From: Lachnospiraceae bacterium
GTDB lineage: Bacteria > Bacillota > Clostridia > Lachnospirales > Lachnospiraceae
Direction of reading: 5' to 3'
DNA length: 64,000 bases
Assembly: GCA_022794255.1 (NCBI GenBank)
Contig: JAAWEL010000057.1
Coordinates: forward strand, 1 to 64,000
Shown here: positions 1 to 64,000 of the stretch, in pieces
Numbering within the stretch: position 1 is the first letter of the stretch
Layout of the letters: every line of letters starts with the position of its first letter
Program-made: the position numbers and the translations under genes
The notes under the pieces: model-generated
Databases searched by the model: none
The model's input: only the letters and a program-made list of their open reading frames with translations
What the model was told of the DNA's origin: nothing

Positions 1-64
1 AAACACTGTTCAATCTTCTGTTTTCAAGGTCCTCTCTGTTGGCTTCCTCAGCAGCAACTCGTTT

Positions 65-93
65 ATCTTAACATACTCTGCAAAGTTTGTCAA
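65..93 (-). promoter_or_regulatory. strong sigma-A promoter, probably for an rRNA operon off the left edge
   Basis: Reading the minus strand there is TTGACA (88-93), a 17-base spacer and TAAGAT (65-70). Downstream, towards the left edge, comes the segment GACCTTGAAAAC, which resembles leader/spacer sequence of Firmicutes rRNA operons. The rRNA gene itself is not in the window, so the target is inferred. Confidence 0.65.
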
Positions 94-180
94 CAACTTT
101 TTTCATCTTTTTTTATTTTTTATTTTGACTTAAAATTCAGTCTCATAACTCGATGAAAAAAGGAATCATTTGGAATAGAG

Positions 181-268
181 CGGAGAAAGAGGGATTTGAA
201 CCCTCGCGCCGGTTGCCCGACCTACACCCTTAGCAGGGGCGCCTCTTCGGCCTCTTGAGTATTTCTCC
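181..268 (-). tRNA. tRNA-Ser (anticodon GCU)
   Basis: The minus strand folds as a class II tRNA of 88 nt. The acceptor arm pairs GGAGAAA with TTTCTCC plus a G discriminator, the T arm is GAGGG-TTCAAAT-CCCTC, there is a long variable arm, and the anticodon loop CTGCTAA gives GCU (bases 232-234). CCA is not encoded. A weak 4-bp stem followed by A/T-rich sequence at about 127-142 may end the transcript. Confidence 0.95.
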
Positions 269-326
269 GAATAACTTATTCCTTATGATTACGTTTGAAA
301 CATCTTTGTTCCGAAACGCATAGCCC

Positions 327-355
327 ATTATAATTGAAAAATCAAAGCTTGTCAA
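327..355 (-). promoter_or_regulatory. consensus sigma-A promoter of tRNA-Ser
   Basis: On the minus strand: TTGACA (350-355), 17-base spacer, TATAAT (327-332), about 58 bases before the tRNA 5' end. The rest of 356-571 is very A/T-rich, and I see no gene or clear terminator there. Confidence 0.85.
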
Positions 356-571
356 CCCATATTTTTCATCATTTTTCTATTTTTTTCTTCTATACTAAAT
401 ATTGCTTTATTATCTATTTTTCTTCTATATATAGATTCTTATAATCCTAATATATTTACCATATAATCACCACTACCTAAATCTCTCCCACTCTCCTTAG
501 CGTAAAAGCAGAATTTAAAGTTTCTCTATAATATACAAATATAACAGAAAAAACGGCATCGGACTATCTTT

Positions 572-1120
572 CTATCTCTTATACGCTTCCACCGCTGTCT
601 CATACAAATTGTTTCCCTCTGAATCAATCACAACCACAACCGGAAAATCTTTCACCTCCAGCTTTCTTACAGCCTCTGTTCCTAAATCTTCATAAGCAAC
701 TACCTGAGAAGAGAGGATTCTTTTAGAAAGCAAAGCCCCTGCTCCCCCTACTGCTGCAAAATACACCGATCCATTACGGACAATTGCATCTATAACTTCC
801 TGACTCCTCTTTCCCTTTCCGATCATAGCTCCCAAACCAAGATCTAAAAGCCGCGGGGTATATCGATCCATACGGCTGGCTGTAGTGGGACCTGCTGAAC
901 CAATAGAACGTCCCTCTCTGGCTGGAGATGGCCCCATATAATAGATAATATTTCCAGATATACTCACTGGAAGTGCTTCCCCTTTATTCAGGGATTCTTC
1001 CATTCTTTTATGGGCAGCATCCCTTGCTGTATAAATCGTTCCTGTCAGAAATACATAATCACCAACTTTTAAACTGGCAGCATCTTTCTTACTTATGGGT
1101 GTCTTTATTCTCTTATCCAT
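572..1120 (-). CDS. class I fumarate hydratase (or tartrate dehydratase), beta subunit
   Basis: About 182 residues, matching the C-terminal (beta) half of iron-sulfur class I fumarases, which interconvert fumarate and malate. The segment around GPTTASRMDRYTP and the motif MIGKG are typical of the swivelling beta domain that helps bind substrate. I chose the ATG at 1118-1120 because GGAGAA lies just upstream; a longer frame with an alternative start would overlap the alpha subunit. It begins 16 bases after the alpha-subunit stop, so the two are co-translated as a heteromer. L(+)-tartrate dehydratase subunits have the same architecture and cannot be excluded. Confidence 0.88.
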   Translation of the reverse strand: MDKRIKTPISKKDAASLKVGDYVFLTGTIYTARDAAHKRMEESLNKGEALPVSISGNIIYYMGPSPAREGRSIGSAGPTTASRMDRYTPRLLDLGLGAMIGKGKRSQEVIDAIVRNGSVYFAAVGGAGALLSKRILSSQVVAYEDLGTEAVRKLEVKDFPVVVVIDSEGNNLYETAVEAYKR

Positions 1121-1136
1121 CAATATTCTCCAATTT

Positions 1137-1979
1137 TTATAATATTCTGTGAGCGTGGCGATTAACATGACAACATATATTTACAGCTACAGGAAGTCCA
1201 GCTATATGAGTTGGATAAGTTTCAATATTAACAGAAAGCGCTGTGACAGTTCCTCCCAGACCGCCTGGACCGATCCCAAGATTATTAATCTTTTCCACCA
1301 TCTCTTTTTCTAAATTCTGAACATAGGGAATTGCATTCTTCTCTTTTAAGTCTCTTGTCAATGCATGCTTGGCCATCATTGCACATTTTTCAAAAGTTCC
1401 TCCAATTCCCACACCAATCACCATTGGAGGACATGCATTGGGACCTGCATCTTTCACTGCCGTGAGAATCGCTTCCTTCACCCCTTCAATCCCATCTGCA
1501 GGCTTTAGCATAAATATTCTACTCATATTTTCACTTCCAAAGCCTTTAGGAGCTACAATAATATCGACTTGATCTCCTGGAACAATCTCACAGTGAAGAA
1601 CTGCAGGCGTGTTATCCTTTGTATTTTCCCTCTCAATCGGATCCTTTACCACTGACTTTCTTAGATATCCACAGGTATATCCATCCCGGACTCCCTGATT
1701 GATGGCATCTGTCAGATCACCGCCCTCAATATGTACATCCTGGCCAATTTTTAGAAAAACCACAGCCATACCGGTATCCTGACAAATCGGAATCATATCT
1801 TCACCAGCAATTTTAAGATTTTCCTTCAATTGATCCAATATCTGTTTTCCCAAAGGAGATTTTTCTTTTTCTATAGAATTTTCAAATGCTTCTCTCATAT
1901 CCTGTGACAAAAAATGATTTGCCTCAATACACATCTCGCTGATATTTTTTGTTATCTCTGCTGCCTGTATCAGTCTCAA
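1137..1979 (-). CDS. class I fumarate hydratase (or tartrate dehydratase), alpha subunit
   Basis: 280 residues carrying the [4Fe-4S]-binding half of a class I hydro-lyase. Candidate cluster cysteines lie in CQDTG (about residue 66), in GPNACPP and near the C-terminus (ICCHVNRH). The start is TTG at 1977-1979, preceded by AGGAGG with a 7-base spacer; no in-frame ATG nearby has a comparable site. It lies downstream of gyrA on the same strand, with the gyrA terminator between them. It forms a pair with the beta subunit. Oxygen-labile enzymes of this class fit an anaerobe. Confidence 0.88.
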   Translation of the reverse strand: MRLIQAAEITKNISEMCIEANHFLSQDMREAFENSIEKEKSPLGKQILDQLKENLKIAGEDMIPICQDTGMAVVFLKIGQDVHIEGGDLTDAINQGVRDGYTCGYLRKSVVKDPIERENTKDNTPAVLHCEIVPGDQVDIIVAPKGFGSENMSRIFMLKPADGIEGVKEAILTAVKDAGPNACPPMVIGVGIGGTFEKCAMMAKHALTRDLKEKNAIPYVQNLEKEMVEKINNLGIGPGGLGGTVTALSVNIETYPTHIAGLPVAVNICCHVNRHAHRIL

Positions 1980-2013
1980 TGAATTCCCTCCTGACTTTTA
2001 TTGATATAAGGCA

Positions 2014-2057
2014 TAAAAAGCGGATCATTTTTATAAATATTTTTGATCCGCTTTTTT
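2014..2057 (-). terminator. gyrA terminator
   Basis: The stem AAAAAGCGGATCA / TGATCCGCTTTTT spans the gap between the gyrA stop and the fumarase alpha gene. It is A-rich on one side and T-rich on the other, so it could work in either direction. Only about 35 bases remain to the fumarase start, so the fumarase may depend on read-through or on a promoter I could not identify. Confidence 0.75.
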
Positions 2058-2067
2058 GCTTAATACT

Positions 2068-4590
2068 TTATTCCTCTGTTTTCTCTTCTTCAGAAGGATC
2101 TTCAAGATCTAACTCTTCGATTCCGTCACCTTCTGATTTCTTTCCGTCATCCCGAACCTTGGCAATACTAGCTACTTGTACATCCGATTCCTGAGCAATA
2201 TCCATCAGTTTAACCCCAGAGGTATTGCGACCGATTATAGAAATATCATCTACAGAAATACGGATCACAATTCCCTCTGTGGTGATAATCATAATATCAT
2301 GATCGTCATGAACCAACTTTGCTCCCACAAGATCTCCTGTTTTTTCTGTAATCTTATAACAAAGAATTCCTTTTCCCCCACGATTCTGGCAGGTAAATTC
2401 CTCAATAGGAGTCCGCTTTCCCATACCATTGGCTGATACCACAAGCATACATTCTCCCTGAGTATGCATCTGCATAGCTACCACTTGATCTCCCTCATTA
2501 AGCTTCATTCCAATGACACCAATAGAAACTCTGCCTGTGATACGCACATCTGTCTCATGAAAGCGGATACATTGACCCTTTTTCGTTACCAGGAAAATAT
2601 CCTTCTCATTATCTGTAGCTTTTACCTCTATTAACTCATCTCCATCCCGAAGCACAATAGCCTGAAGTCCATTTTTTCGGACATTTTCATACTCACGGAT
2701 CGGAGTTCTCTTAACCATACCATTTTTTGTAGCCATAAAAAGAAAATCTTTGTCATCATACTTTTTAACTGGAATAATCGCATTGATTTTTTCATCCGGC
2801 TGAAGCTGAATCAGATTTATGATGGCAGTTCCCCTGGCTGTCCGGCTTCCCTCCGGAATCGCATAAGCCTTCAAACGATATGCTCTTCCTTTATTGGTAA
2901 AGAACATAATATAATTATGATTATAAGTCAAAATCAGATCTTCAATGTAATCCTCATCGATAATCTGCATTCCCTTGATTCCCTTTCCACCACGATTCTG
3001 ACTCTTAAAATTATCCACACTCATACGTTTGATATACCCAAGCTTTGTCATAGCCACAATGGTTCTCTCATTGGGAATCAGATCTTCCATGGACATATCA
3101 TATTCATCAAATCCAATAGAGGTTTTTCTGTCATCTCCATATTTCCCAGAAATAACAAGAATCTCTTCTCTTATTACACCTAAAAGCTTTTTTTCATCTG
3201 CCAAAATCGCTTTTAACTCCTCAATCCGAACCATCAGCTCATTATATTCATTTTCAAGCCTTCCCCGCTCCAAACCAGTCAGAGCTCTCAATCGCATGTC
3301 TACAATGGCCTGGGCCTGAACATCGCTTAAACCAAATCGTTCCATTAACTGAGTCTTGGCGATTTGAACTGTATCAGATCCACGGATAATCCGGATTACC
3401 TCATCAATGTGATCCAGAGCAATCAATAATCCCTGCAAAATATGGGCCCGCTCTTCCGCCTTATTCAAATCATATCTGGTACGGCGGGTCACAACATCTT
3501 CCTGATGCTTTATATAATACTTCAGCATATCAAGAAGATTTAATACCTTAGGCTCATTATTTACAAGAGACAGCATAATAACTCCAAAGGTATCCTGAAG
3601 CTGCGTATGCTTATAAAGCTGATTTAAAATCACACTGGCATTTACATCCCGGCGCAGCTCTATAACTACCCGCATACCCTGACGGTCTGATTCATCCCTC
3701 AGATCTGTGATTCCATCTACTCTCTTTTCTTTTACTAAATCCGCAATCTTTTCAATCAGCCTCGCCTTATTGACAAGATAGGGAAGCTCTGTAATGATGA
3801 TCCGACTTTTCCCATTAGGCAGAGTCTCTATATCTGAAACGGCACGAACTCTTAGCTTTCCGCGCCCAGTCCGATATGCCTCCTCAATTCCTGCCTTACC
3901 CAAAATGGTTGCCCCTGTTGGGAAATCAGGCCCTTTTATGATTTCAAGAATCTCCTCAATAGAAGTCTCTCTGTCTTCTGTCACCCGATTATCAATAATA
4001 CGCACAACAGCAGCAATCACTTCTCTCAAATTGTGAGGAGGTATATTAGTAGCCATTCCCACTGCGATACCAGTCGTACCATTGACAAGCAAATTAGGAT
4101 ATCTGGATGGAAGTACAGTCGGCTCCTTCTCTGTCTCATCAAAGTTTGGAACAAAATCCACCGTATCTTTATTGATATCTGCCAGCATTTCCATGGAAAT
4201 TTTGCTTAAACGAGCTTCCGTATAACGCATCGCCGCCGCTCCGTCCCCATCCACAGATCCAAAATTACCATGACCGTCTACCAAAGGATAGCGGGTGGAC
4301 CACTCCTGGGCCATATTCACCAAGGCTCCATAGATAGAACTGTCGCCGTGGGGATGATATTTACCCATAGTATCACCTACAATACGGGCACATTTTCTAT
4401 GAGGTTTATCTGGTCCGTTATTTAATTCGATCATGGAATAGAGAACCCGGCGCTGAACAGGCTTTAGTCCATCTCTTACATCCGGAAGGGCACGGGCAGC
4501 AATCACACTCATGGCGTAGTCAATATAAGATTTCTCCATGGTAGATTTTAAATCTATATCATGCACTTTATCAAAAACATTTGGTTCCAT
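2068..4590 (-). CDS. gyrA: DNA gyrase subunit A
   Basis: 840 residues, normal length for GyrA, the breakage-rejoining subunit of the A2B2 gyrase that adds negative supercoils. The active-site tyrosine is Tyr123 ([11 protein letters not shown]). The quinolone region reads HGDSSIYG (residues 81-88). The GyrA box QNRGGKG starts the C-terminal beta-pinwheel, and a second QNRGGKG occurs later. The tail is strongly acidic (about the last 25 residues). The ATG has GGAGAA upstream. It is next to gyrB on the same strand, 71 bases downstream. The residue equivalent to E. coli Asp87 is Gly88 (see findings). Confidence 0.98.
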
Positions 4591-4661
4591 ACTATTCTCC
4601 TTACCTTTGTCTGTTACAATTCAGACTCCTTCACTGTAACCTTTGTTCCAAGCCTATAAAA

Positions 4662-7698
<3,037 letters not shown>

Positions 7699-7701
7699 TA
7701 T

Positions 7702-7911
7702 TTACCCTTCAATCTTAATGGACCTTCCATCATAAGTAACCACGTCTCCATGATAAAGCTTTTTCCCCCTCTGCAGTTCTTCTTTTCCATTGACCTGCAC
7801 CTGCCCATCGCCGATTATAAATTTAGCCTCCACACCGGAATCACACATTCCTGATAGCTTTAATGCCTGTCCCAGCTTAATATAATCATCCTTTATTCTG
7901 ATTATTTCCAT
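7702..7911 (-). CDS. yaaA: S4-domain RNA-binding protein YaaA/RlbA type
   Basis: 69 residues, almost entirely one S4 RNA-binding fold (IKLGQALKLSGMCDSGVEAK, then a GDGQVQVNG turn). It always sits between dnaN and recF in Firmicutes and is thought to act on ribosomes or rRNA. I prefer the ATG at 7909-7911, which has AAAGGG a few bases upstream, over a TTG five codons earlier. Confidence 0.93.
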   Translation of the reverse strand: MEIIRIKDDYIKLGQALKLSGMCDSGVEAKFIIGDGQVQVNGKEELQRGKKLYHGDVVTYDGRSIKIEG

Positions 7912-7934
7912 TATTTTCCCTTTCAAACATACTA

Positions 7935-9050
7935 TCAGTCTTCTGCTATAAAATTCACCGGAAGAATCAGATAAATATAATTTCCGGCATCATCCTTAAT
8001 AAAACAGGGAGATTTTGGATTCAACATATATATATCTACTTCTTCATCATCAATGACCCGAAGAGCATCCAATAAAAATTTAGGATTAAAGGCAATCATA
8101 ATATCATCGCCGGTTTTTTGGGAACTCACATCTGCATTCATGGAACCAAAGGAAGATCTTATTTTCATATTAACATTATTTTCTTCTATTTTCAGTATGA
8201 TCGGCTTGCGGTCATTATCCCGAATCATGATCATAGCCCGGTCAATATTATCCATAAAAGATCTTTTATTAATCTTTACATGAGTTTTATAATCATTAGA
8301 CAGCATGTGGTCAATCTTAAAATACTCTCCTTCAATCAAGCGGGAAACCACTCTGGAATTATCAAACTCAAATAAAACGTGATTTTTGCTGAAATATATT
8401 AATACCTCTTTTTCATTATCACCTGTAAGGATCTTGCTTACCTCAGAAAGAGTTTTTCCAGGAATAATAACCTTTTGATTTTCATAGTTGTGTTTCAAAA
8501 GAATATTACGGATTGAGATCCGATGTCCATCTAAAGAAACGATTTTCAGTACATTATCTCTGACCTCCAAAAGCTCTCCTCCCATCATTTTATTGCTGTC
8601 ATTTGGAGCTATGGAGAAGATTGTTTGTCTTACTGCTTCCTTTAAGGAAAATTGAGATAGACAAATATACTGGTCTTTTTCTATAAAAGGAAGATAACTA
8701 AATTCCTGAGGATCCCGCCCTAGTATTTTAAATAAAGAATTATCGCATTCAATAGTAGTATTAAATCTTTCATCAGACATGATGGTTACATCTGAATCAC
8801 TGTCCGGCAATTTGCGGATAATATCAGAAAATATCTTGGCTTCTAAGGCAATGGTTCCCCGTTCTAAAATATCTCCTTCTACCTTTGTCTCAATCCCTAA
8901 TTCCATATCATTGCCAGTCAGACGGATCTCATCAGAGGAGGCATCAATCAGAATACACTCTAATATATTCATAGTTGTTTTAGAGGGAATTGCTTTTGAT
9001 ACAATATTGATTCCATTCATTAATGAATCTTTCTGAAATATAAGTTTCAT
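7935..9050 (-). CDS. dnaN: DNA polymerase III beta subunit (sliding clamp)
   Basis: 371 residues, standard beta-clamp length with three repeated clamp domains. It begins MKLIFQKDSLMNGINIVSKAIP and ends YLILPVNF, as in the family. It encircles DNA as a dimer and tethers PolC/DnaE; the C-terminal residues line the clamp-binding pocket. The ATG has AGAAAGGA upstream. It is separated from dnaA by a 331-base region holding DnaA boxes. Confidence 0.98.
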   Translation of the reverse strand: MKLIFQKDSLMNGINIVSKAIPSKTTMNILECILIDASSDEIRLTGNDMELGIETKVEGDILERGTIALEAKIFSDIIRKLPDSDSDVTIMSDERFNTTIECDNSLFKILGRDPQEFSYLPFIEKDQYICLSQFSLKEAVRQTIFSIAPNDSNKMMGGELLEVRDNVLKIVSLDGHRISIRNILLKHNYENQKVIIPGKTLSEVSKILTGDNEKEVLIYFSKNHVLFEFDNSRVVSRLIEGEYFKIDHMLSNDYKTHVKINKRSFMDNIDRAMIMIRDNDRKPIILKIEENNVNMKIRSSFGSMNADVSSQKTGDDIMIAFNPKFLLDALRVIDDEEVDIYMLNPKSPCFIKDDAGNYIYLILPVNFIAED

Positions 9051-9234
9051 GTTGATAAGTTCCTTTCTGTTTAATAAGCAGTTTACAGAGATATATAAAT
9101 AATAAAATTTCGCCGTAATCGTAGTAGGGGCTGTTAATTTGTGTAAAACTTGATTTTTCCTTTAAAATAAGGACAAATCGTGTGTTAAAAAGTATGTTGA
9201 AAACCATTCTGAAGCTATGGGTAAATCTGACAGG

Positions 9235-9329
9235 TTTTCCACATAATATAAAGTTGTTGAGAAATTACTGGAAATCCGAATAAGTTATCCACAGAAAAAT
9301 GCCACTTTTCCACAAAAAAATGTGAATAA
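9235..9329. other. oriC, dnaA-dnaN side: DnaA-box cluster
   Basis: The dnaA-dnaN spacer (9051-9381) has no gene. It contains two consensus DnaA boxes, TTATCCACA (9285-9293, plus) and TTATTCACA (9321-9329, minus strand), with TTTTCCACA variants at 9235-9243 and 9306-9314. The A/T-rich part towards dnaN is a candidate unwinding region. I could not identify a convincing DnaA-trio array. Confidence 0.8.
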
Positions 9330-9381
9330 CTTTTTTAGCCCATAAGTTCTTGTATTTATTGGATTTCTGATAATAAAAGGC

Positions 9382-10755
9382 CTATTTTGGACTAAGTTTC
9401 TTCTTTAAGATATCCACAGTGTTTTGAAGCGTTGGTGTTTTTTCAATATCCTTTGAAATTTTTTCAATTCCATGAATAATTGTGGTGTGATCTCTTCCAC
9501 CCATGGCTTTTCCAATCTCCTGCAAAGGAACATCTGTCATATTACGGCACAAATACATGGCAATCTGTCTCGGATAGACGATCTCTTTACTTCTCTTTTG
9601 AGATAAAAGGTCCAGTGTAGTCAGATTGTAATGTTCAGCCACAACTTGAATGATCAGTTCCGGAGTGATTTTTTGGATTCCGCCGGGAGATATAATATCC
9701 TTTAAGGCTTCCTCTGCCATAGAGAGGGTGATCTCTTTGTGATGATTTAACTTGGAAAAAGCTACAATCTTAGTCAATGCCCCTTCCAGCTCACGGATGT
9801 TGGATTTGATGTTGGTGGCAATGTATTTGATCACCTCATTGTCAATATTATAGCCTTCTAGCTCTTCCTTTTTGCGGAGGATTGCCATTCGGGTCTCATA
9901 GTCAGGAGACTGGATATCTACGGTCAATCCCCATTCAAAGCGGGAACGAAGACGTTCCTCTAAAGTCTCAATATCCTTCGGCGGCTTATCTGAGGAGATG
10001 ATAATTTGTTTTTTTGATTCATATAAAGCATTAAAGGTGTGGAAAAATTCTTCCTGAGTGCTTTCCTTACCAATGATAAACTGGATATCATCGATGAGAA
10101 GAATATCATTATTACGATATTTTTCTCTAAATTCTGTGGTTGAAATATTGTTTTTATTCCGAATCGCGTCAATCAGCTCATTGGTGAACTTTTCTGAGGT
10201 CACATAGAGAATTTTTGCTTTTGGGTTATTTTTCAGAATAAAATTAGCAATGGAGTGCATAAGGTGGGTTTTTCCCAATCCTACGCCTCCATAAATAAAT
10301 AGAGGGTTGTAAATTTCACCAGGGGATTCCGCAACAGCGAGAGAAGCAGCATGGGCCAGGTTGTTGTTGGCTCCGACAACGAAGGTGTCGAAAGTGTATT
10401 TTGGATTCAAATTGGCATTTTGCAAAGCTTCTTGGCTTATTTTTCCTTTGTTGGTGCGGATAAGCTGGTTGTTTTTGGAGGGTTCCTCCTTGATTTGGTC
10501 CTCCACAATAAATTCGATCTCACATTTGATGCCAGTGATCTCTTCTATAGCAATTTTCAGGAGGAAGCTGTATTTTTTTTTCATGTAGCCAACAAAATTG
10601 GCGTCCGGAACAATAAGCCGGACTATGTTGCCTGGTTCCAGGTCATACAGATGCATAGGAACCAGCCATGTTTTAAATGAAACATCGGATATATCGTGTT
10701 CTTCTTTTAAATAATGTAAGATATCATCCCATTTAGCCCTCAGTGTTTCTAACAT
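9382..10755 (-). CDS. dnaA: chromosomal replication initiator DnaA
   Basis: 457 residues. Domain I is about 1-85. The AAA+ ATPase follows, with Walker A GGVGLGKTH at 155-163 and Walker B ILLIDDIQFI. The C-terminal DNA-binding domain carries the signature MGGRDHTTIIHGIEK. It binds the DnaA boxes on both sides of the gene and melts the origin. The ATG has AGGAGA upstream. The 5' untranslated region of about 95 bases contains two DnaA-box variants, which suggests self-regulation. Confidence 0.99.
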   Translation of the reverse strand: MLETLRAKWDDILHYLKEEHDISDVSFKTWLVPMHLYDLEPGNIVRLIVPDANFVGYMKKKYSFLLKIAIEEITGIKCEIEFIVEDQIKEEPSKNNQLIRTNKGKISQEALQNANLNPKYTFDTFVVGANNNLAHAASLAVAESPGEIYNPLFIYGGVGLGKTHLMHSIANFILKNNPKAKILYVTSEKFTNELIDAIRNKNNISTTEFREKYRNNDILLIDDIQFIIGKESTQEEFFHTFNALYESKKQIIISSDKPPKDIETLEERLRSRFEWGLTVDIQSPDYETRMAILRKKEELEGYNIDNEVIKYIATNIKSNIRELEGALTKIVAFSKLNHHKEITLSMAEEALKDIISPGGIQKITPELIIQVVAEHYNLTTLDLLSQKRSKEIVYPRQIAMYLCRNMTDVPLQEIGKAMGGRDHTTIIHGIEKISKDIEKTPTLQNTVDILKKKLSPK

Positions 10756-10803
10756 CTTCTGATCTCCTGATTTCTATGTATAAATTGTGTGATGTGAACA
10801 TCT

Positions 10804-10962
10804 TGTGGATATCCTTATTTGTTATGTGGATACGCAAAGGAACCCAATCTACATATATTGTATACTAAAACGGATGGTTTTTCAACGAAAATAGTAAAAA
10901 GAAAAGAAAATTTGGAAAATTATCAACAAAGTTATCCACACATTGTGGATAACTTATTCACA
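10804..10962. other. oriC, upstream-of-dnaA DnaA-box cluster
   Basis: There are three consensus 9-mers in 31 bases: TTATCCACA (10932-10940, plus), its complement TGTGGATAA (10944-10952) and TTATTCACA (10954-10962, plus). Two near-boxes, TGTGGATAT (10804-10812) and TGTGGATAC (10825-10833), lie in the dnaA leader. Gene direction switches here. With the 9.3 kb cluster this gives a bipartite origin as in Bacillus. Confidence 0.88.
10857..10885 (-). promoter_or_regulatory. dnaA promoter
   Basis: On the minus strand: TTGAAA (10880-10885), 17-base spacer, TACAAT (10857-10862). Near DnaA boxes lie downstream in the leader and consensus boxes lie about 50 bases upstream. Confidence 0.65.
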
Positions 10963-10988
10963 TTGTAAACAGCTTTGGAAGGAAGAAC

Positions 10989-11017
10989 TTGACAAGAAAG
11001 AAGGAAACCGATAGTAT
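10989..11017 (+). promoter_or_regulatory. promoter of the ECF S-component gene
   Basis: TTGACA (10989-10994), 17-base spacer, TAGTAT (11012-11017). It lies 27 bases after the last DnaA box and 66 bases before the start codon. Confidence 0.65.
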
Positions 11018-11082
11018 ATACAGTGTAACTTTATAATAATGCATTGTATCTTATTTTTAAGAACAGTAGCAGGAGGTAAAAA

Positions 11083-11730
11083 ATGAATATGGAAAGAAAA
11101 GACACCCGTTGGCTTACCAGTGTCGCACTTATGATGGCGATTATTATCCTGTTGGCAAATACGCCTCTGGGAATGATTCAGCTTCCGATTATCAAGGCGA
11201 CAACTGTACACATTCCTGTTATCATTGGGGCAATCCTTTTGGGTCCTGTGGCAGGAGCAATTTTGGGAGCAGCTTTTGGAGTGTGTTCCCTGATCAGTAA
11301 TACTATGGCACCTACTTTATTATCTTTTGCCTTTTCTCCTTTTATGAGTATGAGCGGAATACCAGGGGCGATTAAGGCATTATGGATTTCTGTTGGATGT
11401 CGGGTAATGATCGGTGTGGTGTCAGGATGGTTTTGGATTTTTTTGAAAAAGCTGAATGTTCATAGAGTGGTTGCTCTCCCTGTCACAGGCTTTATAGGTT
11501 CCATGACTAATACGGTATTTGTTATGGGAAGTATTTATCTGCTTTTGGCTGGTGATTATGCTGTGGTTAAGTCAGTGGCTGTGGATGCTGTATGGGGGCT
11601 TGTGATGGGAACAGTTTTAGCTTCCGGAGTACCAGAGGCAATTGCGGCAGCGATTATTGTGGCCGTGGTGGGAGAGGCGATGTTTGCAGGTCTTAAGAGG
11701 AGAACCATGAGACGTTCGATACAAAATTAA
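11083..11730 (+). CDS. ECF transporter S component, possibly pantothenate
   Basis: 215 residues with about six hydrophobic segments. The pattern VHIPVIIGAILLGPVAGAILGAAFG is typical of substrate-binding S components of energy-coupling-factor vitamin transporters. These work with a shared EcfA-A'-T module, which is not in this window. The overall look is closest to the pantothenate (PanT-like) group I recall, but substrate cannot be read from sequence alone. AGGAGG lies 6 bases before the ATG. Its place beside the origin means high gene dosage in fast growth. Confidence 0.8.
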   Translation: MNMERKDTRWLTSVALMMAIIILLANTPLGMIQLPIIKATTVHIPVIIGAILLGPVAGAILGAAFGVCSLISNTMAPTLLSFAFSPFMSMSGIPGAIKALWISVGCRVMIGVVSGWFWIFLKKLNVHRVVALPVTGFIGSMTNTVFVMGSIYLLLAGDYAVVKSVAVDAVWGLVMGTVLASGVPEAIAAAIIVAVVGEAMFAGLKRRTMRRSIQN

Positions 11731-11787
11731 ACAGTTGTGGTTTGACAGAGAAGGCTGTAAAACAAAAGGTTTTTTAATGAAAAATGC

Positions 11788-11816
11788 TTGACGAAGCAGT
11801 GTGTTTTCTATATAAT
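11788..11816 (+). promoter_or_regulatory. rpmH promoter
   Basis: TTGACG (11788-11793), 17-base spacer, TATAAT (11811-11816), about 70 bases before rpmH RBS. Confidence 0.8.
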
Positions 11817-11895
11817 TGAAGAGATGCCAAATTGAAATCGTCAAATATAAAAGAATTCAGAAAAGATAAATGAATGGAAGAGGAGGTGCTATATT

Positions 11896-12030
11896 ATGAA
11901 GATGACTTTCCAGCCGAAAAACAGACAGAGGTCAAAGGTTCACGGCTTTCGTGCGAGAATGAGTACTCCAGGTGGAAGAAAAGTGTTGGCTTCCAGAAGA
12001 GCAAAGGGCAGAGCAAGATTATCTGCCTGA
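11896..12030 (+). CDS. rpmH: 50S ribosomal protein L34
   Basis: 44 residues, [14 protein letters not shown] at the start and [11 protein letters not shown] at the end: the conserved, very basic L34, the usual neighbour of rnpA. AGGAGG lies 9 bases before the ATG. It is short and is easily missed by length cut-offs. A hairpin follows it, so most transcripts probably end before rnpA. Confidence 0.98.
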
Positions 12031-12046
12031 TAGAGTTCGATGAATT

Positions 12047-12073
12047 AAGGTCACAAGAGATTGTGACCTTTTT
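12047..12073 (+). terminator. rpmH-rnpA attenuating terminator
   Basis: Perfect 10-bp stem AAGGTCACAA / TTGTGACCTT, loop GAGA, then a run of T. It lies between rpmH and rnpA and would make L34 mRNA exceed rnpA mRNA. Genes after it have no other obvious promoter, so read-through is expected. Confidence 0.8.
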
Positions 12074-12110
12074 GTAACTATTTTTACAAACTTATTTCAG
12101 AAAGATTGAT

Positions 12111-12455
12111 ATGAGGAGATTTCCCAGTATTAAAAAAAGAGAGGACTTTCAGGCTGTATATCATGCCGGAAGATCTTATGCTAACAGAGAACTGGTAATG
12201 TACGTGAGAAGGACAGAGATGAAAGGCCAGAGAATAGGGATCTCTGTCAGCAAAAAAGTGGGAAACAGTGTGGTGAGACACCGGGTCACCCGTTTAGTAA
12301 GAGAGTGTTTCCGTTTAAATCAGAAATATTTGACGTCAGGTTTGGACATTGTGGTGGTAGCGCGAGTTGCTGCAGGGGTATCAGATTATAAAAAAGTAGA
12401 AGGTGCGTATTTGCATCTGTGCGGACTGCATAACATTATAAAGGAATCGAAGTGA
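12111..12455 (+). CDS. rnpA: ribonuclease P protein component
   Basis: 114 residues, a basic protein that helps the RNase P RNA cut the 5' leader from tRNA precursors. The RNP-binding motif is seen as [16 protein letters not shown] (about 50-65). Family-typical start [16 protein letters not shown]. The stop is followed 7 bases later by yidD. Confidence 0.97.
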
Positions 12456-12462
12456 GTGTGGA

Positions 12463-12687
12463 ATGGAAAAGATGTTCAGAAAGTGTTTGATTCTTCTGAT
12501 TCGCGGATATCAGATATTTTTGTCTCCTTTAAAAATGAAAACTCACTGTATCTACATGCCTACGTGTTCTCAATACGCCATTGAGGCACTCCAAAAGTAT
12601 GGTGTTGTAAAAGGATTATGGTTATCTGTCAAAAGGATACTTCGGTGTCATCCATGGGCAGAAGGCGGTTATGACCCAGTTCCGTAA
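12463..12687 (+). CDS. yidD: membrane protein insertion efficiency factor YidD
   Basis: 74 residues, with the conserved core [23 protein letters not shown] and [16 protein letters not shown]. This small amphipathic inner-face membrane protein helps YidC-dependent insertion. It sits between rnpA and yidC, 19 bases before yidC, the standard order. Confidence 0.96.
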
Positions 12688-12706
12688 CGTATGAGGAGGT
12701 AAAAGA

Positions 12707-14005
12707 TTGGATTACTTAGTATTGACAAAAACCGGAGGTATGATTCTTGGACCGGTTTCCCAGATTTTGGGATTGATTATGGATCTTCTTTTTCGGTTTA
12801 CCAGTTCCATGGGGGTATTGAATATTGGACTGTGTATTATTTTGTTTACTTTGGTAGTAAAGGTTTTGATGTTTCCGTTGACAATCAAACAGCAGAAATC
12901 TTCCAAGCTGATGACAGTGATGCAGCCGGAGCTTCAGGCCATTCAAAATAAGTATAAAGGTAAGACAGATAATGACTCCATGATGAAGATGAATGTGGAG
13001 ACAAAGGCGGTTTATGAAAAGTATGGCACTTCCATGACTGGCGGATGTCTGCAGCTTGTAATTCAGCTTCCTATTCTTTTGGCTTTGTATCGGGTTATTT
13101 ATAATATCCCTGCTTATGTAAGTTCAGTAAAAGTTTATTTTATGCAGGTGGTATATGCGATTACTAATGTAGGCAATGCGGCAGACCTTAAAGAAGGGGC
13201 AGGGGCATCTCTTCTTAAGTTTGCTACGGATAACAATATACCTTTGACTGGAGTAACGAATATTGGTGATTTGGTGGGAGTGACAGGAGAAGCTCTCGGC
13301 AATAAAATGGTGGATATTCTTTATAAGCTGAATCCAGAACAATGGATTGAATTGGGAAAGCAGTTTCCAGGGGCAGCTAGTGTTATAGAAGAAAATTTTC
13401 TTGCCATTGAAAAAATGAATTCTTTTTTAGGAATAAATCTGGCTACAAATCCCTGGCAGGGAATGTCTCCTAATGCGGCATGGCTGATTCCTATTCTTGC
13501 GGGATTAAGCCAGTGGTTTAGTGCGAAGCTGATGATGTCAAATCAGCCTCAGCAGGATGAGAATAGCACCAGCGCTCAGATGATGAAGCAAATGAATGTG
13601 ATGATGCCTCTCATGTCTGTATTTTTCTGCTTTACTTTTCCAGCTGCAATCGGTATCTATTGGGTGGCCAGCAGTGTGTTCCAGATCATTCAGCAGTTGA
13701 TTGTCAATGCCTATCTGTCAAAGGTAGATATGGATGAGATGATCAAGAAAAATCTTGAAAAGGCCAATGCCAAGCGGGCAAAGAAGGGATTGCCTCCTCA
13801 GAAGATTTCTCAGAATGCTATGGTCAATGCTAAAAATATTCAGGCAGTTCAGCAGCGGGAGGAGCAGGCTCGCAATGAGAAGCTGGAAAAAACCAGACAA
13901 CAAGTAAAGGAATCAAATGAGTATTATAATAAGGATGCAAAACCCGGGAGTCTTGCAGCTAAGGCAGCTATGGTTGCTAAATATAATGAAAAGCATAATA
14001 AATAG
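12707..14005 (+). CDS. yidC: membrane protein insertase YidC/OxaA
   Basis: 432 residues, longer than the roughly 260-residue Bacillus forms. Extra length lies in an extracytoplasmic segment of about 90 residues after the second hydrophobic helix and in a charged C-terminal tail rich in Lys, Glu and Gln. No lipobox is seen. The core shows KVLMFPLTIKQQKSSKLM and FTFPAAIGIYWVASS. The start is TTG at 12707, with AGGAGG 7 bases upstream; no better ATG exists near the N-terminus. It inserts proteins into the cytoplasmic membrane alone or with SecYEG. Confidence 0.96.
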   Translation: MDYLVLTKTGGMILGPVSQILGLIMDLLFRFTSSMGVLNIGLCIILFTLVVKVLMFPLTIKQQKSSKLMTVMQPELQAIQNKYKGKTDNDSMMKMNVETKAVYEKYGTSMTGGCLQLVIQLPILLALYRVIYNIPAYVSSVKVYFMQVVYAITNVGNAADLKEGAGASLLKFATDNNIPLTGVTNIGDLVGVTGEALGNKMVDILYKLNPEQWIELGKQFPGAASVIEENFLAIEKMNSFLGINLATNPWQGMSPNAAWLIPILAGLSQWFSAKLMMSNQPQQDENSTSAQMMKQMNVMMPLMSVFFCFTFPAAIGIYWVASSVFQIIQQLIVNAYLSKVDMDEMIKKNLEKANAKRAKKGLPPQKISQNAMVNAKNIQAVQQREEQARNEKLEKTRQQVKESNEYYNKDAKPGSLAAKAAMVAKYNEKHNK

Positions 14006-14022
14006 AGAGGGGGTATTGTGGG

Positions 14023-15210
14023 ATGGATATGATTACTATTTCTGCAAAGACGCTGGATGAGGCTATCACAAAAGCGCTGTTGGAGCTGAGAACTACCAGT
14101 GAACATTTGTATTATGAGGTAGTTCAAAAGGAAAGCACCGGATTTTTAGGACTTTTTGGTGGAAAGCCTTGTGTGATTCGTGCCCGGGTTATGGGGGAAG
14201 AAGAAGAGAAGGAAGCAAAGAAAAAGAAAGCAGAAAAGGAAAAAGCAGAAAAGGCGGCCAGAGTTGCTGCGGAGAAAGCAGCTAAGATTGAGGTAGAGAA
14301 AGAGAAGGCCAAAGCCGAGGCACAAAAGGTAATTAAAGTAAAGGAAGAAGCCCAAAAGGCAGAAAAAGAAAAGATTGAAGCAGAGAAAAAGAAAAATGAT
14401 TTTGCAGAAAAAATAAATCATTCTGTGGAGGAAATGGAGCGAAATACAGAAGCACAGACAACAGATGAAAAATCTGGTGAAAAGTCCCGCAAAAAATACG
14501 GAGATCAGAAGGATTACGAAAAGAGAAGATACGGAAAGAAAGAGGGATACCGGTCAGATAATCGGGATAAAAGAAACAGTGAGGTTCGTGTTGAAAAGCA
14601 GGAGAAAGAGCCAAAGGTAAAAGCTGATGTTAAGATGGATGAGGCTTTGGTACAAAGAAAGGCTAAAGAATTTTTAGAACAGGTTTTTGGTGCTATGGGC
14701 ATGAAAGTCTCTGTGGAAACATCTGTAGATGCAGGTGAGGGTGAGCTTCAGGTAATGATGAACGGAGATGACATGGGAATTTTGATTGGAAAGCGTGGAC
14801 AGACCCTGGATTCTCTTCAATATCTTGTAAGCCTTGTAGTGAATAAGGAGACAGAGGGATATCTTCGTGTAAAATTAGATACGGAGAATTATCGTGAAAG
14901 AAGGAAGGAAACCTTAGAAACTCTTGCAAGAAATATTTCTTATAAGGTAAAGAGAACGAAAAAGCCTGTATCTCTAGAACCCATGAATCCTTATGAGAGA
15001 CGGATTATTCACTCAGCATTGCAGAATGATCGATATGTGGTGACGAGAAGTGAAGGAGAGGATCCTTACCGGCATGTGGTGATTTCTTTAAAGAGGGACA
15101 GCTATAATAAGAGAGATCGCTATTCAAGGAGGGAGAATAAGGAATTTCGTGATCGAGATAAACAGGTGGAAAAACCTGTTGTGGAAAAGGTAGAAGAGGG
15201 ATTTGAATAA
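14023..15210 (+). CDS. jag: Jag/KhpB (EloR) RNA-binding protein
   Basis: 395 residues. An N-terminal Jag domain (about 1-50, ISAKTLDEAI) is followed by a very long Lys/Glu/Ala-rich linker (about 58-200, likely helical). Then come a KH domain with GILIGKRGQTLDSLQ and an R3H domain with NPYERRIIHSALQ. It binds RNA, and in other Firmicutes it couples cell elongation to growth signals with KhpA. It begins 17 bases after yidC. A second ATG two codons on (14029) is an alternative start. The expanded linker is longer than in Bacillus. Confidence 0.94.
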   Translation: MDMITISAKTLDEAITKALLELRTTSEHLYYEVVQKESTGFLGLFGGKPCVIRARVMGEEEEKEAKKKKAEKEKAEKAARVAAEKAAKIEVEKEKAKAEAQKVIKVKEEAQKAEKEKIEAEKKKNDFAEKINHSVEEMERNTEAQTTDEKSGEKSRKKYGDQKDYEKRRYGKKEGYRSDNRDKRNSEVRVEKQEKEPKVKADVKMDEALVQRKAKEFLEQVFGAMGMKVSVETSVDAGEGELQVMMNGDDMGILIGKRGQTLDSLQYLVSLVVNKETEGYLRVKLDTENYRERRKETLETLARNISYKVKRTKKPVSLEPMNPYERRIIHSALQNDRYVVTRSEGEDPYRHVVISLKRDSYNKRDRYSRRENKEFRDRDKQVEKPVVEKVEEGFE

Positions 15211-15222
15211 GATTAAATAGAG

Positions 15223-15260
15223 TATCCGGCAGAGAATTTAATTTTTTGCCGGATATTTTT
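15223..15260 (+). terminator. hairpin between jag and mnmE
   Basis: Stem TATCCGGCA / TGCCGGATA (9 bp, perfect), followed by TTTTT and then directly by the mnmE ribosome site. It may act as an attenuator rather than a full stop. Confidence 0.55.
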
Positions 15261-15272
15261 GGAGGATTGCAG

Positions 15273-16661
15273 ATGGAAGCTGGAAGAAAGACAGATACAA
15301 TAGCAGCAATAGCCACTGCTGTGAGCAGTTCTGGTATTGGAATTGTGAGAGTAAGTGGAAGTGAAGCAATTTCTGTTGTAGATCGAATATTTCAAAGTAA
15401 AAAAGAAGGAAAAAGTCTGCAGAAGGTGCATTCTCACACAATACATTACGGTGTGATTAAGGACGGGGAAACTATCTTGGATGAGGTTTTGGTGATGGTA
15501 ATGCGGGGACCTCACAGCTATACAGGGGAAGATACAGTGGAAATCGATTGCCATGGTGGAGTGTGGATTATGAAAAGAATATTAGAAACAGTAATCCGCA
15601 GTGGAGCTGTTCCGGCAGAGCCGGGGGAGTTTACAAAAAGAGCTTTTTTAAATGGTCGTCTTGATTTATCTCAGGCGGAAGCTGTTATAGATATTATATC
15701 AGCGAAAAACGATTATGCTGTAAAAAGCTCTTTAAATCAGTTAAAAGGATCGGTTTCTGCAAAGGTAAAAGAATTCCGGGAAATTATTTTATATCAGATG
15801 GCATATATAGAATCTGCTTTGGATGATCCGGAACATATTTCTTTAGATGGATATGGAGATGTTTTGAAAAAGGATCTGGATCCTTTGGTAAATGAGATGG
15901 ATAAATTGGTTCGTTCTTCTGATAATGGAAAGATGGTTTCAGAAGGAATAAGGACAGTTATATTGGGAAAACCAAATGCAGGAAAGTCTACTTTAATGAA
16001 TGTGCTTGTGGGAGAGGAGCGGGCTATTGTCACAGATGTGGCGGGCACTACCCGAGATGTTCTTGAGGAGCAGATTCGGTTTGGAGATGTTTTTTTAAAT
16101 CTAATAGATACAGCTGGAATACGGGATACAAATGATATAGTGGAACAAATCGGGGTGTCCCGGGCAAGGGAAGCAGCAAAAAATGCGGATTTGATTTTCT
16201 ATGTGGTAGATGGAGCTTGTTCTTTAGACGAAAATGATTATGAAATTATAGAGATGATCCGGGATAAAAGGACAGTAGTTCTCTTAAATAAGACAGATTT
16301 GGAGATGACGATTGATGAAGAATATTTGAAGGCAAGTATAGGTCATCCGGTTTTATCTATTTCAGCCAGGGATGAGAAGGGGATTGGACAGTTGGAAAAA
16401 TTAGTTTCTCATATGTTTTTTGAAGGAAAAATCGGGTTTAATGATGAAGTTGTTATTACGAATATTCGTCATAAAACATCTTTAGAAAATGCTTTGAAAA
16501 GTATTCGGATGGTTATAAATGGGATTGAGAATAAAGTTTCAGAGGATTTTTTAACAATTGATCTGATGGATGCTTATGTGAGTCTGGGATTAATAATCGG
16601 AGAGTCTGTGGAAGATGATTTGGTAAATGAGATTTTCGGAAAATTTTGTATGGGAAAATAA
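15273..16661 (+). CDS. mnmE: tRNA modification GTPase MnmE
   Basis: 462 residues. An N-terminal tetrahydrofolate-binding domain, a helical domain and an inserted G domain (GKPNAGKST at 232-240, DTAG, NKTD) are visible. The C-terminus is FCMGK, a conservative variant of the usual FCIGK whose Cys is essential in the family. With MnmG it makes the cmnm5 modification at U34. I use the ATG at 15273, with GGAGG upstream, rather than an earlier in-frame TTG that falls inside the hairpin. Confidence 0.97.
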   Translation: MEAGRKTDTIAAIATAVSSSGIGIVRVSGSEAISVVDRIFQSKKEGKSLQKVHSHTIHYGVIKDGETILDEVLVMVMRGPHSYTGEDTVEIDCHGGVWIMKRILETVIRSGAVPAEPGEFTKRAFLNGRLDLSQAEAVIDIISAKNDYAVKSSLNQLKGSVSAKVKEFREIILYQMAYIESALDDPEHISLDGYGDVLKKDLDPLVNEMDKLVRSSDNGKMVSEGIRTVILGKPNAGKSTLMNVLVGEERAIVTDVAGTTRDVLEEQIRFGDVFLNLIDTAGIRDTNDIVEQIGVSRAREAAKNADLIFYVVDGACSLDENDYEIIEMIRDKRTVVLLNKTDLEMTIDEEYLKASIGHPVLSISARDEKGIGQLEKLVSHMFFEGKIGFNDEVVITNIRHKTSLENALKSIRMVINGIENKVSEDFLTIDLMDAYVSLGLIIGESVEDDLVNEIFGKFCMGK

Positions 16662-16679
16662 AAGGAAGGAAAGATAAGG

Positions 16680-18563
16680 ATGCCTTGTTTGGAAGAAAAT
16701 TATGATATTGTAGTAGTAGGAGCAGGACATGCAGGATGTGAGGCTGCTTTGGCTTGTGCTCGTTTGGGACTGAATACAATTGTCTTTACTGTAAGCATAG
16801 ACAGTATTGCATTGATGCCGTGTAATCCTAATATAGGCGGAAGCTCCAAGGGTCATTTGGTTCGTGAGCTGGATGCTTTAGGTGGGGAGATGGGAAAAAA
16901 TATTGATAAGACATTTATTCAGTCAAAAATGCTGAATGAATCCAAAGGTCCGGCTGTACATTCTCTGCGTGCTCAGGCAGATAAGCAAAGTTATAGCCGG
17001 GAAATGAGAATAACTTTAGAAAATACAGATCATTTGACTGTCCGCCAGGCTGAGGTGTCAGAGATTTTGACAGAAGATGGTGAGATCAGAGGAGTGAAAA
17101 CTTCTTCAGGAGCAATATATTACGCTTCAGCGGTAGTGTTGGCTACTGGGACTTATCTTAGGGCTAGATGTATTTATGGCGATGTAAGCAATCCTACAGG
17201 ACCTAATGGTTTACAGGCAGCAAATTATCTGACGGATTCTTTGAAAGTAAATGGAATTGAAATGTTTCGCTTTAAGACAGGAACACCAGCAAGGGTGGAT
17301 AAAAGAAGTATTGATTTTTCTAAAATGGAAGAGCAGTTTGGGGATGAGAAGATTGTTCCTTTTTCTTTTTCTACAGATCCGGATTCTATTCAAAAAGAGC
17401 AGGTTTCTTGCTGGCTGACTTATACAAATGAGAAAACTCACCAGATTATTCGGGAGAATCTGGATCGTTCTCCTCTTTTTTCTGGAGTAATTGAGGGAAC
17501 AGGGCCCAGATATTGTCCTTCTATTGAAGATAAGGTAGTAAAATTTCCAGAAAAAGAGCGTCATCAGGTTTTTATAGAACCTGAAGGATTATATACAAAT
17601 GAAATGTATTTAAGCGGAATGTCTAGTTCATTGCCAGAGGATGTCCAATATCAAATGTATCGCACTGTGAAGGGATTGGAAAATGTAAAAATAGTGAGAA
17701 ATGCTTATGCTATCGAATATGATTGCATTAATTCCCGTCAGTTAAAGCCAACTTTAGAATTTAAGGCCGTTAAAGGTCTCTTCAGCGGAGGACAATTTAA
17801 TGGAAGTTCAGGGTATGAAGAAGCAGCAGTACAGGGATTTATGGCAGGTGTCAATGCTGCTATGAAGTTACTTGGGAGGGATGCCGTTGTATTGGACAGA
17901 TCTCAGGCGTATATTGGTGTACTGATTGATGATCTTGTAACAAAGGAAAATCATGAACCTTATCGTATGATGACATCCAGGGCAGAATATCGTCTTCTTT
18001 TGCGTCAGGACAATGCAGATTTGAGACTAAGCCGAATTGGCCATGAGATTGGCCTGGTAAGTGACGAGACTTTTAAAAAGATACAAGAAAAGGAGTATGC
18101 AATTGAGGAAGAAATAAGGAGAGTAGAAAAAACGACTGTTGGTGCTAACCAAAGAGTACAGAACTTTCTGGAAAGACATGGAAGTACAGAGCTAAAGACA
18201 GGGGTAACTTTAGCAGAGTTGATTCGGCGTCCGGAGTTAAATTATTTTATGTTGGCGGAAATCGATGATGATCGTCCAAGGATATCCAGAGATGTGGCAG
18301 AACAGGTTGACATAAGTATAAAATATGAAGGGTATTTAAAGAGACAAAAACAGCAGGTAGTTCAGTTTAAGAAGCTGGAAAGCAAAAAATTGGATGTGGA
18401 TTTTGATTATAATGTTGTTGGAAGTTTGAGAAAAGAAGCAGTGCAAAAGTTAAATTTATATAAGCCTGTATCTATCGGACAGGCGTCCAGGATTTCTGGT
18501 GTATCTCCTGCAGATATTTCTGTGTTGCTGGTATATTTGGAACAAATGCGGAGAAATAAATAA
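16680..18563 (+). CDS. mnmG: tRNA uridine-5-carboxymethylaminomethyl modification enzyme MnmG (GidA)
   Basis: 627 residues, normal length. The N-terminal FAD-binding motif is [20 protein letters not shown]. Further family blocks are [27 protein letters not shown] and [19 protein letters not shown]. It is the partner of MnmE, whose gene ends 18 bases upstream. GGAAGGAAAG precedes the ATG. Confidence 0.98.
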
Positions 18564-18569
18564 AATTTT

Positions 18570-19331
18570 ATGGATAGGAAAAAGAAGTATATGGAACATA
18601 ATTTTGTGGATAAAATGGCTTATGGAATAGAAGAGTTGGGGATATCTTTGTCTGATAAGCAATATGAGCAGTTTTATCAATATTATGAGCTTTTGATAGA
18701 GTGGAATCAAGTGATGAATTTGACAACAATCACAGAGATCGAAGATGTAATTAATAAACATTTTATAGATAGTCTTTCTTTGATAAAGGTGGCAGAAGGA
18801 TTCAATAATAAGAAAATTTCTTTGATTGATGTAGGTACAGGAGCAGGTTTTCCTGGAATTCCTTTAAAAATTGCATTTCCTGGAATTTCAGTTGTGCTTT
18901 TAGATTCCTTAAATAAGAGACTGCGTTTTTTGGATGAAGTAATATTGAGACTTGCTTTAGATAATATCCAAACAATACATGGGCGAGCAGAGGATTACGG
19001 CCGGAATAAAGATTATAGGGAATCATTTGATATTTGTGTATCCAGGGCAGTGGCAAACATTGCTACATTAGCAGAATATTGTATTCCATTTGTAAAGACA
19101 GGAGGGATATTTGTAGCATATAAATCAGGAAAAATTGAGAATGAGATGAAGCAAGGAGAAAATGCTATAAGTATTCTTGGAGGAGAGACAGAAAAAATAG
19201 AAAAGTTTGTGTTGCCAGGAACAGAAGCAGAACGAAATTTGGTTGTGATTCGAAAAAGAAAAAAAACAGATAAGAAATATCCCCGAAAAGCCGGGATTCC
19301 TGGAAAGGAGCCAATCGGAATAAAAATATAG
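18570..19331 (+). CDS. rsmG: 16S rRNA (guanine527-N7)-methyltransferase RsmG
   Basis: 253 residues, with the SAM-binding motif DVGTGAGFPGIPLKI and the LDSLNKRLRFLDEV segment. It methylates G527 in 16S rRNA; loss of function gives low-level streptomycin resistance in other bacteria. The start at 18570 has little ribosome site; an ATG at 18591 with AGGA 12 bases upstream is a possible start and would remove seven residues. The basic C-terminal tail is a short family extension. Confidence 0.95.
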   Translation: MDRKKKYMEHNFVDKMAYGIEELGISLSDKQYEQFYQYYELLIEWNQVMNLTTITEIEDVINKHFIDSLSLIKVAEGFNNKKISLIDVGTGAGFPGIPLKIAFPGISVVLLDSLNKRLRFLDEVILRLALDNIQTIHGRAEDYGRNKDYRESFDICVSRAVANIATLAEYCIPFVKTGGIFVAYKSGKIENEMKQGENAISILGGETEKIEKFVLPGTEAERNLVVIRKRKKTDKKYPRKAGIPGKEPIGIKI

Positions 19332-19390
19332 TAAGTCATTAAATAATAAGTATTTTATAATATAGAGAGAAAGGAATTTACATAATACTC

Positions 19391-19972
19391 ATGAATAATA
19401 ATATTCAAGAAAAAATAAAATGTAGGTGTAAATGGTGTAATTTAAATAATCCTAAATATATTAAGTATCATGATGAAGAATGGGGTGTTCCGGAATATAA
19501 TGATTCGGTTTTGTTTGAACTATTAATATTAGAAAGTTTTCAGGCAGGATTATCCTGGGAATGTGTATTGAATAAAAGGGAATATTTCAGAGAAGCTTTT
19601 GATGATTTTGAAATAGAAAAAAATTGCGAATATAAAGAAGATAAAGTTAATGAATTGATGGAAAATATAAATATTATACGGAACAGGAGGAAGATTAATG
19701 CTACTATTAATAATGCGAAGATTTTTCGTTTAATTCAGAAGGAATACGGAAGTTTTTCGGATTACATTTGGGGGTTTACAGAGAAAAAAATTATTTATGA
19801 ATATGATAAGACCAGTTCCCAGCTGTCAGATAAAATATCGGATGATCTGAAAAAGAGAGGGATGAAGTTTGTTGGAACTACTATTATCTATGCTTATTTA
19901 CAGGCAATCGGTATTATCTATTCTCACGATGAAGAATGTTTCCTGCGAAAGGAAAAGAAGATTAATTTATAG
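19391..19972 (+). CDS. tag: DNA-3-methyladenine glycosylase I
   Basis: 193 residues. The block RCKWCN...YHDEEWGVP near the N-terminus and SHDEEC near the C-terminus supply the Cys/His zinc ligands of the Tag family. FELLILESFQAGLSWECVLNKRE is the typical helix-hairpin region. It removes 3-methyladenine from DNA. It is visibly A/T-richer than mnmE and mnmG and carries a Lys-rich tail. Confidence 0.94.
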   Translation: MNNNIQEKIKCRCKWCNLNNPKYIKYHDEEWGVPEYNDSVLFELLILESFQAGLSWECVLNKREYFREAFDDFEIEKNCEYKEDKVNELMENINIIRNRRKINATINNAKIFRLIQKEYGSFSDYIWGFTEKKIIYEYDKTSSQLSDKISDDLKKRGMKFVGTTIIYAYLQAIGIIYSHDEECFLRKEKKINL

Positions 19973-19990
19973 AATCTTATACATAAATAA

Positions 19991-20033
19991 AAAGATCGTT
20001 TGCCATTTTATTTAAAATGCAGACGGTCTTTTT
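19991..20033. terminator. bidirectional terminator between tag and the glyoxalase-like gene
   Basis: Imperfect stem AAAGATCGTTTGC / GCAGACGGTCTTT, continued by CATTTTA / TAAAATG, with A-rich and T-rich flanks. It separates two convergent genes. Confidence 0.75.
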
Positions 20034-20045
20034 ATTTATGTTTAA

Positions 20046-20411
20046 TTAGCGTTGAGGAACGATTTCAATCCAATATCCGTCTGGATCAGATATAAAATAG
20101 ATTCCCATGGATTCATTTTCAAAGCAGATAACACCTTGCTCTTTATGTTTTTTGTGAAGAGTTTCAAAATCGTCTGTTACAAATGCAAGATGAAATTCAC
20201 ATTCCCCAAGATTATATGGCTCTTTTCGGTCCCGAAGCCAGGTTAGTTCCAATGTAAAGTCACTTATTTTATCTCCTAGATAGACTAATTGGAAGGAACC
20301 ATCAGAAGCTGTTTTTTCACGTACCGGTTCTAGATTGAGAGTATCTTTGTAGAATTTCAGACTTTTTTCTAAATCTAAAACATTAAAATTAAAATGGTTG
20401 AATTTGATCAT
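20046..20411 (-). CDS. VOC-family (glyoxalase I-like) protein
   Basis: 121 residues, the length of a two-module glyoxalase/dioxygenase fold. It begins FNHFNFNVLDLEKSLKFYKDTL and ends DPDGYWIEIVPQR. Candidate metal ligands fit glyoxalase I: His6, a Glu in FTLELTW, His in CEFHLAFV and the final Glu of WIEIVP. This makes a lactoylglutathione lyase-type enzyme plausible, but other VOC activities share the pattern. GGAGA lies upstream of the ATG. Confidence 0.82.
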   Translation of the reverse strand: MIKFNHFNFNVLDLEKSLKFYKDTLNLEPVREKTASDGSFQLVYLGDKISDFTLELTWLRDRKEPYNLGECEFHLAFVTDDFETLHKKHKEQGVICFENESMGIYFISDPDGYWIEIVPQR

Positions 20412-20470
20412 GGTGGATTCTCCTTTATAAGTTTATTTTTGTTACTGTGAAGTTGGGTTATTATTTATAC

Positions 20471-20511
20471 TCTCAGTGAACAAGGAGCGTGTATTCTCTT
20501 GTCCACTGAGA
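20471..20511. repeat. 14-bp inverted repeat sharing a motif with 26351-26372
   Basis: Left arm TCTCAGTGAACAAG (20471-20484) and right arm CTTGTCCACTGAGA (20498-20511) pair with one mismatch around a 13-base loop. No T-run follows, so a plain terminator is unlikely. It ends 5 bases before a parS site. The right arm and loop (20489-20510) recur with 20 of 22 bases identical at 26351-26372. Confidence 0.75.
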
Positions 20512-20515
20512 ATAA

Positions 20516-20531
20516 TGTTTCACGTGAAACA
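20516..20531. other. parS site 1
   Basis: Exact 16-bp palindrome TGTTTCACGTGAAACA, the bacterial ParB/Spo0J binding site. parA-parB lie 1.4 kb away. The remaining part of 20412-20679 shows no gene. Confidence 0.97.
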
Positions 20532-20679
20532 TTCATATTATTTTATTATCTTATTTTTGATTGGAAGTGTGAGAGATATGCATCTGTTCCCAACACAGCC
20601 ATATATCTTCCGATTTGAAAGATTGTATTTTTTCCTCTTTAAATGTGTATCCCAATGCCAATTCTTGATCAATCATTTC

Positions 20680-21630
20680 CTAACTAAAATATGTGCTGAT
20701 CAATTCACTTAGATAGTCTGGTTTCTCTAGTTGAGGAAGATTTTTTGTTTTTGGAATAAATGAAATCTCTATTGCCGGATTATATATCTTATATTCTTCA
20801 AGTCTGTCACACACATTTTGAATTTTCTGTCCTCCGATCAAATAAATACTATTGTTAATTTTTTTAAGTGCATTTACAATATTGCACTTAGTATAATTAC
20901 ATTTTTGACTGATATAGACAGATTTTGGTGATAATCCTAAATGAGCAGCCTCGTAGTAAGCATCAACCAAAGAACAATTTACATAATACGAATCATAAAA
21001 ACCATATTTTTCTAATTCTTCATAAATGAATTTTTTACTTACAGCAATATGATAGAGGAGTGTACCTAGTGCTGGTAAATCTACGATTTTTTTATATAGT
21101 TTTGCTGATTTGCCTGGGATCTGGCAGTAATCAGATAGACTTAAAGGATTGATCAACATAATCTGATCAAAAATATCAGGATTGTTGGAACATGCCATTA
21201 TAGGAATAGAAGCAGCTTCGCTAGTGGCTATAACATTAGTCCGATGGCCGATCTCAGACTTGATAAAATCTGTTATCAATTGTACATATAGATAATTGGT
21301 GTACGTAGTATTAACCTTTTCGGAAGAACCACAACCAAGAAGATCTACTGCATAGATTGTATAGTTTTTCGCTAGTAGCGGAATCAGACGACTCCATTCA
21401 TAAATACTCGATGAAGCATTTAAATCATGAATCAAAAGGATGGGTTTACCAGAACCGGTTTTTGTATAATGAATATCACCTAAACGCCATTTGAAATAGC
21501 AGGAAGGCTGAGTTTCTAAAAGATTATTCTTTGTGGCTTTTAGCTGTATCAGTTTATTTATAAATGAAGTAGTAGAAATAGCGCCTGAGGAAAGAATTAA
21601 TAAGGTTAAAAGCTTATTTTTTGTTTTCAT
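20680..21630 (-). CDS. alpha/beta-fold hydrolase, membrane-anchored, catalytic His apparently lost
   Basis: 316 residues from the ATG at 21628-21630 (GGAGG upstream). Residues 7-28 form a hydrophobic signal/anchor. The hydrolase core shows the oxyanion segment LLIHDLNASSS (65-75), the VDLLGCGSS turn (95-103) and a nucleophile elbow ATSEA with Ser137. The usual C-terminal GH-x-PQLExP motif reads TKNLPQLEKP, so position 297 is Asn, not His. It may be a pseudoenzyme or use another base. It lies between two parS sites. Substrate unknown. Confidence 0.8.
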   Translation of the reverse strand: MKTKNKLLTLLILSSGAISTTSFINKLIQLKATKNNLLETQPSCYFKWRLGDIHYTKTGSGKPILLIHDLNASSSIYEWSRLIPLLAKNYTIYAVDLLGCGSSEKVNTTYTNYLYVQLITDFIKSEIGHRTNVIATSEAASIPIMACSNNPDIFDQIMLINPLSLSDYCQIPGKSAKLYKKIVDLPALGTLLYHIAVSKKFIYEELEKYGFYDSYYVNCSLVDAYYEAAHLGLSPKSVYISQKCNYTKCNIVNALKKINNSIYLIGGQKIQNVCDRLEEYKIYNPAIEISFIPKTKNLPQLEKPDYLSELISTYFS

Positions 21631-21668
21631 AAATATTTCCTCCAAATTATAAAAACTTAACTAATGTT

Positions 21669-21697
21669 AGTATAATACAAAATAGCATTTGTTACAA
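21669..21697 (-). promoter_or_regulatory. promoter of the alpha/beta hydrolase gene
   Basis: Minus strand: TTGTAA (21692-21697), 17-base spacer, TATACT (21669-21674), about 40 bases before the start codon. Confidence 0.6.
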
Positions 21698-21787
21698 TGA
21701 TAAAATTTAGAAATCTTTTGATAGTTTTTGATAAGTTGATCAAAATATCTCAGAGTATATTTAGAAATCGATTAGATTAATTAGATA

Positions 21788-21803
21788 TGTTTCACGTGAA
21801 ACA
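21788..21803. other. parS site 2
   Basis: Second exact TGTTTCACGTGAAACA, about 120 bases upstream of parA and 1.27 kb from the first site. Confidence 0.97.
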
Positions 21804-21859
21804 TTTAGAAAAAAAATAAGCTTTTATTTTGTTTGTACATAGGAAAATAAATTAAAGTG

Positions 21860-21868
21860 TGGTATACT
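21860..21868 (+). promoter_or_regulatory. extended -10 promoter of parAB
   Basis: TGGTATACT is an extended -10 (TG-N-TATACT) with no good -35 at the expected place. It lies 60 bases after parS site 2, so ParB bound there could affect it. Confidence 0.45.
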
Positions 21869-21925
21869 GTTAAAAGAATGTTTTTACAAAAGCAGTTCAT
21901 ATAAGAGAATAAAAAAGGAAGAAAT

Positions 21926-22693
21926 ATGGGAAGAATAATAGCTATTGCAAATCAAAAGGGTGGGGTTGGAAAAACAACTACAGCAATCAATTTATCTGCA
22001 TGTTTGGCAGAGGCTGGACAGAAGGTTTTGACAGTAGATTTTGATCCGCAGGGGAATGCTACTAGTGGATTAGGATTTGAAAAGGGATATATGGATAAAA
22101 CAGTATATGAACTTTTAATGGGAGAGTGTAGGATTGATGAATGTATTATTCCAAATGTGCAGGATAATTTAGATATTCTTCCTTCAGATGTTGACTTAGC
22201 AGGAGCAGAGATTGAATTATTAGATGGGGCAGAAAAGGAACAAAAACTGCGAAATGAATTGGATAAGATAGAAAAAAACTATGATTTTATTATTGTAGAC
22301 TGTCCTCCATCTTTAAATTTATTGACAATTAATGCGCTGACAGCAGCGGATACAGTATTGGTACCGATTCAATGTGAATATTATGCATTGGAAGGATTAA
22401 GCCAGATTATTCAAACAGTAGATTTAGTAAAGAAAAAATTAAATAAAAAATTAGAGCTGGAGGGTGTGGTATTTACAATGTACGATGCCCGAACAAACCT
22501 TTCATTGGAAGTCGTGGAAAATGTAAAAAATTATTTAAAGGGGACGATTTACAAAACGATTATTCCAAGAAATGTCAGACTGGCAGAAGCACCAAGCCAT
22601 GGAATGCCGATTAATTTATACGATACCAGATCGGCAGGTGCAGAAAGTTATCGAATGTTGGCAGCTGAAGTGATTAGCAGAGGAGAAGTTTGA
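21926..22693 (+). CDS. parA: chromosome-partitioning ATPase ParA/Soj
   Basis: 255 residues with the deviant Walker A KGGVGKTTT (11-19), the PQGNATSGLG motif and Walker B FIIVDCPPSLN. Soj/ParA dimers bind DNA non-specifically, respond to ParB, and in Bacillus also control DnaA. AAGGAAG precedes the ATG. The stop is followed within 2 bases by the parB start. Confidence 0.97.
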   Translation: MGRIIAIANQKGGVGKTTTAINLSACLAEAGQKVLTVDFDPQGNATSGLGFEKGYMDKTVYELLMGECRIDECIIPNVQDNLDILPSDVDLAGAEIELLDGAEKEQKLRNELDKIEKNYDFIIVDCPPSLNLLTINALTAADTVLVPIQCEYYALEGLSQIIQTVDLVKKKLNKKLELEGVVFTMYDARTNLSLEVVENVKNYLKGTIYKTIIPRNVRLAEAPSHGMPINLYDTRSAGAESYRMLAAEVISRGEV

Positions 22694-22695
22694 TT

Positions 22696-23652
22696 ATGGC
22701 AAAAGCAAAACGTGGATTGGGAAAAGGGTTAGGTGCATTTTTTGGTGAAGAGGTAGTCCAGGAAGTAGCCAATGATCAGATTAATCAGGTAAGTGAAAAA
22801 AAAGAATTATATATAGCAGAAAACAAAAATACAGCATCTTCTGAAGAAGAGAAAGAGGAGACTGGTGAATTTTTTGTAAAGCTTTCTAAAATAGAGCCAA
22901 ATCAAGAACAGCCAAGAAAGGATTTTGGGGAAGAGCAGCTGCAGGAATTAGCAAATTCTATTCGTCAATATGGGGTTCTTCAGCCTTTGTTGGTACAAAA
23001 AAAGGGAGATCTATATGAAATTATTGCTGGAGAACGCCGCTGGAGGGCAGCAAAGCTGGCTGGAGTAAAAGAGGTACCAGTGGTTATTCGGGAATATGAT
23101 AAACAGCAGGCTATGGAGATTGCCCTGATTGAGAATGTTCAAAGGGAAGATTTAAATCCGATTGAGGAAGCTGTGGCATATCAAAGATTAATGCAGGAAT
23201 TTCATTTAAAGCAAGAGGAAATTGCTGAGAGAGTTTCTAAGAATCGGTCAACAATTACAAATAGTATGCGTCTGCTTAACTTAGCACCAGAAATTCAGCA
23301 AATGTTGGTTGATGGATTGATTAGCAGTGGACATGCCAGAGCATTATTAGCAGTATCTGATTTACAGCAGCAGATGGAATTGGCAGACAGAATTATCAGA
23401 GATCATCTTAGTGTTCGGGAAATAGAGAAATTAGTTAAGGCCTTGGGAAAGGCTCCAAAAGAGAAAAAGATAGTGAAAGAAGATGAAGCACTGGAATTGA
23501 TTTTTAAAAATCTGGAGGAGCGGATGAAAACAGTAGTTGGTACAAAAGTAAATATTAATCGAAAAGACAGAAGTAAAGGAAAAATTGAGATCGAGTATTA
23601 TTCAGAAGCAGAATTGGAAAGAATTGTTGAATTGATCGAAACCATAGGATAG
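22696..23652 (+). CDS. parB: chromosome-partitioning protein ParB/Spo0J
   Basis: 318 residues. The ParA-stimulating N-terminal peptide is KAKRGLGKGLGAFF. The CTP-binding ParB/Srx domain has PNQEQPRKDF, the catalytic box GERRWRAAK and ENVQREDLNPIEEA. An HTH (EEIAERVSKNRSTITNSMRLL) and a dimerisation tail follow. The ATG at 22696 has AGGAG upstream; an in-frame TTG two codons earlier is less likely. It binds the two parS sites just upstream and spreads as a clamp. Confidence 0.97.
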   Translation: MAKAKRGLGKGLGAFFGEEVVQEVANDQINQVSEKKELYIAENKNTASSEEEKEETGEFFVKLSKIEPNQEQPRKDFGEEQLQELANSIRQYGVLQPLLVQKKGDLYEIIAGERRWRAAKLAGVKEVPVVIREYDKQQAMEIALIENVQREDLNPIEEAVAYQRLMQEFHLKQEEIAERVSKNRSTITNSMRLLNLAPEIQQMLVDGLISSGHARALLAVSDLQQQMELADRIIRDHLSVREIEKLVKALGKAPKEKKIVKEDEALELIFKNLEERMKTVVGTKVNINRKDRSKGKIEIEYYSEAELERIVELIETIG

Positions 23653-23662
23653 GAGTAAATTA

Positions 23663-24169
23663 ATGGAAGATAGCATATTGAATCATTTGGGAATTGATCC
23701 TTTATATATAATATTTGGACAGGCAGCATTAACAATTGTGCTTATGATTATTGTGATCATATGCATTTTTAAAATAAAGAAATTGTATCGCAGTTACGAT
23801 TATTTTATGAGGGGAAAGGATGCGGAAACTTTAGAAGACATTATTATCGGGCACATTCAGGATATACAGGAATTAAAGTCCCAGGATCGTGCCAATAAGG
23901 ATCAGATTCGTGTTAATAATAAAAATATGCGGGCTTCCTTTCAAAAGTTTGGAATGGTAAGATATAACGCTTTTAAGGGAATGGGTGGAAATTTAAGTTT
24001 TGCTTTTGCTTTATTGGATTATACAAATACGGGATTTGTTATGAATTCAGTTCATAGTAGAGAAGGATGTTATCTTTATCTAAAAGCAGTTGATCGAGGA
24101 CAGACAGAGATATTATTGGGAAATGAAGAAAAAGAAGCTTTGGAACAGGCTCTGGGATATAAAGAATAA
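23663..24169 (+). CDS. DUF4446 family membrane protein
   Basis: 168 residues. One N-terminal transmembrane helix (about 17-38) is followed by a charged helical segment and a cytoplasmic domain with QKFGMVRYNAFKGMGGNLSFAFALLD, the DUF4446 core. The function is unknown. It is regularly found right after parB in Clostridia, and here starts 11 bases after parB with AGGAG upstream, so it is probably in the same operon. Confidence 0.85.
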   Translation: MEDSILNHLGIDPLYIIFGQAALTIVLMIIVIICIFKIKKLYRSYDYFMRGKDAETLEDIIIGHIQDIQELKSQDRANKDQIRVNNKNMRASFQKFGMVRYNAFKGMGGNLSFAFALLDYTNTGFVMNSVHSREGCYLYLKAVDRGQTEILLGNEEKEALEQALGYKE

Positions 24170-24212
24170 GAAACAATAAAATCTAATATTTTGGTTCTAT
24201 GGGGACAATAGA

Positions 24213-25883
24213 ATGAGGGAGCAGAAAAAAACCAAAAATCAACAACGGCAGGAACGTTTTGAGGAAATCTATATTCGCACATATCAGGATGTTTGCAGAC
24301 ATGTTCGATTTTTGATTTCAGACAGTGAGAAGGCAAAAAAATTATTAATTCTTACCTATGCGGATTTATATTCTAATATGGAAGATATTTTTGGAAAAGA
24401 TAATATTACAGAATGGCTTGGGAAGAAAGCAGATGATATTGCAGAATTAAAAATGGGAATTTCTTCAGAACAAGTCAGAGCTTCTTATGTAAGAGAGAAA
24501 AAGCAAGAAAATATCTTTAATATAAGTCCTGATAAATCAAAAATATTAGACGAGACATCTGTATTTTTTGATATTTGGGATTATTTAAAGCTGGATGAAA
24601 ATCAGGATTCTGGAATAGAATTTTCTACATTCCGTATTGCTGCCCAGAATATTTTTTCTTGTTTGTTATTAGTAGCAGCAGTGGGGGCTTTGGTAATAGG
24701 AGCGGACAAAATTAAACAACAGTTTGAGTTATTAAAAAAGCCATTTAAGGAATCTCTGTCTATGGAAGGTGAGGATAGTTTAGAAGCCCAAAGAAACAAG
24801 AAGAATCATATAAAAATAGGAGGTAAGGTAGTATATTTATCGGAAATTGGACAAGTACTTTATTCTGTTCCCTTAGATCAAACAGAATGGGCATCCCAGG
24901 ATCCGGAGAATTTGGAAATTCAGACAAGTAGTGATGGATGGGTTTATTATTTACCTTGTCCGGAGCGGAAGGAATCTGTATTATCGAAAGTATCACCAGA
25001 ATTATTCCATACTTTGTATCGGATGAAAGGTGGTGATGAGGAAATAGAAATTATTTCCCGGGAAGTGGATGACTATTATATATTTGAAGACAGGATATAC
25101 ATTGAAAGTTTTGGCAGGATTCAAGTGATAGATGGGGAAGAAGAGTTTGATAAAATAATTCCGGGAATGTATGTACACAGAGAAAACTGCGAATTTTATC
25201 TTCGCGATATGTTGGGGCGTGACATTAAAAAAGAAAATGACGGAAATATTTATTATGGAGACCGGATATTTCAAATGGATTCAGACAGGATTGCAGATGT
25301 AGTGGCAGCAGAGAGAATAAGAGACCAGATAAAATATGAATTAAAGGCTTCAGATGATTCAAAAAATAGTATTTATCGGATTGTAAATGGTGTGGAAGAA
25401 GTGTTTATCCAGGAAGAATTGACGATTGACAGTTTTTGTATTTCTGGTGATTGGTTATACTATAGTGCATATATCCGAAATGGTGGTTCAGGGGCCAATT
25501 ATAGTAAAATATTTAGAAAATCTCTTGTGGAGGATAAAAAGCGGGAACAGGTTCATGATGAATTTACAGGACGGATTCTGCAAATGTATTATTGCCAGGA
25601 TAATAATCAGATTTATGGAAACTATATTCCAAAAAACTGGAAGAGTAATCATGGAGTGATTGTAGTAATTGCGCCTGATGGTCAGATGAGTTATATTGAA
25701 GATACGATAGAACGTCAGGGAAGAGAAACAACAGGAAATGATGTATTGGAATTTGTCATGATGCGGGACAATCAAGTTTACTGTTACTGGAAGGATTATC
25801 AGTGGGAAAAGGGAAAAGAGCCGGTTCTTCTCTGGAGAGATGTGGTTATAATTCCTAATGGAAAACGAGTAAGGATCAAATAA
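24213..25883 (+). CDS. single-pass membrane protein with sigma-region-2-like N-terminus and large outer domain
   Basis: 556 residues. Residues 14-75 (RFEEIYIRTYQDVCRHVRFL..., then LTYADLYSNMEDI) read like region 2 of ECF sigma factors. A hydrophobic helix at 145-165 would cross the membrane. Residues 200-556 form a beta-rich extracytoplasmic part with repeated W/Y-x-Y-Y elements, resembling DUF5050-type propeller repeats. No sigma region 4 is present. It follows DUF4446 by 43 bases and is followed by a terminator. I do not recognise a named family for the whole chain. Confidence 0.72.
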   Translation: MREQKKTKNQQRQERFEEIYIRTYQDVCRHVRFLISDSEKAKKLLILTYADLYSNMEDIFGKDNITEWLGKKADDIAELKMGISSEQVRASYVREKKQENIFNISPDKSKILDETSVFFDIWDYLKLDENQDSGIEFSTFRIAAQNIFSCLLLVAAVGALVIGADKIKQQFELLKKPFKESLSMEGEDSLEAQRNKKNHIKIGGKVVYLSEIGQVLYSVPLDQTEWASQDPENLEIQTSSDGWVYYLPCPERKESVLSKVSPELFHTLYRMKGGDEEIEIISREVDDYYIFEDRIYIESFGRIQVIDGEEEFDKIIPGMYVHRENCEFYLRDMLGRDIKKENDGNIYYGDRIFQMDSDRIADVVAAERIRDQIKYELKASDDSKNSIYRIVNGVEEVFIQEELTIDSFCISGDWLYYSAYIRNGGSGANYSKIFRKSLVEDKKREQVHDEFTGRILQMYYCQDNNQIYGNYIPKNWKSNHGVIVVIAPDGQMSYIEDTIERQGRETTGNDVLEFVMMRDNQVYCYWKDYQWEKGKEPVLLWRDVVIIPNGKRVRIK

Positions 25884-25887
25884 AAAA

Positions 25888-25927
25888 TGCCTCTGGCTGA
25901 TTTAATATCAACCAGAGACATTTTTTT
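25888..25927. terminator. bidirectional terminator
   Basis: Stem CTCTGGCTGAT / ATCAACCAGAG with one mismatch, A-rich before and seven T after. It lies between two convergent genes; its T-run overlaps the stop end of the minus-strand gene. Confidence 0.8.
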
Positions 25928-26153
25928 ATTCATCAAAAATCACCACAACATAAAATCCCCGGTCGTTTTGTCGGATTTCTTTGATAATTCCTTTTCTTGA
26001 TTTGATGCGGTCACGGGCAGGAAAGCAGCCGGACATAGCAACTGCAGGCTCAATAATATAACTGTATGTGACACCTTCTCTCTCAATGATCTCTACCTCA
26101 TCTCCTGTTTTTACCAAGTCCTGGCGTTCCATTTTGAATTCAATCTCTCTCAT
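25926..26153 (-). CDS. small conserved-looking hypothetical protein
   Basis: 75 residues, mixed charge, no membrane segment. The C-terminal part SRKGIIKEIRQNDRGFYVVVIFDE looks like a small KOW/SH3-like beta barrel, but I do not recognise the family. The only ribosome-like site (AAAGGAG) lies 13 bases before the ATG, a loose spacing. Its own transcription unit is bounded by a terminator on the left. Confidence 0.6.
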   Translation of the reverse strand: MREIEFKMERQDLVKTGDEVEIIEREGVTYSYIIEPAVAMSGCFPARDRIKSRKGIIKEIRQNDRGFYVVVIFDE

Positions 26154-26507
26154 AGTAAGCAGAAGCTCCTTTAATATATTATAGTATCAGTGACAATTGT
26201 AATTGTTTTGCAAAGAAGCTTGCTGATGATCGTACAGGTTATCAGCTTTTGCTTCGCTTCAGTTGGTGACATTATATCACATTTAAATTTTATCTGCCAT
26301 AAATATGTTGATTATAGCGTAAACAGCATGAAAATCTGAGAATCAAAATTGTGTATCTTCTTGTCCACTGAGGATATCCATATCCTATGAGAAAAAGATA
26401 TCCCATTTGAATAGCAGCATATGTTGTATTTACGGGAAGGTGATGTTTGTGGTATGATAGAATGTGTAAGTAGGAATATAGGAAAATAATACGAAAGGAA
26501 TAAAGAA
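26154..26507. other. divergent intergenic region with hairpin and repeated motif
   Basis: There is no gene in these 354 bases. A hairpin with two short helices (GAAGC/GCTTC outside, GCTGAT/ATCAGC inside) spans 26215-26255. The motif CTTGTCCACTGAG with its left flank, seen at 20489-20510, recurs at 26351-26372 and is followed by GGATATC...GATATCC. TGGTATGAT (26452-26460) is a candidate extended -10 for the decarboxylase gene. Confidence 0.6.
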
Positions 26508-28046
26508 TTGGAGACAGAGGATCTGCTTATTGAACAACTAAAAAGGTATGGTAAATCAAATAGATACCCATTTCACATGCCTGGACATAAAAGACAAATA
26601 CATGGGGTGACAGAAGAATTTCCCAATCCTTATTCGATTGATATTACGGAAATTGAAGGATTTGATAATTTGCATCATTCGGAGGGGATTCTAAAAAGAT
26701 CTATGGAATTTGCTGCTCAGGCATATGGGGCAGATAAAACATTTTACCTCATTAATGGAAGCAGCAGCGGCATTTTAAGCGCCATTCATGGGGTTACATC
26801 CTATAATAGTAAGATTATTATAGGAAGAAATTGTCATAAGTCAGCTTATCATGGAATTATCCTCAATAATTTGAATCCTGTTTATATTTATCCACAAATA
26901 ATTGAAAAAATGTGGATAAATGGAGGATATTTTATAAATTCAGTGGAGAATGCCCTGGAAGAGAATCCAGATGTAAAAGCAGTGCTGTTAGTTTCTCCTA
27001 CTTATGAGGGAATTGTATCTGATATCAAAAAAATTGCAGAAATAGTTCATAAAAAGCAGATTCCTTTAATCATTGATGAAGCTCATGGGGCACATTTTTC
27101 TTTTGGAAGATCATTATTTCCTGCATCGGCTTTAGATTGTGGTGCAGATATCGTGATTCAAAGTTTACATAAAACATTACCTTCCTTTACACAGACAGCT
27201 GTGATTCATGTAAAGAGCAAATATGTGGATGTGGAAAGGTTGGAATGGTATCTTCAGGTTTATCAGAGCAGCAGTCCTTCTTATATCTTAATGGCGGGAA
27301 TTGAGAAATGTATTTTTGAGATGTATAAATGGGGAGAACAATATTTTACAGCTTTTGGAATTAAATTAAAATCATTGAGAAAACGATTAGGTAAAATGAA
27401 ACATCTGCGGATTTTGGATGCTTCTGTAGCAGAAGGTTGTGGGGTATATGATTTAGATTTATCTAAAATAGTAGTTTCCTGCAGAGGTCTTTCCATCACA
27501 GGCGTGGAACTGGCAGAGATATTAAGAGAAAAATATGACCTGGAAATGGAGATGTGGGGAGCAGATTATGTGGTGGCAATTACAACAATTTCAGATACAA
27601 ATCAAGGGTTGGAGAGATTAGAGAAAGCATTTTTAGAAATTGATGAAAGTTTATATGGGATATTCGAGGAAAGGAACAGGGAAGTTTGCAGAAATATAGA
27701 TAAAAATATAAATGAACTTATGAATGCAAAAATTTTTAGAGAATCAGATAAAAATATATTAAAGAATATAGGAACAGAAGAGAAGAGGTGGTTAAAAGGG
27801 CCAGAAATTGTTATGACATTAAAAACTGCTATGGAAAGAAAATTTGAGACATTATCTATAGAAAAATGTGCTGGACATGTTTCCAGGGAATTTGTTTATC
27901 TATATCCTCCGGGGATACCAATTGTAGTACCAGGAGAACGGGTAAGTGAAGAAATGGCAAAGGAAATATATAAATATAAAAAAATGGGCTTTTCTGTTCA
28001 GGGGATGGCAGACAAAAGAGCAGAATATTTGCAGGTAATAGTATAA
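26508..28046 (+). CDS. Orn/Lys/Arg decarboxylase family protein (YaaO type)
   Basis: 512 residues, a fold-type I PLP enzyme. The motif PFHMPGHKR opens the catalytic domain, IIDEAHGAH holds the cofactor-binding Asp, and the PLP lysine is in QSLHKTLPSFTQTA. The C-terminal domain has YPPGIPIVVPGE. Substrate could be arginine, lysine or ornithine, and some YaaO-like members are uncharacterised. The start is TTG with AAAGGA upstream; the next ATG would cut the N-terminus too far in. It leads the conserved block to rsmI. Confidence 0.88.
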   Translation: METEDLLIEQLKRYGKSNRYPFHMPGHKRQIHGVTEEFPNPYSIDITEIEGFDNLHHSEGILKRSMEFAAQAYGADKTFYLINGSSSGILSAIHGVTSYNSKIIIGRNCHKSAYHGIILNNLNPVYIYPQIIEKMWINGGYFINSVENALEENPDVKAVLLVSPTYEGIVSDIKKIAEIVHKKQIPLIIDEAHGAHFSFGRSLFPASALDCGADIVIQSLHKTLPSFTQTAVIHVKSKYVDVERLEWYLQVYQSSSPSYILMAGIEKCIFEMYKWGEQYFTAFGIKLKSLRKRLGKMKHLRILDASVAEGCGVYDLDLSKIVVSCRGLSITGVELAEILREKYDLEMEMWGADYVVAITTISDTNQGLERLEKAFLEIDESLYGIFEERNREVCRNIDKNINELMNAKIFRESDKNILKNIGTEEKRWLKGPEIVMTLKTAMERKFETLSIEKCAGHVSREFVYLYPPGIPIVVPGERVSEEMAKEIYKYKKMGFSVQGMADKRAEYLQVIV

Positions 28047-28160
28047 CAGAATGAGAATGGAAAGGATTTACCAGCAACAGACTTGTTGATAGCTGTTAAG
28101 GAATATGTTACACTACATAGGGATATGAGGGATAATAAAAGAGGAAAGTGTGGTAAAATT

Positions 28161-28757
28161 ATGGGCAGAATTTTTTATCTGATGGGAAAGAGTGCATCGG
28201 GAAAGGACACGATTTATAAAAGACTTTTAAAGGAATGTCCGGGACTCTGTCCAGTGGTTCTCTATACGACCCGTCCTATGCGTGACGGGGAGAGACAGGG
28301 TGTTGAATATTATTTTATCACAGAGAAAAAATTAAATGAGTTTCAGATTTTTGGGAAGATAATAGAACAGAGAAAATATCAGACAGTTGCAGGCCTATGG
28401 ATCTATGCTACAGTGGATGATGGAAGCATAGGGAGAAATAATAAGAATTATCTGGCAATTGGTACATTAGTATCTTATAAAAAGTTAAGAGATTATTTTG
28501 GGGAAAATGTTGTGGTGCCGATTTATATTGCTGTGAGAGATGATCTGAGAATAGAGCGGGCTCTTGTTCGGGAAAGACAGCAAAAGGAGCCGAATTACCG
28601 GGAAATATGCAGGAGATTTCTGGCAGATGAGGAGGATTTTTCAGAGGAAAAGCTGAAAGAATGCCATATAGACAAGGTTTATATAAATGAGAATATAGAT
28701 GCTTGTATAGATGAAATAAAAAAGATTATCGGGAACTATGCAATGACAGAATCTTGA
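28161..28757 (+). CDS. guanylate kinase-like protein
   Basis: 198 residues from the ATG just before the P-loop GKSASGKDT. YTTRPMRDGERQGVEYYFIT matches the GMP-binding block of guanylate kinases. The next region (IIEQRKYQTVAGLWIYATVDDG) departs from the usual EWA-x-V-x-G-x-YG block, so it is a divergent paralogue and may use another nucleotide. In Bacillus the equivalent position holds tmk. Ribosome site is weak, and longer forms from 28083 or 28125 are possible. Function as GMP kinase is inferred only. Confidence 0.72.
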   Translation: MGRIFYLMGKSASGKDTIYKRLLKECPGLCPVVLYTTRPMRDGERQGVEYYFITEKKLNEFQIFGKIIEQRKYQTVAGLWIYATVDDGSIGRNNKNYLAIGTLVSYKKLRDYFGENVVVPIYIAVRDDLRIERALVRERQQKEPNYREICRRFLADEEDFSEEKLKECHIDKVYINENIDACIDEIKKIIGNYAMTES

Positions 28758-28771
28758 TTTTATGGTATACT
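28743..28771 (+). promoter_or_regulatory. internal promoter for holB
   Basis: ATGACA (28743-28748), 17-base spacer ending TGG, then TATACT (28766-28771): an extended -10 promoter overlapping the end of the kinase gene, 25 bases before holB. Confidence 0.6.
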
Positions 28772-28795
28772 GCTTCCTATATGAAAGGAGAAGCC

Positions 28796-29785
28796 ATGCC
28801 TGGTTTTGAAGTAATTCTGGGACATGATCAAATCAAGGAGCATTTTCGCAGGGCTATTGAGATAAAAAAGGTTTCTCATGCTTATATACTAAGCGGTGAA
28901 GCGGGAATGGGGAAAAAGTCTTTGGCAAAAGCCTTTGCTTTGGCGCTGTTATGCCAGGAAGGAAAAAATGAACCTTGTATGACTTGTAATGCCTGCAAGC
29001 AGGTGCTGAGCAGCAATCATCCAGATTTGATTTATGTGACTCACGAGAAGCCATCTAGTATCGGAGTGGATGATATTCGGGAACAGATTAATGAAACAAT
29101 ATGGATCCGCCCTTACAGCAGCCGTTATAAAATATATATTGTAAATGAGGCAGAAAAAATGACAGTCCAGGCGCAGAATGCTCTTTTAAAAACGATTGAA
29201 GAGCCGCCGGATTACGCAATGATTCTTTTGCTAACGACCAGTCAGGAAGTATTTCTTTCGACAATACTTTCCCGGTGTGTGCAGATGAAGCTAAAGCCTT
29301 TGCAGGATTATATTATAAAGAATTATCTTATAGAAAAATTGCAGACAGAGGAAGAAAAGGCAGATATATATACAGCATTTGCCAGGGGAAATTTAGGAAA
29401 GGGGATTCGGATTGCTTCTTCAGAGGATTTCCAGGCAATGATTCAGGATATGCTCCATTTGATGAAAAATATCTGTCTCATGGATATATCGGAGCTGCTT
29501 GACTATATTCGCAGGATAAAGGAAGATAAGCTGGATAATGAGGAATGTCTTGATTTTATTGAGATGTGGTACCGGGATATTTTGCTTTTTAAGGCAACAG
29601 GGGACAGAGATTTACTTATTTTTAAGAATGAGTATCCGACAATTTTAAAGATCAGTGATGAGAGTAGTTATAGTTATTTGGAGAAAATTTTAAATGAGAT
29701 TGTCAAAGCAAGAAAGAGGATGAATTTTAACGTTAATATGGAATTAGCAATGGAGCTTTTGCTTTTGACTATAAAGGAGAGATAA
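28796..29785 (+). CDS. holB: DNA polymerase III delta' subunit
   Basis: 329 residues, an AAA+ clamp-loader subunit. Walker A-like GEAGMGKKS is at 34-42. The zinc module has Cys53, Cys61, Cys64 and Cys67. VNEAEKMTVQAQNALLKTIEEPP is the Walker B/sensor region, and SRC (TILSRCVQ) is present. The ATG at 28796 has AAGGAG five bases upstream; an earlier in-frame start would overlap the kinase gene. It works with DnaX and HolA to load the DnaN clamp. Confidence 0.95.
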   Translation: MPGFEVILGHDQIKEHFRRAIEIKKVSHAYILSGEAGMGKKSLAKAFALALLCQEGKNEPCMTCNACKQVLSSNHPDLIYVTHEKPSSIGVDDIREQINETIWIRPYSSRYKIYIVNEAEKMTVQAQNALLKTIEEPPDYAMILLLTTSQEVFLSTILSRCVQMKLKPLQDYIIKNYLIEKLQTEEEKADIYTAFARGNLGKGIRIASSEDFQAMIQDMLHLMKNICLMDISELLDYIRRIKEDKLDNEECLDFIEMWYRDILLFKATGDRDLLIFKNEYPTILKISDESSYSYLEKILNEIVKARKRMNFNVNMELAMELLLLTIKER

Positions 29786-29789
29786 ATTT

Positions 29790-30698
29790 ATGATAACAGT
29801 AATAGGAGTCAGATTTCGGAGTGGTGGAAAGATATATTATTTCAGCCCAGGGGATATGGAAATACACAGCGGAGATAATGTAATTGTAGAGACCGCACGG
29901 GGAGTGGAATATGGATATGTGGTTTTGGGAAATCGTCAGGTGGAGGAAGAAAATGTAATTCAACCGCTGAAATCTGTGATCCGTATGGCTACAGAGGACG
30001 ATCATATAAAAGAAAAAAATAACCGCAAGAAAGAAAAGGATGCTTTCGGAATTTGTCAGGAAAAAATTCACAAACATGAGTTGGAAATGAAGCTGATTGA
30101 TGTGGAATACACCTTTGACAATAATAAGATTTTATTTTATTTTACGGCAGATGGGCGGATTGATTTTAGAGAATTGGTTAAGGATCTGGCATCTGTGTTT
30201 AAGACCAGGATCGAGCTTCGGCAGGTTGGAGTTCGGGATGAGACAAAGATTGTAGGTGGTGTGGGAATCTGCGGTCGTGAATTGTGCTGTCATTCTTATC
30301 TGTCAGAATTTATTCCTGTGTCTATCCGAATGGCGAAGGAACAAAATCTTTCTCTAAACCCTACAAAGATTTCCGGAGTGTGTGGACGATTGATGTGTTG
30401 TTTAAAAAATGAGGAGGAGACTTATGAGTATTTAAATAGTAAGCTTCCTGGTGTGGGAGATTTTGTGACTACAGATGATGGATTGAAAGGTGAGGTACAC
30501 AGTGTTAATGTGCTCCGCCAGCAGGTGAAGGTTGTTGTGACGGTGGATCATGATGAAAAAGAAATAAGAGAGTATAAGGTGGATCAACTTCGATTTAAGC
30601 CAAGAAGGAGAAAGAAAAGAACAGAAGTAGAGGACGCGGAACTGAAGAAGCTAGAGGCATTGGAGAAAAAAGAAGGTAAATCAAAAATTGATGAATGA
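29790..30698 (+). CDS. ricT: PSP1 / RicT (YaaT) family protein
   Basis: 302 residues with the PSP1 domain. Two conserved cysteine clusters, GICGRELCC and VCGRLMCC, are the ones that bind iron-sulfur clusters in the Bacillus RicAFT complex, which promotes RNase Y-dependent mRNA processing. The basic tail (about 268-302) is rich in Lys and Arg. It starts 4 bases after holB with AAAGGAG upstream. RicA and RicF homologues are not in this window. Confidence 0.92.
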   Translation: MITVIGVRFRSGGKIYYFSPGDMEIHSGDNVIVETARGVEYGYVVLGNRQVEEENVIQPLKSVIRMATEDDHIKEKNNRKKEKDAFGICQEKIHKHELEMKLIDVEYTFDNNKILFYFTADGRIDFRELVKDLASVFKTRIELRQVGVRDETKIVGGVGICGRELCCHSYLSEFIPVSIRMAKEQNLSLNPTKISGVCGRLMCCLKNEEETYEYLNSKLPGVGDFVTTDDGLKGEVHSVNVLRQQVKVVVTVDHDEKEIREYKVDQLRFKPRRRKKRTEVEDAELKKLEALEKKEGKSKIDE

Positions 30699-31431
30699 TA
30701 TAGAGATTCGGGATGATGAAAGAGTAGATGATCTTCAGCGAAATCATTACCAGATTATCCAAAAGAAGAAGGGATTCTGTTTTGGAATGGATGCAGTGCT
30801 TTTGTCAGGTTTTGTTCAAGTGCGAGAGGGAGAATGTGTGATAGATCTGGGTACAGGTACTGGAATCATTCCTATTCTTCTGGAAGCAAAGACAAAGGGA
30901 AAACATTTTACAGGCATGGAAATCCAGGAAGCTGTTGCAGAGATGGCACAAAGAAGTGTAGGTTTAAATGGTTTAGAGAAAAAGATAAGGATTGTGCAGG
31001 GAGATATAAAGGAGGCTTGCCGAATATTCGGCAAGGCTTCTTTTGACGTGGTGACTTCCAATCCACCTTATATGATAAACCAGCATGGCATGAAAAATCC
31101 AGATCCGATGAAGGCTATTTCCAGACATGAGATTTTCTGCACGCTGGAGGATGTGGTGAGAGAAGCGTCAATGCTTTTAAAGCCGGGGGGCCGTTTTTAT
31201 ATGGTACACAGGCCCAGACGTCTGACAGAGATTTTCTGTATACTGCATCAATATGGATTGGAAGCAAAGAGAATGAAAATGGTTCATCCCTTTGTGGATA
31301 AGGAAGCAAATATGGTGATGATCGAGTCTGTACGGGGAGGCGGTTCTATGATGAAGGTGGAAGCTCCGGTGGTGGTATTTCAGAAGCCTGGGGTATATTC
31401 GGATGAAATCCGCACCACTTATGGTTATTAA
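30691..31431 (+). CDS. TrmN6-like tRNA1(Val) adenine-N6 methyltransferase (YabB type)
   Basis: 246 residues. SAM motif I is VIDLGTGTGIIPILL, and the target-base motif is SNPPYM, the NPPY signature of N6-adenine or amino-group methyltransferases. It overlaps the end of ricT by 8 bases (start ATG at 30691), so translation is coupled. YabB proteins modify tRNA in related bacteria; the exact site here is inferred. Confidence 0.88.
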   Translation: MNDIEIRDDERVDDLQRNHYQIIQKKKGFCFGMDAVLLSGFVQVREGECVIDLGTGTGIIPILLEAKTKGKHFTGMEIQEAVAEMAQRSVGLNGLEKKIRIVQGDIKEACRIFGKASFDVVTSNPPYMINQHGMKNPDPMKAISRHEIFCTLEDVVREASMLLKPGGRFYMVHRPRRLTEIFCILHQYGLEAKRMKMVHPFVDKEANMVMIESVRGGGSMMKVEAPVVVFQKPGVYSDEIRTTYGY

Positions 31432-31472
31432 GATACTGCCTTTAAGAAAACAGGAAGGGGTATGGTAAAGAT

Positions 31473-32327
31473 ATGGATGGGAGAACAGGAAAGTTGTATC
31501 TGTGTGCAACACCGATTGGCAATCTGGAGGATATTACTTTTCGGGTTTTGCATACATTAAAGGAAGTTGATTTGATTGCGGCAGAGGATACGAGACATAC
31601 AATTAAGTTGCTGAATCATTTTGAGATAAAAACGCCTATGACCAGCTATCATGAATACAATAAGGTGGATAAGGCAAGACAGCTTGTGGATAAGATGCAG
31701 AGCGGTGTGGATATTGCATTGGTGACTGATGCAGGGACCCCGGGAATCTCAGATCCGGGAGAGGAGCTGGTACGGCAGTGTTATGAGGCAGGAATCCAGG
31801 TGACTTCTCTGCCAGGGCCTTCTGCCTGTGTGACAGCTCTCACACTTTCCGGATTGTGTACCAGAAGATTTTGTTTTGAGGCATTTTTGCCAGTGGATAA
31901 AAAGGAAAGGCAATGGATTCTCAATGAGTTAAAAGATGAAACAAGGACGATTATTATCTATGAGGCTCCTCATCATTTGGTTAGAACTTTAGGAGAACTG
32001 GGAGAGGTGCTTGGAATGGAACGGTCTGTCACTTTGTGCCGGGAGCTTACGAAAAAATATGAGGAGGCTTTTCAGACTACTTTTTTGGGAGCTCTGAATC
32101 GGTATAAATCAGAGGAGCCTAAGGGAGAATGTGTGATTGTAATTGAAGGAAGGAAAATTGCAGAAATACAAAAGGAGAAGAGAAATTTATGGGAGAATAT
32201 AAGTATGCAGGAGCATATGGATGTTTATTTAGATCAGGGAATCGAGAAAAAAGAGGCGATGAAAATAGTTGCTAAAGACAGAGGTATCAGCAAGAGAGAT
32301 GTGTATCAAATATTGATGGAGAAATAA
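31473..32327 (+). CDS. rsmI: 16S rRNA (cytidine1402-2'-O)-methyltransferase RsmI
   Basis: 284 residues of the tetrapyrrole-methylase fold. The signatures LYLCATPIGNLEDITFR, AAEDTRHT, VTDAGTPGISDPG and SLPGPSA are all intact. It 2'-O-methylates C1402 of 16S rRNA. It ends the yaaO-to-rsmI block; yabA and the GIY-YIG gene that lie between ricT and rsmI in Bacillus are absent here. A strong terminator follows. Confidence 0.96.
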   Translation: MDGRTGKLYLCATPIGNLEDITFRVLHTLKEVDLIAAEDTRHTIKLLNHFEIKTPMTSYHEYNKVDKARQLVDKMQSGVDIALVTDAGTPGISDPGEELVRQCYEAGIQVTSLPGPSACVTALTLSGLCTRRFCFEAFLPVDKKERQWILNELKDETRTIIIYEAPHHLVRTLGELGEVLGMERSVTLCRELTKKYEEAFQTTFLGALNRYKSEEPKGECVIVIEGRKIAEIQKEKRNLWENISMQEHMDVYLDQGIEKKEAMKIVAKDRGISKRDVYQILMEK

Positions 32328-32343
32328 GATGTGGATATTAATT

Positions 32344-32381
32344 AAGAAGGGCAAGGGTTTTTGATAACCCGCCCTTCTTTT
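32344..32381. terminator. bidirectional terminator
   Basis: Stem AAGAAGGGC ... GCCCTTCTT with inner GGGTT / AACCC, then T-run. It lies between convergent rsmI and the UPF0597 gene. Confidence 0.85.
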
Positions 32382-32397
32382 AGAATGATTTGATTTT

Positions 32398-33690
32398 TTA
32401 TGCCATCTGGTCTTTTTCTATCATGATATCCAGAATCGTCTTGTCAGTCTGAGTCATTCCCGGATTGCTCACTTTTCCCATATTGTGAATCGCCTGTTCC
32501 GGAGTGTAGCCGCATATTCCGTCTGTGGGTTGAAGAACCACATCTGACATAGCAAGGGAAGCGCACATCATGGAAGCATTTGTAGCGGTAGCCAGCTTTA
32601 AGGCGCAGCCGATTTTTCCTCCGTCACAGATCATACCAGTAAGATTTCCACTCATATTTATGATGGCATTGCCAATCTGTGTATCATTTCCTCCCATCAG
32701 CCATACGATAGCAGCAGCGGCAGCAGTGGCAGCTGACACTCCGCAGCCACAAGTGGCAGACAACTTGCCGGTGTACATTTTTATGTATACATTCAAGGTG
32801 TGAGAGAAAGCCAGAGCTTTTACCAGCTGTTCATTAGAAGAGCCCAGATGCTTTGCGATCTCCACCACTGGAATGATAGCTGTGATTCCATGATTTCCAC
32901 TGCCGGCGCTGCTCATAACCGCATAAGGACAACCGCTCATACGGCCTTCTGCACTGCCGGCCACTCGTACCATTATACGGCTGAAAAGGCTGTTTCCCAA
33001 AGCATTGTCATTTAACTGCTTTTGTAAGGAGGAGGCAATTCCAATTCCCAGAGAATGTTCAAGGCTGTAATCCGCCAGCTTTTCATTCATCTCTACTCCA
33101 TGAATCATATCTGCCAGTTCATCTTCTGTACATTGTTCGATTACTGTTTTGATTTCAGCTACAGTCATTGTCATCAGCTTTTCATGAATTTCATCATTGG
33201 AGCTGATGGAATATTCTTTTTGTAAAAGAATTTCATTGTTTTTCTTAGTAAAAATAATATTGGAATGAGTATTGCGGATCTCACTGATTCCAATTCCTGA
33301 GGTTGTAATAATCTCTGCTCTGGCATACAACTGAGTTTCATTGGGATTGATCATTACAATTACATGATGGTCCTCTACCAGCTTAATAGCATTCTGGCTT
33401 ACTTCTGGCGTGATATCTTCTAAAAGCTGTAGTTTTTTTTCAGGATTACCCAGGCAGGCACCTAAAGCTGCAGCATATTTTAAACCTACTTTTTCAAAAC
33501 CAGGGATGCCTACACTCATTCCATTTTTGTAAATTCCAGGATTTACTTCCATTTTTATGGATACAATATCTCCTCCGATTGCATGCCATGCATCTGCAGC
33601 GGCAAGAGCGATACATACAGGTTCTGTACAGCCAAGAGCCGGGACAACCTCCTGATGAAGTAGGTGTAATAATTCTGCTTTTGTGATCAT
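32398..33690 (-). CDS. UPF0597 / L-cysteine desulfidase family (CyuA/CdsB type)
   Basis: 430 residues, full length for the YhaM/CyuA family, related to iron-sulfur L-serine dehydratases. Conserved cysteines lie in ALGCTEPVC (N-terminus), [26 protein letters not shown] and [11 protein letters not shown]. The family turns L-cysteine into pyruvate, ammonia and sulfide; serine dehydration is an alternative. AAGGAG precedes the ATG. Its promoter is of the -24/-12 type, and it diverges from a sigma-54 activator. Confidence 0.85.
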
Positions 33691-33753
33691 ATGAAAACTC
33701 CTTCCTGATAATAATGAAATAATAAGTTCTGATTTTTTCTAATAATTAATATT

Positions 33754-33770
33754 AGCAAAAAACATGCCAA
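33754..33770 (-). promoter_or_regulatory. sigma-54 promoter of the UPF0597 gene
   Basis: The minus strand reads TTGGCATGTTTTTTGCT, matching YTGGCACG-NNNN-TTGCW at all but one of the fixed positions, with GG and GC in correct spacing. It lies about 64 bases before the start codon. Confidence 0.85.
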
Positions 33771-33889
33771 TTTTTGATTTTCCTGTTTTTGATAATTTTA
33801 GTCTGAAAGGAGAGAAAGAGGGTTGAAAAAGAGAAAAGAATATGGGAAAATGGTTATATTAAGAAAATAAAATAGGTTTATTATATAAA

Positions 33890-33898
33890 ATTGGTTAA
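33890..33898. promoter_or_regulatory. candidate activator half-site
   Basis: ATTGGTTAA, identical to part of the inverted repeat at 36013-36058, placed about 120 bases upstream of the -24 box of the UPF0597 gene: usual enhancer distance. Apart from this and the sigma-54 promoter, 33691-33945 holds only A/T-rich sequence. Confidence 0.5.
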
Positions 33899-33945
33899 AA
33901 ATAGAAATATAGACAAATTAAAAAAGAAAGGTAAAGGACAGGGGA

Positions 33946-36000
33946 ATGAAAAAGAAAAAAATCACAGTTATTTCTTTAGATCCCAGGGCAGGTGCTTCTT
34001 ATGCAGGAGAGATCAGAAGTTTATTCCAGGAGTATGCAGATATTTCTATGTTAAATGTGATGGACGGTTCAGCCATGGGAGTATTGGAGTGGGCAGATTT
34101 ATTTGTCATATCCACAGATGCTTACGGCTCAGCGGAGGAGGTGGGACGCCATGTTCCTATGGAATGTCAGACAATGGCAGTGGAGGTGTCTTTTCGATGG
34201 GCAGAGCTGCGGAAGTTAAAAGAGATTCCATCAGGAAAAAAAGTTTTGTTTGTAAATATGACTCAGACAATGGCCAGAGAAGCGATTGCCCAGTTAAATC
34301 AATTTGGTATCAACCATATTCAAATGATTCCTTTTTATCCTGGAGCAGTTTTGGAAGAGAATGTCCACATAGCAGTGACACCAGACGAGGTGCGGTATGT
34401 TCCTGATTCAATTGAGACAATTATTAATTTGGGGCAGAGATCTTGTACTTCCGGAATGATGATTGAGATTGCTCTGCGGCTTGAACTAGAGCATCTTCTT
34501 GAGACAGAAAAATTTAAAGAATATTTTCAGGCGATTGCTACTAATAATTACAGTTTTGATCAGATGTTCAGCCGCTCTATCCGATTGGAAAGCCAGTTCC
34601 ATATTTTAATGGAAATTTTGGAGGATGGTATTATTGGGGTAAATGAGAAGGGAGAGATATTTGCCTGCAATAATCATGCAGAGGAGATTACAAAGGTTAA
34701 TTCTCCATTGATAATAGGAAAAAGATGCGATGAGGTTTTTTCTTATATACCTTTTTTGAAATGTCTGCTGGAAAAAAAGACGGTTCCGGCAAAGATCATG
34801 AAGATCAATGGAGTGAATGTTAGTGTGGAAATTATTCCTGTATTACGGCAGGAAAATTGTATCGGGGCATTTGCAAGACTTCAGAAGTTTAATGAGATGG
34901 AGGTACGTCAGAATGAGCTGCGCAGTCAGCTTATGAGTAAAGGCCATGTGGCAAAATACAGCTTTGATGATGTGATTGGAGAATCAGAGGCAATAAGGAA
35001 AACAAAGTCTGTTTTGAAACGGATGGCTGTCAGCGAAAGTCCCATCCTTTTGATCGGGGAAACAGGAACAGGAAAGGAATTGTTTGCCCATGCAGTTCAT
35101 CAGGAATCAAAAAGAAAAGATGGACCGTTTATTGCCATTAATGTTGCTGCAGTGCCAGAAAATCTTTTGGAAAGCGAATTGTTTGGATATGAAGAGGGAG
35201 CTTTTACCGGAGCAAAAAAGGGAGGGCGCCCTGGACTTTTTGAATTTTCTCATAAGGGAACCTTGTTTTTGGATGAGGTGGAAGGCATGAGTCAGGCTCT
35301 TCAGATAAAGCTTCTTCGTGTTCTTCAGGAAAGGGAGATTATGAGAGTAGGAGGCAACCGTGTGATCAAGATTGATGTGCGGATTGTTGCTGCCACTAAT
35401 GAATCTCTGGAAGAAAAAGTGGAGGAAGGAAGTTTTCGAAGAGATTTGTACTATCGTTTGAATACCCTTCCTATTATGATTCCCACTCTGGCAGAAAGAG
35501 GAGAGGATATGTTTTTGATTATTGAGAGCATGCGAAAGGAGCTGGGAGGGAATTTTGTATTAACAGAAAGTGTGAAGGATTTTCTCAGAGATTATTCCTG
35601 GCCGGGAAATATACGGGAACTGAGAAATGTGGTGGAATATTTTGCCTACACAGGACAGGAAAAGATTACAATGGATGAGCTTCCTCCTACAGTATTTCGA
35701 AACAATTCTGTTCGGATCCATTCCGTTGCGGAGAAGAAAACAGAGACAGAGGAAGAATCAGAGGCTTATTGGTTTGTTTTGGACCAGCTTTATCAGGCAT
35801 CTGAAAAACACATGTCCATTGGAAGAGAGAGGATCCTGGCTGAGGCAAAAGAGAGATATCTACCGGTATCCCAGAAGGAAGTGAGAGATATTTTAACCGA
35901 TATGGCCAGACAAGGCCTGGTTTCTGTGGGAAGAGGAAGAGGAGGGAGTCGGCTGATGCCGGAAGGAAGAAATCTGTGGGAGAGGCATCAAAAAAGCTGA
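33946..36000 (+). CDS. sigma-54-dependent transcriptional activator (CdsR-like role inferred)
   Basis: 684 residues. Residues 1-200 form an N-terminal sensory region of unclear type (PrpR-N-like in outline). A PAS domain is at about 215-325. The AAA+ domain has Walker A GETGTGKE (371-378), the sigma-54 contact loop GAFTGA (418-423) and Walker B GTLFLDEV (438-445). The C-terminus (about 605-684) looks like a winged helix rather than the usual Fis-type HTH. It lies between two transcription units that both carry -24/-12 promoters. I recall a comparable regulator, CdsR, tied to cysteine desulfidase in Clostridioides difficile. Confidence 0.9.
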   Translation: MKKKKITVISLDPRAGASYAGEIRSLFQEYADISMLNVMDGSAMGVLEWADLFVISTDAYGSAEEVGRHVPMECQTMAVEVSFRWAELRKLKEIPSGKKVLFVNMTQTMAREAIAQLNQFGINHIQMIPFYPGAVLEENVHIAVTPDEVRYVPDSIETIINLGQRSCTSGMMIEIALRLELEHLLETEKFKEYFQAIATNNYSFDQMFSRSIRLESQFHILMEILEDGIIGVNEKGEIFACNNHAEEITKVNSPLIIGKRCDEVFSYIPFLKCLLEKKTVPAKIMKINGVNVSVEIIPVLRQENCIGAFARLQKFNEMEVRQNELRSQLMSKGHVAKYSFDDVIGESEAIRKTKSVLKRMAVSESPILLIGETGTGKELFAHAVHQESKRKDGPFIAINVAAVPENLLESELFGYEEGAFTGAKKGGRPGLFEFSHKGTLFLDEVEGMSQALQIKLLRVLQEREIMRVGGNRVIKIDVRIVAATNESLEEKVEEGSFRRDLYYRLNTLPIMIPTLAERGEDMFLIIESMRKELGGNFVLTESVKDFLRDYSWPGNIRELRNVVEYFAYTGQEKITMDELPPTVFRNNSVRIHSVAEKKTETEEESEAYWFVLDQLYQASEKHMSIGRERILAEAKERYLPVSQKEVRDILTDMARQGLVSVGRGRGGSRLMPEGRNLWERHQKS

Positions 36001-36012
36001 TAATAGAAAAAG

Positions 36013-36058
36013 TTGACCAATTAACCAATTTAACCTAAAATATTGGTTAATTGGTCAA
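36013..36058. promoter_or_regulatory. perfect 17-bp inverted repeat, candidate upstream activating site
   Basis: Arms TTGACCAATTAACCAAT (36013-36029) and ATTGGTTAATTGGTCAA (36042-36058) pair perfectly round a 12-base loop. A further AACCAAT half-site follows at 36067-36073. No T-run follows, so enhancer use is favoured over termination. The -24 box is about 170 bases downstream. The rest of 36059-36226 is A/T-rich without a gene. Confidence 0.75.
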
Positions 36059-36226
36059 ATTCAAGCAACCAATTTATTCTTATTTTGCTTTGTGATTGAT
36101 CAAAACAAAGAAAAAAGTTCAAAAAATTCAAAGAGAGACTATTTTATCTAGTAAAAATCCCATTGAAATAGAAAAAATCTGCAAAAAATACAAATAAAAA
36201 TATAAATTTAAGGTTCAAAGAGAGTT

Positions 36227-36243
36227 TTGGCATGGTTTGTGCA
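36227..36243 (+). promoter_or_regulatory. sigma-54 promoter of the C-S lyase operon
   Basis: TTGGCATGGTTTGTGCA fits YTGGCACGRNNNTTGCW with two mismatches and correct GG-to-GC spacing. It lies 58 bases before the start codon of the first gene. Confidence 0.82.
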
Positions 36244-36300
36244 TTATAAAGAGGCATAAGGCAAAAAGAGATGGTCAGATGCTAAAGCAGGAAAATAAAA

Positions 36301-37494
36301 ATGGAAAGGAAGAGTGCGGATATGAAGTACGATTTTGATCAGGTAATTGATCGCAGCAAAAACAGAGCAGCAAAATATGATGAGCGGGTGAAAAAATTTG
36401 GAACAGAGGATGTGATTCCTTTATGGGTAGCGGATATGGATTTTCGCACAGCTCAGCCAATTATTGATGCTTGCCGTCAGAAGGCAGAGGAAGGAATCTG
36501 GGGATATACATCCAGGCCGGACAGTTATTTTGAATCCGTAAGAAATTGGGAAAAGAGAAGAAATAACTGGGAGATTGATACTTCCCTGATGAGCTGGAGT
36601 CTTGGAGTGGTACCTGCCTTATCGGCAATTGTAAAAGTATTTAGCGAAGAAAATGATAAGGTAATGATTCAGACTCCTGTGTATTCTGAATTTTATGATG
36701 TGACAGAGGCATGGGGCCGTCAAGTAGTGGAAAATCCTATTGTGGAAAAAGATGGGTGCTGGACAATTGATTTTGATGATTTTGAGAAGAAGGCAAAGGA
36801 GGTAAAGATTTTTCTTCTTTGTAGTCCTCACAATCCCTTGGGAATCGTTTGGAAGAGGGAAGAGCTGGAAAAAATGGCAAAAATTTGTATAGAAAATGAT
36901 GTGTTGCTGGTTTCTGACGAGATTCATTCGGATTTGATATTTAATGGAAAGAAACACATCCCCACAGCTTCATTGTCTTTGGAGATTCAGTCAAAGGTGA
37001 TTTCCTGCGTATCAGCCACAAAGACTTTTAACCTGGCAGGAATTCAGGCCTCCACAACGATCTTTCCTAATAAGGAAATGAAGGATAGGTATGACAGATT
37101 TTGGATGAATATGGATATTCACAGAAATAATGCATTCAGCTCTGTGGCTATGGAGGCAGCCTACAATGAGGGAGAGGAATGGTTGGAACAGCTTTTGGAA
37201 TATCTTTCTGGGAATTTTAAATTTATTAAAGAGTATTTTGAGAAATATATCCCGGAAATCAAACCAAATATGCCAGATGCCACCTATCTGGTATGGCTGG
37301 ATTGCAGAAAGCTGGGGATGGATAACGAAAGCCTGAGAAGATTTATGATCGATAAGGCAAAGTTAGGATTGAATGAAGGGAATACCTTTGGCCGAAGCTT
37401 AAATGGATATATGCGCCTCAATGCTGCTTGTCCCAGAAGTGTTCTGGAAAAAGCATTAGGACAGCTTAAGGATGCAGTACACAGCCTGAGATAG
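36301..37494 (+). CDS. PatB/MalY-family C-S beta-lyase (aminotransferase fold)
   Basis: 397 residues, fold-type I PLP enzyme. VIPLWVADMDFRTA and GIWGYTSRPDSYF near the N-terminus and the PLP lysine in SATKTFNLAGIQ are the marks of MalY/PatB cystathionine or cysteine-S-conjugate beta-lyases, which release pyruvate, ammonia and a thiol. SPHNPLG binds the cofactor. Two starts are possible: 36301 (AGGA upstream) and 36322 (MKYDFD, AGGAAG upstream), the latter closer to homologues. It is the first gene of the sigma-54 operon. Confidence 0.88.
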   Translation: MERKSADMKYDFDQVIDRSKNRAAKYDERVKKFGTEDVIPLWVADMDFRTAQPIIDACRQKAEEGIWGYTSRPDSYFESVRNWEKRRNNWEIDTSLMSWSLGVVPALSAIVKVFSEENDKVMIQTPVYSEFYDVTEAWGRQVVENPIVEKDGCWTIDFDDFEKKAKEVKIFLLCSPHNPLGIVWKREELEKMAKICIENDVLLVSDEIHSDLIFNGKKHIPTASLSLEIQSKVISCVSATKTFNLAGIQASTTIFPNKEMKDRYDRFWMNMDIHRNNAFSSVAMEAAYNEGEEWLEQLLEYLSGNFKFIKEYFEKYIPEIKPNMPDATYLVWLDCRKLGMDNESLRRFMIDKAKLGLNEGNTFGRSLNGYMRLNAACPRSVLEKALGQLKDAVHSLR

Positions 37495-37550
37495 AAAAGA
37501 AATAAGAAATAGTAAAAGCCAAAAAATAATACATTTACAGGAGAAAGAAA

Positions 37551-38801
37551 ATGGATAAGAAAAAATTATGGGACAATTATAAATTTCCATTGATTTTGCT
37601 GGGAGGCATTATCATTGGCGCTATTGTAGGGCTTATTATGGGGGAGAAGGCATCTGTTTTTGAGCCTTTGGGGCAGATCTTTTTAAATCTGATGTTTACA
37701 ATCGTGGTACCTATGGTATTTGTGTCAATCACCACTGCTGTGGGAAATATGCTGAATATGAAAAGGCTGGGAAAGATCCTGGGGAGTTTGGTTCTGACCT
37801 TTGTGGTAACAGGCTTGTTTGCAGCGGCTTTGGTGTTGGTTGTGATAAATATATGGCCCCCGGCAGCAAATACTACTATAGCAATGGGAGCAGCTGAGAT
37901 GGAGGAAGCTTCTAACATCAGCGATATGATTGTGGGATCTTTGACGGTTAATGATTTTTCCGGGCTGATGAGCAGAAGTAATATGCTTCCTATCATTGTG
38001 TTTGCCATTATGTCTGGCTTGGCAGTGGCATCCTGCGGGGGACAGGAATCTCCGATTGGGAGAATTTTAAACAATTTGAACGATGTCATTATGAAAATGG
38101 TTGATATGATCATGAAGCTGGCCCCCATTGGTCTTGGTGCATATTTTGCAAATTTGGTAGGAGAATTTGGTCCTCAGCTTATAGGAGATTATGGGCGTAC
38201 TATGGTGATCTATTACCCGATGTGTGCAGTATATGTGCTGGTATTCTTTCCTTTGTACAGTTATTTTGCAGGAGGAAAGCTGGGAATCCGCAGAATGGTA
38301 AAATATATTTTTAATCCCGCTGTCACTGCTTTTGCAACCCAGAGTTCAGTGGCTACACTTCCGGTAAATATGGAAGCTTGTAAGAAAATTGGGGTACCAG
38401 AGGATATAAGCAATATTGTTCTTCCAATGGGAGCTACTATGCATATGGATGGTTCCGTGTTGTCATCGATTACAAAGATTGCTTTTTTGTTTGGGATTTT
38501 TCAGATGCCTTTTGTCGGAATTGATACATATGCAATGGCAATTGTGGTTTCTATTTTAAGTGCTTTTGTCCTTTCTGGGGCGCCTGGAGGCGGACTTGTG
38601 GGAGAGATGCTGATTGTCAGCTTATTCGGATTTCCAGCAGAAGCCTTTCCATTAATTGCGACCATAGGATTTTTGGTAGACCCGGCAGCTACCTGTCTGA
38701 ATGCGTCAGGTGATACGATTGCATCTATGGTGATTACCCGGCTTGTGGAGGGCAAGGATTGGTTGGAAAAGAAAATGGCAACAGGGCAATTGGCAGATTA
38801 A
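37551..38801 (+). CDS. DAACS-family amino acid:cation symporter, probably neutral amino acid or cystine
   Basis: 416 residues, the glutamate-transporter fold. The hairpin-1 motif is TQSSVATLP, followed by MGATMHMDGS and the hairpin-2 SGAPGGG. The TM8 motif reads VDPAATCLNASGDT. Aligned with GltPh, the equivalent of Arg397, which binds the side-chain carboxylate of Asp/Glu, is Ala, while Asp394, Thr398 and Asn401 are kept. This argues against an acidic substrate. Given the neighbours, cysteine, cystine or serine are candidates. AGGAG precedes the ATG. Confidence 0.87.
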   Translation: MDKKKLWDNYKFPLILLGGIIIGAIVGLIMGEKASVFEPLGQIFLNLMFTIVVPMVFVSITTAVGNMLNMKRLGKILGSLVLTFVVTGLFAAALVLVVINIWPPAANTTIAMGAAEMEEASNISDMIVGSLTVNDFSGLMSRSNMLPIIVFAIMSGLAVASCGGQESPIGRILNNLNDVIMKMVDMIMKLAPIGLGAYFANLVGEFGPQLIGDYGRTMVIYYPMCAVYVLVFFPLYSYFAGGKLGIRRMVKYIFNPAVTAFATQSSVATLPVNMEACKKIGVPEDISNIVLPMGATMHMDGSVLSSITKIAFLFGIFQMPFVGIDTYAMAIVVSILSAFVLSGAPGGGLVGEMLIVSLFGFPAEAFPLIATIGFLVDPAATCLNASGDTIASMVITRLVEGKDWLEKKMATGQLAD

Positions 38802-38837
38802 ATTTAAGACAAAATATATAGAAAAAGGAGATAAAAA

Positions 38838-39206
38838 ATGAATGTGATTGAGACAAAGAAGGCACCAGGCGCTATTGGACCATATTCTCAAGGTTTTGAG
38901 ATTCATGGTGTTGTTTACACTTCAGGACAGATTCCGGTAAATCCGGAGAGCGGTAAGATTCCTGAGGGAATAGCTGCTCAGGCAGAGCAGAGCTGTAAAA
39001 ATGTGGGAGCAATTCTTGAAGAAGCAGGGACAGGATTGGATAAGGTATTTAAGACTACATGTTTTTTGGCTGATATGGAAGATTTTGCAGAATTTAATAA
39101 AATATATGCAGAGTATTTTGTGTCAAAGCCAGCCAGAAGTTGTGTGGCAGTAAAGAGCCTGCCAAAAGGAGTTCTGTGTGAGATTGAAGCGATTGCTGTA
39201 AAATAA
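38838..39206 (+). CDS. ridA: RidA family enamine/imine deaminase
   Basis: 122 residues. GAIGPYSQG near the N-terminus, the catalytic Arg in PARSCVAVKSLPKG and CEIEAIAV at the end are typical of RidA (YjgF/YER057c/UK114). It hydrolyses 2-aminoacrylate released by PLP lyases and cysteine/serine eliminases, which fits its place with the C-S lyase and desulfidase. AAGGAG lies upstream, 36 bases after the symporter. Confidence 0.95.
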   Translation: MNVIETKKAPGAIGPYSQGFEIHGVVYTSGQIPVNPESGKIPEGIAAQAEQSCKNVGAILEEAGTGLDKVFKTTCFLADMEDFAEFNKIYAEYFVSKPARSCVAVKSLPKGVLCEIEAIAVK

Positions 39207-39227
39207 CAGGAAGGACGGTTGTCAGAT

Positions 39228-40874
39228 ATGAAAGTGCTGATCGTAGGCGGTGTAGCCGGCGGAGCCGGCACAGCTGCCAGACTGAGGAGAAATGATGAGA
39301 AGGCAGAGATTATCCTTTTGGAGAAGGGGCCTCATATTTCCTATGCCAATTGTGGTTTACCTTATTATGTTGGAGGGGTGATTCGGGAAAAGGAAAAGCT
39401 TCAGCTTCAAACACCGGAAAGCTTTCACAACCGTTTTCGGGTGGATGTAAGAACAGGACATGAGGTGGTTTCGGTAAATTTGGAAAAGCAGATGGCTGTG
39501 ATTACCTCGGAAGAAAAAACTTATGAGGAGAGCTATGATAAGCTGGTGCTTTCTCCGGGAGCAGAACCAATCATTCCACTTGTGCAGGGAATTAAGGAGA
39601 ATGAGGATCATATTTTTACTCTGAGAAATGTAGAAGATTCTTATAGAATCTATGATTATATTGAAGAGAAAAAGCCAAAATATTGTGCGGTGATCGGAGC
39701 CGGATTTATCGGGATGGAGATTGCAGAAAATCTTTTTGAAAGAGGGATTTCTGTGTCTATTATTGAAGGAGCTGACCACGTAATGCCGCCTCTGGATATC
39801 GATATGTCTCACCGGATCCACAATGAGATACGTAGCCGGGGAATTGAGCTATATCTGAAGAAGATGTGCAGCGGAATAGAAGAGGATCATCTGGTCTTAA
39901 GTGATGGAACCAGGGTAAAAGCAGATTTGGTGATTTTAAGCATTGGTGTCCGTCCGGCTACCGGATTTTTAAAGGACAGCGGGATTGCTTTGGGGCATAG
40001 GGGAGAAATTATTGTCAATGAATATATGGAAACATCTCACCAGAATATTTATGCATTGGGAGATGCGGTGGCCGTTTCTCATGTGGTAAACGGTCAGAAG
40101 GTTTTGATTCCCCTTGCATCTCCGGCAAATAAACAGGGGAGGATTGTGGGAGACAATCTTTGCGGAAAGCGCTGTGCCTATAAGGGAAGCCAGGGAACCT
40201 CCATTATGAAGTTTTTTGATCTGACAGTGGCAGTTACCGGAGAGAAGGAAGAGAGTCTTAAGTCCCAGGGACGTTCTTATGGAAAGATATTTACAGTATC
40301 AGCTTCCCATGCCGGATATTATCCGGGAGGAAGTCAGATGTATATTAAAACTTTGTTTGAACCAGAGAGCGGCAGGATTTTAGGAGCGCAGATTGTTGGG
40401 AAGGATGGGGTGGATAAGAGAATTGATCTGTTGGCCAATGCGGTTCGTTTTGGGCAGACCTGCTATCAGCTTCAGGAGGAGGAGCTGTCCTATGCCCCGC
40501 CGTTTTCTTCCGCTAAAGATCCGGTAAATATGGTTGGATATGTAATTGAGAATGTCCTGGAGGGAAAGATGAATCCCTATTATATAGAGGATGTGGAGAA
40601 CATTCCGGAAAATGCAGTTTGTCTGGATGTCCGGAAAAAAGAGGAATATGATAGCGGTCATATTCCTGGTTATCAAAATATCCCCTTGGATGAATTGCGG
40701 GAGCACTTAGAAGAAATCGACCAATCAAAGGAGATCTATCTGACTTGTCAGATTGGTTTAAGAGGTTATCTGGCTCAGTGCATCCTGGCTCAAAACGGGA
40801 TTGAGACAAGAAATCTTTCGGGAGGATATGCTCTATGGAAGGAGATGGACCAGGACAGAAATACAAAAGTGTAA
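39228..40874 (+). CDS. CoA-disulfide / persulfide reductase with C-terminal rhodanese domain
   Basis: About 548 residues. The FAD-binding motif VGGVAGGAGTAARLRR is followed by YANCGLPYYVGG, whose Cys is the redox residue of CoA-disulfide reductases. NADH-binding VIGAGFIGMEIAENL is next, then a dimerisation domain. The C-terminal ~90 residues are a rhodanese domain with active Cys in LTCQIGLRG. This fusion is known as an NAD(P)H persulfide/polysulfide reductase family. ATG at 39228; an in-frame TTG at 39219 is also possible. It starts 21 bases after ridA. Confidence 0.9.
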   Translation: MKVLIVGGVAGGAGTAARLRRNDEKAEIILLEKGPHISYANCGLPYYVGGVIREKEKLQLQTPESFHNRFRVDVRTGHEVVSVNLEKQMAVITSEEKTYEESYDKLVLSPGAEPIIPLVQGIKENEDHIFTLRNVEDSYRIYDYIEEKKPKYCAVIGAGFIGMEIAENLFERGISVSIIEGADHVMPPLDIDMSHRIHNEIRSRGIELYLKKMCSGIEEDHLVLSDGTRVKADLVILSIGVRPATGFLKDSGIALGHRGEIIVNEYMETSHQNIYALGDAVAVSHVVNGQKVLIPLASPANKQGRIVGDNLCGKRCAYKGSQGTSIMKFFDLTVAVTGEKEESLKSQGRSYGKIFTVSASHAGYYPGGSQMYIKTLFEPESGRILGAQIVGKDGVDKRIDLLANAVRFGQTCYQLQEEELSYAPPFSSAKDPVNMVGYVIENVLEGKMNPYYIEDVENIPENAVCLDVRKKEEYDSGHIPGYQNIPLDELREHLEEIDQSKEIYLTCQIGLRGYLAQCILAQNGIETRNLSGGYALWKEMDQDRNTKV

Positions 40875-40957
40875 AAAGACAAAGAAACAGCTGTATAGGT
40901 GCAGCTTCCGAAAAAAAATCATTATAATTTGTGGAAAAGAAAGAGAGGATATGAATC

Positions 40958-41218
40958 ATGAAAGTTACTGTTATTGGAAGTCATCTGTGTCCGGATACTC
41001 TGTATGCTCTGAATCAGCTGGTGGCAAAAAAAGCTGATATTGATTTTAAAAATCTGTCAGCAAGCCTGCCGGATCTTAAGGTTTATTTGGCTCAGAGAGA
41101 GGGAAATTCTTTATATGAGGCTGTGAGAGAAAAAGGAGGAATTGGGATCCCATGTTTTGTGATGGAAGATGGGAATACCACACTGGATTTAGATGAGGTG
41201 TTGAACATTTTGGGATAA
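40958..41218 (+). CDS. small glutaredoxin-like protein with single-Cys CPDT motif
   Basis: 86 residues with a thioredoxin-type beta-alpha-beta outline: KVTVIGSHLCPDTLYALNQL, then IPCFVMEDG with the cis-Pro. The catalytic site is C-P-D-T. It resembles the small family I recall as UXX-star (seleno)proteins, in which this Cys is often selenocysteine; here the codon is TGT. It sits last in the sulfur operon, 83 bases after the reductase, with AGAGAGG upstream. Partner of the reductase is a reasonable guess. Confidence 0.8.
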   Translation: MKVTVIGSHLCPDTLYALNQLVAKKADIDFKNLSASLPDLKVYLAQREGNSLYEAVREKGGIGIPCFVMEDGNTTLDLDEVLNILG

Positions 41219-41273
41219 AATATAATTATTATTGAAAAATAAGGTGTTAAACAATATAAAATCTAAATATGAT

Positions 41274-41311
41274 CCGGGGATCTAAGACAGGTTCCCGGTT
41301 TTGTTTTTTTT
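41274..41311 (+). terminator. terminator of the sulfur operon
   Basis: Stem CCGGGGA / TTCCCGG, 11-base loop, then TTTTGTTTTTTTT. Confidence 0.8.
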
Positions 41312-41434
41312 AGAATATTGACATAATTTTAAGCACTTGTTACAATAGTATATAAGGTGAAATATCGTTTATTTAAAAGAATCTATGATGTATAACACAG
41401 AATGACCATTACAGAATTCAGGGAGGAACGAGGG

Positions 41435-44400
41435 ATGTATCATTGCCATATTCAATTCTATTTGGTAGGCAATCATGGCAGGGTATTTGATATAGTAAAG
41501 GAAATGCCTCCGCTTGAGAATTTTACACATGATTTTTTTGAAAGTAAAGAGCCGGACAATAATCTGGTAGCTGAAGCAGACGTGATTCTGGCTGATTTTC
41601 AAAATATGGATGTGAAAAAGGCGTTTCAGATATTGATATCGGGTAAAAGGGACAAGACCGAGATTATTTTGCTTGTTAATGAAAACCAGATAGTACTTTT
41701 GGAAAATGAAGAACTGGCAATGATTAAGGATATATGGACAATGCCCATGTCCGGAGAAGAGATAAAATTCCGTTTTTTCAGATGGCAGCAGATTTATAAA
41801 ATGAGCAAGGATTTTTGGCAGACAAATCATTATTTGGAGGCTGCAATCAATAATGTTCCCAATCTTGTCTGGTTTAAGGATAAGGATGGGGTACATGAGA
41901 AGGTAAATGACAGTTTTTGCAAAACGGTTAATAAAACCAAGAAGCAGGTAGAAGGGCGCAGACATGCTTACATATGGGACGTAGACCAAGATGATCCTGC
42001 CTGTATTGAATCAGAGAAAGAGGTTATGACAAAGAGGCAGACCTGTGTATCAGAGGAGACTATTAAAACAGGAGAAGGGATACGCCTTCTTACCACATAC
42101 AAATCTCCTTTATATGATGTTGATGGAAGTGTAATGGGAACAGTAGGTGTGGCCATTGATGTGACGCAGGAGCGGGCCTATGAGCAGGAGATTGTAGAAA
42201 AAAACCGGACTCTGGAAACGATTTTCACTACAATGGACTGTGGAGTAATGTGCCATACCATAGATGGATCACGGATAATCAGTGTAAACCGGGCTGCTCT
42301 TAACATTTTGGGATATGAGTCCCAGGAAGAAATGATAGCAGATGGATTTGATATGGTAGCCACTTCGGTATTGGACGAAGATAAAGAGAAACTGCGGTCA
42401 TGTATTATGGAATTGAAAAAGGAAGGAGACAGTGTAAGCGTAGAGTACAGGGTCCGCAAAAAAAACGGGGATATTCGGCATGTTATGGGCAATGTTAAGG
42501 TTTTAAGGGAAAAGGGAGCGCTTCTTTATCAACGCTTTCTTCTAGACTGTACGGCCCAGAAGTTACAGGAAAAGGAAAATGAAAGACGCCATATGGAGCT
42601 GATCCATGCCTTAAGTATTGATTATAATCTGGTTTGTTTTTTTGATCTTAGTACTGGAAATGGAATGTCTCTTAGAATTGATGAGGACAGAGATAAAATA
42701 TTTAGTTCTGTTTTTTCCGGAAATATCATATTGGAAAAATGTATGGAGCAATATATAGAGAGATTTGTCTATGAGGAGGATAAAGAACTTCTGAGAGAGA
42801 TATTTTCTAAAGAAAATCTTGAAAAAGAGCTGGAGAAAAAGAAGCAGTATTATGTAAATTACCGCATTGTGAATGACAATGAAATGAAGTATTTCCAGAT
42901 AAAGGTAGTACGTGCGGGAAAATGGGACAGAGGTCATGGTATTGTTTTAGGAATCCGCAGTGTAGATGAAGAAATCCGCAATGAGATGGAGAAGAAAAAT
43001 CTCCTGGAGGATGCACTTTTACAGGCAAATCGGGCAAATAAAGCAAAGAGTGTATTTCTCTCTAATATGTCTCATGATATCCGTACACCCATGAATGCAA
43101 TCGTGGGCTTTACTGCATTGGCTATGACTCACAGTGATAAGAAAGATCAGGTGGAGGAATATTTGGGAAAGATTATGACATCCGGAAATCATCTTCTTAG
43201 CCTGATCAATGATGTTTTGGATATGAGCCGGATTGAAAGCGGAAAAATGCATCTTGAGGAAAAGCCATGTCGTTTGCCAGATATTCTCCATGGCCTTCGG
43301 AATATTGTGCAGGCAGATATCCATGCAAAACAGCTTGAGCTGTATATAGACACGGTAGATATATTGGATGAAGATATTTATTGTGATAAGCTTCGTCTGA
43401 ATCAGGTATTGCTAAATCTTCTGAGCAATGCAGTGAAGTATACTGGAGCAGGTGGAATCATCAGCATAAGAATCGCAGAAAAACCAGGAGCACCAGCTGG
43501 TCATGCCAACTACGAATTTTGTATTAAAGATACAGGTATTGGTATGAGTCAGGAATTTTTATCTCATATTTTTGAACCCTTTGAGAGAGAGAAAAATACT
43601 ACGATTAGCCGAATCCAAGGTACTGGTCTTGGAATGGCTATTACAAAAAATATTGTGGATATGATGAATGGTTCCATTGAGGTGAAAAGTGAGGAGGGAG
43701 TAGGGACAGAGTTTATTGTTTCTTTCACATTCCGTTTGAATAAGGAGGAGAAAGGACCCCAAGATATTCCGGAACTTAAAAACTGCAGAGCTTTGGTTGT
43801 GGATGATGACTTTAATACCTGTGACAGTGTTTCCTACATGCTTGGTCAGATTGGAATGAGGGCAGAGTGGACCTTGTCAGGAAAGGAAGCGGTGTTGCGC
43901 ACCCATCAGGCAGTTATGCGGGGGGATGCATATTGTGTATATATTGTAGACTGGATGCTTCCAGATATGAATGGTATTGAGGTGGCTCGCAGAATCAGGA
44001 AAGAGATGGGTGAGGATGTTCCGATTATAGTATTGACTGCATATGATTGGTCAGAGATTGAGAAGGAGGCAAAGGAGGCAGGTGTTACAACCTTCTGCAG
44101 TAAACCTTTGTTCTTGTCAGAGCTGAGAAGCTGTCTGTATTCGATTGTGAATGCAGATGAATCGGAGCGTGAAGGGGATAATCAGAAGATCAATCTGCCT
44201 ACAGGACGGATTTTATTGGCAGAGGATAATGAGCTGAATCAGGAGATTGCGGTGGAGCTTTTAAGCGATGCAGGCTTTACCACAGATGTTGCAGAAAACG
44301 GCCAGGTTGCAGTGGAGATGTTGAATAAATCAGAACCTGGATATTATCAGCTGATTCTTATGGATATCCAAATGCCGGTTATGAATGGTTATGAGGCCAC

Positions 44401-44578
44401 AAAGATTATACGAAATCTGGATAACCGGAAGCTGGCATCCATACCGGTTTTGGCCATGACAGCCAATGCCTTTGAGGAGGATAGGCAGGAGGCTTTGCGA
44501 AGTGGAATGAATGGCCATATAGCAAAACCTATTGATATTGGGAAATTGTTTGACACTTTAGGGAAAATATTAAAATAA
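41435..44578 (+). CDS. hybrid sensor histidine kinase with two receiver domains
   Basis: 1047 residues from the ATG at 41435, which has GGGAGG upstream; an ATG 33 bases earlier has none. The N-terminal ~110 residues look like a degenerate receiver. PAS modules follow (NNVPNLVWFKDKDG, and about 245-375), plus a third less clear one. HisKA shows NMSHDIRTPMNAIVGF, and the ATPase has the N box LLNLLSNAVKYT and G boxes DTGIGM and GTGLGM. Two receivers end the protein (IVDWMLPDMNG and LMDIQMPVMNG). No transmembrane segment is evident, so it is probably cytoplasmic. No separate output protein lies nearby. Confidence 0.93.
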   Translation: MYHCHIQFYLVGNHGRVFDIVKEMPPLENFTHDFFESKEPDNNLVAEADVILADFQNMDVKKAFQILISGKRDKTEIILLVNENQIVLLENEELAMIKDIWTMPMSGEEIKFRFFRWQQIYKMSKDFWQTNHYLEAAINNVPNLVWFKDKDGVHEKVNDSFCKTVNKTKKQVEGRRHAYIWDVDQDDPACIESEKEVMTKRQTCVSEETIKTGEGIRLLTTYKSPLYDVDGSVMGTVGVAIDVTQERAYEQEIVEKNRTLETIFTTMDCGVMCHTIDGSRIISVNRAALNILGYESQEEMIADGFDMVATSVLDEDKEKLRSCIMELKKEGDSVSVEYRVRKKNGDIRHVMGNVKVLREKGALLYQRFLLDCTAQKLQEKENERRHMELIHALSIDYNLVCFFDLSTGNGMSLRIDEDRDKIFSSVFSGNIILEKCMEQYIERFVYEEDKELLREIFSKENLEKELEKKKQYYVNYRIVNDNEMKYFQIKVVRAGKWDRGHGIVLGIRSVDEEIRNEMEKKNLLEDALLQANRANKAKSVFLSNMSHDIRTPMNAIVGFTALAMTHSDKKDQVEEYLGKIMTSGNHLLSLINDVLDMSRIESGKMHLEEKPCRLPDILHGLRNIVQADIHAKQLELYIDTVDILDEDIYCDKLRLNQVLLNLLSNAVKYTGAGGIISIRIAEKPGAPAGHANYEFCIKDTGIGMSQEFLSHIFEPFEREKNTTISRIQGTGLGMAITKNIVDMMNGSIEVKSEEGVGTEFIVSFTFRLNKEEKGPQDIPELKNCRALVVDDDFNTCDSVSYMLGQIGMRAEWTLSGKEAVLRTHQAVMRGDAYCVYIVDWMLPDMNGIEVARRIRKEMGEDVPIIVLTAYDWSEIEKEAKEAGVTTFCSKPLFLSELRSCLYSIVNADESEREGDNQKINLPTGRILLAEDNELNQEIAVELLSDAGFTTDVAENGQVAVEMLNKSEPGYYQLILMDIQMPVMNGYEATKIIRNLDNRKLASIPVLAMTANAFEEDRQEALRSGMNGHIAKPIDIGKLFDTLGKILK

Positions 44579-44582
44579 ATAC

Positions 44583-44634
44583 AATCCCACAGGAAAAGAG
44601 AATGTTGAAAAACATCAATTCCTGTGGGATTTTT
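44583..44634. terminator. bidirectional terminator
   Basis: Perfect 13-bp stem AATCCCACAGGAA / TTCCTGTGGGATT with a 23-base loop and a T-run. It lies between the kinase and the convergent GntR gene. Confidence 0.9.
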
Positions 44635-44637
44635 GAT

Positions 44638-45321
44638 TCAGTCATTTCCCATCTTTTCTCCTGAACTGACCGAAGCAAGATTTTCGCGATTCAAAAGCAG
44701 TTCAAAGGTGGCATTTTTAGATTGGAGCAGATGCTCATACATGGCATCTGCTGCTGCCTTCCACTCTTTTTTTATACATGCCTTTATGATGGCCAGATGC
44801 TCATTTCTGGTATCCTCCAAACGCTGTTCCGCTCTTTGGCCGGTAATGATGCGGAAGCGTTGGTTCTGATTATTGATAATTTTGAAATATTCCTGTATAT
44901 AGTGATTGGGTACGGCACTGTTAAGAAAGCTGTGGAAGTTATCATCTAATATAAAAAAGGTTTTCGCATTCTGAGTGATATCTAATCGCAAAAGATTCTG
45001 ATAGTAATCTAAAAGAATTCTCTCATCCAGCGTATAGCCGTAGTTTCGAATACTATAAGGTTCCAGCAAAAGGCGCAGTTCAAAAATATTATTCACTTCA
45101 GAAATAGAGAGACTGGAAACCACAATCCCTTTTTTAGAACGGATGGTAACAAGACCTTCCTGCTCTAAGCGGCTCAGGGCATCTCGAATGGGAGTCCGGC
45201 TTACATGAAAGGTTTCGCAGAGAACGGCTTCATTTAAATGCATACCAGGAGCATATTCACAATTGAGAATCTTTTCCTTGATATTGTCGTAGGCTTGGAC
45301 TTTCAAGCTTTTTTTTGTCAT
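44638..45321 (-). CDS. GntR-family (FadR/FCD) transcriptional regulator
   Basis: 227 residues from the ATG at 45319-45321, preceded by AGGAGG; longer forms without a ribosome site are less likely. An N-terminal winged helix (YDNIKEKILNCEYAPGMHLNEAVLCETFHVSRTPIRDALSRLEQEG region) precedes an all-helical FCD domain with metal-type residues in DDNFHSFLN, NEHLAII and MYEHL. FCD regulators usually sense organic acids. It is divergent from the dehydrogenase-transporter locus, its likely target. Confidence 0.92.
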   Translation of the reverse strand: MTKKSLKVQAYDNIKEKILNCEYAPGMHLNEAVLCETFHVSRTPIRDALSRLEQEGLVTIRSKKGIVVSSLSISEVNNIFELRLLLEPYSIRNYGYTLDERILLDYYQNLLRLDITQNAKTFFILDDNFHSFLNSAVPNHYIQEYFKIINNQNQRFRIITGQRAEQRLEDTRNEHLAIIKACIKKEWKAAADAMYEHLLQSKNATFELLLNRENLASVSSGEKMGND

Positions 45322-45634
45322 GCCAAAAAACCTCCTCAGGTACAATTTGGATGTTGTTATGAATCCATTATAGATGAAATAAGGGAAAAAACCAAGGGAG
45401 ACGAGACAATTCAAAAAAAGAAATTCACTTCATATTGGATACAATAAAGTGAGAAGAGATGATGTAAAAGGATAAAACAAGGGAAGAAAAACTAAAAAAT
45501 TAGATGAATGTTATAAAAAAGACAATAAAAAACAAATAAAATAGTGAAAATATCAAGAAAACTATTGACAATTATAAAAAAATCATATACATTATGATGT
45601 ATACAACATGAAATATAAAGGAGCAATAAGGGCT
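45322..45634. promoter_or_regulatory. divergent control region of the GntR gene and the dehydrogenase locus
   Basis: No gene in 313 bases. TTGACA (45565-45570) with TACATT 17 bases on is a promoter candidate for the rightward operon. Two similar near-palindromes lie here: ATTGGATACAAT (45434-45445) and TGTATACA (45598-45605) just after that promoter. Both resemble YTGTATACAR-type operators of FadR-subfamily regulators. Confidence 0.5.
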
Positions 45635-46654
45635 ATGAAGTCTGTTTTTATTGAAAATCCGCACCAAGTAGTTATGAAGGATCTTCCCTGTCCGGTGCGC
45701 AAACCAGGGGAAGCTTTGCTGAAGCTGCTCTATGGCGGTATTTGCGGAAGTGATCTGGGCTCTTACCGGGGCACATTTGCCTATTTTTCCTATCCCCGGA
45801 CCCCAGGTCATGAGTTTTCAGCAGAGATTGTGGAGGTTGATGACAATGGTTATGGACTGAAACAGGGAATGGTGGTCACCTGTAATCCTTATTTTAATTG
45901 CGGAGAATGTTATTCCTGCAGGCGCGGACTGGTAAATGCCTGTATGGATAATCAGACAATGGGAGTTCAGAGAGAGGGAGCTTTTTCTGAATACATCACA
46001 ATGCCTTTGGAAAGAATTTATGATGGAAAGGGATTGGATCCCAGAGTTCTTGCCGTGATTGAGCCTCTATGCATCAGCTATCATGGAGTAAAGCGAGCAG
46101 AGGTAAAAGAATTTGATAAAGTTTTAATCGTGGGAGCTGGTACCATCGGCATACTGGCGGCCATTGCGGCAAAGCAGAAGGGAGCTATTGTATACATTAC
46201 AGATGTTTCGGAGGTCAAGCTGCAGCTGGCCAGAGAATTTGGTGTGGATGGTACGATCTGTGTCAACAATTCTTACTCTTATCAGAAAGCAGTGGATGAA
46301 ATTACCGGAGGAAGCGGATTTGATGTGACGATTGAGGCTGTGGGCCTTCCATCCACTTTTCAAAATTGCATTGATGCGGCGGCATTCGGAGGCAAGATGG
46401 TACTGATTGGCGTGGGAAAGAAAAATCTGGATTTTAATTTTACTATGATACAGAAAAAGGAATTAAACGTTTATGGTTCCCGAAATTCCCTGAAGCCAGA
46501 TTTCTTGGAATTGATTGACTTAGTGAGGGAGGGGAAAATTCCTCTTGAAAAAATCATAACTAACACCTACAAATTTGATGAGGCGCCCCGGGCTTTTCGG
46601 GAGCTGGATGAAAATGCAGGAGAGATGTTAAAGGTGTTGATTGACTTTACCTGA
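45635..46654 (+). CDS. zinc-dependent medium-chain dehydrogenase (sorbitol/threonine-dehydrogenase type)
   Basis: 339 residues. Catalytic zinc residues are in GGICGSDLGSYRG and PGHEF. The structural zinc lobe has CNPYFNCGECYSCRRGLVNAC. The NAD(P)-binding motif is VLIVGAGTIGILAAIAA. It oxidises a secondary alcohol of a polyol or amino/hydroxy acid; substrate unknown. The ATG at 45635 fits homologues; an earlier in-frame ATG at 45608 also exists. First gene of the rightward operon. Confidence 0.88.
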   Translation: MKSVFIENPHQVVMKDLPCPVRKPGEALLKLLYGGICGSDLGSYRGTFAYFSYPRTPGHEFSAEIVEVDDNGYGLKQGMVVTCNPYFNCGECYSCRRGLVNACMDNQTMGVQREGAFSEYITMPLERIYDGKGLDPRVLAVIEPLCISYHGVKRAEVKEFDKVLIVGAGTIGILAAIAAKQKGAIVYITDVSEVKLQLAREFGVDGTICVNNSYSYQKAVDEITGGSGFDVTIEAVGLPSTFQNCIDAAAFGGKMVLIGVGKKNLDFNFTMIQKKELNVYGSRNSLKPDFLELIDLVREGKIPLEKIITNTYKFDEAPRAFRELDENAGEMLKVLIDFT

Positions 46655-46667
46655 AAGGAAGAAAGCT

Positions 46668-48125
46668 ATGTATGAATGTTTAAAAGGATTGGAGCCTGTG
46701 AGATTTTTTGAGATTTTCAGCGGGCTTTGTCAGATTCCCCATGGTTCCAAAAATGAGCGGGCGATCAGTGATTGGATTTATCAGTTTTGCAGAGAAAGAA
46801 ATATTGAGGTTTGGCAGGATGATCATTATAATTTGATTGCCAAAAAACCGGCAACCCCTGGCTATGAGAATGCTCCCATAGTGATTCTCCAGGCACACTT
46901 GGATATGGTGTGTGAGAAAAATGCCGGTACAGTTCATGATTTTGCTAAAGATCCGATATCAGTACAAAGGGACGGGGACCGAATCTATGCAGAGGGAACA
47001 ACATTAGGTGCGGATGATGCAACCGGAGTGGCATTTGCCATGTGTGTACTGGAGGCATCAGATATTCCCCACCCCCAGCTGGAGGTTGTTCTGACAGCAG
47101 ATGAAGAGGCAGGAATGAGTGGTATTCGTGCTCTTGATTTTTCCCGGCTTAAGGGACGGGTGATTGTAAATCTTGATTGCAGTGATGAGGGGATTGTAGT
47201 CGGCTGTGCCGGTGTGACCTGCCTTCGGAATGAACTGGAACTAAAATGCGAGAAGGCTCCCCAAATGTTGGAATGGGCAAAAGTTAAGATTCGGGGACTG
47301 AAGGGGGGACATAGCGGTCTGGATATCACCAAAGAGAGAGGAAATGCCAATTTGATTCTGGCAAGGATTCTTTCTTCTTTGGACAGAGAGATCGGAATCC
47401 GGATTTCAACCGTGGACGGCGGACTTCAGACCAATGCCATCTGCAGGGAAGCAGAGGCAACAATAGCTTTTTCCCCGGAGATGAAGGAAAAGCTGGAAGA
47501 AAAAATTCAGTGGTGGAGACAAATGCTTGCCAAGGAATTTAAGGTCAGTGATCCTGGAATTTGCCTGCTGTTGGAAGAAACAGAGCCACTTAAAGAAGTG
47601 TTTGATGAAAAAGAAGTACAGCGATTGCTAGATTTATTGCTCAATATTGACTGTGGAGTTATAGCCATGAATGTGGAAGTGCCAGGTGTTCCGGAAACCA
47701 GCGGTAATATCGGGGTGGTTGCTACGAAAGATTCCCGGGTCATTGTCCGGACTCTGTATCGAAGCTGTTTTGACAGTAAGAAACAGTATCTTATTGACAA
47801 AAACCAGCGGCTTGCCCGGAATTTGGGAGCAGAGTTTTTTATTGAATCCAGCTCTCCTGAGTGGGAATATAAGGCAGACAGCCGGCTGAGTGCTTTGATT
47901 CAGAGGATTTTTGAGAAACGTTTTGACAGAAAGTTGGTGGTTGAGGTATCCCATGGCGGAAATGAGTGCGGGGCCTTTTTCCGGCAGTTTCCGGATGCGG
48001 ATATTGTATGTACAGGGACCCAGATTATTGGGGCGCATACTCCGGATGAGAGTGTACTTGTAAGTATTATTCAAAAAGAGTGGGAAATGCTTTGTCTGAC
48101 ATTGAAGGGAATGCTGGAATATTGA
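46668..48125 (+). CDS. pepD: PepD-like aminoacyl-histidine / cytosol non-specific dipeptidase (M20)
   Basis: 485 residues, the usual length of the family. Zinc-site blocks are QAHLDMVCE, EGTTLGADDATGVA and TADEEAGMSG; VNLDCSDEG follows, with the dimerisation (lid) domain about 200-380, and HGGNECGAFF near the end. AAAGGAAG lies before the ATG. It starts 13 bases after the dehydrogenase, so the two are co-transcribed. It splits dipeptides in the cytoplasm. Confidence 0.92.
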   Translation: MYECLKGLEPVRFFEIFSGLCQIPHGSKNERAISDWIYQFCRERNIEVWQDDHYNLIAKKPATPGYENAPIVILQAHLDMVCEKNAGTVHDFAKDPISVQRDGDRIYAEGTTLGADDATGVAFAMCVLEASDIPHPQLEVVLTADEEAGMSGIRALDFSRLKGRVIVNLDCSDEGIVVGCAGVTCLRNELELKCEKAPQMLEWAKVKIRGLKGGHSGLDITKERGNANLILARILSSLDREIGIRISTVDGGLQTNAICREAEATIAFSPEMKEKLEEKIQWWRQMLAKEFKVSDPGICLLLEETEPLKEVFDEKEVQRLLDLLLNIDCGVIAMNVEVPGVPETSGNIGVVATKDSRVIVRTLYRSCFDSKKQYLIDKNQRLARNLGAEFFIESSSPEWEYKADSRLSALIQRIFEKRFDRKLVVEVSHGGNECGAFFRQFPDADIVCTGTQIIGAHTPDESVLVSIIQKEWEMLCLTLKGMLEY

Positions 48126-48204
48126 TGTATGAAACGGGTTCGCACCCCCTTTTCATAAAAAGTAAGATATCCAAAAAGTACGAGTAATTAAGGAGGAAAT
48201 CACA

Positions 48205-49425
48205 ATGAAAAAAGTAGTATCGGTAATGATGGCTGCCATGATGGCAATTTCATTGACAGGCTGCGGCTCATCAAACAGTACTTCTGGCACACAGGCTGCG
48301 GCCACCGGCACAGAGGCAGCTGCAGGGGCAGAGGATAAGAAGGAAACGGCCGGGGAAGCTGAAAAGGAACAAGCAGCTGGTGATTTTAAGATCGGTATTC
48401 TGACAGCAACCGTTTCTCAGTCAGAAGAGGAGTACCGGGCGGCAGAGTCTGTAAAAGAAAAATATGGGGATATGATTATTCACCAGACATTTCCGGATAA
48501 AGCAGCCAGTGAGCAGGAGACTACGATCTCTATTGCTCTTTCCCTGGCAGCAGATCCCAATGTGAAAGCCATTATTTGCAATACTGCTATGGAGGGCACG
48601 GCAGCTGCTATGGAAAAGGTTCGTGAGAAACGGCCGGATATTCTGCTTTTAGCCGGTGTTCCCAGTGAAGCGCCGGATGTCATCTGCTCAGCAGCTGATC
48701 TGGTATTCCATCCGGATGTGGCCAATATGGGAACCGCAGTGGCAGAGGCTGCCGCAGAGATGGGAGCGGATACAGTTGTTCATTATTCATTCCCCCGCCA
48801 TATGGCGCAGCCTTTAAATATTGCCCGTCACGATAACATGAAGGCAAAATGTGAGGAACTTGGAATTACTTTTGTGGACGGGACCTCACCAGATCCCATG
48901 AGTGATGCCGGTATCGCTGCAACCCAGCAGTTTATTCTGGAAGATGTTCCCCGTAAGGTGGAGGAATATGGCGCAAATACTGCCTTTTTTGGAACGAATG
49001 CCGGTCAGCAGGAGCCGATGTGTAAAGCAGTATATGAGGCAAAGGCAATCTATCCTCTTCCGGACAACCCCAGTGTGTTTTATGCATTTCCCGGCGCTTT
49101 GGGAATTGAGGTTCCGGAGGATAAAAAGGGAAATGTTGACTACATGAAAGAACAGATCCATGCAAAGCTGGCAGAAAATGATATGAGTGGCCGGATGGGA
49201 GCCTGGAGTGCTCCGATGCATACCATGTTTATCAACTGTGCAGTTGAATATGCAATGGCATTCTGCAATGGTGAGATTACGGAACGTGCGGATCTGGATG
49301 CTTTTACAAACATTTTCGCAGAGTTTGCAGGTGGTGATGTAAGTGTTCGCATGTACACAGATATTGAAAGCGGAAAAAGTTATGATAATTTCTTTGTAGT
49401 GCTGGGGAAATTTATTACTTTATAA
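48205..49425 (+). CDS. DUF3798 substrate-binding lipoprotein
   Basis: 406 residues. Signal peptide with lipobox LTGC; Cys20 would be lipidated. A low-complexity Ala/Thr/Glu-rich linker (21-58) precedes a domain starting FKIGILTATVSQSEEEYRAAE, with the fold pattern of periplasmic binding proteins (BMP-like) and matching DUF3798. It would deliver ligand to the ATPase and permeases that follow. AGGAGG lies before the ATG. Ligand unknown. Confidence 0.88.
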   Translation: MKKVVSVMMAAMMAISLTGCGSSNSTSGTQAAATGTEAAAGAEDKKETAGEAEKEQAAGDFKIGILTATVSQSEEEYRAAESVKEKYGDMIIHQTFPDKAASEQETTISIALSLAADPNVKAIICNTAMEGTAAAMEKVREKRPDILLLAGVPSEAPDVICSAADLVFHPDVANMGTAVAEAAAEMGADTVVHYSFPRHMAQPLNIARHDNMKAKCEELGITFVDGTSPDPMSDAGIAATQQFILEDVPRKVEEYGANTAFFGTNAGQQEPMCKAVYEAKAIYPLPDNPSVFYAFPGALGIEVPEDKKGNVDYMKEQIHAKLAENDMSGRMGAWSAPMHTMFINCAVEYAMAFCNGEITERADLDAFTNIFAEFAGGDVSVRMYTDIESGKSYDNFFVVLGKFITL

Positions 49426-49458
49426 TCCTCATAAAAAGAAACAAATGCAGGAACCATT

Positions 49459-49495
49459 ATCCGGGATTGCCGTCTGTCCGGAGGCAGTCCCGGAT
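49459..49495 (+). terminator. hairpin downstream of the lipoprotein gene
   Basis: Stem ATCCGGGATTGCC / GGCAGTCCCGGAT (13 bp, one G-U) with no T-run. Such hairpins often protect binding-protein mRNA and limit read-through to ATPase genes. Confidence 0.55.
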
Positions 49496-49583
49496 TCTGT
49501 AAAATCAAAAATTTCATTGCAGATAATAAAATCAGAATAATTTCAAAAGAATGATAAATTGGAAAAAGAAAGAGGGATTGCCT

Positions 49584-51164
49584 ATGGATACGCTCCTTCA
49601 TTTTAAAAATATCAGGAAAAGCTTTTCTGGCAATGTGGTCTTGGATGGTGTGGATTTTAAAATTCAGCCAGGGCAGATTGTGGCTCTGGCCGGAGAGAAT
49701 GGGGCAGGAAAATCCACACTAATGAATATTTTGTTCGGAATGAATGTAATTGCGGAAACAGGCGGTTATGAGGGGGAAATCATTTTTGAAGGAAAAAGCG
49801 TAAAGATTCAATCCCCTTTGGATGCCATGGAGCTGGGAATTGGGATGGTGCATCAGGAATTTATGCTGCTTCCAGGCTTTACCGTAGCTCGTAACATCAA
49901 GCTAAATCGAGAAAATCTGATTTCCAACCTAATAAGCAGAATTGCCCCAAAAGGCTATCAGCTGCTTGATAATCCCCAAATAATCAAAGAAGCTGCCGGG
50001 GCTCTTGGCAGGCTTGGAATGGATATCAATCCGGAAGTAACTGTAGATAAGCTTCCGGTAGGACATATGCAGTTTGTGGAAATTGCCAGGGAAATTGATA
50101 AAAGCAATTTAAAGCTGCTGGTATTAGATGAACCCACAGCAGTTTTAACAGAAAGTGAGGCAGAGCGTTTCCTGCAATGCATCCGTAAAGTGGCAGATTC
50201 CGGAATAGCAGTTATCTTTATCAGCCACCGTCTGGACGAGGTGATTCAGCTGGCAGATTCGGTTGTCATTCTCCGTGACGGACAGATGGTTTTTGATGAA
50301 AAGACGGCAAAAACAGACAAACACCAGATTGCAGAGCTGATGGTGGGAAGAAAATTAGAGGCAGAAAACCTGATTAATGTGAATCGTTCCTTTAAAGAGG
50401 ACATTATTTTGGAAATTGAGCATTTGCGGGTAAATATGCCTGGTGAAAAAAGCAAGGATGTATCTCTGAAAGTGAGACGGGGAGAGATTCTGGGAATCGG
50501 TGGTCTGGCTGGTCATGGAAAGACCAGCATTTCCAATGGGATTTTTGGAATGTATCCGGCTAAGGGGACTGTGAATTATAACGGAAAGCCTCTTCTTTTT
50601 GGAAAGATTGGTGAGGCGCTGAATCAGGGGATGGCCTTTGTATCTGAGGACAGAAAAGGGGTGGGGCTGCTTTTAAATGAATCCATTGCCCTTAACATGA
50701 TTTATACGGATATGAAGGTAAACCGCAGATTTTTGAAAAAATATGGCTTTTTTACCCAGTTTGACAAAAAGTATGCCAGGAAAGTGGTTGAGCAGATGAT
50801 TCAGGAGTTGGATATTCGCTGCACCGGTCCGGACCAGATTGTGGGAAGGCTGTCAGGAGGAAATCAGCAGAAGGTATGTATGGCAAGAGCATTGATTACA
50901 AAACCTGATATTTTGTTTGTGTCAGAGCCTACGAGAGGAATTGATATAGGGGCAAAGCAGCTGCTTCTGAATTATCTGGTAAAAATCAATAAAGAGCAGG
51001 GAATCACGATTGTAGTGACCTCCAGTGAGCTGAATGAGCTGCGGACGATCTGTGACCGGATTGCCATTATTGGATCGGGTGTTGTACAGGGTATCCTGGC
51101 GCCGGATGCTCCGAATGTGGATTTTGCGCTTTTAATGTCAGGAGAAAAGGGAGGGAATACATGA
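49584..51164 (+). CDS. ABC transporter ATP-binding protein, two-domain RbsA/nucleoside type
   Basis: 526 residues with two ABC modules. Module 1: Walker A GENGAGKST (37-45), MVHQEF Q-loop, degenerate signature LPVGHMQ, Walker B LLVLDEPTAVLT. Module 2: degenerate Walker A GLAGHGKTS, good signature RLSGGNQQKV, and SEPTRGIDIG. This asymmetry is normal for sugar and nucleoside importers. The ATG at 49584 follows GAGGG. It overlaps the first permease gene by four bases. Confidence 0.93.
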   Translation: MDTLLHFKNIRKSFSGNVVLDGVDFKIQPGQIVALAGENGAGKSTLMNILFGMNVIAETGGYEGEIIFEGKSVKIQSPLDAMELGIGMVHQEFMLLPGFTVARNIKLNRENLISNLISRIAPKGYQLLDNPQIIKEAAGALGRLGMDINPEVTVDKLPVGHMQFVEIAREIDKSNLKLLVLDEPTAVLTESEAERFLQCIRKVADSGIAVIFISHRLDEVIQLADSVVILRDGQMVFDEKTAKTDKHQIAELMVGRKLEAENLINVNRSFKEDIILEIEHLRVNMPGEKSKDVSLKVRRGEILGIGGLAGHGKTSISNGIFGMYPAKGTVNYNGKPLLFGKIGEALNQGMAFVSEDRKGVGLLLNESIALNMIYTDMKVNRRFLKKYGFFTQFDKKYARKVVEQMIQELDIRCTGPDQIVGRLSGGNQQKVCMARALITKPDILFVSEPTRGIDIGAKQLLLNYLVKINKEQGITIVVTSSELNELRTICDRIAIIGSGVVQGILAPDAPNVDFALLMSGEKGGNT

Positions 51165-52207
51165 TGGTATCGATCAAAAACATGGTAAAATCTTTTGGAT
51201 TTCCCAGACTGATTATTCTTGCCTTTCTTGGGCTTTTGATTCTTATGATGTTTGTACTTCATATTCCGGTTCCTCTTACCTTGTCACAGTGTCTGGTCCG
51301 CGTAGGGATCAATTTGGTACTGGCCCTGGCTATGGTACCGGGAATCATGGCCGGAACTGGGATGAATTTTGCACTTCCTTTGGGAATTGAATGTGGTCTG
51401 CTGGCGGGTATGATCAGCCTTCAGTATAATATGAAAGGAATCGGCGGCATTTTTGCCGCTATGGCGATCTCCATTCCCTTCAGCATTCTGGCAGGATGGG
51501 CTTACAGCCAGTTGGTAAACCGGGTAAAAGGAAGCGAAATGATGGTATCCACTTATATCGGTTTTTCCATGGTGGCTCTTATGTGTATCGGGTGGCTGGT
51601 GCTCCCTTTCAGCAATGCATCGATTGTATGGCCGATTGGGGATGGGCTGCGGACCACGATTACTTTGGAGGAGTGGTATGACCGGGCGCTGAATCAGCTT
51701 TTTGCGTTTCAAGTTTTTGGCGTAGATATTCCGGTTGGACTGATCCTTGTAATCAGCGTGTTCTGTCTGATTGTCTGGCTGTTTATGAGAAGCCATCTGG
51801 GGCTGATGATGAAAGCTGCCGGTGCCAATCCAAACTTTGCCCGTTCTAATGGTGTCAAAGTAGATTCTATGCGGACGATTGCCACGATTCTATCTACGGT
51901 TCTTGGGGGAATCGGAATCATTATCTATGCACAGGGATTTGGATTTTACCAGCTTTATAATGCACCATTGATGATGGCATTCCCCGCCATTGCCGCAGTT
52001 CTGATCGGAGGAGCCACTCCCAGCAGGATTTCTATTTTTCATGTAATCCTTGGCACTATCATGTTTCAGAGTATGCTGGCAATCGCCACGCCTGTGGCCA
52101 ACAGTCTGATTCCGGAAGGAAACTTATCGGAAGTGGTTCGGACAATTGTCAGTAACGGCATTATTCTTTATGCCTTATCCCGTATGCAAGGAGGGAAGCG
52201 ATCATGA
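51161..52207 (+). CDS. ABC transporter permease 1 (BPD_transp_2 type)
   Basis: 348 residues, about nine hydrophobic segments, with the family pattern LGLMMKAAGANPNFARSNGVKVDSMR in the loop that contacts the ATPase, and FPAIAAVLIGGATPSRIS. It overlaps its neighbours by ATGA at both ends, so the three genes are translationally coupled. Confidence 0.92.
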   Translation: MMVSIKNMVKSFGFPRLIILAFLGLLILMMFVLHIPVPLTLSQCLVRVGINLVLALAMVPGIMAGTGMNFALPLGIECGLLAGMISLQYNMKGIGGIFAAMAISIPFSILAGWAYSQLVNRVKGSEMMVSTYIGFSMVALMCIGWLVLPFSNASIVWPIGDGLRTTITLEEWYDRALNQLFAFQVFGVDIPVGLILVISVFCLIVWLFMRSHLGLMMKAAGANPNFARSNGVKVDSMRTIATILSTVLGGIGIIIYAQGFGFYQLYNAPLMMAFPAIAAVLIGGATPSRISIFHVILGTIMFQSMLAIATPVANSLIPEGNLSEVVRTIVSNGIILYALSRMQGGKRS

Positions 52208-53493
52208 GCAGTGAGAAAACAAGTAAAACAGGAGTTTTTTTGAAAAAGCTGCTGATTAACAATGCTGTTACCCTGTTGTTTTTTGTGATCTGTATTGCCG
52301 GTATTATTCTGGCAGATCAGCCAATGTCCTATATTATCGGGGAGATATCCTCCCGTCTGTTCCGGAACCTGATTTTGATCCTGGCTCTTCTGGTGCCGGT
52401 ATGGGCCGGTATGGGCATGAATTTCAGCATTGTGCTGGGTGCAATGGCAGCCCAGATTGGAATCATTGTTTCCACGAATTTTTCCCTATCCGGAATTGCC
52501 TGTCTGACAGTTTCCTTTCTTGTCAGCATTCCCCTTTCACTGTTATTTGGAAATCTGACCGGACGTTTGTTTAATCAGACCAAAGGACAAGAGATGATTA
52601 CAGGAATGATTCTGGGATTTTTTGCCAAGGGAATCTATGACCTGGTGTTTATGTTCTTGTGTGGTCCGGTCATTCCTGTCAGAAATGAGGCTTTGCTGCT
52701 GACAAACGGTATTGGTCTCACCACGCCGATTAATCTGGATAATGCCACCAAAAGTGCAATCAACAAGATCTGGATGGTATCTCTGGATAAAGCAATTTAT
52801 GGTGTTCTGGTTCTGACTTTGCTGTTTTTTATGGCGAAGATGATGTGGCGGATGATAAGACGGCATGAAAAAATAAGCCGGAAAGAAATACGCGGGCTGT
52901 TGGTGTCAGCTTTTGCTTTAGCGATGTTTTATCTGCTGTGCCGTTCATCGGAAACTTTTTTGTTTGCCCTGAGTTTTACGGATGTTCCGATAGTCACAGG
53001 GATTTTGATTGTCATTGTGTGTATTTATATCACATTTCTGTCAAAAACCAAGTTGGGAAGCGATATTCATGCAGTGGGACAAAGTATGCCGATTGCTGTT
53101 TCCATGGGGATTCCTGCAGATAAAATCCGGATTACAGCAATTATGATTTCTACATTGCTGGCAGCTTTGGGACAGATAATATTCATTCAGGATATAGGTA
53201 ATTTTACTACTTATACTGCACATGAAAATGTAGGAACCTTTTCCATTGCTGCTCTGTTGGTGGGAGGTGCTTCCATCAAAAAGGCCAATATTGGCCATGC
53301 GATTCTGGGAGCGCTTCTGTTCCATACCATGTTTATTATTTCCCCACTGGCTGGCAAAAATTTGTTTGATAATGCTCAGCTGGGAGAATATTTCCGTGTG
53401 TTTGTGTGTTATGCAGTAATCGCAGTGGCATTGGCGCTGCATGCCTGGAAAAGTGTTATGGCAAGACGGGTTGAGGAAGGGGAGGAAGGGTGA
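52204..53493 (+). CDS. ABC transporter permease 2 (BPD_transp_2 type)
   Basis: 429 residues, a paralogue of permease 1. The coupling loop is KLGSDIHAVGQSMPIAVSMGIPADKIR, and FSIAALLVGGASIKKANIGHAI parallels the same segment in permease 1. An extra segment with a conspicuous charged loop (KMMWRMIRRHEKISRKEIRG) makes it longer. Heterodimer with permease 1 expected. No clear terminator follows. Confidence 0.92.
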   Translation: MSSEKTSKTGVFLKKLLINNAVTLLFFVICIAGIILADQPMSYIIGEISSRLFRNLILILALLVPVWAGMGMNFSIVLGAMAAQIGIIVSTNFSLSGIACLTVSFLVSIPLSLLFGNLTGRLFNQTKGQEMITGMILGFFAKGIYDLVFMFLCGPVIPVRNEALLLTNGIGLTTPINLDNATKSAINKIWMVSLDKAIYGVLVLTLLFFMAKMMWRMIRRHEKISRKEIRGLLVSAFALAMFYLLCRSSETFLFALSFTDVPIVTGILIVIVCIYITFLSKTKLGSDIHAVGQSMPIAVSMGIPADKIRITAIMISTLLAALGQIIFIQDIGNFTTYTAHENVGTFSIAALLVGGASIKKANIGHAILGALLFHTMFIISPLAGKNLFDNAQLGEYFRVFVCYAVIAVALALHAWKSVMARRVEEGEEG

Positions 53494-53588
53494 CGATTCC
53501 TTATAGGGAGCAGCTTTGTAAAGATTAACACCATCAACCCTTGATTTTCTGTTCATATTGCATTATAATAAATATAATAATCAAAAAT

Positions 53589-53702
53589 AAGTTCTTCGGG
53601 GCAGGGTGAGATTCCCTACCGGCGGTATAGTCCGCGAACCGCTCAGGCGGCCGATCCGGTGAGATTCCGGAACCGACAGTATAGTCTGGATGAGAGAAGA
53701 GA
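53589..53702 (+). promoter_or_regulatory. FMN riboswitch (RFN element)
   Basis: Conserved blocks in order: TTCGGGGCAGGGTGAGATTC, CCTACCGGCGGTATAGTC, CGCGAACCGCTCAGGCGG, CCGATCCGGTGAGATTCCGG, then ACCGACAGTATAGTC and GGATGAGAGAAGA. These are the RFN aptamer helices. It lies upstream of ribU with a terminator between, so FMN should switch ribU off. Confidence 0.97.
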
Positions 53703-53751
53703 TTGTGTAGCGGCCAGAGATGGTTGCGGCATTTTCAGCTGAATGAGTCGG

Positions 53752-53786
53752 ATACCCCGGATAAATCAAACATCCGGGGTATTTTA
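53752..53786 (+). terminator. FMN-riboswitch-controlled terminator
   Basis: Perfect 11-bp stem ATACCCCGGAT / ATCCGGGGTAT, loop AAATCAAAC-like, then TTTTATT. It lies between the aptamer and ribU. Confidence 0.88.
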
Positions 53787-53878
53787 TTGTATATCCGGCA
53801 AAAGTGTCCGTGACCCTGTGTCTACATAATTCCTCCATGCGATGAACTTACAAGATCAAATTACAGGAGGAAAGAAGT

Positions 53879-54517
53879 ATGAGGGAAAAAAGATTATTAT
53901 CCACAAAGAATATTGTTATTATGGGAATGTTAGGCGCATTAGCGGCAGTGCTTATGCTGTTTGAGGTGCCGCTTCCCTTTCTTGCTCCCAGCTTTTATGG
54001 TCTGGATCTTAGTGAGGTTCCGATTCTGGTGGGAACATTCGCGCTGGGCCCTGTGGCGGGTATGGTGATGGAGGTAGTTAAGATCCTGATTAAATTGGTT
54101 TTAAAGCCTACCAGTACCGGGTTTGTAGGTGAGTTTGCGAATCTGGTATTTGGCTGCTCTATAGTCCTGCCGGCAGGATTGATCTATCGTTTCCATAAGA
54201 CGAAAAAGGGTGCAATGACTGCCATGGCACTGGGAACGGTTATTATGTCATTGGTGGCGATTGCAGGAAATGCGCTGGTTATGATTCCTTTTTATTCCAA
54301 ATTTATGCCGCTGGAGAATATTCTGGCAGCAGGGGCAGCGATTAATCCGGCTGTGGGAAATGTATGGACATTTGCAGCATTCTGTGTGGGGCCGTTTAAT
54401 CTTGTAAAGGGTGCCGTGGTATCGTTCATTACTGCATTGGTCTATAAAAGAGTCAGTGTAATGATACGAAGCATTGGCATGGAAGAGCGAAAGGAAAAAC
54501 ACCAGGTTCAGGTATAA
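53879..54517 (+). CDS. ribU: riboflavin ECF transporter S component RibU
   Basis: 212 residues, about six membrane helices. The pattern LFEVPLPFLAPSFYGLDLSEVPILVGTFALGP with K/N residues (GEFANLVFG) is typical of RibU. It takes up riboflavin with the shared EcfAA'T module. FMN riboswitch control settles the substrate. ACAGGAGG lies before the ATG. Confidence 0.96.
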   Translation: MREKRLLSTKNIVIMGMLGALAAVLMLFEVPLPFLAPSFYGLDLSEVPILVGTFALGPVAGMVMEVVKILIKLVLKPTSTGFVGEFANLVFGCSIVLPAGLIYRFHKTKKGAMTAMALGTVIMSLVAIAGNALVMIPFYSKFMPLENILAAGAAINPAVGNVWTFAAFCVGPFNLVKGAVVSFITALVYKRVSVMIRSIGMEERKEKHQVQV

Positions 54518-54569
54518 ATATTATATTTGCTTAAAACAGGTGCCGGGATTGACAAGTGAGTTCATATGC

Positions 54570-54598
54570 TTGTGTAGTTCCGGCACTTATGTTATGAT
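54570..54598 (+). promoter_or_regulatory. possible promoter of the Sua5 gene
   Basis: TTGTGT (54570-54575), 17-base spacer, TATGAT (54593-54598). A GTGCCGG / CCGGCAC hairpin (about 54539-54586) overlaps it and could end the ribU transcript, but has no T-run. Confidence 0.4.
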
Positions 54599-54647
54599 TG
54601 CCGTAATACTTAACAGAGAAATCGGTGCATGGAAGGATGGAGGGAAA

Positions 54648-55694
54648 ATGGAAACGAAAGTGTTTCAGATCAGAGATAAGGAGGATGGAGGGATTTTTCA
54701 GGCGGCACAGGTTTTACGGCAAGGGGGACTGGTAGCTTTTCCCACAGAAACCGTCTATGGTTTGGGGGCCAATGCGCTGGATGAGGAAGCAGCGCATCGG
54801 ATCTATGCTGCGAAAGGGCGGCCATCAGACAATCCTTTGATTGCGCACATTTCTTCCATCAAGGAGCTAGAGCCATTGGTGACGAAGATTCCGGAGACAG
54901 GGAGGAAGCTGTCAGAGACTTTTTGGCCAGGGCCTTTGACTTTGGTGTTTCCTAAAAGCAGACAGGTACCTTATGGGACTACAGGAGGCCTGGAAACCGT
55001 GGCCGTGCGGATGCCAGGGGCGGAGGTGGCCAGGCGTTTAATTGCCCTGGCAGGTGTGCCGGTGGCAGCGCCCAGTGCAAATTTGTCGGGAAAGCCAAGT
55101 CCTACCACGGCACAGCATGTATGGCAGGATATGAATGGACGGATTGATATAATTCTTGATGGAGGCCCGGTGGGGATTGGTCTGGAATCCACGATTGTGG
55201 ATGTATCGGAAGATGTGCCGGTGTTGCTGCGTCCGGGGGCGATTACCCGGGAAATGCTGGAAAAAGCGGTGGGACATGTCCGGATTGATCCGGCAATTCT
55301 TGGGAGGCCTAATGAAAATATTCGCCCCAAGGCACCAGGGATGAAGTATCGCCACTATGCTCCAAGGGCAGAATTGACCCTGGTGGAGGGAAATGCGTGT
55401 TCTGTGGTGGAAAAGATCAATGAGCTTGTGGAAAATGATATGGCAAGTGGAAAACAAGTGGGGATTATATGTACGGAGGAGACGAAGGGAAAATACAGAC
55501 AGGGAATATTGAGAAGTGTGGGAAGGAGGAGCCAGGAAGAGACGATTGCTCATAATCTGTTTGCCGTTTTACGGGAATTTGATGATTTGGAGGTGGATTG
55601 TATTTATTCGGAGAGCTTTTCCCAGGATCATCTGGGATATGCAATTATGAATCGTCTGATGAAGGCAGCAGGATACCGGACGATTTATGTGTAA
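54648..55694 (+). CDS. L-threonylcarbamoyladenylate synthase (Sua5/YwlC)
   Basis: 348 residues. The YrdC/TsaC catalytic domain (VAFPTETVYGLGANALD, KGRPSDNPLIAH, APSANLSGKPSPTTAQHV, ILDGG, STIVDVS) is followed by the Sua5 linker and C-terminal Rossmann-like domain (from about residue 230), so it is the long Sua5 form. It makes threonylcarbamoyl-AMP for t6A37 in tRNA. The ATG at 54648 has GGAGGG; longer N-terminal extensions are spurious. Confidence 0.95.
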   Translation: METKVFQIRDKEDGGIFQAAQVLRQGGLVAFPTETVYGLGANALDEEAAHRIYAAKGRPSDNPLIAHISSIKELEPLVTKIPETGRKLSETFWPGPLTLVFPKSRQVPYGTTGGLETVAVRMPGAEVARRLIALAGVPVAAPSANLSGKPSPTTAQHVWQDMNGRIDIILDGGPVGIGLESTIVDVSEDVPVLLRPGAITREMLEKAVGHVRIDPAILGRPNENIRPKAPGMKYRHYAPRAELTLVEGNACSVVEKINELVENDMASGKQVGIICTEETKGKYRQGILRSVGRRSQEETIAHNLFAVLREFDDLEVDCIYSESFSQDHLGYAIMNRLMKAAGYRTIYV

Positions 55695-55771
55695 ACAAGG
55701 GGCGGAGCTGGGCAGCAAAACCAGGTACAGGATATTTCAGGATTACATAGAACAAATCAGGAGGGGATACA

Positions 55772-56272
55772 ATGGAAGATATGAAGAAACGGATGGACTA
55801 TATTTCCTGGGATGAATATTTTATGGGAGTGGCGGATCTGTCAGGAAAACGTTCCAAGGATCCCAACACACAGGTAGGTGCATGCATTGTGAGTCAGGAT
55901 AATAAGATCCTTTCCATGGGATATAATGGATTTCCCAGAGGATGTTCGGATGATGAATTTCCCTGGGGAAAGGATCAGGAAAATTCGGATCCTTACAGTG
56001 CTAAATATTTGTATGTTACTCACAGTGAATTGAATGCGATCCTGAATTATCGGGGAGGGAGCCTGGAAGGGAGCAAGCTGTATGTGACTTTGTTTCCCTG
56101 CAATGAGTGTGCCAAAGCGATCATCCAGGCAGGAATCAAGACTGTAATTTATAAGGAGGATAAATACCAGGATTCTCCGTCAGTGCGGGCGTCAAAGAGA
56201 ATGTTGAATGCAGCAGGAGTGCGTTATTATCAATATGAACTGTCAGGAAGAGTTATTAAAATTCAGGTATAG
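55772..56272 (+). CDS. dCMP deaminase family protein (ComEB type)
   Basis: 166 residues. Zinc motifs HSELNAIL and PCNECAKAII are the catalytic His-x-Glu and PCxxC of the deoxycytidylate deaminase family. It makes dUMP from dCMP for thymidylate synthesis. AGGAGG lies before the ATG. DPNTQVGACIV and NGFPRGCSDDEFPW are family-typical substrate-side blocks. Confidence 0.93.
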   Translation: MEDMKKRMDYISWDEYFMGVADLSGKRSKDPNTQVGACIVSQDNKILSMGYNGFPRGCSDDEFPWGKDQENSDPYSAKYLYVTHSELNAILNYRGGSLEGSKLYVTLFPCNECAKAIIQAGIKTVIYKEDKYQDSPSVRASKRMLNAAGVRYYQYELSGRVIKIQV

Positions 56273-56284
56273 GCGAAGAAAAGT

Positions 56285-58018
56285 ATGAAATTTTTACTGG
56301 TCGCAGTTAATGCGAAATATATTCACTCCAACCCTGCAGTGTACAGCCTGAAAACGTATGCAGAGGATGTACATGGCCAGAATGGGAAGGAACGGGGAAA
56401 ATATCCGCCCGTGTGGGTGGAGATTGCCGAGTACACGATTAACCATTTGACGGAGAAGATTCTGGAAGATATTTACCAAAGGAAACCAGATGTGATTGGT
56501 TTTTCCTGTTATATCTGGAATATCCATGTTGTTTTGGAGCTGGTGAGAGATCTTCACAAGGTTCTTCCGGATACAGATATCTGGCTGGGAGGTCCGGAGG
56601 TATCCTTTGACGGCCCGGAGATTTTGAAATGTGAACCGGAAATTTTAGGTGTGATGAAAGGAGAAGGGGAGGATACGTTTGCTGCTCTTTTGGATTGCTA
56701 TCAGCTGCTAAAACCTCCGGCAGGAAATAGGCAGCAAAATAACCGGACAGATTTTTGGAGAGGGCTTTCACAGCTTTCAGGAATCACCTATCGCAGAGCT
56801 GATGGTGAGATTTGCGATACGGAAAGGATTTCAGCCGTCCGATTAAACAGGATTCCATTTTTTTATCAGGATGTGGATCGATTTGAAAATCGTATTATCT
56901 ATTATGAAAGCAGTCGGGGATGTCCCTTTTCATGCAGCTATTGTCTTTCCTCTATTGATAGATCGATTCGTTTTCGGGATTTGAAGCTGGTGATGCAGGA
57001 GTTGGACTTTTTTCTGAAAAAAAAGGTCCCTCAAGTGAAATTTATGGACCGGACTTTCAACTGCAAAAGAGAACATGCTATGGCAGTGTGGCAGTACATT
57101 TTGGAGCATGATAATGGAGTGACCAATTTCCATTTTGAAGTTGCTGCGGATCTGATGGGGGAAGAGGAACTTGCCTTGATTGGGAAAATGCGCCCCGGGT
57201 TGATTCAGCTGGAGATCGGTGTACAGAGCACCAATCCTAAGACAATCCGGGAGATCCAAAGAAAAATGGATCTTGAAAGGGTTCGCAAGGTAGTTGCACA
57301 GATCAATGACCGGCACAATGTTCATCAGCATTTGGATCTGATTGTGGGACTTCCCTATGAGGATTATGAGAGTTTCCACCGCTCTTTTAATGATGTGTAT
57401 GCAATGGAACCGGAGCAGCTACAGGTGGGGTTTTTAAAGGTTTTAAAAGGATCTCATATGTATTCTATGGCACAGCAATATGAATTATCCTACAGAGAAA
57501 AGCCTCCTTATGAGGTTTTGTCTACCCGCTGGCTTCCTTACAGGGATGTTATCCGGCTGAAGGAAGTGGAAAATATGGTGGAGGTTTATTATAACAGTGG
57601 CCAGTTTGCAGGAACATTAAAACTTCTGGTTGAGAAATTTGGGGATGCATTTATGTTGTATGAACGGCTGGCTGGGTATTATAAGGAGAGAAAGCTAAAT
57701 GGGCAGAATCACAGCAGAATGGCCCGATACGATATTTTACATCAATTTATACAAAAAGAGGTAAAGGAAGAAGAGATCAGCCGGCTGGAGGATGCTTTGG
57801 TACAGGATTGTTATCTTCGCGAGAATTGTAAAAGCCGTCCCATGTTTGCGCTGGAACAGGCACCATACAAAAATATTATCCGCAGACTTGTTCCGGAGCT
57901 GCGCAATTTAGGAACGCAGATCCATGTGGAGGTATTTCGCTCTGGGGAGATATGGTTATTTGACTACAGGGATAGAGATCCGCTTACAAGAAATGCGGCA
58001 GCAAGGAGGCTTCAATGA
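56285..58018 (+). CDS. radical SAM protein, B12-binding-fold / DUF4080 type
   Basis: 577 residues. The N-terminal ~140 residues have the cobalamin-binding-domain fold pattern (IGFSCYIWN, IWLGGPEVSFDGPEIL) but lack the DxHxxG cobalamin motif. The radical SAM core has SSRGCPFSCSYCLSS, giving the CxxxCxxC cluster, and FMDRTFNC. The C-terminal ~170 residues match DUF4080. Function unknown; related proteins are annotated as B12-binding radical SAM enzymes. It begins 12 bases after the deaminase gene. Confidence 0.9.
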   Translation: MKFLLVAVNAKYIHSNPAVYSLKTYAEDVHGQNGKERGKYPPVWVEIAEYTINHLTEKILEDIYQRKPDVIGFSCYIWNIHVVLELVRDLHKVLPDTDIWLGGPEVSFDGPEILKCEPEILGVMKGEGEDTFAALLDCYQLLKPPAGNRQQNNRTDFWRGLSQLSGITYRRADGEICDTERISAVRLNRIPFFYQDVDRFENRIIYYESSRGCPFSCSYCLSSIDRSIRFRDLKLVMQELDFFLKKKVPQVKFMDRTFNCKREHAMAVWQYILEHDNGVTNFHFEVAADLMGEEELALIGKMRPGLIQLEIGVQSTNPKTIREIQRKMDLERVRKVVAQINDRHNVHQHLDLIVGLPYEDYESFHRSFNDVYAMEPEQLQVGFLKVLKGSHMYSMAQQYELSYREKPPYEVLSTRWLPYRDVIRLKEVENMVEVYYNSGQFAGTLKLLVEKFGDAFMLYERLAGYYKERKLNGQNHSRMARYDILHQFIQKEVKEEEISRLEDALVQDCYLRENCKSRPMFALEQAPYKNIIRRLVPELRNLGTQIHVEVFRSGEIWLFDYRDRDPLTRNAAARRLQ

Positions 58019-58770
58019 GTGTGGAGCAAAATTATGTTGCGATTGATTTAGAAACCACAGGATTGGACGCAAAACTGGATAAAATAATTGAGGTAGGTGC
58101 AGTCCGCATTGTGGATGGCAGGAAGGATGGACAGTATCATTCCATGATAAATCCTCACAGGAAACTGGAGGAGAGGATTATAAAATTGACGGGGATTACT
58201 TGTGAGATGGTGGAAAACGCCCCGGATATTGGGGATATTTTAGAGGAAATCCTGGGATTTTGTGGAGATCTTCCGTTACTTGGCCATCATGTAATCTTTG
58301 ATTACAGCTTTCTGAAACGGGCCATGGTGAATCATGGGTTTTCCTTTGAGAGAAAGGGGATTGACACATTAAAGCTGTGCCGCCGGTTTATGGCTGTGGG
58401 AGAGTCAAAAAGTCTGGAGGCTGCCTGTGCTTTTTTTTGCATTGAAAGGCAGCAGGCCCATCGAGCTTTAGGAGATGCCTGGGATGCCCATTATTTGTAT
58501 CAGAAATTGGCAGAAGAATTTGGAAAGCAATGGAGCAGTGATGGATATGAAAGAGAAGAATTACAGAAGGACCTGGAAGCATTTGCGGCGAAACCCATGA
58601 TTTACAAGGTAAAAAGAGAGCAGCCGGCAACGAAAATGCAAAAAGAGGACTTGCGGTATTTACTAAAATATCATAAAATAGATTTGCCTGTGGAGATTGA
58701 ATTTCTTAGCCACAACGAGGTGTCCCGGCTGAAGGATAAGGTTATCTCTCAATTTGGCAGGATTCGGTAG
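58015..58770 (+). CDS. DEDDh 3'-5' exonuclease (PolC/DnaQ epsilon type)
   Basis: 251 residues. Exo I is AIDLETTGLD, Exo II has LGHHVIFDYSFL and Exo III is HRALGDAWDAHYLY: all four acidic residues and the His are present. The C-terminal ~75 residues (after ~175) form an extra small helical domain of unknown role. It overlaps the preceding gene by ATGA, so it is coupled to the radical SAM gene. Confidence 0.92.
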   Translation: MSVEQNYVAIDLETTGLDAKLDKIIEVGAVRIVDGRKDGQYHSMINPHRKLEERIIKLTGITCEMVENAPDIGDILEEILGFCGDLPLLGHHVIFDYSFLKRAMVNHGFSFERKGIDTLKLCRRFMAVGESKSLEAACAFFCIERQQAHRALGDAWDAHYLYQKLAEEFGKQWSSDGYEREELQKDLEAFAAKPMIYKVKREQPATKMQKEDLRYLLKYHKIDLPVEIEFLSHNEVSRLKDKVISQFGRIR

Positions 58771-58803
58771 TTTGTTAAAATCAGCAAAAGAGGTGAATAT
58801 AAA

Positions 58804-58908
58804 ATGGATAATAAAAAGAAAAAGCTTATTTCAACCATTATCGTGATCATTCTGGTGCTTGCCATGATTATACCAACAGTGGCCAGCGCATTGACTATGT
58901 TTGCTTAA
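58804..58908 (+). CDS. 34-residue single-helix membrane peptide
   Basis: Short gene: MDNKKKK, then a hydrophobic helix (LISTIIVIILVLAMIIPTVASAL), ending MFA. AGAGGTGAAT lies 9 bases before the ATG, which supports translation. It sits in the gap between the exonuclease and the VanW protein. Function unknown; the Lys-rich start predicts the N-terminus inside. Confidence 0.7.
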   Translation: MDNKKKKLISTIIVIILVLAMIIPTVASALTMFA

Positions 58909-58958
58909 ACGGGCAATCGATTTGGGATGTTTTGATTTAAAGAGAATGTGGAGGAACT

Positions 58959-60590
58959 ATGAAAAAGGCACATATAATGGGCACCTTTTTTGCCGCGGTT
59001 GCCGCGGCTGTATTTTTTGCCGGACCGGTGTATGCAAGGGAAAAAACGATACCGGAGGGATTTTTCGTTGGAGAGGTTAGTCTGGGTGGAATGACAGAGG
59101 AGGAGGCAATGGATGCCATTGCCGCAGAGGTCAAGCGACTGGAGAACAGAAAGATAGTTCTGGATATTGCCGGCAATGAGACATCCGTGACAGCCGGGAA
59201 GCTGGGAATGTCCTGGGGGAATACGGATGTGGTGGAAAAAGCACTGGAACAGGTTTCCTCCGGCAATCTGGTTCGTCAGTACATGACAAGAAAGGATGTA
59301 GAGAAAAATCCGGTTCATATACCACTGGAGACAATGGTGGAAGAAGGAAAAGTTGATGCCTTTATTCGCAAACAGACAGAGGGATTGATGGATGAACCGC
59401 AGAACGCATCAATTGTCCGGGTGGATGGAGCATTTCAGATTACACCTGGAGTGTCTGGCAAGATAGTGGATATCGGGGCCACGAAGCTTGTTTTGGATCA
59501 GGCTTTGCTGGAGACATCAGGAGATGAGGTGAGGGCAGAGGCTGTTATCAATGAGAAAGATCCGGATATTATGGAGGAGGATCTGGCATCGATTCAGGAT
59601 GTTTTGGGAACATTTACCACAGATTTCAGCAGCAGCGGCTCTTCGCGGTCAGGGAATCTTGCCAACGGAGCGGCCAAGATCAATGGTCATGTACTTTTGC
59701 CGGGAGAGACCTTATCCGGATATGAATGTATGCATCCTTTCACTACAGCTAACGGATATTTTACGGCAGCTGCTTATGAGGGCGGCCGGGTTGTGGACAG
59801 TATTGGAGGAGGCGTATGCCAGATTGCCACGACTCTTTACAATGCTGCGCTGCGGGCAGAATTAGAGATAACGCAGCGGCAGAATCACTCTATGATTGTC
59901 GGGTATGTAAAGCCATCAATGGACGCAGCCATTGCGGGTGTAGTGAAGGATATTAAAATTACGAACAATTACAGCACGCCTATCTATGTGGAGGGCTATA
60001 CGGAGAACAGGAAGCTGACCTTTACCATCTATGGGAAAGAGACTCGTCCGTCTAACCGGACCGTGGAGTATGTGTCAGAAACCCTAAGCTCTTTTAGTGC
60101 TGGTGCTCCTATGGAGCAGGTGGATCCGTCTATGGCACCAGGAGCAAGACGCCAGGTACAATCGGCTCACCGTGGAGTAAAGTCGAGACTTTGGAAAGTG
60201 GTCACAGTAGATGGTGTGGAGACGGAGAGGACTCTGCTTCACACAGACACCTACAATGCATCCAAGGCCATTGTCTTGGTAGGTCCGCCAGCCCCGGCCC
60301 CCACAGAACCAGTGGTTCCGGAGATTCCTCAGGAAATTCCGACTCAGCCTCAGGAGACACAGCCGTCCGGAACAGAGGAAAATACAGTGAAGGGTCCAGG
60401 CGTATCTTCTCCGGCCCCATCTCCTAATCCGTCAGAAGCGCCGGCAGAGCCACCTTCTTCCAGCTCAGCAGAGACTCCGGCGCCAGCTCCAGCAGAGACC
60501 CCGGCCCCGTCTCCAGCAGAGACTCCGGCGCCAGCTCCTGTTGAGACTCCGGCGCCAGCCTCTGCAGAGACGCCTGTTCCAGCAGAGTAA
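58959..60590 (+). CDS. exported VanW-family protein with Pro-rich C-terminal tail
   Basis: 543 residues. Signal peptide (about 1-26, FFAGPVYA). Two PG-binding-4-like modules (about 30-200) precede the VanW domain with INGHVLLPGETLS and GGGVCQIATTLYNAAL. A G5-like stretch follows (about 365-425), then a Pro/Ala/Glu/Thr-rich tail of about 100 residues with four to five copies of an eight-residue ETPAPAPA-type unit. It is probably attached to or spans the cell wall. Not evidence of vancomycin resistance: VanW proteins are widespread in Clostridia. Confidence 0.9.
   Translation: MKKAHIMGTFFAAVAAAVFFAGPVYAREKTIPEGFFVGEVSLGGMTEEEAMDAIAAEVKRLENRKIVLDIAGNETSVTAGKLGMSWGNTDVVEKALEQVSSGNLVRQYMTRKDVEKNPVHIPLETMVEEGKVDAFIRKQTEGLMDEPQNASIVRVDGAFQITPGVSGKIVDIGATKLVLDQALLETSGDEVRAEAVINEKDPDIMEEDLASIQDVLGTFTTDFSSSGSSRSGNLANGAAKINGHVLLPGETLSGYECMHPFTTANGYFTAAAYEGGRVVDSIGGGVCQIATTLYNAALRAELEITQRQNHSMIVGYVKPSMDAAIAGVVKDIKITNNYSTPIYVEGYTENRKLTFTIYGKETRPSNRTVEYVSETLSSFSAGAPMEQVDPSMAPGARRQVQSAHRGVKSRLWKVVTVDGVETERTLLHTDTYNASKAIVLVGPPAPAPTEPVVPEIPQEIPTQPQETQPSGTEENTVKGPGVSSPAPSPNPSEAPAEPPSSSSAETPAPAPAETPAPSPAETPAPAPVETPAPASAETPVPAE
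60468..60587 (+). repeat. 24-base coding minisatellite in the VanW gene
   Basis: Four full units (60468-60491, 60492-60515, 60516-60539, 60540-60563) start GCAGAGACTCCGGC or a close variant; a partial fifth follows. Unit 4 starts GTTGAG. The repeat stays in frame and encodes AETPAPAP. Confidence 0.9.
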
Positions 60591-60597
60591 GAGTCAG

Positions 60598-61233
60598 ATG
60601 AGGCCGGGACAGGATCTTGTGACTGCAGGATATGCAGGTCTAAAAGGCACAAGTATAATCGTAAGGCAGAAAAGACAGGAATTGGAAGAACGGTTTGCCT
60701 CCAGATATCTGGATTCCATTTTGGATGATGCCCAGAGAATTGAGGAAGCGATAAAGGAAAGCAGTGAGAAAGGCTTGTTTTTAGAATATTGGGAGCCGGC
60801 TGCTGCAGGAGGGATTCTGACAGCGATCTGGAATTTGTCAGGATCTTGCCGGGTGGGAGTGGAATTTTCTTTAAGCCGGATCCCTGTTCTGCAGGGAACG
60901 ATAGAGGTCTGTGAAATATTCGGGTTGAATCCCTACCGCTTGTACAGTGGGCACTGTTGGGTAGGAGCAGTTGACAATGGCGGACAAGTGGTGGAACAGT
61001 TGAGAGAAAAGAGAATCCCGGCAGCAGTGATCGGACGAGTCACAAAGGGAATTGCCAGACTTGTCGTTAATGACAAAGAGACAGGATATTTAAACCGTCC
61101 TCAGCCAGATGAGCTGGAACGGGTGGTACCCGGTGACAGTTTGGACTGGCTGAATGATTTATATGGAAATAAGGGATTGGAACAAAACAAGGAGGCAGCA
61201 GGCTATGAGAGAAAAGATTTTGGCAGTGATTGA
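60598..61233 (+). CDS. stand-alone AIR-synthase/HypE C-terminal-like protein
   Basis: About 211 residues. PGQDLVTAGYAGLKGTSIIVRQKR and AAAGGILTAIWNLSGSCRVGVEFSLSRIPVL resemble the C-terminal half of AIR synthase/HypE-like proteins, but the N-terminal ATP-binding half is missing. Whether it is enzymatic is unknown. It starts 7 bases after the VanW stop with only a weak ribosome site; the true start could differ by a few codons. It overlaps the Lrp gene by 29 bases. Confidence 0.7.
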   Translation: MRPGQDLVTAGYAGLKGTSIIVRQKRQELEERFASRYLDSILDDAQRIEEAIKESSEKGLFLEYWEPAAAGGILTAIWNLSGSCRVGVEFSLSRIPVLQGTIEVCEIFGLNPYRLYSGHCWVGAVDNGGQVVEQLREKRIPAAVIGRVTKGIARLVVNDKETGYLNRPQPDELERVVPGDSLDWLNDLYGNKGLEQNKEAAGYERKDFGSD

Positions 61234-61687
61234 GAAAAACAGCAGAATTGACATACGGGATCTGGCGATTCTTTTGGGGGAGAGCGAGGTGGCGGTGGCT
61301 AATGAGATCGCAGAAATGGAAAAGGAACATATTATCTGCGGCTATCACACACTGATCAACTGGGAGAATACCAGTGAGGAGAAGGTGGTGGCGCTCATAG
61401 AGGTCAAAGTAACGCCTCAGAGAGGTATGGGCTTTGACAAAATTGCAGAGCGGATCTATCAGTACAGTGAGGTTAATGCGGTGTATCTGATGTCCGGCGC
61501 CTATGATTTTACTGTGATTCTGGAAGGAAAAACCATGCGTCAGGTGGCTCAGTTTGTATCAGACAAGCTGTCTCCTCTCGATTCCGTGCTGAGCACGGCA
61601 ACCCATTTTGTTTTGAAAAAATATAAGGATCACGGCACCATTCTCTGTGACGAGTTCCAGGATGAAAGGATGTTGATTACACCGTGA
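61205..61687 (+). CDS. Lrp/AsnC-family regulator
   Basis: 160 residues. N-terminal HTH (REKILAVIEKNSRIDIRDLAILLGESEVAVANEIAEMEKEHII), then an AsnC/RAM ligand domain (VVALIEVKVTPQRGMGFDKIAERI, VYLMSGAYDFTVILEG). The ATG at 61205 has AGGAGG 9 bases upstream. GTGA overlap with the following aminotransferase suggests it controls or senses an amino acid used there. Confidence 0.92.
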   Translation: MREKILAVIEKNSRIDIRDLAILLGESEVAVANEIAEMEKEHIICGYHTLINWENTSEEKVVALIEVKVTPQRGMGFDKIAERIYQYSEVNAVYLMSGAYDFTVILEGKTMRQVAQFVSDKLSPLDSVLSTATHFVLKKYKDHGTILCDEFQDERMLITP

Positions 61688-62853
61688 GAAATCCATTATC
61701 AGAAAAGATTGTAACGATTCCTCCTTCTGGGATCCGGAAGTTTTTTGATCTGGTGAGCGAGATGAAGGATGCCATTTCCTTAGGAGTGGGAGAGCCGGAT
61801 TTTGATACCCCCTGGCATATCCGGGAAGAAGGGATCTATTCCCTGGAGAAGGGAAAGACCTTTTATACAGCCAATGCAGGGCTGCGGGATCTGCGGGTGG
61901 AGATACATAATTATCTGGAACGAAGATGTAATCTGAGCTATAATCCGGACAAGGAGATTCTGGTGACTGTGGGGGGCAGTGAGGCCATTGATATTGCTAT
62001 GCGGGCCATGCTGGATCCGGGAGATGAGGTGTTGGTTCCTCAGCCCAGCTTTGTCTCCTATATGCCCTGTGCAGTTCTGGCTGGCGGAGTGGCTGTGCCG
62101 ATTGAATTGGAGGAGAAGGATGAATTTCGGCTCACTCCGGAAAAGCTTTTGGAAAAGATTACTCCAAAGACAAAGATTCTGGTAATGCCCTTCCCCAACA
62201 ATCCCACAGGTGCTGTCATGAGACGGGAGCATATGGTGGAGATTGCAAAGCTTGTGGAGAAATACGATCTGTTTGTGTTATCTGATGAGATCTACGGGGA
62301 GCTGACTTATGGAGATGAAGAACATGTGTCCTTTGCCTCTATGCCAGGGATGAAGGAGAGAACCGTACTGATCAATGGTTTTTCCAAGGCCTTTGCTATG
62401 ACCGGATGGAGACTGGGGTATGCCTGCGGGCCGGAAGTGATCTTAAAGCAGATGTTAAAGATCCATCAGTTTGCCATTATGTGTGCCCCCACTACCAGTC
62501 AGTACGCGGCCATTGATGCCATGAAGAACAGTGACGATGATGTGCGGCATATGAGAGAGTCCTATGACCAGCGGAGACGGTATCTGCTCCATGCCTTTGA
62601 GGAGATGCGTCTGGAGTGCTTTGAGCCTTTGGGGGCCTTCTATGCTTTTCCCAGCGTTAAGCGTTTTGGCATGACCTCGGACGAATTTGCCAGCCGGCTC
62701 TTGCAGGAGGAGAAGGTGGCTGTAGTGCCTGGAACGGCTTTTGGAGACAGCGGAGAGGGATATCTGCGGGTTTCTTATGCCTATTCCCTTAAGAGCCTGA
62801 AAGAGGCGTTAGGAAGGATTCAAAGGTTTGTGAATCGGTTGGATGGAGCGTAG
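61684..62853 (+). CDS. PLP aminotransferase, class I/II (aspartate/aromatic type)
   Basis: 389 residues. SLGVGEPDFDTPWHI at the N-terminus, VTVGGSEAIDIAMRAM, FPNNPTGAVM and the PLP lysine in GFSKAFAMTGWRLGYA show an intact fold-type I aminotransferase. The start is GTG overlapping the Lrp stop. Substrate cannot be read; aspartate, alanine or aromatic amino acids are all possible. Confidence 0.92.
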   Translation: MRNPLSEKIVTIPPSGIRKFFDLVSEMKDAISLGVGEPDFDTPWHIREEGIYSLEKGKTFYTANAGLRDLRVEIHNYLERRCNLSYNPDKEILVTVGGSEAIDIAMRAMLDPGDEVLVPQPSFVSYMPCAVLAGGVAVPIELEEKDEFRLTPEKLLEKITPKTKILVMPFPNNPTGAVMRREHMVEIAKLVEKYDLFVLSDEIYGELTYGDEEHVSFASMPGMKERTVLINGFSKAFAMTGWRLGYACGPEVILKQMLKIHQFAIMCAPTTSQYAAIDAMKNSDDDVRHMRESYDQRRRYLLHAFEEMRLECFEPLGAFYAFPSVKRFGMTSDEFASRLLQEEKVAVVPGTAFGDSGEGYLRVSYAYSLKSLKEALGRIQRFVNRLDGA

Positions 62854-62857
62854 AAAT

Positions 62858-63364
62858 ATGTCAGCCAGGATGAATGTGGTATTATACGAGCCGGAGATGC
62901 CTTTAAATACGGGAAATATCGGAAGAACCTGTGTGGCAACGAATACCCGTTTGCATCTGATTGAGCCTCTGGGGTTTAAGCTGAATGAGAAGGCAATCCG
63001 GCGGGCGGGACTGGATTATTGGGATAATCTGGATCTGGCGGTTTATTGTGATTTTCAGGAATTTCTGGAAAGGAACCCAGGTGCCAAGCTTTACATGGCA
63101 ACTACCAAGGCAGAGAAGATGTACACAGAAGTGGAGTATGAACCGGATTGTTATCTGATGTTTGGCAAGGAAAGCGCAGGGATTCCGGAGGAGCTTTTGG
63201 TGGAAAATCAGAAGAATTGTGTAAGAATACCGATGTGGGGAGATATCCGTTCCCTGAATCTGGCCAATTCCGTGGCAATTGTGCTGTATGAGGCATTGCG
63301 GCAGAATGGATTTGAGCGGATGAACAGGGAAGGGAAGCTGCATCGGCTGGAGTGGAAGGATTAA
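62858..63364 (+). CDS. trmL: tRNA (cytidine(34)-2'-O)-methyltransferase TrmL (SPOUT)
   Basis: About 168 residues. NVVLYEPEMPLNTGNIGRTC and GKESAGIPEELL, then RIPMWGDIRSLNLANSVAIVLYEALRQ form the knotted SAM site. It 2'-O-methylates the wobble base of tRNA-Leu isoacceptors. Starts at 62843, 62858 or 62870 are possible; I favour 62858. The gene overlaps or abuts the aminotransferase stop. Confidence 0.95.
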   Translation: MSARMNVVLYEPEMPLNTGNIGRTCVATNTRLHLIEPLGFKLNEKAIRRAGLDYWDNLDLAVYCDFQEFLERNPGAKLYMATTKAEKMYTEVEYEPDCYLMFGKESAGIPEELLVENQKNCVRIPMWGDIRSLNLANSVAIVLYEALRQNGFERMNREGKLHRLEWKD

Positions 63365-63433
63365 TATCATATTGATACACGTGTTACTGTAAATAGCAGA
63401 GAAAAATAAAAAACAGAGCATTGAAGCTAAATA

Positions 63434-63489
63434 ACAATCACATAAAAAGGAGAATTTTTAACTCCTTTTTATGTGATTGTATTTTTTTA
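63434..63489. terminator. very strong bidirectional terminator
   Basis: Perfect 19-bp stem from ACAATCACATAAAAAGGAG to its complement, 9-base loop, then a run of T. It separates convergent trmL and the aldo/keto reductase gene. Confidence 0.93.
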
Positions 63490-63513
63490 AAGAACTTCGA
63501 GCTTCCGCTATTT

Positions 63514-64000
63514 TCAGAAATTTGTTGCTGTCATTTCTTTACCGGCAAGAATCTCCTCATAATCCTTCAGATTCCTTTCCAAAAGCTCTGGCGTATCTAA
63601 GCCGTAAGGACATTTGCCAGAACACTGGCCACAGTGAATACATTCCTTGATCTTCATCATCTTTTCCTGCCCCTCTGGGGAGAGATGGGAGGCAGAGGGA
63701 GAGCGGCGCAGCAGCAGGGACATGCGGGCGCAATTGTTAATCTCGATACCTGCCGGGCAAGGCATACAATAGCCGCAGCCACGACAGAAGCTGCCGCAGA
63801 GCTGTTCCCGGTCTTTTGCGATCAAATCCCGGATTTTTTGTGTCATGGCAGGCGGGTTTTTCACATAGCTTAAAAATTCATCCAGCTCATGCTCTCTCTG
63901 GATTCCCCAGATGGGAAGTACCTCCGGATATTGGGCAATAAATGCGTAAGCAGCCGCTGAGCTGGTGATCAGCCCGCCGGACAATGCTTTCATGGCAATA
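63514..64000 (-). CDS. aldo/keto reductase with C-terminal ferredoxin domain (3' part, cut by window edge)
   Basis: At least 162 residues seen; the frame stays open to the right edge, so the N-terminal barrel lies outside. [17 protein letters not shown] is the end of the AKR barrel. Two clusters follow: [14 protein letters not shown] and [15 protein letters not shown], typical of the 4Fe-4S-containing AKR-like oxidoreductases. Function unknown. It faces trmL across the strong terminator. Confidence 0.88.

Follow-up and report, generated by a model that had tools for sequence, protein, structure and literature searches.

In gut anaerobes, much sulfide comes from the degradation of cysteine, which is an important source of it. 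In C. difficile, it has been shown experimentally that the desulfidase gene cdsB is controlled by sigma-54 together with an activator and responds to cysteine (PMC5767170). As described in that report, the CdsR–SigL–cdsB system has a sigma-54 promoter, an activator dedicated to a cysteine desulfidase gene, and a PAS domain joined to an AAA+ domain with a GAFTGA motif (PMC5767170), features that recur at the locus described here. For the XcyR group, sigma-54 control of malY was predicted in Clostridiales including Lachnoclostridium (Nie et al. 2019, PMC6615313), and here, too, malY adjoins the activator gene and has a sigma-54 promoter. We analysed a 64,000-nucleotide stretch of a Lachnospiraceae bacterium genome (the window), in which the wiring known for cysteine breakdown in C. 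difficile appears on a different type of activator.

Seven ORFs, all intact, lie at positions 32398–41218 of the window. Six of the seven products fall into the families named in the first-pass annotation (Pfam/NCBIfam), the exception being the 86-aa protein. The features of the locus are as follows.

32398–33690, minus strand: CdsB/CyuA-type L-cysteine desulfidase with the SDH_alpha fold (PF03313, E = 1.3e-55), divergent from the activator gene
33754–33770, minus strand: sigma-54 −24/−12 promoter of the desulfidase gene, TTGGCATGTTTTTTGCT, an exact match to the pattern TTGGCAYNNNNNTTGCW
33823–33851, plus strand: sigma-70-type promoter of the activator gene, TTGAAA-17-GAAAAT with TG before the −10, overlapped by an enhancer half-site
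33849–33896, plus strand: two enhancer half-sites (33849–33855, AATGGTT; 33890–33896, ATTGGTT) between the desulfidase promoter and the activator gene
33946–36000, plus strand: sigma-54 activator (bEBP) with an N-terminal bilobed domain, PAS, AAA+ with GAFTGA and a C-terminal winged helix
36010–36073, plus strand: enhancer, with ACCAAT half-sites arranged as an inverted repeat and one more half-site at 36067–36073
36227–36243, plus strand: sigma-54 promoter of the lyase operon, TTGGCATGGTTTGTGCA, one mismatch
36301–37494, plus strand: PatB/MalY family PLP C-S lyase (TIGR04350, 473 bits)
37551–38801, plus strand: SDF-family cation symporter (PF00375, E = 1.9e-101), predicted to carry neutral substrates
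38838–39206, plus strand: RidA enamine/imine deaminase (TIGR00004, 162 bits)
39228–40874, plus strand: fusion of a CoA-disulfide/persulfide reductase with a rhodanese domain (CoADR–rhodanese), both cysteine motifs present
40958–41218, plus strand: glutaredoxin-like protein, 86 aa, with a monothiol CPDT motif
41274–41298, plus strand: probable intrinsic terminator closing the operon, a 10-pair stem with a T tail

The lyase, symporter, RidA, CoADR–rhodanese (start codon ATG at 39228) and CPDT redoxin genes form an apparent operon; terminators of the kind that closes it number 7 across the whole region against 7.6 by chance, which is the chance level. A search for RNA elements returned none at gathering score. 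Sigma-54 genes number two in the genome, and full-strength activators five.

The divergent gene is predicted to encode a CyuA/CdsB-type L-cysteine desulfidase. Over 421 aligned columns its product has 34% identity with E. coli CyuA, and the two share the cysteines of the GCTEP, SA.C, ICDG and CA.K motifs, which we take to be cluster ligands; against the iron–sulfur serine ammonia-lyase alpha model it scores 22.5 bits, far below the cut-off of 243.2. The lyase passes TIGR04350 (473.3 bits, cut-off 340), contains SATKTFNL, presumably the PLP lysine motif, and has 4dgt and PatB (6qp3) as its nearest solved chains. RidA passes TIGR00004 (162.4 bits, cut-off 106.25). For CoADR–rhodanese the nearest solved chains are 3icr (CoADR), 3nta with its variants and 8a56 (CoA-persulfide reductase), and its score against the CoA-disulfide reductase equivalog TIGR03385 (496.3 bits) lies below the cut-off of 578.8.

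In the symporter, the TM8 motif reads DPAAT in the window and nine orthologues, compared with DMART in GltP and DMGRT in TcyP, so that alanine replaces the arginine found three residues after the TM8 aspartate. In SDF proteins this arginine has been described as setting acidic versus neutral selectivity (PMC12036983, PMC12668577). A dicarboxylate or cystine carrier was judged unlikely on the strength of the Arg-to-Ala change, with the caveat that the highest-scoring solved chain, at E = 1.8e-62, belongs to a reconstructed aspartate transporter, which has the arginine. The substrates are tentatively predicted to be neutral, as sequence does not reveal for certain what an SDF protein carries, and the same substitution makes a dicarboxylate less likely as the inducer. 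No Pfam or NCBIfam model matches the 86-aa redoxin at E = 0.01, and its ten PDB matches by sequence, none of them a redoxin, were taken as chance. CPDT is present in 14 of 14 operon-linked redoxin copies and in none of 21 unlinked relatives; the window's redoxin is without a dithiol CxxC, whereas CxxC or TGA-xxC is seen in every one of the 21 unlinked relatives.

Counted in the window alone, the promoter pattern does not exceed chance: five matches at up to one mismatch compare with 2.14 expected, and 10 of 100 shuffles reach five. The case for the promoters rests on position and conservation. Genome-wide the pattern is in excess (118 matches against 24 for the reversed control). To assess conservation, YTGGCAYNNNNNTTGCW was sought in the 250 bases upstream of malY and cdsB at the loci of the activator's clade. 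A malY promoter was found at 16 of 20 loci with at most one mismatch and at all 20 with at most two; the window's own deviates from the consensus in its −12 part (TGTGCA). At one of these loci, L048, an exact malY site sits beyond the 250 bases and the counted one is probably chance. The cdsB promoter matched fully in seven of eight regions, the window included, and with two mismatches in the eighth. As a control, the other strand of these regions gave 0/28 at up to one mismatch and 2/28 at up to two. The sigma-70-type pattern of the activator gene, written after the sequences had been viewed, is present in all eight divergent regions, and such matches across the whole region number at the chance level.

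Both promoter regions also carry AACCAWT half-sites. On the desulfidase side there are two, against 0.19 expected (0.8% of shuffles have as many), and on the lyase side three, where 0.22 are expected and none of 500 shuffles has as many; the inverted repeat at 36010–36061 has 20-nt arms that are 95% complementary. Across 25 intergenic regions, AACCAWT/AWTGGTT occurs 66 times against 6.4 expected from shuffles, for a motif picked after looking at the sequences. Six of the 25 are without significant enrichment, one of them mis-cut (L101_m, which scored zero as its last 500 bases fall within malY). For this count, regions longer than 500 bases were trimmed to the last 500, except L042_m, and L044, L051, L052 and L097 were excluded. 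The two sigma-54 promoters and shared half-sites reported in the first-pass annotation are both conserved across species, and co-regulation of the desulfidase gene and the lyase operon is well supported at the level of sequence. The first-pass annotation had further called the regulon complete. Searching the genome for tandem half-sites gave 8 + 8 matches against 7 + 7 in the control, of which only the pair at 36016–36055 is meaningful; completeness therefore stands in so far as no extra tandem site rises above the control level in a genome that is 87% complete.

The activator is a bEBP by its AAA+ domain (PF00158, E = 1.1e-68), with the Walker A sequence GETGTGKE at 371 and GAFTGA at 418. Its C-terminus matches a winged-helix model, and the Fis-type helix-turn-helix (PF02954) is absent at E = 0.01. 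The N-terminal domain has no Pfam match; assignment to PrpR_N (PF06506) was tried and was weak. By comparison, 13 of 14 activators near other desulfidase genes are Fis-type, the remaining one being cut off, and PF02954 was found at E = 0.01 in all ten tested, eight of them over the Pfam cut-off. The winged-helix profile matches 19 of 20 clade members, none of 13 Fis-type activators, and also 41 of the 42 relatives that fall outside the clade. The clade is monophyletic (support 100/100). In an AAA-domain tree of 21 of the 42 non-clade and 11 of the 20 clade activators, which contains no named CdsR sequence and whose drawn root is arbitrary, 13 Fis-type rows (98/92) and the 11 clade rows (100/99) lie on separate branches. 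The Fis-type branch also holds two other activators of the window's own genome. A CdsR-type activator was ruled out by the winged-helix end in place of Fis, the extra N-terminal domain and the separate branch. Two cysteines, Cys167 in the sensor domain and Cys305 in PAS, are shared by all 20 clade members examined and by none of 42 relatives; about 30 other positions are likewise clade-specific. As a marker of sulfur operons the cysteines fail, because the activator at L211, which has a malY–AbgT–M24–CoADR operon, has neither. L051, whose activator is incomplete, and L096, where no ORF reaches 600 aa, were left out of the residue counts and tree, and an activator fragment in G022 was also left out.

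There were 60 matches to the N-terminal domain, its own included, and 40 stretches were fetched from these; a contig scan keyed on generic AAA motifs gave at least 80 loci, mostly of other activators, of which only L101–L104 were used. The clade comprises 22 loci carrying the activator, the window included. The neighbourhood comparison proposed in the first-pass annotation shows that the layout recurs at these 22 loci, and its picture of a single activator, with genes for uptake, C-S cleavage, RidA, a persulfide-type reductase and a redoxin around it, is kept across species. The most constant partner is malY (20/22), followed by SDF at 60% identity or more (16/22), an operon-linked glutaredoxin-like gene (13/22), RidA (10/22), a CoADR relative (10/22; six close, four at 36–40%) and a divergent CdsB at 60% identity or more (8/22, with six further loci carrying a paralogue at 28–35%). 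This variable membership counts against the regulon reading given below. At L048, L050 and L052 an AbgT-type transporter and an M24 peptidase replace SDF (by Pfam at L048, by clustering at the other two), so the substrate may differ there.

From the gene content, promoters, half-sites, conservation and domain types, we infer that this is probably a sigma-54-dependent regulon through which cysteine and its small neutral derivatives are catabolised. A sigma-70 promoter of its own would keep the activator at a low level of expression, and the activator would bind the ACCAAT half-site clusters upstream of the two sigma-54 promoters; overlap of half-sites with its own −10 region suggests autorepression. 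Its N-terminal/PAS sensor may register the amino acid being catabolised or the sulfur products that it yields, upon which the activator would open both promoters. The symporter would import the substrate, the PatB-type lyase would cleave the C-S bonds of S-substituted cysteines and the Fe–S desulfidase cysteine itself, yielding pyruvate, ammonia and sulfide or thiol via aminoacrylate, which RidA would clear. CoA-reductase/rhodanese, probably with the CPDT redoxin, would reduce persulfides formed en route. The chemistry assigned to these enzymes is that of their families.

A possible but less probable reading is that cysteine S-conjugates or dipeptides containing Cys, in place of free cysteine, are what the regulon deals with, with the lyase as its core and the desulfidase a later addition; the sources envisaged are dietary or host compounds of the mercapturate or Cys-Gly type. 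The constancy of malY fits this reading, as do paralogous copies in the same genus that pair malY with AbgT and the M24 peptidase, and activators outside the clade, which have malY at 6 of 46 loci and CdsB at none of those six. However, the transporter in the window is SDF, a close CdsB with an exact sigma-54 promoter lies divergent from the activator, and positions 32398–41218 contain no peptidase gene.

Two further readings move the inducer or the pathway elsewhere. In one, the locus responds chiefly to persulfide/sulfide stress, with reactive sulfur and not the amino acid as inducer; CoADR–rhodanese, the CPDT redoxin and the two clade-confined cysteines speak for it. We consider this unlikely: the operon should make sulfide and not merely remove it, L211 has malY, AbgT-type, M24 and CoADR genes without either cysteine, some 30 other positions are clade-specific as well, and a CoADR relative is present at fewer than half of the loci. 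RidA and SDH_alpha proteins also serve serine, and their presence beside a symporter that looks neutral would suit a serine/alanine-type amino acid catabolic regulon with an incidental link to sulfur. This is very improbable given the low serine ammonia-lyase score, the passing of the PatB model and the presence of CoADR–rhodanese and the CPDT redoxin, which are without an evident role in serine use.

Within the preferred reading of a regulon for cysteine and its neutral derivatives, the locus names a likely activator binding site and the genes co-regulated through it, and supplies testable residues in C167, C305 and the cysteine of CPDT. Beyond this, it points to a class of sigma-54 activators in which a winged-helix end is combined with a sensor domain lacking a Pfam match, found near varied transport and amino acid genes. 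We regard as speculative, and on balance doubtful, a wider scenario in which a winged-helix lineage took over desulfidase control from a Fis-type, CdsR-like one (a direction that the arbitrarily rooted tree does not show) and turned into a direct sensor of thiol/persulfide by way of Cys167 and Cys305, with an operon-specific monothiol CPDT redoxin shuttling sulfane sulfur to CoADR–rhodanese. For this scenario the clade-confined cysteines and the operon-linked CPDT are leads and not proof.

E. coli CyuR is an Lrp/AsnC-type regulator, regulator and importer types differ from those of the window, and to our knowledge CyuR–cyuPA involves no sigma-54 activator. The likeness lies in a desulfidase, CyuA, with its own importer and cysteine-dependent activation, as that system is described in PMC11408624. 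DVU0151 of Desulfovibrio vulgaris, compared by its description, is also a one-component sigma-54 activator with an N-terminal region of unknown nature and a predicted winged helix in place of Fis, although its target is a transport operon and its motif GAFSEA (PMC4641369). CoADR–rhodanese shares domain order and both cysteine motifs with 3icr, 3nta and 8a56, its best PDB sequence matches, but its gene sits near those of a C-S lyase and a desulfidase, where control by sigma-54 is predicted. For XcyR, again compared by description, the listed target is malY-pepT-hyp, annotated as 'peptide degradation', and that entry names no desulfidase, symporter, RidA, CoADR or redoxin (PMC6615313). The C. 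difficile parallel drawn in the first-pass annotation holds for sigma-54 control of a desulfidase and not for the activator, since CdsR is described as PAS–AAA–Fis (PMC5767170) and the window's activator carries an additional N-terminal domain, ends in a winged helix and lies on a branch apart from the Fis-type activators near other desulfidase genes. The target listed for CdsR in Table 1 of Nie et al. 2019 is cdsB alone, to which the window adds a five-gene operon.

The first-pass annotation had proposed seven genes at this locus, and all seven open reading frames are intact. Its family assignments held for six of them in Pfam and NCBIfam: the desulfidase matched SDH_alpha, the activator a sigma-54 interaction domain with PAS, the lyase the PatB-family C-S lyases (above the model cut-off), the symporter SDF, RidA the Rid family (above cut-off) and the reductase a pyridine-nucleotide disulfide reductase with a rhodanese domain. 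The assignment of the 86-aa redoxin was not recovered, with zero matches among Pfam and NCBIfam models. The desulfidase and E. coli CyuA share 34% identity and four cysteine motifs. For the reductase, the closest solved chains were, in order, CoADR 3icr, 3nta and variants, and the CoA-persulfide reductase 8a56; for the lyase (malY), they were 4dgt (a putative PLP transferase) and PatB 6qp3. Gaps of 56, 36, 21 and 83 bases separate the genes of the lyase operon, and positions 31000-45500 contained no Rfam family at gathering score. The elements are arranged as follows:

32398-33690 (-): desulfidase gene (cdsB), divergent from the activator gene
36010-36061: lyase enhancer, inverted repeat, 20 nt, 95% complementary
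36301-41218: lyase operon, from the lyase to the redoxin gene
41274-41298: terminator-like stem of 10 pairs, 3' of the lyase operon

Directly downstream, 41402-44578 encodes a 1058-aa protein whose sequence, judged by eye, resembles that of a hybrid sensor kinase containing both PAS and receiver domains.

Comparison of neighbourhoods, which the first-pass annotation had suggested, revealed that the layout recurs, with varying membership, across 22 loci, window included. Of the 24 genus genomes, 12 carry an activator orthologue (at least 54% identity), the window's own genome included and one orthologue partial, as do 7 of 397 genomes of the family sample, again counting the window's own; a thirteenth genus genome has an activator fragment only. 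A tree of 62 activators, restricted to proteins of at least 600 aa, placed 20 in a single clade (support 100/100), and these with L051 and L096 make up the 22 clade loci. malY was found at 20 of the 22, SDF (at least 60%) at 16, the CPDT redoxin at 13, RidA at 10, a close CdsB at 8 and CoADR at 6 (at least 60%), with a 36-40% CoADR relative at 4; one stretch, L097, stops at a contig edge. Six loci in which close CdsB is absent (L045, L047, L049, L095, L096 and L098) have a CdsB-like paralogue (28-35%); among three paralogues aligned, the first GCTEP cysteine is missing in L047b and L049a and kept in L047a. L101, from an Oscillibacter MAG (an Oscillospiraceae bin), has a copy of the gene set with no CoADR match within the stretch examined. 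In the tree it nests with sequences from the genus and the family, reflecting either horizontal transfer or a binning error.

Two -24/-12 promoters had been claimed, and both stand: the desulfidase site is exact and the lyase site has one mismatch. The window count alone was unconvincing (5 matches observed, 2.14 expected), and we therefore tested promoter conservation across loci. Within 250 bases upstream of malY, a site with at most one mismatch was found in 16 of 20 loci and with at most two in 20 of 20, although the L048 site in the latter set is probably a chance match, an exact site lying further upstream. Upstream of cdsB, seven of eight loci had a full match and the eighth had two mismatches. 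The opposite strand of these upstream regions gave 0/28 (at most one mismatch) and 2/28 (at most two). The window's genome has two sigma-54 (rpoN) genes (G000:C59:49343-49819 and 105946-106404) and five full-strength activators. A further exact -24/-12 match lies at 56099-56115 (-), TTGGCACACTCATTGCA.

The shared enhancer motifs were also borne out: the half-site AACCAWT/AWTGGTT, defined only after inspecting the sequences, occurred 66 times in 25 intergenic regions against 6.4 expected, and in 19 of the 25 fewer than 5% of shuffles reached its count. In all eight divergent desulfidase/activator regions the activator gene is preceded by a sigma-70-like site (spacer of 16-18 bases), a pattern composed after viewing the regions. 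Because a half-site overlaps the -10 of this site in the window, the arrangement suggests that the activator may repress itself where cdsB is activated. Apart from the lyase enhancer, tandem half-sites showed no excess over control across the genome (87% complete), and the regulon may therefore be limited to 32398-41218.

The activator's Cys167, in the sensor domain, and Cys305, in the PAS domain, recur in all 20 clade members tested and in none of 42 activators outside the clade. Against a simple sensor reading, however, some 30 further positions are clade-specific too, and L211, which has an operon of malY, AbgT-type transporter, M24 peptidase and CoADR, lacks both cysteines. The L211 activator is the sister of the clade, and the operon type that it adjoins is also found inside it: L048, L050 and L052 have this second version, malY, AbgT-type transporter, M24 peptidase and CoADR-rhodanese (genes called by clusters, with Pfam run on L048), as if for cysteine-containing peptides or conjugates. 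Three genomes (G004, G005 and G011) have two clade activators apiece. Activators sharing the N-terminal domain occurred in 32 of 391 genomes of the class-level sample, often several per genome. Their neighbours (L224, L233 and L251 being among the loci examined) include DcuC family transporters, Na+/H+ antiporter family transporters, M20 peptidases and, in Peptoclostridium, iorAB.

The symporter aligned with GltP, TcyP and SstT at only 26-27% identity. Passages in two papers describe an Arg position in TM8 that sets the preference for acidic amino acids over neutral ones (PMC12036983, PMC12668577). This position is Ala in the window and nine orthologues and Arg in GltP and TcyP; the Asp and Asn binding the amino and carboxyl groups are retained. 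By family knowledge, the replacement of Arg favours cysteine or a neutral S-substituted cysteine as the predicted substrate and speaks against dicarboxylates, glutamate and cystine. Against this, the top-scoring solved chain is a reconstructed ancestral aspartate transporter, which carries Arg.

Every operon-linked redoxin copy, 14 in all (13 from the clade, and L236), has CPDT. In 21 unlinked relatives, drawn from the class sample and with no gene from the remaining six within 1.5 kb, the fourth position is always Cys, and the first is Cys in 17 and an in-frame TGA in 4 (L270, L272, L273 and L275, from genomes G559, G613, G555 and G624). These codons suggest selenocysteine, and thus candidate selenoprotein members of this small redoxin family. 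Because the TGA falls at the first active-site residue, we take that residue to be the reactive one. Operon-linked copies have lost the second thiol, a change consistent with a role as sulfur carrier.

Judged from sequence, the locus is a real, conserved sulfur amino acid regulon. Among the matches listed by a full-text literature search, none described these genes together under sigma-54. The system is of a known kind; what is new is that its activator differs in type from the Fis-type CdsR of C. difficile and that the set has more parts than the known one.
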